A DNA stretch of 32,541 nucleotides from the NCBI GenBank assembly GCA_937976685.1, contig CALJWR010000025.1, forward strand, positions 1 through 32,541, given 5' to 3'. The notes below the pieces were generated by a model, which saw nothing but the letters and a program-made list of their open reading frames with translations, was not told where the DNA came from and did no database searches. Positions 1 to 32,541 of the stretch are shown here, in pieces (the first letter of the stretch is position 1; every line of letters starts with the position of its first letter). This stretch comes from an uncultured Verrucomicrobiae bacterium (GTDB lineage: Bacteria > Verrucomicrobiota > Verrucomicrobiia > Limisphaerales > J093). Both the position numbers and the translations under genes were made by a program.

Positions 1-1
1 G

Positions 2-1651
2 CAGCGGCAACAGCTTGCGGCCAATGTGAGGTACTCCGTGGCAAGCAACGCGGTACAGGGGGTGGGCGAACTGCTCGGCCAGCCAATCACGCTCGACCCG
101 CGCGCCTTTCATCGGCACCACAATCAATGGCCCTATCGGCCCCTCACCCTCCTGGAAAACCTGACCCCAGCCCAGGTCGCCCGCTTCCTTGAACGCGGTC
201 CCGGCGCGCCGGGAGTGGACCTGGACGTTCTACCCGTTCGTTACTATCCGCATGGAGAGATTGCCGCTCACGTGCTCGGTTATCTCGTGCGGGACGATCA
301 GGCGCGCGGTGACGAGGAGGCGTCCTTCAGTTACAGCCTGCCCAGCTACAACGGCGCGATCGGCCTCGAATACGCGTTTGACGACGACCTCGTGGGCGCC
401 GCCGGCACCAAATCCATCGTGGTCAACAGCCTCTCGTACCGCGAAACCGAGTCCGTCTGGCAGACGCCCGAGCCCGGGCGGAACCTGGTTCTGACACTGG
501 ATCTCGACCTGCAGCGCGCCGCCTACCATGCGCTGCGCACCGTGGCGGCCGACGTTCGTGGCGCGGTCGTGGTGATGGACGTTCATAACGGCGACGTGGT
601 CGCGCTGGTGTCCGCGCCGGCGTTCAATCCCAACGAGTTTGTGACCGGCATCCCCGAGGCGCGCTGGGAACAGCTCAACCACCCCCTTTACCGGGTGATG
701 CTCAACCGTGCCACGCAAGGGGCCTACCATCCCGGCTCGGTGTTCAAGATCATCACGGCCTTGGCGTGCTTTGACTCCGGTTTCGATCCGAACGCCCTGT
801 TCCGCGTGGCGCCCGATCCGGCCCGACCGGGTCGCGGCGCCTTCTTCCTCGGCCGGCGCAAGATCGAGGACACCGTGCCGCCCGGCGACTACGATTTCAT
901 TCGCGCCTTCAAGCGGTCGAGCAACAGCTACTTCATCCACTACGGCCTGCGGGCAGGTCGGGAGCGGGTGTTGAACATCGGCAAGCGATTCTTCCTGGGG
1001 GAGCGCATCGGCCTCGGCACGCGTCAGGAAGTGCGCGGCTATTTCCCGACCCCGGACGAAGTGCTGGGCGTCTGGTCGGACGGCAACCTCGCCAACGTCT
1101 GCATCGGTCAGGAAATCACCACCACCCCGTTGCAGATGGCGGTGGTCACCGCGGCCATCGCCAACGGGGGGAAAGTGCTCCGACCGCGCCTGGTGCTGCG
1201 TGTGGAGCCGGCCGAACCCACCGTCAACGAACCTGCCCGCCGCGAGTTCCCCCCCACGGTGCGGGGCGACATCGGCTTCCCCGATTCGACGCTGGCGCTG
1301 ATCCGGGAGGCGATGGTGGCGGACACCGAACTGCCGGAGGGCACCGGTTTTCGCGCGTTCCAGCAGGTCAACGCCAACGGGCGAATCGTGCCGCGCCTCC
1401 CGGGCTTCCGCGTCGGTGGCAAGACGGGCACGGCCGAAATCAAGGAAGGTGGGCGGGTGGTGGACAAGGTGACCTGGTTCGTCGCGTTCGGCCCCTACGA
1501 GACGCCGCGTTACGCAGTGGTAGTGATGGTCGAGAGCGGCGGCTCGGGCGGCGGGACGTGCGCGCCAGTCGCCCGCGAGGTCTTTCAAGCCATCGCTGCG
1601 CGGATGCCCGGTCTGAAACCAGCGGAGGCGAACTTGGCGCGGGCAGACTGA
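2..1651 (+). CDS. mrdA: Penicillin-binding protein 2 (peptidoglycan DD-transpeptidase), 5'-truncated by window edge
   Basis: This is the class B transpeptidase of the elongasome, which cross-links new peptidoglycan on the periplasmic face of the inner membrane, normally with RodA. The frame is open to base 2, so the true start and the N-terminal membrane anchor lie upstream; the GTG at 26 is probably internal. The visible part opens inside the pedestal/dimerisation region (around LTLLENLTPAQVARFLER). The three catalytic motifs of the penicillin-binding fold are all present: SVFK at 737-748 (nucleophile Ser), SSN at 917-925, and KTG at 1421-1429. About 550 codons are visible against a usual 600-650, which fits loss of only the N-terminus. 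The stop is 2 bases before the rodA ATG, so the two are almost certainly co-transcribed. A divisome PBP3 is the alternative, but the rodA neighbour favours PBP2. Confidence 0.93.
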   Translation, partial: QRQQLAANVRYSVASNAVQGVGELLGQPITLDPRAFHRHHNQWPYRPLTLLENLTPAQVARFLERGPGAPGVDLDVLPVRYYPHGEIAAHVLGYLVRDDQARGDEEASFSYSLPSYNGAIGLEYAFDDDLVGAAGTKSIVVNSLSYRETESVWQTPEPGRNLVLTLDLDLQRAAYHALRTVAADVRGAVVVMDVHNGDVVALVSAPAFNPNEFVTGIPEARWEQLNHPLYRVMLNRATQGAYHPGSVFKIITALACFDSGFDPNALFRVAPDPARPGRGAFFLGRRKIEDTVPPGDYDFIRAFKRSSNSYFIHYGLRAGRERVLNIGKRFFLGERIGLGTRQEVRGYFPTPDEVLGVWSDGNLANVCIGQEITTTPLQMAVVTAAIANGGKVLRPRLVLRVEPAEPTVNEPARREFPPTVRGDIGFPDSTLALIREAMVADTELPEGTGFRAFQQVNANGRIVPRLPGFRVGGKTGTAEIKEGGRVVDKVTWFVAFGPYETPRYAVVVMVESGGSGGGTCAPVAREVFQAIAARMPGLKPAEANLARAD

Positions 1652-1653
1652 AA

Positions 1654-2862
1654 ATGATTACTGTCGCCCATAAACCCGAGCGCGGCCCGCTGGAATGGCC
1701 GCTGATTGTGGCCGTGCTGGGGTTGATGGTCATGGGATTCATTTTCATCGCCAGCGCCACTTTGGCGAAGGATTACGCTGCCGTGCTGCCCTGGCATCGG
1801 CAGGACCATTTCAAGCAACTTATCTGGTACGCGGGCGGTGCGGCGCTGGCGGCGATTGCCTGCCTGACCAGCTATCGGCGCATCGCCCGCTGGGCGGTTA
1901 TTGGCTACTGGCTTTGCGTCCTGCTCCTGGTCGCGGTGTTGATTCCGGGCATCGGCAGCACGCAGGGGTGGGGCGCGATGCGGTGGATTGATCTGGGACC
2001 GTTCCAGTTCCAACCGTCGGAACTCGCCAAGCTGGCGTTCATCCTCACGCTGGCCAATTTCCTGAGCCGCCCGGAGCCCGAGCTGCGGGATTGGCGTCCG
2101 TTTCTCCAGGCCATCGGGCTGGCCGTGTTGCCGTTTGTCCTGATCCTGAAAGAGCCGGATCTCGGCTCGGCGCTGGTTTTCCTGCCGGTCGGCCTGGTGA
2201 TGATGTTCGTGGCGGGGGTTCCCTGGCGGCGCCTGGTCTTCTTCGTGGGCGCGGTGGGGCTGGTGGTGGTGGCGCTGCTGGTGGACATCCTGTTCGCACC
2301 GCCGAGCTGGCAGATCAAACTGGAGCCGTATCAGCGAAAACGGCTGCTGGTGTACTTTGGCGTGGATTTCGCAGGACCCAAGGCCACCGACGCCGAGCGG
2401 CAGCGCGCGCAGCGGGAGTACCGCGACGCCTCGCACAATGTTCAACAGGCACTCATCTCGGTCGGCTCCGGCGGGCTGACCGGCAAGGGCTGGCGCCAGG
2501 GCACCCAGAACGCCCTCGGTTATCTGCCGCGTGCGGTGGCCCACAACGATTTCATTTTTTCCGTGATCGCCGAAGAGAGCGGCTTTGTGGGCAGCCTCAC
2601 CGTGATTGCCCTCTACACCGTGCTGCTCTTCAGCGGTCTGCGGATCGCCAGTCAGGCGCGCGACCGCCTGGGCAGACTGCTGGCCATCGGCATTGTGGCC
2701 CTGCTGTTCTGCCACGTCTTCGTGAACATCGGAATGAACATCCGCTTGATGCCCGTGACGGGCATACCCCTGCCGCTGCTCAGCTACGGCGGAACCTCAG
2801 TGTTATGCTCCCTCGTCGCCATGGGCTTGTTGCTCAACGTCCAACTCTACCGCCAATCCTGA
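1654..2862 (+). CDS. rodA: RodA, SEDS-family peptidoglycan glycosyltransferase
   Basis: This integral membrane enzyme polymerises lipid II into glycan strands during cell elongation, partnered by PBP2. The protein has 402 residues, a normal length for the family, with about ten hydrophobic segments. SEDS signatures are present: RWIDLGPFQFQPSELAK, then KEPDLGSALVFLP, then GLTGKGW..GTQ followed by HNDFIFSVIAEESGF (His near residue 297), and the C-terminal MPVTGIPLPLLSYGGTS. The ATG at 1654 was chosen because it gives a short cytoplasmic N-terminus before the first membrane segment. The open frame runs back to 1558, but that part overlaps mrdA and lacks SEDS features. No clear Shine-Dalgarno is seen, and translation is probably coupled to mrdA, which ends 2 bases upstream. 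FtsW is the alternative, but adjacency to PBP2 supports RodA. Confidence 0.95.
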   Translation: MITVAHKPERGPLEWPLIVAVLGLMVMGFIFIASATLAKDYAAVLPWHRQDHFKQLIWYAGGAALAAIACLTSYRRIARWAVIGYWLCVLLLVAVLIPGIGSTQGWGAMRWIDLGPFQFQPSELAKLAFILTLANFLSRPEPELRDWRPFLQAIGLAVLPFVLILKEPDLGSALVFLPVGLVMMFVAGVPWRRLVFFVGAVGLVVVALLVDILFAPPSWQIKLEPYQRKRLLVYFGVDFAGPKATDAERQRAQREYRDASHNVQQALISVGSGGLTGKGWRQGTQNALGYLPRAVAHNDFIFSVIAEESGFVGSLTVIALYTVLLFSGLRIASQARDRLGRLLAIGIVALLFCHVFVNIGMNIRLMPVTGIPLPLLSYGGTSVLCSLVAMGLLLNVQLYRQS

Positions 2863-2868
2863 TCCACC

Positions 2869-4848
<1,980 letters not shown>

Positions 4849-4889
4849 GGGTGACGGGGCGGCCCGGAGCACCGCGTTACCTCCACCCA

Positions 4890-4908
4890 GGCGCACAACC
4901 GTGGCGCC
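4890..4908. terminator. Possible hairpin between convergent rng and aminopeptidase genes
   Basis: The 85-base gap between two converging genes contains an imperfect hairpin: arms 4890-4896 and 4901-4908, one bulged G, loop AACC. No T-tract follows on either strand, so intrinsic termination is uncertain. Confidence 0.25.
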
Positions 4909-4933
4909 GGCCCCGCTCACGGGCCCTGGCGGG

Positions 4934-7597
4934 CTACTTCTTCTTTTTCTTCGCTTCGGCTTCTTTCGCCGGCGGGGGCGGGACGGATTGAATTGCCTCG
5001 AACTTCTTCTTGAGTTCGTCCACGTCGGCTTTAAGCGCCCGGTTTTCCTTCTGGAGGCCGAGCACCTCGTTTCGCAGATCGCGCAGGTCGTCCGCGGGGC
5101 GCCTGGCCGCGCGGAGCGCGCCGACCGCCGCTTCCGCCGCCCGGCGTTCCGGCGACTCCCGACCCGCCCGGGCGAAGGGCTCGAGTTTTCCAATCGCCCG
5201 GGTATCGCCCAACGTACCCAGCGCGGCAATGGCGGCCTGCCGAACGGAACGCTTGGGATGATCCAGTTTGTCAGCGAGAAAGTCCCTGACCTTGTCTTTG
5301 CGTTCTTCATTTCGGGCCAACCACGCCAGAGCGCCGAGGCCACTCGTGAAGCCGCCGGTGGTAAAGGCCGCTTCGCGATTCCGGAGCGTTTCCAGCAGCG
5401 GCGCGATGAACACCGGATCATCCTGGCTCCGCATGGCGTCGATTGCCGCACCCGCGACCTCATTTCGAAACGAGTCGGTCGCCAACAGGCGCAACAGCAG
5501 GGCACGAGACTCTTTTGAAGCATAGGCGCCGAGTGTCCGGATGGCCACCGTTTGCACGTCAGGATTCCGCTCCTGCTCCGCTGCCGCCCGCGCCGCCTGA
5601 AGAACGGACTCCCGGTAGAACCCGCCGAGGTCGGTCTGCACCTGTCGGCGGACACGGGCATCTGACTGGGCGGTGGAGGCGAGCAGGGCTTCGAGTGCTT
5701 CATCCGTTCCAGCGGCGCGCAGGGCTTTCGCGGCCTCGAGGCGCACCCCGTAAAATGCATCTTCGTTCAACCGTTTCTTGAGGCGGGCAACCGTTTCCCT
5801 GTCTGAGCGACCCGAGAGGGTGTTCACCGCCAGCAACCGGCCGAACGCATCCGCCGGATCTTCGAGTTGCGCGACCAGCAGGTCGTTGGGCAGTTGTACC
5901 CGCAGCTTCGCGAGCACGGTGAAGTCCGGGTCCACCCGCACCTGCGTCGGCGCGGCCGGGAGAGCAACGTGGAAGTCTTCCGCCCGGTCCGTGATGTCCA
6001 AGATGCGTTCCACCACCCCGGCGGGCGTGACGAAACGAACGGGGAGCGGGAACTTGAAGAGCAGCACCTTGTCGCTGACCGCCTGCGTCTGCTTTACGGA
6101 GAGGCGCGCCAGCTTCGTCTGTTCGTTCCAGGCATAGCCCACTTCCAGTTCCGGGTGGCCGGCGTGATAGACCCATTGGTCGAAGAACTGGTCGAAGGAA
6201 CGGCCGGAAAGTTCCTCGATGACGGAATTCAAATCCTCCGTCACCGCGACGTCATGGGCGTGACGCTCCAGCCACGTCTTCACGCACCGGCGGAAGAGGT
6301 CCTCGCCCAATTGCGATCGCAGCATGTGCAGCACCCACGCGCCTTTGGGATAGGCACGGAAACTGAACTGCTCGTCCGGACTTCGGAAACCACGCCAGAC
6401 GATGGGAGTCGTGTCATTCTGGACGGCCAGCACGGTTTGCGCGTCGCGCCAAAGGTTGTAAAGAAAGGCGTCGCGGCCGTTCTTGTGCCCGTCAAAAAGC
6501 GCCTCGTAGTAGGTGGCGAATCCCTCGTTGAGCCAGAGATGGCTCCAGTCTTTGCAAGTCACCAGATCGCCGAACCACTGGTGCGCCAGTTCGTGCGCGA
6601 CGAGCCCCTGGCTGGACCGGACGTTCTCCGTTTCCGGCGGAAACAACGTTCCCATCGTCAGAATCGTGAGGGACGTGTTCTCCATGCCGCCAGCCACAAA
6701 GTCATGCACGCACACCTGGGCGTAGCGGGCCCAGGGGAAGGGCACGCCGATCTCGCGCTCGAAGAACGCCATCATCTCCCGCGTGTCGGCAAAAGAACTG
6801 GCCGCCCACTGAAACTCGGAGGGCGGCGTGTGAAAGGTGAGCGCCAGTTCGCCGTGCCGGTCTTCCAGCGTTTGAAAATAGCCGGCAACAATCGCAATCA
6901 GGTAGTTCACGTGCGGTTTGTCCTGCAGCCAGCGAAAGGCTACGAGACCGGTCGTCGGGTCTCTTTCTTGCGAGAGCAGCGTTCCGTTGGAGAGGACCGT
7001 CATGCCCTCCGGTACGCGACAGATGGTTTCCGAGGTGAACTTCTCGTTCGGCGCGTCAAAACAGGGAAACCAGTGACGGTGGGAGATGGGTTCACCCTGC
7101 GTGAAAAGGTGCGTGTCGCCGGCGGGATAGCCCATCTCCGGCGTCCGGAAGTAGAGCCCTTGGGTTGGTTCGGCGGTGTAGGTGACGGTCACACTGGTCT
7201 CCGCGTTTGGGGGAAGGTCCTCTTCAAACGTGACGATCACGTGGCGGTCGGTGTTCTGCCACGCGCGCACGGGAGCGGTGGCCTCGACCCGGGTGATCCG
7301 CAAGTCCACCGCGTCGAGTTTCAACTCGCGCAGCGGCTTCGCGATGGGCGCGAAGCGAAGCGTGGTTTGCGCGGCGATTGTTCGCGCCGCGAAATCCGGG
7401 GTTAGGTCAATCAAGACATGCTGGATGTCCACCAGCCGGTCCGGCGCATACTGGCGCGCGGCGGCGGTGTCCGGACCGGCGAGGAACCGGGCGGCGTGCG
7501 AGCACTCATAGTCATGAGCCTGGGCCGACGGCACGCCAACGGCGAGAATGACCGCAAATAGGAATCGCTTCAGGGAGGCGGTGAGGTTTTCGCTCAT
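4934..7597 (-). CDS. Secreted M1-family zinc aminopeptidase with C-terminal HEAT repeats
   Basis: This is predicted to remove N-terminal residues from peptides outside the cytoplasm. The start ATG at 7597 was chosen because it directly precedes a signal peptide (SLKRFLFAVILAVGVPSAQA); an upstream ATG at 7630 would add a non-signal leader. Of 887 residues, the N-terminal beta domain spans about 25-220. The substrate-recognition motif GGMEN is at 303-307. The zinc site is HELAH at 335-339 with the third ligand Glu358 in WLNEGF. After the catalytic domain, the usual ERAP1-like C-terminal domain is replaced by HEAT-like alpha-helical repeats (about 560-810). A predicted coiled coil (LRDLRNEVLGLQKENRALK region) and a lysine tail follow. 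The gene is convergent with rng and divergent from the DUF5069 gene. The family assignment is firm; the substrate is unknown. Confidence 0.92.
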   Translation of the reverse strand: MSENLTASLKRFLFAVILAVGVPSAQAHDYECSHAARFLAGPDTAAARQYAPDRLVDIQHVLIDLTPDFAARTIAAQTTLRFAPIAKPLRELKLDAVDLRITRVEATAPVRAWQNTDRHVIVTFEEDLPPNAETSVTVTYTAEPTQGLYFRTPEMGYPAGDTHLFTQGEPISHRHWFPCFDAPNEKFTSETICRVPEGMTVLSNGTLLSQERDPTTGLVAFRWLQDKPHVNYLIAIVAGYFQTLEDRHGELALTFHTPPSEFQWAASSFADTREMMAFFEREIGVPFPWARYAQVCVHDFVAGGMENTSLTILTMGTLFPPETENVRSSQGLVAHELAHQWFGDLVTCKDWSHLWLNEGFATYYEALFDGHKNGRDAFLYNLWRDAQTVLAVQNDTTPIVWRGFRSPDEQFSFRAYPKGAWVLHMLRSQLGEDLFRRCVKTWLERHAHDVAVTEDLNSVIEELSGRSFDQFFDQWVYHAGHPELEVGYAWNEQTKLARLSVKQTQAVSDKVLLFKFPLPVRFVTPAGVVERILDITDRAEDFHVALPAAPTQVRVDPDFTVLAKLRVQLPNDLLVAQLEDPADAFGRLLAVNTLSGRSDRETVARLKKRLNEDAFYGVRLEAAKALRAAGTDEALEALLASTAQSDARVRRQVQTDLGGFYRESVLQAARAAAEQERNPDVQTVAIRTLGAYASKESRALLLRLLATDSFRNEVAGAAIDAMRSQDDPVFIAPLLETLRNREAAFTTGGFTSGLGALAWLARNEERKDKVRDFLADKLDHPKRSVRQAAIAALGTLGDTRAIGKLEPFARAGRESPERRAAEAAVGALRAARRPADDLRDLRNEVLGLQKENRALKADVDELKKKFEAIQSVPPPPAKEAEAKKKKK

Positions 7598-7711
7598 GTC
7601 TTCAATCGCGTTGTCCGGTGGCGTTGGCACACGGTCTGCCGCAAAGCGCGGACGCGCCGTCTCTACCGGACCGCTGGCGGAAACGGAAGCACGCTCTTTG
7701 CGCGGCGCGGT

Positions 7712-7739
7712 TTGACACCCGACGGCGGGCGCGAATACT
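7712..7739 (+). promoter_or_regulatory. Candidate promoter for the DUF5069 gene, nearly touching the start codon
   Basis: A perfect -35 TTGACA (7712-7717) is separated by 16 bases from AATACT (7734-7739), which matches 4 of 6 -10 consensus positions. Only 7 bases separate it from the GTG at 7747. Transcription would begin at or beside the start codon, predicting a leaderless mRNA. Confidence 0.5.
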
Positions 7740-7746
7740 GGCCCGC

Positions 7747-8172
7747 GTGAGCGACATCATTTATCCCCGCAGCCCGCGCGAAACGATGTGTGGCTGGATG
7801 CATCTGCCCCGGTACGTGGACAAGATCCGCCTGCACCTCTCGGGCAAGCTGGCCCCGGACTACCAACCCAACCTTGGCAAAGGCTTCGACGGCTCCTGGC
7901 TAAAGGCCGCCGGCGTGACCCACGAGCAGATGGTCGAGGTGGTCAAGCGTTCGATCACCGATGGCGAGGTGTGCGACTGGGTGCGGAAAAATGTCCGCCG
8001 GTCCGACGCCGAGAAGGCGGCCCACGCGCAGAACATGCTGGCCTACCCCGCGCCCGACGACGCCACGGGGCAGCAGCGGCTGCTTCAGCGCAAAGCGGAG
8101 GCCGGGCTCAGTCACCGCGACGACATTCGCACCTTTGTGGACTTCATTGACGCTGACGAGAAGCGCCTCTGA
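7747..8172 (+). CDS. DUF5069 domain protein
   Basis: This 141-residue cytoplasmic protein has no known function. The sequence matches my recollection of the DUF5069 family: an opening YPRSPRET..GWMHLPRYVDKIRLH, a central DGSWLKAAGV, and a C-terminal helical region rich in charged residues (RDDIRTFVDFIDADE). There is no signal peptide or membrane segment. The GTG at 7747 was chosen over the upstream frame opening at 7618 because family proteins begin just before YPRSP and because a promoter-like pair ends 7 bases before it. No Shine-Dalgarno is seen. The gene stands alone: divergent from the aminopeptidase upstream and convergent with the methyltransferase downstream. Confidence 0.85.
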   Translation: MSDIIYPRSPRETMCGWMHLPRYVDKIRLHLSGKLAPDYQPNLGKGFDGSWLKAAGVTHEQMVEVVKRSITDGEVCDWVRKNVRRSDAEKAAHAQNMLAYPAPDDATGQQRLLQRKAEAGLSHRDDIRTFVDFIDADEKRL

Positions 8173-8293
8173 GGCCGCGCCCGTTCGCGTCCCCTCCCGG
8201 CCCGTTTGCCCCGGACACATCGCCCGGCTCTGGCAGACCGGAGGGCAGCCACGGTCGGTCACCCGACGATTCCGTCCCTGCCGGGCGCAGGGC

Positions 8294-9643
8294 TCATTTC
8301 ACTCGCGCCCAGAGCACCTTGAGGTAGCGGCCGTCCGGCGCGTTGGACATGACCGGATGGTCCGGACCTGGGCCGGTTCGATCAAGGATCTGCAGCGGCC
8401 GCGCGGCGCGATGGGCAGACTTGGCAACGATCCGCTCGAAATCCTCCGCCGAGAGCAGCCCGGAGCACGAGCACGTGACAAAAAAACCACCGGGGCGAAC
8501 CAGCCGGACGGCGAGCTGATTCAGGTCCTCGTACTTGCGCACGCCTTCGTCGGCTTCGTCGCGACTCAGGACCAACTTCGGCGGGTCGAGAACCACCACC
8601 TCCCATTGCGTGCCGTTGCGCTGCATTTGCCGGGCGTAAGAGAAGGCATCGCAGTGGATCCAGCAGACCCGAGCCTGGTTCAAGTTGGCGTTGCGCCGGG
8701 CTTGCGCGATCGCGGTTTCATCAAGGTCCACCCCGGTCACGTCCTCCGCCCCGCCGAGAATCTTGGCGGCCAGGGAAAAACCGCCCGTGTAGCAGCACAA
8801 ATCCAGCACCCTGGCGCCCCGGGTGAACGCGGCGAGCCGGCGACGGTTTTCCCGTTGATCGCAGAAGAATCCGGTCTTGTGTCCCAACTCCAGGTTCACC
8901 TCGTAGCGGATACCGTGCTCGCGAATCTTCACGCTGCGCACGAGATCGTTCGGCAGAGTGGGCTTCAAAATGCCCTCCAGGCGCGCAATGCGGTCTTCGA
9001 CCTCGACCACGGCCTTGCGCGTGCCGAGGCGGGCATGCAAGAGCGGCAACCAACCCGGCAGGCGTTGGGCCATGCCCAGGCTGTGAACCTCGATGCTGAG
9101 CACATCATCGAACCGGTCCACCACGAGACCGCTCAGACTGTCCCCATCCGAATGAATCACCCGAAAGGCGTTCGTGTGGGCCGGCAGATCCAGTGTGGTG
9201 AGGCGGAGGCTCACCGCCGACTCAATCAATGCCGTAAGGTGCTCCTCGCCCACCCGTTCGCGACCGTGGTGAAACATGCGCAGCGGCACCCGGGCGCGGG
9301 GATTGTACAGACCGTTGCCGAACGGCCGGCCCGCTTTGTCATAGACGTTGACCAGACTGCCCGCCCGCGCGTTGCGCGACACCACGCCGATCATCGGCGG
9401 ATAGACGCACGGGTGAAAGCTGTAGTACTTCAACTGGACCCACGGCTCGGGCCGCTGTTCCGGCGGAACGAAGCCTTCGATCGCCTCCGGGACCGCAACT
9501 GCGCTTGAATCGTCGGCCTCGGATGGGCCGGACAGCGAACCCTGATCGGTCGAATTCACGCTGACAACGGGCGGTGCGGGTCGAGAAAACCGTGAGGATG
9601 AAGGGCGGTTGAACTGCCCGCCCCTCGACGCGAGCCGCCTCAT
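8294..9643 (-). CDS. rlmI: RlmI-like class I SAM-dependent 23S rRNA (cytosine-5) methyltransferase
   Basis: This is predicted to methylate C5 of a cytosine in 23S rRNA using S-adenosylmethionine. The protein has 449 residues against about 396 for E. coli RlmI. The first 65 or so residues are a Ser/Pro/Ala-rich, probably disordered extension. A PUA-like domain follows (from about LKYYSFHPCVYPPMIG), then a central EEHL-type region, then the Rossmann domain with motif I VLDLCCYTGGFSLAA, DPPKL as motif IV, and the nucleophile motif CSCSG (Cys391/Cys393). The ATG at 9643 has one of the few clear ribosome binding sites of the window: AGGAG on the minus strand (9650-9654), 6 bases before the start. 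The flavodoxin gene ends 3 bases upstream, so the two are probably co-transcribed. The exact target base is inferred from the family. Confidence 0.88.
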   Translation of the reverse strand: MRRLASRGGQFNRPSSSRFSRPAPPVVSVNSTDQGSLSGPSEADDSSAVAVPEAIEGFVPPEQRPEPWVQLKYYSFHPCVYPPMIGVVSRNARAGSLVNVYDKAGRPFGNGLYNPRARVPLRMFHHGRERVGEEHLTALIESAVSLRLTTLDLPAHTNAFRVIHSDGDSLSGLVVDRFDDVLSIEVHSLGMAQRLPGWLPLLHARLGTRKAVVEVEDRIARLEGILKPTLPNDLVRSVKIREHGIRYEVNLELGHKTGFFCDQRENRRRLAAFTRGARVLDLCCYTGGFSLAAKILGGAEDVTGVDLDETAIAQARRNANLNQARVCWIHCDAFSYARQMQRNGTQWEVVVLDPPKLVLSRDEADEGVRKYEDLNQLAVRLVRPGGFFVTCSCSGLLSAEDFERIVAKSAHRAARPLQILDRTGPGPDHPVMSNAPDGRYLKVLWARVK

Positions 9644-9646
9644 GGG

Positions 9647-10210
9647 TTACTCCTGACCGGGCACGCCCCGCGAGGCCATCTTGTTGGCCGGGTGTTCGGA
9701 CTGCCGACCGTGGATGAATACCGCCGTCCATTCGGCGAGCCGCTGGCCGAGCACCCGACACACGGCCTGGCCGTCCTCGGTGCGCGGTTCGCGCGCGGTT
9801 ACGGCGCCGTAGTGCAACGTGTGCAATTTGGTGGCGTAGTCGGTGACGCCGAACACGAGGAAGCCGAAGTTCATCAGAACGGTGAGGATGGACTGACAGG
9901 CCAGCTCCATGCCGCCACCCCATCCGCCGGCGGAACTGAAGGCGCAGGCGATCTTGCCGTCCAGCTTCATCCAGTGCTCGCCCATGGTCTCGTCCCAGAA
10001 GCGCTTCATCTTCCAGGACAGAACGCCCATGTTGGTGGGGCTGCCGACCGCCAGGCCGTCGCACCAGATCACATCGGCCGGCATGGCCTCGTCCACGGAA
10101 CGCACTCGCACTTCGGTGTCGGCGATGTGGCGGGCGCCCTCTGCGACGAGCTGGGCCATCTTGGCGGTGTTGCCGGATTTGGAGTCGTAGAGAACCAGGA
10201 TGCGATTCAT
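9647..10210 (-). CDS. Flavodoxin-like / NAD(P)H-dependent oxidoreductase
   Basis: This is a cytoplasmic FMN-binding electron carrier or quinone reductase of the flavodoxin/WrbA type, 187 residues. The phosphate-binding loop DSKSGNT (residues 9-15) after the first beta strand is the flavodoxin signature. GSPTNMG (57-63) and a Gly-rich segment SSAGGWGGG near residue 93 form the usual second and third FMN loops. The length is within the range of WrbA (about 198). It lies between the isomerase-like gene (39-base gap) and rlmI (3-base gap) on the same strand. No Shine-Dalgarno is seen before the ATG. Whether it is a true WrbA or a generic flavodoxin is undecided. Confidence 0.87.
   Translation of the reverse strand: MNRILVLYDSKSGNTAKMAQLVAEGARHIADTEVRVRSVDEAMPADVIWCDGLAVGSPTNMGVLSWKMKRFWDETMGEHWMKLDGKIACAFSSAGGWGGGMELACQSILTVLMNFGFLVFGVTDYATKLHTLHYGAVTAREPRTEDGQAVCRVLGQRLAEWTAVFIHGRQSEHPANKMASRGVPGQE
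9650..9654 (-). promoter_or_regulatory. Shine-Dalgarno of rlmI inside the end of the flavodoxin gene
   Basis: AGGAG on the minus strand lies 6 bases before the ATG at 9643 and overlaps the last codons of the upstream gene. It supports the 9643 start and translation from a shared transcript. Confidence 0.7.
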
Positions 10211-10249
10211 GAAATTCGGAGGCGGGAATCGTGGCAGTGGTAGAGGGGT

Positions 10250-11200
10250 TCAGATGGCAAACGCCCGCCGCAGCATCTCGATGCTTTTCGGCACAGCCGT
10301 TTCCGGATCTTCCTTGCCCTCCATCTCGAGGGACACGTAGCCGCGATAGCCGGCGTTCTTGAGGATGCGGGCGATCCGCGGATAGTCGAGATCGAGGGTG
10401 TACCACTCGCCGCCGCCGTAGTAGGTCTTGGCCTGGACGAACTTGGCGCGCGGGGCGAGGTGTTCGAGTTTGTCGTACGGATCCTCCAGAAAGTTGCCCG
10501 TATCGAGCATGATGCCGAACCAGGGCGAATCAATCTGGTCAGCGATGCGCAACATGCCTTCGGGTGTGTTGGTCAACCCCCAATGGTTCTCGAGCGCGAG
10601 GATCACGCCGCACTCGGCCGCCTTCGGCAGGCATTGCTGGATGCACTCGACGCACCACCGCGTGCCATCGGCCTCCGTGTAGCCCTCGATTACCGGCTCG
10701 ATGCCGCGGGCCTTCATGAGGTCGTCAAAGCTGGCGATCGTGTTCCAGCGCCCCGAGTTCAAGCGGATGCACGGCACGCCCAGTTCGTAGGCGATCTCGA
10801 TGCACTTGACGGTGTGCTCCACCTGTTGCCGCCGGTACTCGGCACTGGGATCCACGAAGTCTTGGTGAATCGAAAACGCGATCAGGTCAATGCCGTTGAG
10901 GAAGGCGTGGCGCTTGAGCTTGCGGAGATAGGCCCGGTGGTCGGCCGTCAACGGCTCCTTTTCCGGGATGTCCAGCTGGCGATGCAGGATGTCCACGCCC
11001 TCAACGCCCAAGTCCGACGCCTTTTCGATGACTGTCTCGATCGCCACCTTCGGCGGGCGGAAATGCCAGTAAGAGTAGGTGGAAATGCCGAGCTTGATGC
11101 GATGCGCTGCGGAAGGGGCGACCGGCGGCGCGCCAAATGCCAGAGGCACCCCCGCCGCCAGCCCGGCGGCGGTCAAAAACGAACGTCGGGAGAAGTTCAC
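10250..11200 (-). CDS. Tat-exported sugar phosphate isomerase/epimerase-like protein
   Basis: This is a TIM-barrel protein of the xylose isomerase-like / AP endonuclease 2 superfamily, predicted to isomerise or epimerise a sugar or polyol outside the cytoplasm. The GTG at 11200 was chosen because it gives the N-terminus MNFSRRSFLTAAGLAAG, a twin-arginine signal right at the start. A TTG at 11236 would add 12 residues. Barrel strands carry the metal-binding-type acidic residues expected: ALENHWG, MLDTGNF and the C-terminal SLEMEGKED. The length is 316 residues including the signal, normal for the family. It follows the GH2 gene by 96 bases on the same strand, so it may process sugars released by that enzyme. 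The substrate is unknown. Confidence 0.87.
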   Translation of the reverse strand: MNFSRRSFLTAAGLAAGVPLAFGAPPVAPSAAHRIKLGISTYSYWHFRPPKVAIETVIEKASDLGVEGVDILHRQLDIPEKEPLTADHRAYLRKLKRHAFLNGIDLIAFSIHQDFVDPSAEYRRQQVEHTVKCIEIAYELGVPCIRLNSGRWNTIASFDDLMKARGIEPVIEGYTEADGTRWCVECIQQCLPKAAECGVILALENHWGLTNTPEGMLRIADQIDSPWFGIMLDTGNFLEDPYDKLEHLAPRAKFVQAKTYYGGGEWYTLDLDYPRIARILKNAGYRGYVSLEMEGKEDPETAVPKSIEMLRRAFAI

Positions 11201-11296
11201 GGGCGCAGCATGGTCCGCCGGCCGCTTCGGACGCAAGTCGCAGAATCCTTGGTAGCCGCTGCGGCAGCGCCAAAATCTCGCCGGCGCGCGCGCCGC

Positions 11297-14119
11297 CTAC
11301 TTCAACGTGAACACGACCGTGGGATCGAGCGGATACCGACCGAAGCGTTCCCCGTAAATGGCCAACCCGCCGGGGAACGCCTCGTCCACCTCAAGGCGGA
11401 GCACCAATTCCTTGGCGCCCGCCGCGGCACTGAGCGCCTCGGGGGGAATCGTTGCGCGGAGCAACCACCCGTAGGACCCGGCTTCGCGCAGCTTCCGATC
11501 CCGGAGTTGCGCGTGCCAGGACAGAATGCCGCGGTGATCCGCCGGATCATCCGGCAACTCAAACGTCCCGGCCGTCACACCGTTGACGCGCACGCGGACG
11601 CGGCTCGGGAATACCTCGGTGTCGGTCATTGGATACGAATTGGGGTTCTGGCTGCGGTGGGCCACGCCCTCGCCCCGCATGTAGTCCACATCCCGGAATG
11701 TCGCCCCTTCGCGGTCCTTGGCGAACAGTTCCTTGGCCGAGGTTTCGACCAGGAACGTCGCGCCCGTGACGTCGCCCGCGCTCAGCCCTTCGGGCCAGGC
11801 GATGCGGTACTCGAAATAACCGTGGCCGGCCCCATTGACCTTGAGACCCTCCAGCACGTTCCACTGCTTCTGCGACCAGCGCGCCTCACGGAAGCTGGTG
11901 GGCGCCAGCCGCAGCACACGGACCCGGCCCTGTTCGAGCGCCACCATTTCGTCGCGCGGCGACGAACCGTCGCCGATGACGAAGGTGGTGAAGTTCCGGT
12001 GCAGCACGCTGCCGGCCTCGTCCTCCAAGGCGAGTGCCAGGATGGCCAACCCCCGCTTTTCGGGGAGTTTCACCGTCAACCCCGGGTTCAAGGACCCGGT
12101 GGTCCAGCCACCCGAGAGCGGCAATACGCGGCGTCCGCGCTCATAACTTTCGCGCCGGCCGAGCGTGTCCCAGCCGAACAGCTCCGTCTGCAGGGCCAGG
12201 GTGCGTCCGCGGGCGGCCTCGGTCAGGAAAGAAACGTAAAGTGGGAGTTCCACGGAGGCGCCGGGTGCAACCGTCTGGCTCAAGGAATCTCCGGCCACGA
12301 CATAGAAGGGGCTGTGCAAGTCGTTCAACGTCATCCCGGACACGAGCTCCTCCAGGCCGGTGAATTTATCCGAGCGGTCGTAGCGCCAGTAGCCGTTCCA
12401 CTCGTTGATGACGTCGTGATGCTCGGTGTAGAGCCAGCCGCAGACCTTGGGGTGCCGTCGAAATTCGTTCATCATCTGGTGGTAGTCCCACGACCAATCC
12501 ACGTCGCCCGTGCTGCCCTCATAGCCCCACACGTTGCCACATTCGGAGTTGAGCAGGGGTTGGTTGGCCTGCTTGCGGCCGCCGATGAAGTTCCACGTCG
12601 AGCCGGGGAAGGTGTCCCGCGTCACTTGATCGAGGTGCGCGCGCCACTCCCAGCCGGGCAGGTAGGCGTGCCACGAGTTGATGTCTGTCTCGACATGATC
12701 GTAGTTGCAGGGCGAGTTGTCCTCCACGAGGCGGGTCGGATCGAGCTGTTTGGTCATCCGGTAAATCGAGGCCACCCATTCCTGGGTTTCGGGCAGGTAC
12801 TCCCGCTTGTCGCCCTGACCAGTGAAGAGGCCCCACGTCTCGTTGAAGGGTACCCAGGAGAAGATGGAAGGGTGGTTGAAGTCGCGCGCAATCATTCCCC
12901 GGAGGGCGTGCTCGATCTCGCGTCGCATTTCCGCGTCGGGCTCGCCCCACGAATTGGGCACGTCGGCCATGATGAGCAGCCCGAGCCGGTCCGCCCAGTA
13001 CAGCTTGCGCGGCACCTCGACCTTCACATGCACGCGGTTGGCGTTCAGCCCGATGCGCTTGGAGCGGAGGATTTCATCGCGCATGAAGGCGTCGCTGGGG
13101 AAGGTGTAAAAGCCGTCCGGGTGATACGACTGATCGAGGCACATCTGCAGGTACACGGGCCGGCCGTTCAGCGCGATGTACGGGAAGTCCGTGCCCGGCA
13201 GGTTCATCACGCTGATCTTCCTCATGCCGAGATAGGTGGCCACGCGGTCCTCGCTGCCCGGCGCCGCAAGCGCGGCCTCGAGTTCGTAAAGAAACGGATC
13301 GCCGAGCGTCCACAGGCGTGGTTTCGGAATCGGCACGTCGAAGGAGACCGACTCGGCGTCCGCGGGCACCGGCTGGGTGACCTCGCCCACTCCGCCCGTC
13401 TTGAACCGCAGCCGCAGGGCGGCACCCCCAGGGGCCTTGCCGGAAAGCGTTGCGCGGACTGTGGCCAGTTCCTTGTCAATGTCCGGCGTGAAGTGAAGCG
13501 AGCGGATAAACATCGCCGGACGCGCCTCGAGATAGATCGTCTGCCAGATGCCCTTGGCCTCGCCGTAGCCCTGCTTGCCTTCGAGCTTGAAGGCGTGCTT
13601 CGTGTCGTCCACGCGCAGGACCAGCCGCTGCTCGACGCCCCACTTCACGTGCGGCGTCAGTTCGAACTCGAACGGCGTGTAGCCGCCGCGATGCTCCCCC
13701 AGCGGCTGCCCGTCGAGCCAGCCCTTGGTCAGCCAGTCGCACGCGCCCACCACCACGAACACCCGTTTCTCCCGCCACGCCTCCGGCACCACGATGTTCC
13801 GCGCGTACCAGCCAAGGTCCGCCCGGTTGGTGACGCCGGACAGCTTTGAGCCCCACGGAAACGGAACGGTGATCGTCATCTCGAAGGGCCGGACACCTGC
13901 CGCCCAATTCGCCTTCTCACCCGCGTCCTCCGGATCGAACTGAAACGCCCACGCGCCGTTTAGATTCCGCCAGTCGGCCCGCTCGAAATCTGGTCTGGGA
14001 TGCTCGGGCAGCGGGATCGGCGAAGACTGACCGAAAGTCGCAGGTGACAGGAAAACCAACAGGGCGGCGATGCCACCACAAAAGAGGCGCCGTGGGGTTT
14101 GAGGCGGAGCGTGCGTCAT
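11297..14119 (-). CDS. Secreted glycoside hydrolase family 2 enzyme
   Basis: This is a retaining beta-glycosidase (beta-galactosidase, beta-glucuronidase or beta-mannosidase type) of 940 residues. The ATG at 14119 directly precedes a signal peptide (LFCGGIAALLVFLSPATFGQ); six codons upstream of it are open but unlikely to be used. Domains in order: the N-terminal jelly-roll sugar-binding domain (about 40-190, with LNGAWAFQFDPEDAG and WYARNIVVP), an immunoglobulin-like domain (190-300), and the TIM barrel (300-620). Catalytic residues are the acid/base Glu427 in FNETWG and the nucleophile Glu526 in NSECGN. About 320 further C-terminal residues are beta-rich and carry another possible sugar-binding module. 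A response regulator lies 106 bases upstream on the same strand and an isomerase-like gene downstream, consistent with a glycan-utilisation locus. The specificity cannot be read from sequence. Confidence 0.92.
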   Translation of the reverse strand: MTHAPPQTPRRLFCGGIAALLVFLSPATFGQSSPIPLPEHPRPDFERADWRNLNGAWAFQFDPEDAGEKANWAAGVRPFEMTITVPFPWGSKLSGVTNRADLGWYARNIVVPEAWREKRVFVVVGACDWLTKGWLDGQPLGEHRGGYTPFEFELTPHVKWGVEQRLVLRVDDTKHAFKLEGKQGYGEAKGIWQTIYLEARPAMFIRSLHFTPDIDKELATVRATLSGKAPGGAALRLRFKTGGVGEVTQPVPADAESVSFDVPIPKPRLWTLGDPFLYELEAALAAPGSEDRVATYLGMRKISVMNLPGTDFPYIALNGRPVYLQMCLDQSYHPDGFYTFPSDAFMRDEILRSKRIGLNANRVHVKVEVPRKLYWADRLGLLIMADVPNSWGEPDAEMRREIEHALRGMIARDFNHPSIFSWVPFNETWGLFTGQGDKREYLPETQEWVASIYRMTKQLDPTRLVEDNSPCNYDHVETDINSWHAYLPGWEWRAHLDQVTRDTFPGSTWNFIGGRKQANQPLLNSECGNVWGYEGSTGDVDWSWDYHQMMNEFRRHPKVCGWLYTEHHDVINEWNGYWRYDRSDKFTGLEELVSGMTLNDLHSPFYVVAGDSLSQTVAPGASVELPLYVSFLTEAARGRTLALQTELFGWDTLGRRESYERGRRVLPLSGGWTTGSLNPGLTVKLPEKRGLAILALALEDEAGSVLHRNFTTFVIGDGSSPRDEMVALEQGRVRVLRLAPTSFREARWSQKQWNVLEGLKVNGAGHGYFEYRIAWPEGLSAGDVTGATFLVETSAKELFAKDREGATFRDVDYMRGEGVAHRSQNPNSYPMTDTEVFPSRVRVRVNGVTAGTFELPDDPADHRGILSWHAQLRDRKLREAGSYGWLLRATIPPEALSAAAGAKELVLRLEVDEAFPGGLAIYGERFGRYPLDPTVVFTLK

Positions 14120-14225
14120 GCCGCTAGTTCGCCACACGACGGCAGTGGGAACAAGCGCCGAGTGACCGCGGAGGACGGTTTTTGCGTCAGGAACGGCCGC
14201 TCCGCGCCGCGACGTGTTCCCCTGA

Positions 14226-14852
14226 CTAGCGCCGCAGAAATTTGGCCACCGCTTCGGTTCGCGTGCGGACCTGCAGCTTCTCGTAGATGCGGCGGATGTA
14301 GGTGTGGACCGTTTCGTAGCTGACGCCGAGCTTCTCGGCGATTTCCTTGTAGATCAGCCCCTGGGCGAGACAGTCCAGCACCTGCTGCTCCCGCTCGGAG
14401 AGGTTCTCGGTCGGATCGGCCACGGGAGCGGTGCGTTGGAACGACTGCACCACCTTGCGGGCGATGTGCGTTGTCATGGGGGACCCGCCTTTGAGCACGT
14501 CACGGATCGCCGCGAGCAACTCGTCGCGCGGCGTGCGCTTGAGCAGGTAGCCCGTTGCCCCCGCCGCCAGCGCGTTGAAGATGTTGTCCGTGTCCTCGTA
14601 CACGGTGAGCATGATCACCTGGACCCGGGGCGCCAGCTGCTTGAGCCGGCGCACGCACTCGACGCCGTTCATGCCGGGCAGATTGATGTCCATCAGCACC
14701 ACGTCGGGCGCGTCAGCGGGCAGACCCTCGATGGCCGCCTCGGCGTTGGAGTACACGCTGACGCACTGCATGCCCTCGGCCCGGGCGATCACCCGTGAGA
14801 GTGTGGTCCGCACGGCTTCGCTGTCCTCCACGATGGCAACCTTGATGGGCAT
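14226..14852 (-). CDS. NarL/FixJ-family response regulator
   Basis: This is a phosphorylation-activated DNA-binding transcription factor of 208 residues. The ATG at 14852 puts the receiver domain at the very N-terminus (MPIKVAIVEDSE); the open frame reaches back to 14915 but adds no recognisable sequence. The receiver domain (1-120) has the acidic pair Glu9/Asp10, the phospho-acceptor Asp55 in LMDINLPGMNG, and the conserved Lys in YLLKRTP. The LuxR-type helix-turn-helix is at about 144-205 (LSEREQQVLDCLAQGLIYKEIAEKL, then TVHTYIRRIYEKL). The gene follows the histidine kinase by 59 bases on the same strand, so that kinase is its likely partner. Its targets may include the GH2 gene immediately downstream, but no operator was identified. 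Confidence 0.94.
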   Translation of the reverse strand: MPIKVAIVEDSEAVRTTLSRVIARAEGMQCVSVYSNAEAAIEGLPADAPDVVLMDINLPGMNGVECVRRLKQLAPRVQVIMLTVYEDTDNIFNALAAGATGYLLKRTPRDELLAAIRDVLKGGSPMTTHIARKVVQSFQRTAPVADPTENLSEREQQVLDCLAQGLIYKEIAEKLGVSYETVHTYIRRIYEKLQVRTRTEAVAKFLRR

Positions 14853-14911
14853 GAATTTTGAGTTCGGTGCGAGCTGTCCGGACCAGAACCGTACGCGGCG
14901 GCCGCGGGGCG

Positions 14912-17900
14912 TCAATCGGCAGGCCGCCGCTCACCGAGCGGAGCAGTAAGGCGAATCACCGTGCCGCGGCCGGGGGCGGGAGTGATTTCAAACCGCCCCC
15001 CGATATCCTCCATGCGCTTGCACATCCCGCGCAGTCCGTTCCGGTTTCGCACGGCCTTTTCGTCGAGTTCGCCGAGGCCCTTGCCGTCGTCCGCGATCTC
15101 AATCGTGAAAGCCTCCGGTCCGAGCTTGAGGCTGACCCGGGCTTCGGAGGCCCCGGCGTGGCGCACGATGTTGGTGACCGCCTCCTTGGCGGCGAGGAAG
15201 ACGTTGTGCCGGACATCCGGGGGAATGTTGACGGCCGGCAACTCCGCCGGCACGTCCAGCCGGTACCGCACGCCGGCGACGCCCAGATATTCCTGAGCGT
15301 GTTTGCAGAAGTACGTCACCAAGCCTTCCAGCGTGTCGTTCGACGGGTTCACCGCCCAGACGATCTCGTCCAGCGTCCGGGTCGTCTCCCGCGCGGTTTG
15401 CGTAATCTGGCGGGCGTGCGCGGCCACCTCGTCCGGCAGGTCTTTATCCACCTCGGCCAGTTCGCCGAGCATGGCCACCTGCGTGAGATTCGCGCCAAGT
15501 TGATCGTGCAGGTCCTGGGCGATCCGGGCCCGCTCCTTCTCCAAGGCTTCTTCCCGTTTCAGTTCGAGGAGCTGCCGCTGCAGCTTTTGCGTGGAGACAT
15601 AGCGCACGACGGCGGCCACCAGCGCGAGCAGCACCGCCGCCACCGTCGGTGCAAACCAGCGTTGCCGCCACAGCGGCGTCAACACCTCGATTGCCAGCGC
15701 GCTGCCCAGCTCGTTCCACACCCCATCCTCATTGCTGGCGATCACCTGAAAACGATACCGGCCCGGCGGCAGTTTGGGATACCGCGCCACGCGGTCGCCC
15801 CCCGCTTCCACCCACGTCTGCTCGTAGGGCGTGAGACGATAGCGAAAACGGGCCCGGTCCGGCGCGCCCAAGTTGAGACTGGTGAACTGAATCTCCAGCC
15901 GCTCGCGTCCCGGCGGGATGATCAAGGGCTGCGGAAACGCGCGTCGCAGCACGTTTGTGCCCTGATCCTGGCCGTCCACGCGAACCTCCTCGATCACCAC
16001 CGGCGGCGGCGTCAGGTTGGGACGCAGGCGATCCGGGTTCACGGCGACCAGGCCGCGTACCGACGCGAACCAGAGCCGGCCCTCCTTGCCCCGCCAGGCC
16101 GAAGGCTGGGAACCCAGCGGGAACTCCCGCGTCGGCAAACCGTCGGCCCGGTCATAGACGCGACACGCGACGCGCGGGGCACGGCCGGCGGCGAATTCCT
16201 CCAGGGCCGCCCGTGGCACGCGGGCCAAGCCCGCGTTCGACCCGATCCAGAGGGATCCCTGCCCATCATCCAGCATGGCGCCGATGCTGTTGCCGGGCAG
16301 GCCATCCCGGCTGGTGAACCGGTTCCAGCGCCCCTGCCGATACCGCGCCAGGCCACTGCCAAAAGTGCCCACCCACACCGTGCCGTCGGCATCCACCAAC
16401 AGGGATGACACATCGTCACTCGGCAGCCCGTCGGTCCGGCGGAAATGGCTGAACCGGTCCTCGCGCCAACGATTGAGACCGCCGCCGACGGTGCCGATCC
16501 ACAGATTGCCCTCGGCGTCATCGGCCAGGGCGCGGACTTCGTTCGCCGACAATCCTTCCGCGACGGTGAAGAGCCTCCAACCCGTTTCGGTCCGCAGTCC
16601 CAGTCCTCCCGGGGTGCCGCACCAAAGACGGCCTTGGCGATCCCGAAACAGCACGGAAACCACCGCGTGCAGTCCTTCCGCGCCCTCGGCTGGTTCGAAA
16701 GTGCGTCCCCGAAATTCGAACAGTCCGCTGGCCCGCGTGCCGACCCAGACATTGGTCACGCGCGCGTCGAAGTCGCCCCAAGCCACCAGCGACTCCGCCA
16801 ACAAGCCGCTCCGCGCCGGCACGGACACCTCCGCCCAAAGCGAGAGGACTTGGGGGTTGATGAGCCCGCTGCCACCCGCGAAGCGTTCACTGCCGATCGG
16901 ATGCCAGCGCCACACCCCTTCGCCATCGGTGCCGGCCCAGACAGTGCCCGTGGCGTCTTCGCAAACCGTCAGCACGGTTTGACCACGAGTTTCCTCCACC
17001 ACCTCGAACACCTGGCGTTTGATGCGATTCAAACCGCCTCCCTGGGTGCCGGCCCAGAGGTTACCCTCGCGGTCTGCGCACAGGGAAATCACGGTGTTGT
17101 GGGACAGACCTTCGCGGGTCGTCAGTCGGGTCACCCGCCCGTCCGCACTGAACCAGTACAGGCCGCCCCCCGCCGTGCCGACCACCAGATTACCGGAAAG
17201 GTCCTCGCTCGCTGCCGTCACGCGCGTCCCGGGTGGCCAAGGGTACGGGCCGGCATCGCGTTCGAGCTGTCCTCCCCGCCAGATTTCGATGCGGCCATCG
17301 GCGAGGCGCCAGAAACCGCCTTTTTGTCGCGCGGCCAGGAAGTCGAGGCGTCCCACTTCCAATTCGCGCAAGAGGGGGAGTTCAAAGGCCGCGCCACCCG
17401 GACCACCGATCTGGGCCAACCGGTGATCCGTCCCGATCCATAACTCCCCGTCCACGGTCGCCACCAGCGTGCGCAAGGTGCTGGGCCGGTCATGACCGAA
17501 CAGGTGCGGGATGAACCGACCGCCCCGCCGCTGCCAGACCGCTCCGTCAGCCGTGTTGAGCCAAACAGCGCCGGTTGGGTCGGCGCGCGCGGCCACCAGG
17601 CGGCTCTCGGAGGCGCCCTGCCCGAGGCCGGTGCTCGTGATTTCGCCGTCTTTAAGAAAGGCGGCGCCGCCGGTTTCCGTGCCAATCCACAGCGTCCCGA
17701 ACGGGTCTTCATACAAGCTGACAATCCGTGAGCTCGGCAGGCCCGGGGTGTTGCTTTCGTCGAACACGGCGAACCGCGCCCCGTCAAAGCGAACCAGCCC
17801 GTTGAGCGTGCCCAACCAAAGGTAACCGTCGCGCGTCTGAACGATCGCGGTGACGGAGTTCTGCGGCAGGCCGTCGTCCGTGTCCCACGTCCGAATGATG

Positions 17901-18010
17901 AAGGGGGAGGACGCCGCGGGCGGTGGTTCCGCCGCGGCGGGTCGCAACGCCCCCCAGCCCAGCAGGACAAGGAGCGGGATCAGGCGAGGTTCGCTGCGCC
18001 ACTGCCGCAT
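14912..18010 (-). CDS. Propeller-type sensor histidine kinase (Reg_prop, Y_Y_Y, HisKA_3)
   Basis: This is a one-membrane-span sensor kinase of 1032 residues. The ATG at 18010 precedes a signal peptide (LIPLLVLLGWGALRPAAA). The frame continues open far upstream to 18478, but that part overlaps the divergent Dabb gene and is not protein-like. The periplasmic part (about 30-700) carries repeated Reg_prop blades such as GYLWLGTLNGL, GNLWAGTQGGGLNR, GTVWAGTDGEG, GNLWIGTVGGGLNR and GTVWVGTFGSGLAR. A Y_Y_Y domain follows (about 715-780), then a membrane helix (about 786-804) and a coiled linker. The dimerisation/phosphoacceptor helix has His835 in AQDLHDQLG, and the ATPase domain has KEAVTNIVRHAG and DDGKGLG. 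In Bacteroidota such propellers sense glycan fragments. Here the DNA-binding part is separate, in the NarL regulator 59 bases downstream. Confidence 0.94.
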   Translation of the reverse strand: MRQWRSEPRLIPLLVLLGWGALRPAAAEPPPAASSPFIIRTWDTDDGLPQNSVTAIVQTRDGYLWLGTLNGLVRFDGARFAVFDESNTPGLPSSRIVSLYEDPFGTLWIGTETGGAAFLKDGEITSTGLGQGASESRLVAARADPTGAVWLNTADGAVWQRRGGRFIPHLFGHDRPSTLRTLVATVDGELWIGTDHRLAQIGGPGGAAFELPLLRELEVGRLDFLAARQKGGFWRLADGRIEIWRGGQLERDAGPYPWPPGTRVTAASEDLSGNLVVGTAGGGLYWFSADGRVTRLTTREGLSHNTVISLCADREGNLWAGTQGGGLNRIKRQVFEVVEETRGQTVLTVCEDATGTVWAGTDGEGVWRWHPIGSERFAGGSGLINPQVLSLWAEVSVPARSGLLAESLVAWGDFDARVTNVWVGTRASGLFEFRGRTFEPAEGAEGLHAVVSVLFRDRQGRLWCGTPGGLGLRTETGWRLFTVAEGLSANEVRALADDAEGNLWIGTVGGGLNRWREDRFSHFRRTDGLPSDDVSSLLVDADGTVWVGTFGSGLARYRQGRWNRFTSRDGLPGNSIGAMLDDGQGSLWIGSNAGLARVPRAALEEFAAGRAPRVACRVYDRADGLPTREFPLGSQPSAWRGKEGRLWFASVRGLVAVNPDRLRPNLTPPPVVIEEVRVDGQDQGTNVLRRAFPQPLIIPPGRERLEIQFTSLNLGAPDRARFRYRLTPYEQTWVEAGGDRVARYPKLPPGRYRFQVIASNEDGVWNELGSALAIEVLTPLWRQRWFAPTVAAVLLALVAAVVRYVSTQKLQRQLLELKREEALEKERARIAQDLHDQLGANLTQVAMLGELAEVDKDLPDEVAAHARQITQTARETTRTLDEIVWAVNPSNDTLEGLVTYFCKHAQEYLGVAGVRYRLDVPAELPAVNIPPDVRHNVFLAAKEAVTNIVRHAGASEARVSLKLGPEAFTIEIADDGKGLGELDEKAVRNRNGLRGMCKRMEDIGGRFEITPAPGRGTVIRLTAPLGERRPAD

Positions 18011-18115
18011 GAGTGATTGTTCAAATGCCGGTGGCTGGAGTGCAAATCGGAAAAGCCGCGCCGCTGGGGCCGCGCGAACGCGTCGGTTGGACCGCCGCCT
18101 CGGATCCGGGAACGC

Positions 18116-18144
18116 TTGCCGTCCGCACCCCGAGTTCCCATGAT
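18116..18144 (+). promoter_or_regulatory. Weak candidate promoter for the Dabb gene
   Basis: TTGCCG (18116-18121), a 17-base spacer and CATGAT (18139-18144, 4 of 6 -10 matches) lie upstream of the ATG at 18183, giving a leader of about 30 bases without a Shine-Dalgarno. Chance occurrence is possible. Confidence 0.25.
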
Positions 18145-18182
18145 CTGCGCGCGTTAAAAGAAGAAACCAAGTACTTCCAACG

Positions 18183-18593
18183 ATGAGAACCACCCTCGCT
18201 CTGCTTTGTGCCACGCTCATCAGCGCGTCTCTCTTCTGCGCGGCCGCTGCCGAAGGCAAGACCAGGCCCGTTCGCTCTGAGAAGCGCGGCACCCTCGTCC
18301 ACATGGTCTCCTTCAAGTTCAAGCCGGAGGCCACGCCCGCGCAGATCAAGGAGGTGGAGACCGCGTTCGCGGCGCTCAAGAAACAGATTCCCCAGATCGT
18401 TTCGTTCGAGTGGGGCACCAATGTCAGCCCGGAGGGGCTCGACAAGGGGTTCACCCACGGCTTCATCCTCACGTTCAAGAATGCCGCCGACCGCGACGCC
18501 TACCTCGTTCATCCCGACCACAAGAAGTTCGGCGCGCTGGTCGGCCCGGTCCTCGCAGACGTGTTCGTGGTGGATTTTGTTTCCCGCCGATAG
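18183..18593 (+). CDS. Exported Dabb (stress-responsive alpha/beta barrel) domain protein
   Basis: This is a small dimeric ferredoxin-like-fold protein of 136 residues with unknown biochemical role. Residues 1-23 form a signal peptide (LALLCATLISASLFCAAAA), so it is probably periplasmic. The Dabb domain covers about 36-133: it opens with LVHMVSFKFKPEATPAQ, has the central SFEWGTNVSPEG and HGFILTFKNAADRDAYL, and ends with the family-typical HPDHKKFGALVGPVL. The ATG at 18183 has no Shine-Dalgarno. The gene is divergent from the histidine kinase (172-base gap) and 103 bases upstream of the Lrp-type regulator. The family is recognised with good confidence. Confidence 0.9.
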   Translation: MRTTLALLCATLISASLFCAAAAEGKTRPVRSEKRGTLVHMVSFKFKPEATPAQIKEVETAFAALKKQIPQIVSFEWGTNVSPEGLDKGFTHGFILTFKNAADRDAYLVHPDHKKFGALVGPVLADVFVVDFVSRR

Positions 18594-18661
18594 CACTCCG
18601 CTGGCTGGGCCAGTTGCCCGGCGCAGAACGCTTTTCGCCCGGCGGGCCGCGGTTTTCTCCT

Positions 18662-18690
18662 TTGCGGCCGGGGCGCAATGCGCTTAAACC
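18662..18690 (+). promoter_or_regulatory. Candidate promoter ending 6 bases before the Lrp start codon
   Basis: TTGCGG (18662-18667, 4 of 6 -35 matches), a 17-base spacer and TAAACC (18685-18690, 3 of 6 -10 matches) are followed by exactly 6 bases and then the ATG at 18697. The geometry would put the transcription start on the A of ATG. Confidence 0.35.
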
Positions 18691-18696
18691 ACGCCC

Positions 18697-19176
18697 ATGG
18701 ATCCGCTGCTCAAACTCCTGCGCGAAAACGCCACCTACCGCCCCGACCAGCTCGCGGCGATGCTCAACCTGCCGGAAGCCGAGGTTACCGCCCGCATCCG
18801 CGCCTATGAGGCCGACCGCGTGATCGTCGGTTACCGCACGGTCCTAAACGAGGAGAAGCTCGGCCTGGACCGGGTACGCGCCGTCATCGAGGTGAAGATC
18901 ACGCCTGAGCGGGAGGGCGGCTTTGATCGGGTGGCCGAGCGCATCGCCAAATACGCGGAGGTGCGATCCTGCTATCTGATGTCCGGCGGCTACGACCTAC
19001 TGGTTGAGGTGGAAGGCAACGACCTGCGGGAAGTGGCATCGTTCGTGTCCGCGAAACTGGCCACGATTCAGGGGGTGCTCTCGACCGCGACCCATTTCGT
19101 GCTCAAGCCGTACAAGGAGCAGGGCGTCCTGCTCGGGGGCGAGCTGACCGACGAGCGGCTGGCGGTGAGCCCCTGA
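18697..19176 (+). CDS. Lrp/AsnC family transcriptional regulator
   Basis: This is a DNA-binding regulator that usually responds to amino acids, 159 residues. The N-terminal winged helix-turn-helix spans about 1-50 (LLKLLRENATYRPDQLAAML, then EVTARIRAYEADRVIVGYRTVLN). The AsnC/RAM ligand domain spans about 60-140, with VEVKITPEREGGFDRVAERI, the typical YLMSGGYDLLVEVEG and the C-terminal STATHFVLKPYKEQG. The last segment and the short HTH resemble the Lrp subgroup often found beside a class I/II aminotransferase; no such gene is here. There is no Shine-Dalgarno, and a promoter-like pair lies 6 bases before the ATG. The next gene, the 1111-residue exported protein, begins 58 bases downstream on the same strand. 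Confidence 0.92.
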   Translation: MDPLLKLLRENATYRPDQLAAMLNLPEAEVTARIRAYEADRVIVGYRTVLNEEKLGLDRVRAVIEVKITPEREGGFDRVAERIAKYAEVRSCYLMSGGYDLLVEVEGNDLREVASFVSAKLATIQGVLSTATHFVLKPYKEQGVLLGGELTDERLAVSP

Positions 19177-19234
19177 CGTCCGCCACCGCACGAACCAACG
19201 AGCGGTTTCCTTCGCCCCGCCACGGTTGGCCGCC

Positions 19235-22200
19235 GTGAAACTCGCCGGATTGATCCTCGCCGCCGGGATGACTGTTGCCGGCCTGCTTGCCGGGGACCGT
19301 CCTCGGCCCGCCAACCTCGCCGGCTTTGGATTCGTCAGCCGGGTCAGCGCGAATGGCGCGACGCCGCCCGCGTTTCTGCCCGCGCTGACCAGTTCCACGA
19401 ACGCGGCCTCGGTGCGGTTCCTGCCCGAGGAGCGACTGTTGGTCGAATGGGAGCATCCTCGGCCGGTCCGGGCGATCGAACTGCGCTTCGCTGGTGCGGC
19501 ACCATCCCCCCGCGCGATCCGCGTCGAATGGTGGCACAGTGCCTGGCCGGACGCCGACCCGGAACGTTCAAGCCGACTCGACGACCCGTTCAATGGCAGC
19601 TGGATTCGCGGTCTGGTTCGCTCGGTGGAAGACCCGGGCGCCACCAACGCCGTTCGTCTGGAATTCGGTCCGCTCGGTCCCGGCGAAGTGACCGGCGTTC
19701 AGCGCACCGGTCTGACCCAACGCGTCACCTACCGTCTGCGGGTCAGTTTTGCCCTGCCCGTGGAACTTCAGCATTTCGCCGCGCATTCGGACGCGGTCGA
19801 ACGAACCGCCCGCCTGCGGTTCGAATGGGAGGTGCAAACGACCGTTCCCGGCGAGTGGAATCCCACCTTCGAGGTGCGCAACGGGTGCCTGCGCGAGATG
19901 CGCAAGACCAGTGCTCGGAGTGCGACGGTCACCGTGGAGTACGCGGACGCGCCCGACCCGCTGAGTCCCGACCGCGGCTACGTCATTTTTCGGAGCGGCG
20001 AGACCCGCAGCTTTGCCGTGTTCGTGGACGAGGTGCTGCGCGAGGGCGGGTTGCACGTGCGCGACGTGGGCGTTTTCGTGAGTGACGCCGCCCGGCAACT
20101 CACGTTCAGCCGCTGGTCCGGCCCCGGCAGCGGGGTTTGGTCGCAAGGGACGGTGCTGGAACAGGTCAGCCGACTGCCCGAAGAGAGCTTCTCTGCCGCT
20201 CGTGCGGCGCTCCCCGAGAAACCTCGACCTCCGCTCCGGCTGGGAGTACCCGATCTCCGGCAGAATTTTGTCCTCCTGCCCGACGGTGACTTTCAGTTGC
20301 GGGCCGATGCCCTGCGCGTTCCCGGGGCGGATTCCGCCTTGGTGGGACGGCCTTGGCCGGAGTTGACGTACGACTTCGAGACGGGCGAACGGCCGCGCAT
20401 GGGGCCGGGTGGTTCGCGACGAGTCACCCGCTCGTTGGAGGAGGGCTGGCTACCGATCGTTCATCATGCTTGGCGGGAAGGGGGGATGGAATGCGAGCAG
20501 ATTTCCCTCGCCGCGCCGTTGCGCCACGAGTTGTCCCGGCAGGAAAGGGGCAACGGCTCCGCGCCGGTCGTGCTGGCCACCCAATTCACGTTTCGCAACC
20601 CGACTGAACAGGTCGAAACCCTTACACTCTGGCTCGAAGTCAGCCGCCCCGAGCCGCTCCGTGTGTCCGTGGACAACACGCTCCTGCTCTCGCGGCCGTC
20701 GGACCATCGTCTTCGTGAAGGCGTCGTGCCGGTACGCGGCCACTTCAACGTGCGGGGTCAAGGTCGCGTGGATCTCGCGGTGCTGACGCCCGGCGGCCCT
20801 GGCAGTTACATTACCGCGCTTGCCGACCCGGCAACCGCACGGGACGCGATTCGCTATCAAGTCGAACTCGCGCCGGGAGCCAAACACGCCGTCGAGTTTT
20901 TTGTGCCCTGTCTGGAGTTGCAAACAGCCGAAGATCTGGCGGCCCTCAAACGGCTGTCGTTTGACCGCCTGCACACCGCCGTTCGCGAATTTTGGGAGCA
21001 ACGTCAGCGGCAAGGCATGGCCATAGCGGTACCGGAGCCGTGGCTGAACGATTTCTTCAAGGCAAACCTCTGGCGCGTTCTGATCTCGAGCGATGTGGAT
21101 CCGGCCACTGGTCTTCGCCATGCGCGCTCGGGCCTTCCGGGCGAGGGCAACCTTCTCCGAGAGACCGCGGTCGTTGCGCGCTCCCTCGAGATGCGGGGCG
21201 AACATGACGCCGCCGTGCGCCTGCTCGAACCATTCGTCTTGTCGCAGGGCAAACAAGGTCCCCCGGGTAATTTTTTGTCGCGGGAGGCGGTATTGGGGGC
21301 CGCCCATCCGGATGAGCCGGACCCGTACACCGGCCAGACCAGTGTCTTGGATCACGGTATCGGAATGTGGGCCGTGGCGGAACACTTCGCGTGGAGCCGG
21401 GATCCCGGCTATTTGCGGAGCGTGGTGCCCCGGCTGATCGGCGCGGCGGACTGGGTCACCCGCGAGCGCGCGGCCACGCGCTTCCTGTTGCCGGACGGCC
21501 GCCGCCCGCCCGAGTACGGCCTCCCTCCCGCAGCCGCCTTGCCGGGGGCGGCGGAACACCAGCACTGGTACGCCGCCAGCGGCTATCTGCTCCTCGGCAT
21601 GACGCACGTCCTCAACGCTGCCGGCGCGCTCGCGCTGCATCCCGAAACCGATCCCGCCCTGCGGCGCGCCGTGAGCCGCGAGGTCGGCCGGTTGGATCGC
21701 GACCTGAAAGCCTTCACCGCGGACCTCCGGCTTAGTCTTGCCGAAACAGTGGCCACCACGCCCGCGGTCCGCCTTCGCGACGGCCGGTATATTCCCCGGA
21801 TCCCCCCGCGCGTGCATTCATGGGTGCCGCGCGGCGATGGCTGGTTTCGTGCGACTACCTATTCGGCCCTCCATTTTGTGAACGCCGGCGTTCTCAGTCC
21901 CGGTCATCCCTTTGTCGAATGGATCGCGCAGGACCTCGAGGACAATCTGCTCTTCGGCGGGCCAAACGGAGCGAGCGTCGCTGCCCCCGCGACAGAATTG
22001 TTCCACGCCGGCAGCATCGCCCATCCCCCGCTGTCACTGGACTTGCCGATGGTCTATCTAAGACAGGATCGCATCCCTCACTTCCTGCGGGCGTTCTATA
22101 ACACGGCCGCCGCGAGACTCCACCCGGACGTAGTCTGCTTTGTGGACCCGGAGCTAAGCCCGGGAGAAGACGCCGGGTTCTGGTATCAGACCGGGGACGA

Positions 22201-22570
22201 ATGCCGTTTCATCCAGTGGCTGCGCCAGATGCTGATTCTCGAAAACGGCGACCGGCTGGAACTGGGCATGGGCGTACCGCGCGCCTGGATGGCGGACGGC
22301 CAGGCCATCCGGGTCGAACGCGCGGCGACGCTGTTCGGGCGGCTCCACCTCGAGATCGTGTCGCGCGTTGCTGAAAAACGAATCCTGGCTCGCGTCGCTC
22401 TCGAGCCGACGGTAACCCCGGGAGCCGTGCTGCTTCGCCTCCGCGATCCCGAAAGCCGCCCGATGCGCTCGGCCTCCGTCAATGGCCAGCGGGCTCGCTT
22501 GGACCGCGCGCGGCAGCTCATCGAGCTTCCTCCGACCAGCCGAGTCTGGGAGGTCGAAGCCCGTTTTTGA
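19235..22570 (+). CDS. Large exported protein of unknown function, possibly six-hairpin glycosidase-like
   Basis: I do not recognise this 1111-residue protein as a named family. The GTG at 19235 gives an immediate signal peptide (MKLAGLILAAGMTVAGLLAG); a TTG three codons earlier is also open. The N-terminal half (about 25-590) is beta-rich with many Arg/Pro and carries segments like FTFRNPTEQVETLTLWLEVSR, typical of glycoside hydrolase N-terminal beta-sandwiches. From about residue 600 (WLNDFFKANLWRVL) it turns helical, with aromatic/acidic segments such as TSVLDHGIGMW (Asp706) and AAEHQHWYAASGYLLLGMTH, as in (alpha/alpha)6-barrel glycosidases. The last 100 residues are beta-rich again (MRSASVNGQRARLD). 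The domain order resembles GH-like enzymes acting on oligosaccharides, but this is inference. It follows the Lrp regulator by 58 bases and converges with the Na+ symporter gene. Confidence 0.85.
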   Translation: MKLAGLILAAGMTVAGLLAGDRPRPANLAGFGFVSRVSANGATPPAFLPALTSSTNAASVRFLPEERLLVEWEHPRPVRAIELRFAGAAPSPRAIRVEWWHSAWPDADPERSSRLDDPFNGSWIRGLVRSVEDPGATNAVRLEFGPLGPGEVTGVQRTGLTQRVTYRLRVSFALPVELQHFAAHSDAVERTARLRFEWEVQTTVPGEWNPTFEVRNGCLREMRKTSARSATVTVEYADAPDPLSPDRGYVIFRSGETRSFAVFVDEVLREGGLHVRDVGVFVSDAARQLTFSRWSGPGSGVWSQGTVLEQVSRLPEESFSAARAALPEKPRPPLRLGVPDLRQNFVLLPDGDFQLRADALRVPGADSALVGRPWPELTYDFETGERPRMGPGGSRRVTRSLEEGWLPIVHHAWREGGMECEQISLAAPLRHELSRQERGNGSAPVVLATQFTFRNPTEQVETLTLWLEVSRPEPLRVSVDNTLLLSRPSDHRLREGVVPVRGHFNVRGQGRVDLAVLTPGGPGSYITALADPATARDAIRYQVELAPGAKHAVEFFVPCLELQTAEDLAALKRLSFDRLHTAVREFWEQRQRQGMAIAVPEPWLNDFFKANLWRVLISSDVDPATGLRHARSGLPGEGNLLRETAVVARSLEMRGEHDAAVRLLEPFVLSQGKQGPPGNFLSREAVLGAAHPDEPDPYTGQTSVLDHGIGMWAVAEHFAWSRDPGYLRSVVPRLIGAADWVTRERAATRFLLPDGRRPPEYGLPPAAALPGAAEHQHWYAASGYLLLGMTHVLNAAGALALHPETDPALRRAVSREVGRLDRDLKAFTADLRLSLAETVATTPAVRLRDGRYIPRIPPRVHSWVPRGDGWFRATTYSALHFVNAGVLSPGHPFVEWIAQDLEDNLLFGGPNGASVAAPATELFHAGSIAHPPLSLDLPMVYLRQDRIPHFLRAFYNTAAARLHPDVVCFVDPELSPGEDAGFWYQTGDECRFIQWLRQMLILENGDRLELGMGVPRAWMADGQAIRVERAATLFGRLHLEIVSRVAEKRILARVALEPTVTPGAVLLRLRDPESRPMRSASVNGQRARLDRARQLIELPPTSRVWEVEARF

Positions 22571-22669
22571 GATTCGCCGGGCAACGGAGGACCGCGACGA
22601 AAAGCCACGGGCTGATGGGTTGGCAGCGGCGCAACTCCGCGCGCGTGGTCCGGAGGGCGCCGGCACTGC

Positions 22670-24046
22670 TCAGAAGAGCTTTTTTCCGCTCAGTCCGGCG
22701 ATGAGGTTCACCAAGATGAAACCGATCACGAGCGGGCAGACGTACCGGACGAATATGCTCCAGATGCCGGCGAGCGAGACGCTTCCTAGGAACGGCTTCT
22801 TGAATCCGGGACAGCCACTGGCCAGTTCTTCGATGGCGTTAGCCGGTTTCCAGACGTACCCCGTGAAGACACTGCACAGCAGGGCGATCAACACGATCAG
22901 CAGGGTGCCGACCAGCAAATCCATGATGTCGAGGAAGCCCGTCTTGCCCAAAAACTTCACCTCGGTTAGCCACTTGCTGCCGCCCGCCGACAGCGCCGAC
23001 GGAATCCCAATCACGAACGCCAGCAGACCGACCCCCCAGGACGCCACGTTTCGAGACAGCTTCCGGTCGTCCAGCAGCCACGCCACGGGTACCTCCAGCA
23101 TCGAAATGGACGAGGTCAGGGCCGCCACCATGAGCAGCAAAAAGAAGACGCAGCCGACTAAGTTGCCCGCCGGCATTTGCTCGAAGACCGCCGGCAGCGT
23201 CTTGAACGTCAGGGCCGTGCCGGCGTCTGGCTGCATTCCAAACGCGAACACCGCCGGGAAGACCATGAACCCACCGAGGATGGCGATCGCCGTGTCGGTG
23301 ATCACCACCCAGAAACCGCTGCTGACGAGGTTCTGATCCTTCTTCACGTACGAGGCGTACGTGATCATCAGCCCCCAGCCGACGCTCAATGAGAACAGCG
23401 CCTGCCCGAGGGCCGTGATCAAAACGCTGCCGTTGATCTTGTTGAAGTCGGGTCTCAAGTAGTACTCCACCCCCGCCATTGCGCCCGGCAGGGTCAGGCT
23501 GCGGAGAATCACCAGCACTGCCATGGCAAGGAGGGCAGGCATGAGCAGTTTGGACCACCGCTCGATTCCCTTCTGCACGCCGCCATGCACGATCAGGATG
23601 GTCATCAGCATGAACGCGCCAAACAGGGGAATCACCCATTTCGGATCGGCGGCAAACTGGCCGAACTCCGTGTGCCGGCGCGTGAGCGACGTGAAGGCGT
23701 ACCCAACGGTCCATCCCGCGATGACGCCGTAGTAGCTCAACACCAGGAAACAACACAGGAGGCAGAAGACCCCGGTGATCGCGAAACCCGTGCGTGGACG
23801 GATGGCGAGGAAGGAATTGATGGCATCTCTGCCACCGGCCCGCCCGATGGCCAGCTCATTCCACAGCAGCGGCAGGCCGATTAACAACACGCATGCCAGA
23901 TACACCACGACGAACGCCGCGCCGCCGTTCTCGCCGGTCACGTAGGGAAAACGCCAGATGTTGCCCAAGCCGACGGCGGACCCGGCCGCCGCCAGAATGA
24001 ATCCCCATCGGGAACCCCATTGCGCGCGCTGCTCTGCAGATTGCAC
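22670..24046 (-). CDS. Neurotransmitter:sodium symporter (NSS/SNF) family transporter
   Basis: This is an inner-membrane Na+-coupled amino acid (or similar solute) importer with the LeuT fold, 458 residues. The length matches the 11-helix bacterial subgroup such as MhsT rather than 12-helix LeuT. The signature of helix 1 is GLGNIWRFPY at residues 26-35, containing the unwound substrate/Na+ site. GGAAFVVVYLACVLLIGLPLLWNELAIGR forms helix 2, and ALGQALFSLSVGWG and LTSSISMLEVPVAWLLDD match conserved helices 6 and 8. The start is a GTG at 24046, chosen because the family N-terminus begins just before helix 1. A good promoter ends 6 bases upstream, so the mRNA may be leaderless. The transported solute is unknown. 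Confidence 0.93.
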   Translation of the reverse strand: MQSAEQRAQWGSRWGFILAAAGSAVGLGNIWRFPYVTGENGGAAFVVVYLACVLLIGLPLLWNELAIGRAGGRDAINSFLAIRPRTGFAITGVFCLLCCFLVLSYYGVIAGWTVGYAFTSLTRRHTEFGQFAADPKWVIPLFGAFMLMTILIVHGGVQKGIERWSKLLMPALLAMAVLVILRSLTLPGAMAGVEYYLRPDFNKINGSVLITALGQALFSLSVGWGLMITYASYVKKDQNLVSSGFWVVITDTAIAILGGFMVFPAVFAFGMQPDAGTALTFKTLPAVFEQMPAGNLVGCVFFLLLMVAALTSSISMLEVPVAWLLDDRKLSRNVASWGVGLLAFVIGIPSALSAGGSKWLTEVKFLGKTGFLDIMDLLVGTLLIVLIALLCSVFTGYVWKPANAIEELASGCPGFKKPFLGSVSLAGIWSIFVRYVCPLVIGFILVNLIAGLSGKKLF

Positions 24047-24052
24047 AGCGGG

Positions 24053-24081
24053 GTTTTAGGGGCAGGGCAAGGGGTGGTCAA
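24053..24081 (-). promoter_or_regulatory. Strong candidate promoter abutting the symporter start codon
   Basis: On the minus strand TTGACC (24081-24076, 5 of 6 -35 matches), a 17-base spacer and TAAAAC (24058-24053, 4 of 6 -10 matches) are followed by 6 bases and the GTG at 24046. The predicted transcription start is the G of the start codon. Confidence 0.6.
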
Positions 24082-24229
24082 AGGGTTTGTGCGGCCGACT
24101 TGTTCACCCCAAATCGTCGCACCCAGGGCCACGAGCCACTCACCCTCTGGATGAGGCCGGACGCCGGAATTGCCCGGGCGGGGCAGGAATTGGGGGGGAT
24201 GGTGCGCCGGTTGGTTGACAACCCGGACC

Positions 24230-24258
24230 TTGCCACCTTTCCTTCCGCCCTCTGATTT
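24230..24258 (+). promoter_or_regulatory. Weak candidate promoter close to the PhoPQ-related gene start
   Basis: TTGCCA (24230-24235, 5 of 6 -35 matches), a 17-base spacer and TGATTT (24253-24258, poor -10) end 5 bases before the ATG at 24264. A perfect TTGACA at 24215-24220 is nearby but has no acceptable -10 at 16-18 bases. Confidence 0.2.
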
Positions 24259-24263
24259 GAAGC

Positions 24264-25697
24264 ATGAATACGAACCGACTCGTTCCGACAAAATGTGCCG
24301 GCCCGCTGGTTGCCCTCGCCGCCCTGACAATTCTCCTCGCGGGCTGCGCGCACCGTCCCGTGCCGGAAAACCTCCGAGCCATGCAAACGGATTTGGACCG
24401 CTACATCGCCAGGGTGGATACGAACTACACTTGGCACGTGGCGTCGTCCGGTAAGTCGAACGGCGCCACCGTGACCGCCATTGACCTTGTCTCTCAGGCT
24501 TGGCTCACGACAAACGAAGTCAACCGGACGTTGTGGCGACACTGGCTGCTCGTGGTGCAGCCGGACGAAGTCGCCCATGACACAGCGCTGCTCTTCATCG
24601 GCGGCGGCAGCAACAAAGACGGCAACCCGCCCAAACCCGGCGAACAACTGCTGCAAATTGCGAAACAAACGAAGTCTGTCGTCGCCGAATTGCGCATGGT
24701 GCCCAATCAGCCTCTGATCTTCGGAAACGACAGTCGCGAACGGGTGGAGGACGACTTGATCGCCTACACGTGGGACAAGTTTCTGCGAACCGGCGAGTCG
24801 CGCTGGCTGGCGCGGTTGCCGATGACAAAGGCAGCGGTGCGGGCCATGGACACAGTCACTGCGTTCTGCGCTTCTCCCGAGGGTGGCGGCAGGTCCATCG
24901 GGCAGTTCCTCGTAGCCGGCGGTTCCAAACGCGGCTGGACGACGTGGACGACTGCGGCCGCGGACCGGCGGGTAGTTGCCATTGTGCCGATCGTCATTGA
25001 CCTGTTGAACATCGTGCCCTCCTTCAAGCACCACTTCCGCGCCTACGGCTTCTACGCCCCGGCCGTTCAGGAGTACGTGGACATGGGCATCATGGATTGG
25101 ATGGGAACGAAGGAATTCGACCGTCTGCTCAAGATTGTTGAGCCCTACGAGTACCGCGACCGTCTGACCATGCCCAAGCTGATCGTCAACGCCTGCGGAG
25201 ACCAGTTCTTCCTGCCGGACTCATCGCAGTTCTATTTCGACGACCTCACGGGAGTAAAATACCTTCGCTACGTGCCCAACACCGACCACTCCCTCAAGGG
25301 CAGTGACGCTTGGTTCACCCTGCTCGCCTGGCACGATGCCATCCTCAATCAACGCGCCCTGCCGCAGTTCAGTTGGAACTTGAGCGAGAAGGAAATCCAG
25401 GTGACGCCCGCGACCGCGCCCACGGAAGTCCGGCTCTGGCAGGCCACGAACCCCATCGCCCGTGATTTCCGCGTGGAGACCCTCGGCGCGGTGTGGACTT
25501 CGACGGTGCTTTCCCCGGATGCCGCCGGCAACTACACGGGCCGGGTGGCGACGCCTGCCAGAGGCTGGACCGCCTTCCTGGTGGAACTCACCTTTGACCT
25601 CGGGGGACCGGCGCCGCTCAAACTGACCACACCAGTGCGCGTCACCCCGGCGGCGCTGCCTTTTCCCGAACCAGAGCCGAAACGCCCACGTCGGTAG
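24264..25697 (+). CDS. PhoPQ-activated pathogenicity-related family lipoprotein
   Basis: This is a predicted alpha/beta-hydrolase-fold protein of 477 residues in the PhoPQ_related (PqaA-like) family, whose biochemical activity is poorly known. The N-terminus is a lipoprotein signal with lipobox LLAGC (cleavage before Cys at about residue 28), so it is probably membrane-anchored. Family signatures are the RHWLLVVQPDEVAHDTALLF strand, GGSKRGWTTW with a nucleophile-like Ser221, and MPKLIVNACGDQFFLPDSS with Asp313. NTDHSLKGSD carries His342. Together these resemble a Ser-Asp-His triad. The last 120 residues form a beta domain. The ATG at 24264 has no Shine-Dalgarno. The gene is divergent from the symporter (217-base gap) and is followed by a hairpin-rich gap. 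Confidence 0.92.
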   Translation: MNTNRLVPTKCAGPLVALAALTILLAGCAHRPVPENLRAMQTDLDRYIARVDTNYTWHVASSGKSNGATVTAIDLVSQAWLTTNEVNRTLWRHWLLVVQPDEVAHDTALLFIGGGSNKDGNPPKPGEQLLQIAKQTKSVVAELRMVPNQPLIFGNDSRERVEDDLIAYTWDKFLRTGESRWLARLPMTKAAVRAMDTVTAFCASPEGGGRSIGQFLVAGGSKRGWTTWTTAAADRRVVAIVPIVIDLLNIVPSFKHHFRAYGFYAPAVQEYVDMGIMDWMGTKEFDRLLKIVEPYEYRDRLTMPKLIVNACGDQFFLPDSSQFYFDDLTGVKYLRYVPNTDHSLKGSDAWFTLLAWHDAILNQRALPQFSWNLSEKEIQVTPATAPTEVRLWQATNPIARDFRVETLGAVWTSTVLSPDAAGNYTGRVATPARGWTAFLVELTFDLGGPAPLKLTTPVRVTPAALPFPEPEPKRPRR

Positions 25698-25701
25698 CCG
25701 G

Positions 25702-25878
25702 GCGCTGCCTGTGCGGCCGGGCAGCGCGGGAACGTCAATCGCCGGCAGGACAGCCGGCCGGGGGCCAAATCGAAACGGTTTGGCCCCCAAAGACGGGAAG
25801 GGTTCGGGGGATTCTCTTCTCCCTGCGCCGAACGGGACCACTTGCAACAAGAAAGGCGGGCACCTTGCGGTGCCCGCC
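25702..25878. other. Cluster of four hairpins in the gap after the PhoPQ-related gene
   Basis: The 387-base gap 25698-26084 has no convincing gene but contains four hairpins in under 180 bases. The first is an 8-bp perfect stem 25702-25709/25720-25727, starting 5 bases after the stop. The second is 6 bp, 25741-25746/25753-25758. The third is a 13-bp stem with one G-T pair, 25760-25772/25776-25788, loop AAA. The fourth is a perfect 10-bp stem 25855-25864/25869-25878 with loop TTGC. None has a T-tract on the plus strand; the fourth is followed on the minus strand by TTTCTTG, a weak terminator-like run. The rest of the gap shows CCAAACCAAC twice (25891-25900, 25979-25988) and a 5-bp GGGGC/GCCCC hairpin. 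It could be a structured RNA, a factor-dependent termination zone or a repeat remnant. Confidence 0.6.
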
Positions 25879-26084
25879 CAACCCAAACAACCAAACCAAC
25901 CTCCTCTACCGCTAAGACTTGTTGCGGTTAACTCTCCAACCTGTGCGGCTTAGGGGGCTCCGCCCCAGATCGGAGAGGCCAAACCAACCAACTCTTTGGA
26001 CGCAAGTTCCGAGCCAGATGTTCAATCGAATAGCCGCCGGCCGGAGATCCATCGTGGCCGCCCCGGCCGGCCGCCCTGCCGCGC

Positions 26085-27461
26085 ATGAAGATCACCAATT
26101 TGAACCCGGCCGACGACATCGGCGCCAGCGCCTGGCACGTTGAAGTCGAAGGCCGCCATTTGCTGCTCGATGCCGGCGTTCACCCCAAACGGATTGGACG
26201 CGCCTCCCTCCCGCTCTTTCGCAAGCTGGATGGAGTTGATCTCGACGCGATCGCCATCAGCCACTGCCATCTGGACCACGTGGGAGCGTTGCCGATCGCG
26301 GTCCGGCGTCACCCTCACGCCCAAGTTTGGATGACCGAGTTGAGCTACTTCCTCGTCGAGCGGGTGCTGCACAACTCGGTGAACGTCATGATCCGGCAGC
26401 GGGATGAGGCCGGCGTTCGCGAGTACCCGCTTTTCAGCCACGATGAGGTCGAGACCATCGCGCCTGTTTTTGAGGGCGCTCGCTACAACCGGCCCGTGGA
26501 ATGGGCAGTCCCCTCCCGCCCCGGACGCCCGCATGCCTCACCGACCCTCGAGTTTTTTGACTCCGGGCACGTGCTGGGTTCGGCCGGCATCCTGGTTCAG
26601 GGCGCCCGGCAGCGACTGTTCTACACCGGTGACGTATCCTTCCGGGACCAAACCTTGCTCAAGGGGGCCCGGTTCGACGACGTTCGAGCGGACGTGCTGA
26701 TCTTGGAAACCACGCGTGGGGAGCACCCCGGCAAGGGCGATACGCGGAGGCCGCGGGAACTGCAAAGACTGCTCGACTGCATCCGCGCAACGCAGCAGCG
26801 CAAAGGCTCGGTGCTGATTCCCGCATTTGCCTTGGGGCGAACCCAGGAGATCCTCGGCCAACTGGCTCTCTGGATGAGCGCCGGCCAGCTTCGTCGTCAG
26901 CCGGTGTACATCGGAGGACTGGGCCGGGTGTTCACGGAGATTTACGACCTTCAAGCCCATCGAACCCGCCGGCATCATCCCCGGTTGTCGCTCCACGAGG
27001 GGCTTTCCCTCCAAGTCCTCGACGCGGCAGACCTGGCCAGCCTGAAGCTCACGGTGCCACGCCTTTGCGTTCTTACTTCTGGCATGGTGACGGAGAACAC
27101 CGCCGCCCACGACCTGGCGTTGCGGATGTTCGCGGAGGCACGCCACGCCATCTGCTTCGTGGGCTACGCGGACCCGGACACGCCGGGCGGTCGTTTGAAA
27201 GACTCCCAGCCCGACCGCCCATTTCTGTTTAGCGCGGGCTTTGGCGAAGTGCGCCGCGCCTGCGAGATCCATGAGTTTGATCTCACCGCCCACGCCGACC
27301 GTGAGGAGTTGGTGGAGTTCGTCGCGCGCGTGAATCCCCACGTCGTAGTCCTCGGACATGGCGACCCGCCCGCGCGGGAATGGTTCGCTCGGGAATTGAA
27401 GCGACGCAATCGCCGCCTACGGGTGCTGAATCCGGGGCCTGGCGAACAAGTTGAAACCTAA
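26085..27461 (+). CDS. Metallo-beta-lactamase fold protein with beta-CASP and RNA specificity domain
   Basis: This is a predicted two-zinc ribonuclease of the CPSF73/Cft2-like group (the type represented by Thermus TTHA0252), cytoplasmic, 458 residues. Metal ligands: His60, His62, Asp64 and His65 in HCHLDH, then a His in SGHVLGS (about residue 160) and an Asp in FYTGD (about 183). The beta-CASP insertion is recognised by KGSVLIPAFALGRTQEIL and by CVLTSGMVTENTAAH. The C-terminal RNA-specificity motif is LTAHADREELVEFV (about 402). The length is typical. The ATG at 26085 was taken as the first in-frame start close to the family N-terminus; no Shine-Dalgarno is present. It is distinct from RNase J, which is longer. 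The target RNAs are unknown; the nearest RNA gene is the tRNA-Gln 346 bases downstream. Confidence 0.9.
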   Translation: MKITNLNPADDIGASAWHVEVEGRHLLLDAGVHPKRIGRASLPLFRKLDGVDLDAIAISHCHLDHVGALPIAVRRHPHAQVWMTELSYFLVERVLHNSVNVMIRQRDEAGVREYPLFSHDEVETIAPVFEGARYNRPVEWAVPSRPGRPHASPTLEFFDSGHVLGSAGILVQGARQRLFYTGDVSFRDQTLLKGARFDDVRADVLILETTRGEHPGKGDTRRPRELQRLLDCIRATQQRKGSVLIPAFALGRTQEILGQLALWMSAGQLRRQPVYIGGLGRVFTEIYDLQAHRTRRHHPRLSLHEGLSLQVLDAADLASLKLTVPRLCVLTSGMVTENTAAHDLALRMFAEARHAICFVGYADPDTPGGRLKDSQPDRPFLFSAGFGEVRRACEIHEFDLTAHADREELVEFVARVNPHVVVLGHGDPPAREWFARELKRRNRRLRVLNPGPGEQVET

Positions 27462-27807
27462 TCGGCGAAGATCTTTCATGCCCGGACCGGAGAACTCCGT
27501 TCGCCCGAGCGACGACTCACACGCCGGAAAGCGGTGCCGAAAGGAGTTGGCAGCGGACGCCTCCGGTGTCGCGAAGCCAGTCGGCTCCGAGTTGCAGGAA
27601 TAGTTCGCGCGAATTCCTGTTCCGTCGGCGATCGAGCCCCGGGCCCGGACTCCGAGCGTGGCTGGCCACCAGCCGCAAATCAGCGGGAGTTGCCTGGCCG
27701 GTCTGCGCGAGGGTTTTCGCTGCCCTTTGTCGGTCCACTCGCTCCGGTCATGATCCGGATTTTCGCTTTGCGACCGAGGGATGTGCCGGATAGGTTGCGG
27801 GCCGGGG
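27462..27807. other. Gap before tRNA-Gln with palindromes, no supported gene
   Basis: This stretch holds no convincing coding gene. It contains a perfect 7-bp hairpin CAGGAAT/ATTCCTG (27595-27601/27613-27619) whose loop includes the palindrome TTCGCGCGAA, and a 6-bp GGCTGG/CCAGCC hairpin near 27660. A 73-codon minus-strand frame (27517-27738) reads smoothly but has no recognised family. The final 40 bases hold the candidate tRNA promoter. Confidence 0.5.
27768..27796 (+). promoter_or_regulatory. Candidate promoter of tRNA-Gln
   Basis: TTGCGA (27768-27773), a 17-base spacer and TAGGTT (27791-27796) are followed by 11 bases before the mature tRNA 5' end at 27808. This is the expected distance for a short 5' leader removed by RNase P. 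The -10 shares the TAG..T pattern with the rpsT promoter. Confidence 0.45.
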
Positions 27808-27881
27808 TGTCCGATGGTGTAACGGTAGCACAGAGGTCTTTGGAGCCTTTAGTCCAGGTTCGAATCCTGGTCGGACAGCCA
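27808..27881 (+). tRNA. tRNA-Gln (anticodon UUG), CCA encoded
   Basis: A complete cloverleaf can be drawn. The 7-bp acceptor is TGTCCGA/TCGGACA. The D stem is GTGT/GCAC, and the anticodon stem is GAGGT/GCCTT (with two G-U pairs) around loop CTTTGGA, anticodon TTG. The variable loop has 4 bases, and the T arm CCAGG-TTCGAAT-CCTGG is perfect. The discriminator G73 is followed by an encoded CCA. The U1-A72 first pair and G73 match known glutamine identity elements. Position 37 is G rather than the more usual A. It stands alone between the beta-CASP gene and rpsT. Confidence 0.95.
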
Positions 27882-28026
27882 CTCCCCGCTTACCCCCTCA
27901 GGCCTCCGGCTTGAGGTGCCACCGTCGCCAGCGCCCTGCTTCTCCGCGCAGGTTTTCGGCCGAGTGCGGGAGGGACAAGGTCATTCGCTGCCTTCCGCTC
28001 GGCAGGCTTGGGCGCGAAACAACCCG

Positions 28027-28054
28027 TTGACAGAAGGGGCTGTTTCGCTAGCGT
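28027..28054 (+). promoter_or_regulatory. Promoter of rpsT
   Basis: A perfect TTGACA (28027-28032), a 16-base spacer and TAGCGT (28049-28054) predict a start near 28061 and a leader of about 20 bases before the ATG at 28082. Confidence 0.55.
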
Positions 28055-28067
28055 CAGCGGCTCTTTT

Positions 28068-28072
28068 GAGGG
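28068..28072 (+). promoter_or_regulatory. Shine-Dalgarno of rpsT
   Basis: GAGGG lies 9 bases before the ATG at 28082. It is one of only two clear ribosome binding sites in the window. Confidence 0.65.
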
Positions 28073-28081
28073 ATTAGACTT

Positions 28082-28345
28082 ATGCCGAATACAGCATCCG
28101 CCGCGCGTCGCGCCCGTCAGAGCGTTCGTCGCCACCAGCGCAACAAGAGCGTCAAGTCGCGTTTGAAGACCCTGGAGAAGAACTATCTGGCGGCGGTGGC
28201 CGCCGGCAACAAGGAGGCCGCTGACTTGGCCCTCCGCCGCGTTTCTTCCGCGTTGGACCGCGCTGCCAAGGTAGGTGTCATCCCCAAGCCTCGCGCCCAG
28301 CGGAAACGCAGCCGGTTGCATCAACGTCTCAACGCCCTCAAGTAA
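28082..28345 (+). CDS. rpsT: 30S ribosomal protein S20
   Basis: This small basic protein of the 30S subunit binds 16S rRNA and helps early assembly. It has 87 residues, the normal length, and is Lys/Arg/Ala-rich. The family pattern is clear: an N-terminal MPNTASAARRARQSVRRHQRN, a central RLKTLEKNYLAAVAAG, the helical ADLALRRVSSALDRAAKVGVI, and the C-terminal IPKPRAQRKRSRLHQRLN. The gene is a single-gene transcription unit with its own promoter, a Shine-Dalgarno GAGGG and an intrinsic terminator 22 bases after the stop. Expression is expected to be high. The start is fixed by the family N-terminus and the ribosome binding site. Confidence 0.97.
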   Translation: MPNTASAARRARQSVRRHQRNKSVKSRLKTLEKNYLAAVAAGNKEAADLALRRVSSALDRAAKVGVIPKPRAQRKRSRLHQRLNALK

Positions 28346-28367
28346 GACTGCACCCCAGGAATTTTCG

Positions 28368-28398
28368 CAGGGCGTCCTTTCGGGCGCCCTGTTTTTTT
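28368..28398 (+). terminator. Intrinsic terminator of rpsT
   Basis: A 10-bp stem (28368-28377/28382-28391, one T-G pair) with loop TTTC is followed by seven T residues (28392-28398). It is the only textbook Rho-independent terminator seen in the window. Confidence 0.93.
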
Positions 28399-28453
28399 CC
28401 GCCGTAGCGTGGAGGTCGGCGGAGTTGACTTTGTTCCGGCCAGGGTTGAAGCA

Positions 28454-30826
28454 ATGCGTGTGTTGTCGCACCTCGACCGGAAACTCCTGCGGGATCTGGG
28501 CCATCTGAAGGGACAGGCCGTCGCGGTGGCACTGGTGATGGCTTGCGGCCTGGCGATGATGATCATGGCGCGAAGCCTGATTCTCTCGCTCGATTCCACA
28601 CGACAGCGATACTACGAGACGCACCGGTTTGCCGACGTGTTCGTTCACCTCAAACGCGCGCCGAACTGGGTGGCGGCCCAAGCCGCTGAGATCGCGGGCG
28701 TGGCGGCCGTGCAGGCGGGAATCTCGGTTCAGGTCACGCTCGATCTGGACGGCTTGGACGAACCGGCCAGCGGCAACGTGCGGTCGCTGCCCGACTTTGG
28801 CCCGCCCGAGTTGAACCGTCTTTTCCTGCGGGCGGGCTCGTGGCTGGCGCCGGGCGGAAGGAACGAAGTGCTCGTGGGTGAAGCGTTTGCGGAAGCCAAC
28901 GGACTTCACCCGGGCGACTCGATTTCGATGTTGCTCAACGGGCGGCGGAGCAGTCTGCGCATCGCGGGCATTGTGCTGTCGCCCGAGTTCATCTTCGAGT
29001 CACGTCCCGGGACGGCGCTGCCGGACAACCGCACCTACGGCACGTTTTGGATGCCATACGCGGAATTGGCGGCGGCGTATGATCTGGACGGTGCCTTCAA
29101 CTACCTGGTGGCAGCCCTGGCTCCCGGGGTGTCAGCGCAACCCGTGATTGCCGATCTTGACCGCCTGCTGCGCCCCTACGGTGGTCGGGGGGCGTACGGC
29201 CGGGCGGATCACCCGTCCCACATCCGGGTGACGGATGAGATCCGGGTGCTGCGGACGCTCGCGGTGGCCTTTCCGCTCGTGTTCCTCAGCGTGGCGGCGT
29301 TCATGGTCAACGCGGTGCTGGCGCGCCTGCTTAACCTCCAGCGGGAGCAGATTGCCATCCTGAAAGCGTTCGGCTTCTCGGACCGGCAGATCGCCGGGCA
29401 CTATCTCAAGTACGCGCTCGTCATCGTCGCCGGCGGCACGCTGATCGGCTGGGGCGGGGGGCTGTTTCTCGGTCATCATATCGTCAAGCTCTACATCCTG
29501 TTCTTCCGGTTTCCGGCGTTGGACTTCCAGTTGGATCGTTCGGCCCTGGCCCTCGCTTTGGTCGTCAGCGCCGGCGCGGCGGCGGCCGGTGTCGCCAGCG
29601 CCGTCCGTCGGGCGGCGAGCCTGCCGCCGGCGGAAGCGATGCGACCCGAGCCGCCCGCCCGCTATCGCGTCTCGGTGTTGGAGCGCACCGGTGTCGCCCG
29701 CTGGTTCTCGCACTCTTTTCGAATCGCCGTACGGAATCTGGAACGCAAGCCCATCCATGCGCTGTTCACGGTTACGGGTCTGGCCCTGGCCACCGGAATA
29801 TTGATGGTTCCCAATGCTTTCCGGGATTCCGTAAGCCAGGTGCTCGATTTCCAGTGGGACATTATGGAACGGCAGGACCTGAGCGTGGGAATGATCGAGC
29901 CGTCATCGGTGTCCGTGGTGCATGAGCTGGCTCGTCTGCCGGGCGTCGTTTCCGTGGAGCCGTTTCGCGGAGCCTTTGTGCGGCTGCGCAACGGCCACCG
30001 ACACCGACAACTGGGTCTGCAGGGGCAGATGCCCGGCGGCCTGCACCGGCGCATCATTGATGCGAACTACCGCCGGATTGAGCCGCCCACGGACGGAATC
30101 GTGCTCTCCGCCGTGCTGGGCAAACTGCTTGATGTGCGCGTGGGGGATCACCTGACGGTGGAGGTGCTGGAGGGCCGCCGCCCGACCCGGCTCGTGCCGG
30201 TGGTGGCGTTCGCGGAAGACCTGGCCGGCGTCTCAGCCTACATGGATATTCGCGCCTTGAATCGTTTGCTGGGGGACGGCGATGTCGTCAGCGGTGCCAG
30301 CTTTCGGGTGGACGCTTTGCACCGGGCAGCATTTTTGAAGCAACTGAAGGACGTGCCCCGGGTGGCCTGGGTCGCGATCAAGAGTTCGTTGCGGGACAAT
30401 TTTCGCCGCACCACCGCGGCCAGCATCAACACGTTCCAGAAGATCTACCTGGTCCTCTCGGTGGTGGTCGCTTTCGGCGTCGTGTACAACAACGCCCGCA
30501 TCTCGCTGGCCGAGCGGGCGAGGGAACTGGCCACGTTGCGGGTGGTGGGCTTCTCGCAACGCGAGGTGGGCGCCATCCTGATCACGGAGCTGGTGATTTT
30601 GGCGGCGATTGCTGTGCCCATCGGCCTGGTACTGGGATCCGGCTTTGCCACCGCCATCGTTCGAGCGGTCAACACCGAAACCGTCCGCCTGCCGGTCATC
30701 CTCACCGCCAGCAACTACGCCTTTGCGATCGCGGCGGTGACCACCGCTTCCGTGTTGTCGGCGCTGTTCGTTTTGCGGAGACTTCGCCAGTTGAATCTCG
30801 TCGGCGCGTTGAAGGCGCCCGAGTGA
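28454..30826 (+). CDS. FtsX-like ABC transporter permease
   Basis: This is an inner-membrane permease subunit with two FtsX domains in one chain, 790 residues. The ATG at 28454 was chosen because it starts the cytoplasmic N-terminus MRVLSHLDRKLLRDL before the first membrane helix (about 20-44). A long periplasmic domain follows, then FtsX domain 1 (about 266-395, with REQIAILKAFGFSDRQIAGHY). A second periplasmic unit opens near 421 (RNLERKPIHALFTVTGLALA). FtsX domain 2 (about 660-788) contains ARELATLRVVGFSQREVGAIL. Such permeases act with an ATPase of the LolD/MacB type to drive export or envelope work. An AGGG 8 bases before the ATG is a weak Shine-Dalgarno. The HlyD-type adaptor starts 19 bases downstream. 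No ATPase is in the window. Confidence 0.92.
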   Translation: MRVLSHLDRKLLRDLGHLKGQAVAVALVMACGLAMMIMARSLILSLDSTRQRYYETHRFADVFVHLKRAPNWVAAQAAEIAGVAAVQAGISVQVTLDLDGLDEPASGNVRSLPDFGPPELNRLFLRAGSWLAPGGRNEVLVGEAFAEANGLHPGDSISMLLNGRRSSLRIAGIVLSPEFIFESRPGTALPDNRTYGTFWMPYAELAAAYDLDGAFNYLVAALAPGVSAQPVIADLDRLLRPYGGRGAYGRADHPSHIRVTDEIRVLRTLAVAFPLVFLSVAAFMVNAVLARLLNLQREQIAILKAFGFSDRQIAGHYLKYALVIVAGGTLIGWGGGLFLGHHIVKLYILFFRFPALDFQLDRSALALALVVSAGAAAAGVASAVRRAASLPPAEAMRPEPPARYRVSVLERTGVARWFSHSFRIAVRNLERKPIHALFTVTGLALATGILMVPNAFRDSVSQVLDFQWDIMERQDLSVGMIEPSSVSVVHELARLPGVVSVEPFRGAFVRLRNGHRHRQLGLQGQMPGGLHRRIIDANYRRIEPPTDGIVLSAVLGKLLDVRVGDHLTVEVLEGRRPTRLVPVVAFAEDLAGVSAYMDIRALNRLLGDGDVVSGASFRVDALHRAAFLKQLKDVPRVAWVAIKSSLRDNFRRTTAASINTFQKIYLVLSVVVAFGVVYNNARISLAERARELATLRVVGFSQREVGAILITELVILAAIAVPIGLVLGSGFATAIVRAVNTETVRLPVILTASNYAFAIAAVTTASVLSALFVLRRLRQLNLVGALKAPE

Positions 30827-30845
30827 CCGATCCAAACGGCACCGC

Positions 30846-32057
30846 ATGAGCGCCCACCAGCCACCGTCCAGCGCCGCCGCCCGCCGCAACCACCAGCGCG
30901 CGTGGACCCGGCGCGGCTTGCCCTGGCTGGGTGCCGCGCTGCTGGTGGGCTTGGTCGTGGCCGGATTGTGGCCCGGACCGGTGCCGGTGGAGACCGCGCC
31001 GGCCACCCGCGGCGCTTTGCGCGCGACCATTGCCGAGGAGGGCAAGACGCGGATCCGTCATCGCTTTCTGGTCTCCGCGCCGGTGACCGGACAGTTGCGC
31101 CGGATTGAACTCAAGCCCGGGGGGGCGATCGTCGCGGGTCAAGTCCTGGCGGTGATAGATCCGGTGAAGCCCGCTTTGCTCGATGCGCGGACGCGCTCGC
31201 TGGCCGAGGCCCGGCGGGACGCGGCGGCGGCAAATCTTGCCAAGGCCCTCAAAGCGCAGGAGTTCGCCGCCAGCGAATTGAAGCGCTTCGAGCGACTGTA
31301 CGCCGAAAAAACCGTCAGCGTGCAGGAACTCGAAGCCGTGCAGTGGCGCGAGGCGGCGGCGGTCAAGGACAAGGCGGCGGCCGAGAGCGCCCTGCGCCAG
31401 GCCGAAGCGGAACTGGCGGAGTTCACGACGACCCCGGGAGCCGCGCCGTCCCCGATTGAGATCTGCGCCCCCGCAACCGGCCGCGTCCTGCGGGTTTTTG
31501 AGGAAAGCGCGCGGGTCGTCGGCGTAGGCGCCCCGCTCTTGGAATTGGGCGATCCGGCTGACCTTGAAGTGGTGATCGAGGTCCTCTCCCGTGACGGCGC
31601 GGCCATCGCGCCCGGCACACCGATCGAGTTGCATCAATGGGGCGGCGACGCGCCCTTGAAAGCCGTCGCGCGGCTGGTCGAACCGGCGGCCTTCACGAAG
31701 GTCTCCGCGCTGGGCGTGGAAGAGCAGCGCGTCAATCTCATCGCGGATATTGTGACCCCTCCAGAAGAACGGCCCCGCCTGGGCGATGGTTTCCGCGTCG
31801 AAGCGAGGATCATTGTCTGGGAGGCCGCCGAGGTGCTGAAGGTTCCGGCTGGCGCGGTTTTTCGCCGGGGGACCGACTGGGCGGTCTTCGTGGCCGACGG
31901 GGGGCGCGCGCGCCTGCGGGTCGTGCGAATCGGCCGCAGCAGCGGGACGGAAACGCAAATTCTCGAAGGACTGCGGGAGGGGGACGCCGTGGTGTTGTAC
32001 CCGGGCGACCGCGTCCAGGACGGCGAGCGGATCACGCCGCTGCAAATCCAGCGCTGA
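30846..32057 (+). CDS. HlyD/RND-type periplasmic adaptor (membrane fusion) protein
   Basis: This links an inner-membrane transporter to the outer membrane or periplasm; 403 residues. An N-terminal membrane anchor lies at about 24-42 (GLPWLGAALLVGLVVAGLW). A split lipoyl domain follows: first half VSAPVTGQLRRIELKPGGAIVAGQVLAVID, second half ICAPATGRVLRVFEESARVVGVGAPLLELGD. The two halves flank an Ala/Glu/Lys-rich coiled hairpin (about 110-190). A beta-barrel region and a membrane-proximal domain (VLKVPAGAVFRRGTDWAVFV) complete the protein. It follows the FtsX permease by 19 bases, so the pair most likely forms one exporter. No Shine-Dalgarno is visible and translation may be coupled to the permease. 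Confidence 0.92.
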   Translation: MSAHQPPSSAAARRNHQRAWTRRGLPWLGAALLVGLVVAGLWPGPVPVETAPATRGALRATIAEEGKTRIRHRFLVSAPVTGQLRRIELKPGGAIVAGQVLAVIDPVKPALLDARTRSLAEARRDAAAANLAKALKAQEFAASELKRFERLYAEKTVSVQELEAVQWREAAAVKDKAAAESALRQAEAELAEFTTTPGAAPSPIEICAPATGRVLRVFEESARVVGVGAPLLELGDPADLEVVIEVLSRDGAAIAPGTPIELHQWGGDAPLKAVARLVEPAAFTKVSALGVEEQRVNLIADIVTPPEERPRLGDGFRVEARIIVWEAAEVLKVPAGAVFRRGTDWAVFVADGGRARLRVVRIGRSSGTETQILEGLREGDAVVLYPGDRVQDGERITPLQIQR

Positions 32058-32541
32058 TCACGGCAGGGGATCACGGACACCGTCGGCGGCTTGGGGCAAG
32101 AATCGGCGGAGACAGCCGGCGCACAGCCCCTTGGGCCGCAGCAAGCCGACCACGCGCCTGCGCCTGCGGCAGCGGCCATGTCAACGGCGGGGTTGTGGTT
32201 TCAAGGTGTTTTGGGCGGGGTCAGGGTACTGCGGCCCAACGCCTCTTCGGCGGCGTCTGTCAAAGGGTCGCAGCCCCACCTTCGCCCGGGTCAAGCGTAG
32301 CCCGCCTCACGGCCACTGGTCGTGGGCGACATCCGGTCGTCCAGAACTTCAGTGCCGCGACAGGCTATTCCTTCCTGCCCACCTCAAAAATGTAGCGGAC
32401 CGCTCCGAGCTTGACGCGAGCAGCAGTTGCGATTATTTCGCCCATGAACCCCGTTGCAAGATCCCGAGTTTGTCGTGCGTAGTTCGCGGCCCGGAACCTC
32501 GCTCGGAACCAAAACCAAAAAACCATGCACCAACCCATGCA
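32058..32541. other. Terminal gap without a supported gene
   Basis: No convincing gene or terminator is seen. A direct repeat GATCACGG occurs at the end of the adaptor gene and again about 15 bases on. A minus-strand frame is open from the window edge to a TAG at 32365-32367, with a possible ATG at 32526 on that strand (about 51 codons). Its codon use is less GC-rich than its neighbours and no family is recognised. A plus-strand ATG at 32525 could begin the next gene, but only 17 bases remain. Confidence 0.5.

Follow-up and report, generated by a model that had tools for sequence, protein, structure and literature searches.

Does the 1111-residue protein encoded on the plus strand of a contig from an uncultured Verrucomicrobiae bacterium (32,541 nucleotides, hereafter the window) carry out an undescribed reaction on carbohydrates, or has it ceased to be an enzyme? 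The original prediction, made from the sequence, described an exported member of a new glycosidase-like family and regarded it as the best candidate for an undescribed activity in the window. We therefore treat the nature of the family and the state of this particular copy as separate matters.

The open reading frame is by its sequence a real gene and lies far above chance, since full-length ORFs in six further genomes from its taxonomic family encode products 47–51% identical to it. Its GC content by codon position (0.73/0.52/0.76) is like that of other real genes in the window, and a TTG at 19226 offers an alternative start upstream of the GTG listed in Table 1. The frame is open throughout and the hydrophobic N-terminus is modelled as a helix, in keeping with the predicted export of the protein. 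On the same strand, a Dabb protein (18183–18593) and then an Lrp/AsnC regulator (18697–19176) are encoded upstream, and an SNF symporter (22670–24046) follows downstream on the opposite strand. The minus-strand genes at 10250–18478 encode a GH2 protein, a sugar-isomerase-like (xylose-isomerase-like) TIM barrel, a LuxR-type response regulator and a Reg_prop/Y_Y_Y hybrid histidine kinase and are likely to form a sugar-sensing cluster; the region is thus partly carbohydrate-related. Comparison of the surroundings of orthologues revealed no conserved synteny: neighbours are mixed, some of them carbohydrate-related. A Dabb gene upstream of a family member was observed in two cases, at 18183–18593 of the window and at L133:5006–5617 (60% identical), with the Lrp/AsnC gene standing between the Dabb gene and the family member in the window. 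Positions 24264–25697 (+) of the window encode a homologue of a PhoPQ-activated pathogenicity-related protein (PF10142, E 4e-125), here in an environmental MAG.

Table 1. Position and character of the gene, its modelled domains and the sites at which it departs from its family (residue numbers refer to the 1111-residue protein).
Feature	Window position	Strand	Observation
Whole gene	19235..22570	+	1111 aa; GTG start at 19235, stop 22568-22570; from ORF, translation and full-length homologues
N-terminal hydrophobic helix, signal-peptide-like (residues 1-18)	19235..19288	+	VKLAGLILAAGMTVAGLLAG; model helix 2-18
Extra N-terminal beta region (residues ~22-330)	19298..20224	+	Model strands; structural matches start at ~330, so barely compared with known folds
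Beta-sandwich domain (residues ~331-560), in the place of the GH65/GH15-type N-domain	20225..20914	+	Model; GH65/GH95/GH15 alignments run from ~330 on
Helical linker (residues 565-600)	20927..21034	+	Model helices 565-572 and 576-593
(alpha/alpha)6 barrel (residues 602-1004)	21038..22246	+	Twelve main helices; Z 18-23 to GH78/GH65/GH15/GH63/GH125/GH95 chains
Y637E	21143..21145	+	Tyr in 83/83; between helices 1 and 2, in the place of TtGA Tyr337
Residues 701-712, first motif of the original prediction	21335..21370	+	QTSVLDHGIGMW; family form GGYN.HHGW; Y703S, N704V; H707 and G708 retained
E770P, D771G, loop of barrel helices 5/6	21542..21547	+	E and D in 83/83; putative general acid lost
Residues 774-783, EHQHWYAASG, second motif of the original prediction	21554..21583	+	E774 matches family acidic residue (D52/E31); remainder divergent
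Residues 931-934, PPLS	22025..22036	+	Family Q-P-N-L; Q931 and L934 in 83/83
E971D, loop of helices 11/12	22145..22147	+	E in 83/83, and in 136/139 of the superfamily set; putative general base shortened
K985Q, beside the putative base loop	22187..22189	+	K in 82 of 83 relatives; D988-E989 retained
C-terminal beta domain (residues 1016-1111)	22280..22567	+	Model strands; L...PRAW motif versus GH95 C-terminal motif, weak profile match

An AlphaFold2 model built from an 82-sequence alignment has a mean pLDDT of 92 and a pTM of 0.92, and that of the intact relative L060 reaches 92.7 and 0.93. Both models follow the same domain order: beta domains occupy the N-terminal part as far as about residue 560, a linker of helices leads to a barrel with twelve main helices, and a further beta domain forms the C-terminus. 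This bears out the predicted succession of a beta-rich N-terminal half, helices from about residue 600 and a beta C-terminus. VIA-align superposes the model on chains of GH78, GH65, GH15, GH63, GH125 and GH95 with Z 18–23 at about 10% identity, and the model of L060 has the same clan GH-L-type structural neighbours. Foldseek ranks GH94 phosphorylases, the putative GH 2rdy and a dextran dextrinase of the GH15 type highest (E 1e-12 to 1e-13, TM 0.31–0.42). By its model and these neighbours, the protein is of the six-hairpin (alpha/alpha)6-barrel carbohydrate-enzyme architecture that had been anticipated. There is no close relative among solved structures, and profile searches of solved-structure sequences returned chance matches only.

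The absence of a recognisable GH family, likewise noted in the original prediction, was borne out by sequence and structure. Scans of the protein against Pfam and NCBIfam matched no model, including the curated GH65 profile, GH95 (PF22124), GH94 (PF17167) and TIGR01577 (GH15 oligosaccharide amylase). Relatives come somewhat closer: GH95 matches occur in 9/30 family members (best E 0.01) below the gathering cut-off, and 12/30 match TIGR01577 (best 1e-7), far under its cut-off of 820.7 bits. True GH95 genes are present elsewhere in the source genome, and its sole sub-threshold GH94 match lies on another contig (C205). HHalign against GH95 revealed weak similarity at the a4-a5 hairpin and the C-terminal motif only, and the position of the acid loop in the extended alignment was unreliable; the assignment of acid and base given below therefore rests on conservation and loop positions. 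The corresponding alignments with GH15-type genes were two-sequence alignments and uninformative. Assignment to a single GH family was dropped, as GH78, GH63, GH125 and GH116 all appear among the structural matches and none stands out.

GH78 alpha-L-rhamnosidases (3w5n, 8iwf), which share the barrel and the C-terminal beta domain, give the top scores (Z 22.9, rmsd 3.8, 406 aligned), yet at about 10% identity and with a Z tied with GH65 and near GH15. GH94 and 2rdy provide the best Foldseek E-values (1.7e-13 and 6.2e-13, respectively), but the TM-scores for GH94/GH95 are 0.36–0.42 and the profile matches of family members to these models all stay under the curated cut-offs. FjGH65A (7fe3, GH65; Z 22.7, rmsd 4.5, 563 aligned) and TtGA (1lf6, GH15; Z 21.4, rmsd 4.1, 530 aligned), members of the inverting alpha-glycosidases of clan GH-L, share the N-terminal beta-sandwich, the helical linker, the (alpha/alpha)6 barrel and the C-terminal beta part. 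They differ from the 1111-residue protein in that identity is 8%, and that the latter has an extra N-terminal beta region of about 300 residues.

How widespread is this architecture? BLAST against 58 related genomes detected family relatives in 26, seven of them with full-length matches at 45–51% identity, together with many paralogues at about 30%; across the order, 76/320 genomes carry a member. When 84,980 species genomes were scanned with an alignment, 148 family loci came up, of which 80 were kept, whereas a single-sequence scan of genome contigs with patterns taken from the protein itself, including its divergent motifs, recovered no relative. The loci are distributed over Verrucomicrobiota, Planctomycetota, Armatimonadota, Chloroflexota, Sumerlaeota, Poribacteria, Acidobacteriota, Omnitrophota and Hydrogenedentota as well as two archaeal MAGs; the archaeal-labelled members (L097:452-3730 and L102:754-3948, in MAGs labelled Thermoprotei and Bathyarchaeota) may reflect transfer or bin contamination. 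Adjoining pairs of family members occur at L070, L071, L099, L115, L077 and L126, mostly in Armatimonadota and Planctomycetota. A subfamily of paralogues (L042, L045, L047, L048, L051) has an NPCBM domain ahead of this barrel (E 4e-36), which suggests that these members bind carbohydrate. The literature searched contains no description of the family or the gene. By profile match, the family does look large, unnamed and new to Pfam and NCBIfam: this part of the original prediction stands, while the copy on which it was based looks like a pseudoenzyme.

To judge this copy, the catalytic residues of the family have to be located. In FjGH65A and TtGA the catalytic acid and base reside in the a5-a6 and a11-a12 loops, and Tyr337 in the a1-a2 loop of TtGA holds the general base (PMC8626586). 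Counted on the helices of our model, the equivalent loops comprise residues 749–778 (a5-a6), 962–985 (a11-a12) and 619–640 (a1-a2); further pocket positions were derived from secondary structure and conservation. As the loops match those of the two characterised enzymes, we infer, by analogy and from conservation, that D771 (with E770) acts as general acid and E971 as general base in the family, supported by Y637. All four residues are invariant in 83/83 relatives, so that the intact family has acidic residues in both loops and a tyrosine between a1 and a2, as GH65 and GH15 do. An Asp at 770/771 together with E971 is found in 61/64 relatives detected by BLAST or HMM and in 72/72 detected by motif; the exceptions are L013, a related gene discussed below, and two distant proteins in which the alignment is shifted at this point.

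It is precisely here that the 1111-residue protein departs from its family. Of 80 family-conserved positions it retains 63 and differs at 17, compared with 2.5% for the median member and 8 of 79–80 for the next worst (leave-one-out). The acid and the tyrosine that GH65 and GH15 possess are missing: the acid pair has become P-G and the base D. Elsewhere, R614, S703, T875, P931 and S934 replace H614, Y703, L875, Q931 and L934, each present in 83/83 relatives; D988 and E989, invariant in the family, are kept. The changes are enriched in catalytic-side loops (10/27 versus 7/53, one-sided P=0.016, with loop borders set by the analyst). By contrast, the intact relatives L060, L061, L075 and L067, which are 44–51% identical over the full length with the same domain order and near-equal model quality, retain E770-D771, E971, Y637, H614, Y703, Q931 and K985. 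The two motifs that had appeared conserved, TSVLDHGIGMW (702–712) and EHQHWYAASG (774–783), turn out to be divergent spots when compared with the 83 relatives. Fold and loops taken together (pLDDT 92, twelve main helices, Z 18–23 to GH65, GH15, GH78, GH63 and GH125; acid and base loops intact in the relatives), the protein would hence belong to clan GH-L by fold and ancestry, and not as an active member.

We consider it quite probable that the protein is an exported pseudo-glycosidase that has lost the ancestral hydrolysis while its gene stayed under selection. Its ancestor, like nearly all relatives, would have been an inverting glycoside hydrolase of the GH15/GH65 (clan GH-L) type: E770/D771 would have protonated the leaving group from the loop of barrel helices 5/6, and E971, in the loop of helices 11/12 and held by Y637 after helix 1, would have activated the water. 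With the acid pair replaced by P-G, the tyrosine by E and the base by D, and with the pocket altered at H614, Y703, Q931, L934 and K985, this chemistry is most likely gone, whereas the modelled barrel fold is kept and the gene is still under purifying selection. The present role can be proposed less firmly: the barrel pocket and beta domains may bind glycans of the cell surface or environment, which is a guess, or may serve a structural or sensing function. The protein lacks the catalytic motifs that are conserved among its homologues, as befits a pseudoenzyme, and its open frame and purifying selection are those of a functional gene. The loss is judged from sequence. Since the E971D exchange is conservative and the acidic residues E774, D988 and E989 are still present, some residual or relocated catalysis may persist.

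The latter thought can be extended to a protein that is still active, with the acid role moved, for example to E774 in the same loop, with D971 as base, and with altered specificity or chemistry. There are documented pseudoenzymes whose catalytic residues have migrated (PMC10211241), position 774 is acidic as in the family, the invariant D988/E989 pair remains, and the gene is under strong purifying selection. However, E770-D771 disappeared together with Y637, H614, Y703, Q931 and K985, which suggests loss of the -1 subsite and not the swap of one residue, and in the clade-mate L013 the loop is deleted altogether. We therefore regard continued activity as unlikely.

Far less credible is a decaying pseudogene or an artefact of assembly or sequencing. 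The source genome is indeed an 80% complete MAG split into 374 contigs, and the protein branch, at 0.88 against 0.56 or less for intact members, is the longest of the clade except for that of L013. Against this, the ratio of substitution rates at codon positions 2 and 3 is 0.149 (0.097 with L013 in the tree), at a third-position rate of about 2.5 substitutions per site; the other clade members lie between 0.05 and 0.20, and because the ratio is within this range of intact genes, the gene does not appear to be a decaying pseudogene. The changes are scattered over many separate segments and neighbouring residues stay in register, which speaks against a frameshift. Decay is disfavoured because 1111 codons are open, most family-conserved positions are retained and normal codon constraint persists. 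Finally, a catalytically competent enzyme that founds a new family of six-hairpin glycosidases and uses Asp706 at the active site, as first envisaged, agrees with the fold and the lack of a named family but can hardly be upheld, given that position 706 is H53/N16/S7/G4/D3 among the 83 relatives and the motifs quoted for it are the divergent ones.

Is the pseudo-glycosidase a solitary case? L013 (G007:C196), from a different genus within this taxonomic family, has an open frame of 1135 aa and is even more degenerate: nearly all catalytic positions are lost, E971 is absent and the a5-a6 acid loop is deleted. It belongs to the same clade as the 1111-residue protein and shares the clade insertion HPxEPDP[YF]T, yet the two are 31% identical and its branch measures 2.5. 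Their grouping has a support of 100 in full-length and barrel trees and of 58 in the N-terminal half; it may reflect long-branch attraction, as both branches are long. Shared derived residues were considered as proof of common origin and dropped (9/37 identical versus 18/57 in control pairs), and the degenerate state may have arisen once or twice. A tree of RNase E/G does not settle whether the source genome, G000, and G007 are sisters; G007 (L013, L238, L256) also forms a long branch there. The divergence of L013 may partly be due to fast evolution of the whole G007 genome. Each genome yielded a single family copy, L013 in G007 and the present gene in G000, where an intact second copy might be absent from the assembly because the latter is 80% complete. 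The degenerate form is thus represented by one genome and one very divergent relative, that is, two MAG genes. Tentatively, and with somewhat less than even confidence, we propose that one family of Verrucomicrobiota harbours a lineage of exported pseudo-glycosidases, comprising both genes, retained and repurposed after the loss of catalysis in genomes without an intact copy. The lineage would lie within a large, undescribed family of the clan GH-L kind.

For the search for new activities, the two matters that had been merged are now separate: the unnamed family on the one hand and its degenerate copy on the other. With its active-site positions lost, as judged by family conservation and clan GH-L geometry, the 1111-residue protein no longer appears to be the best candidate in the window; the proper candidates are intact relatives such as L060, L061 and L075, which have a clear putative catalytic set. 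A hydrolase label transferred to this copy by homology would probably be wrong. As a natural loss-of-catalysis variant, it may instead be used to learn which role the scaffold of an exported glycosidase plays once cutting stops.
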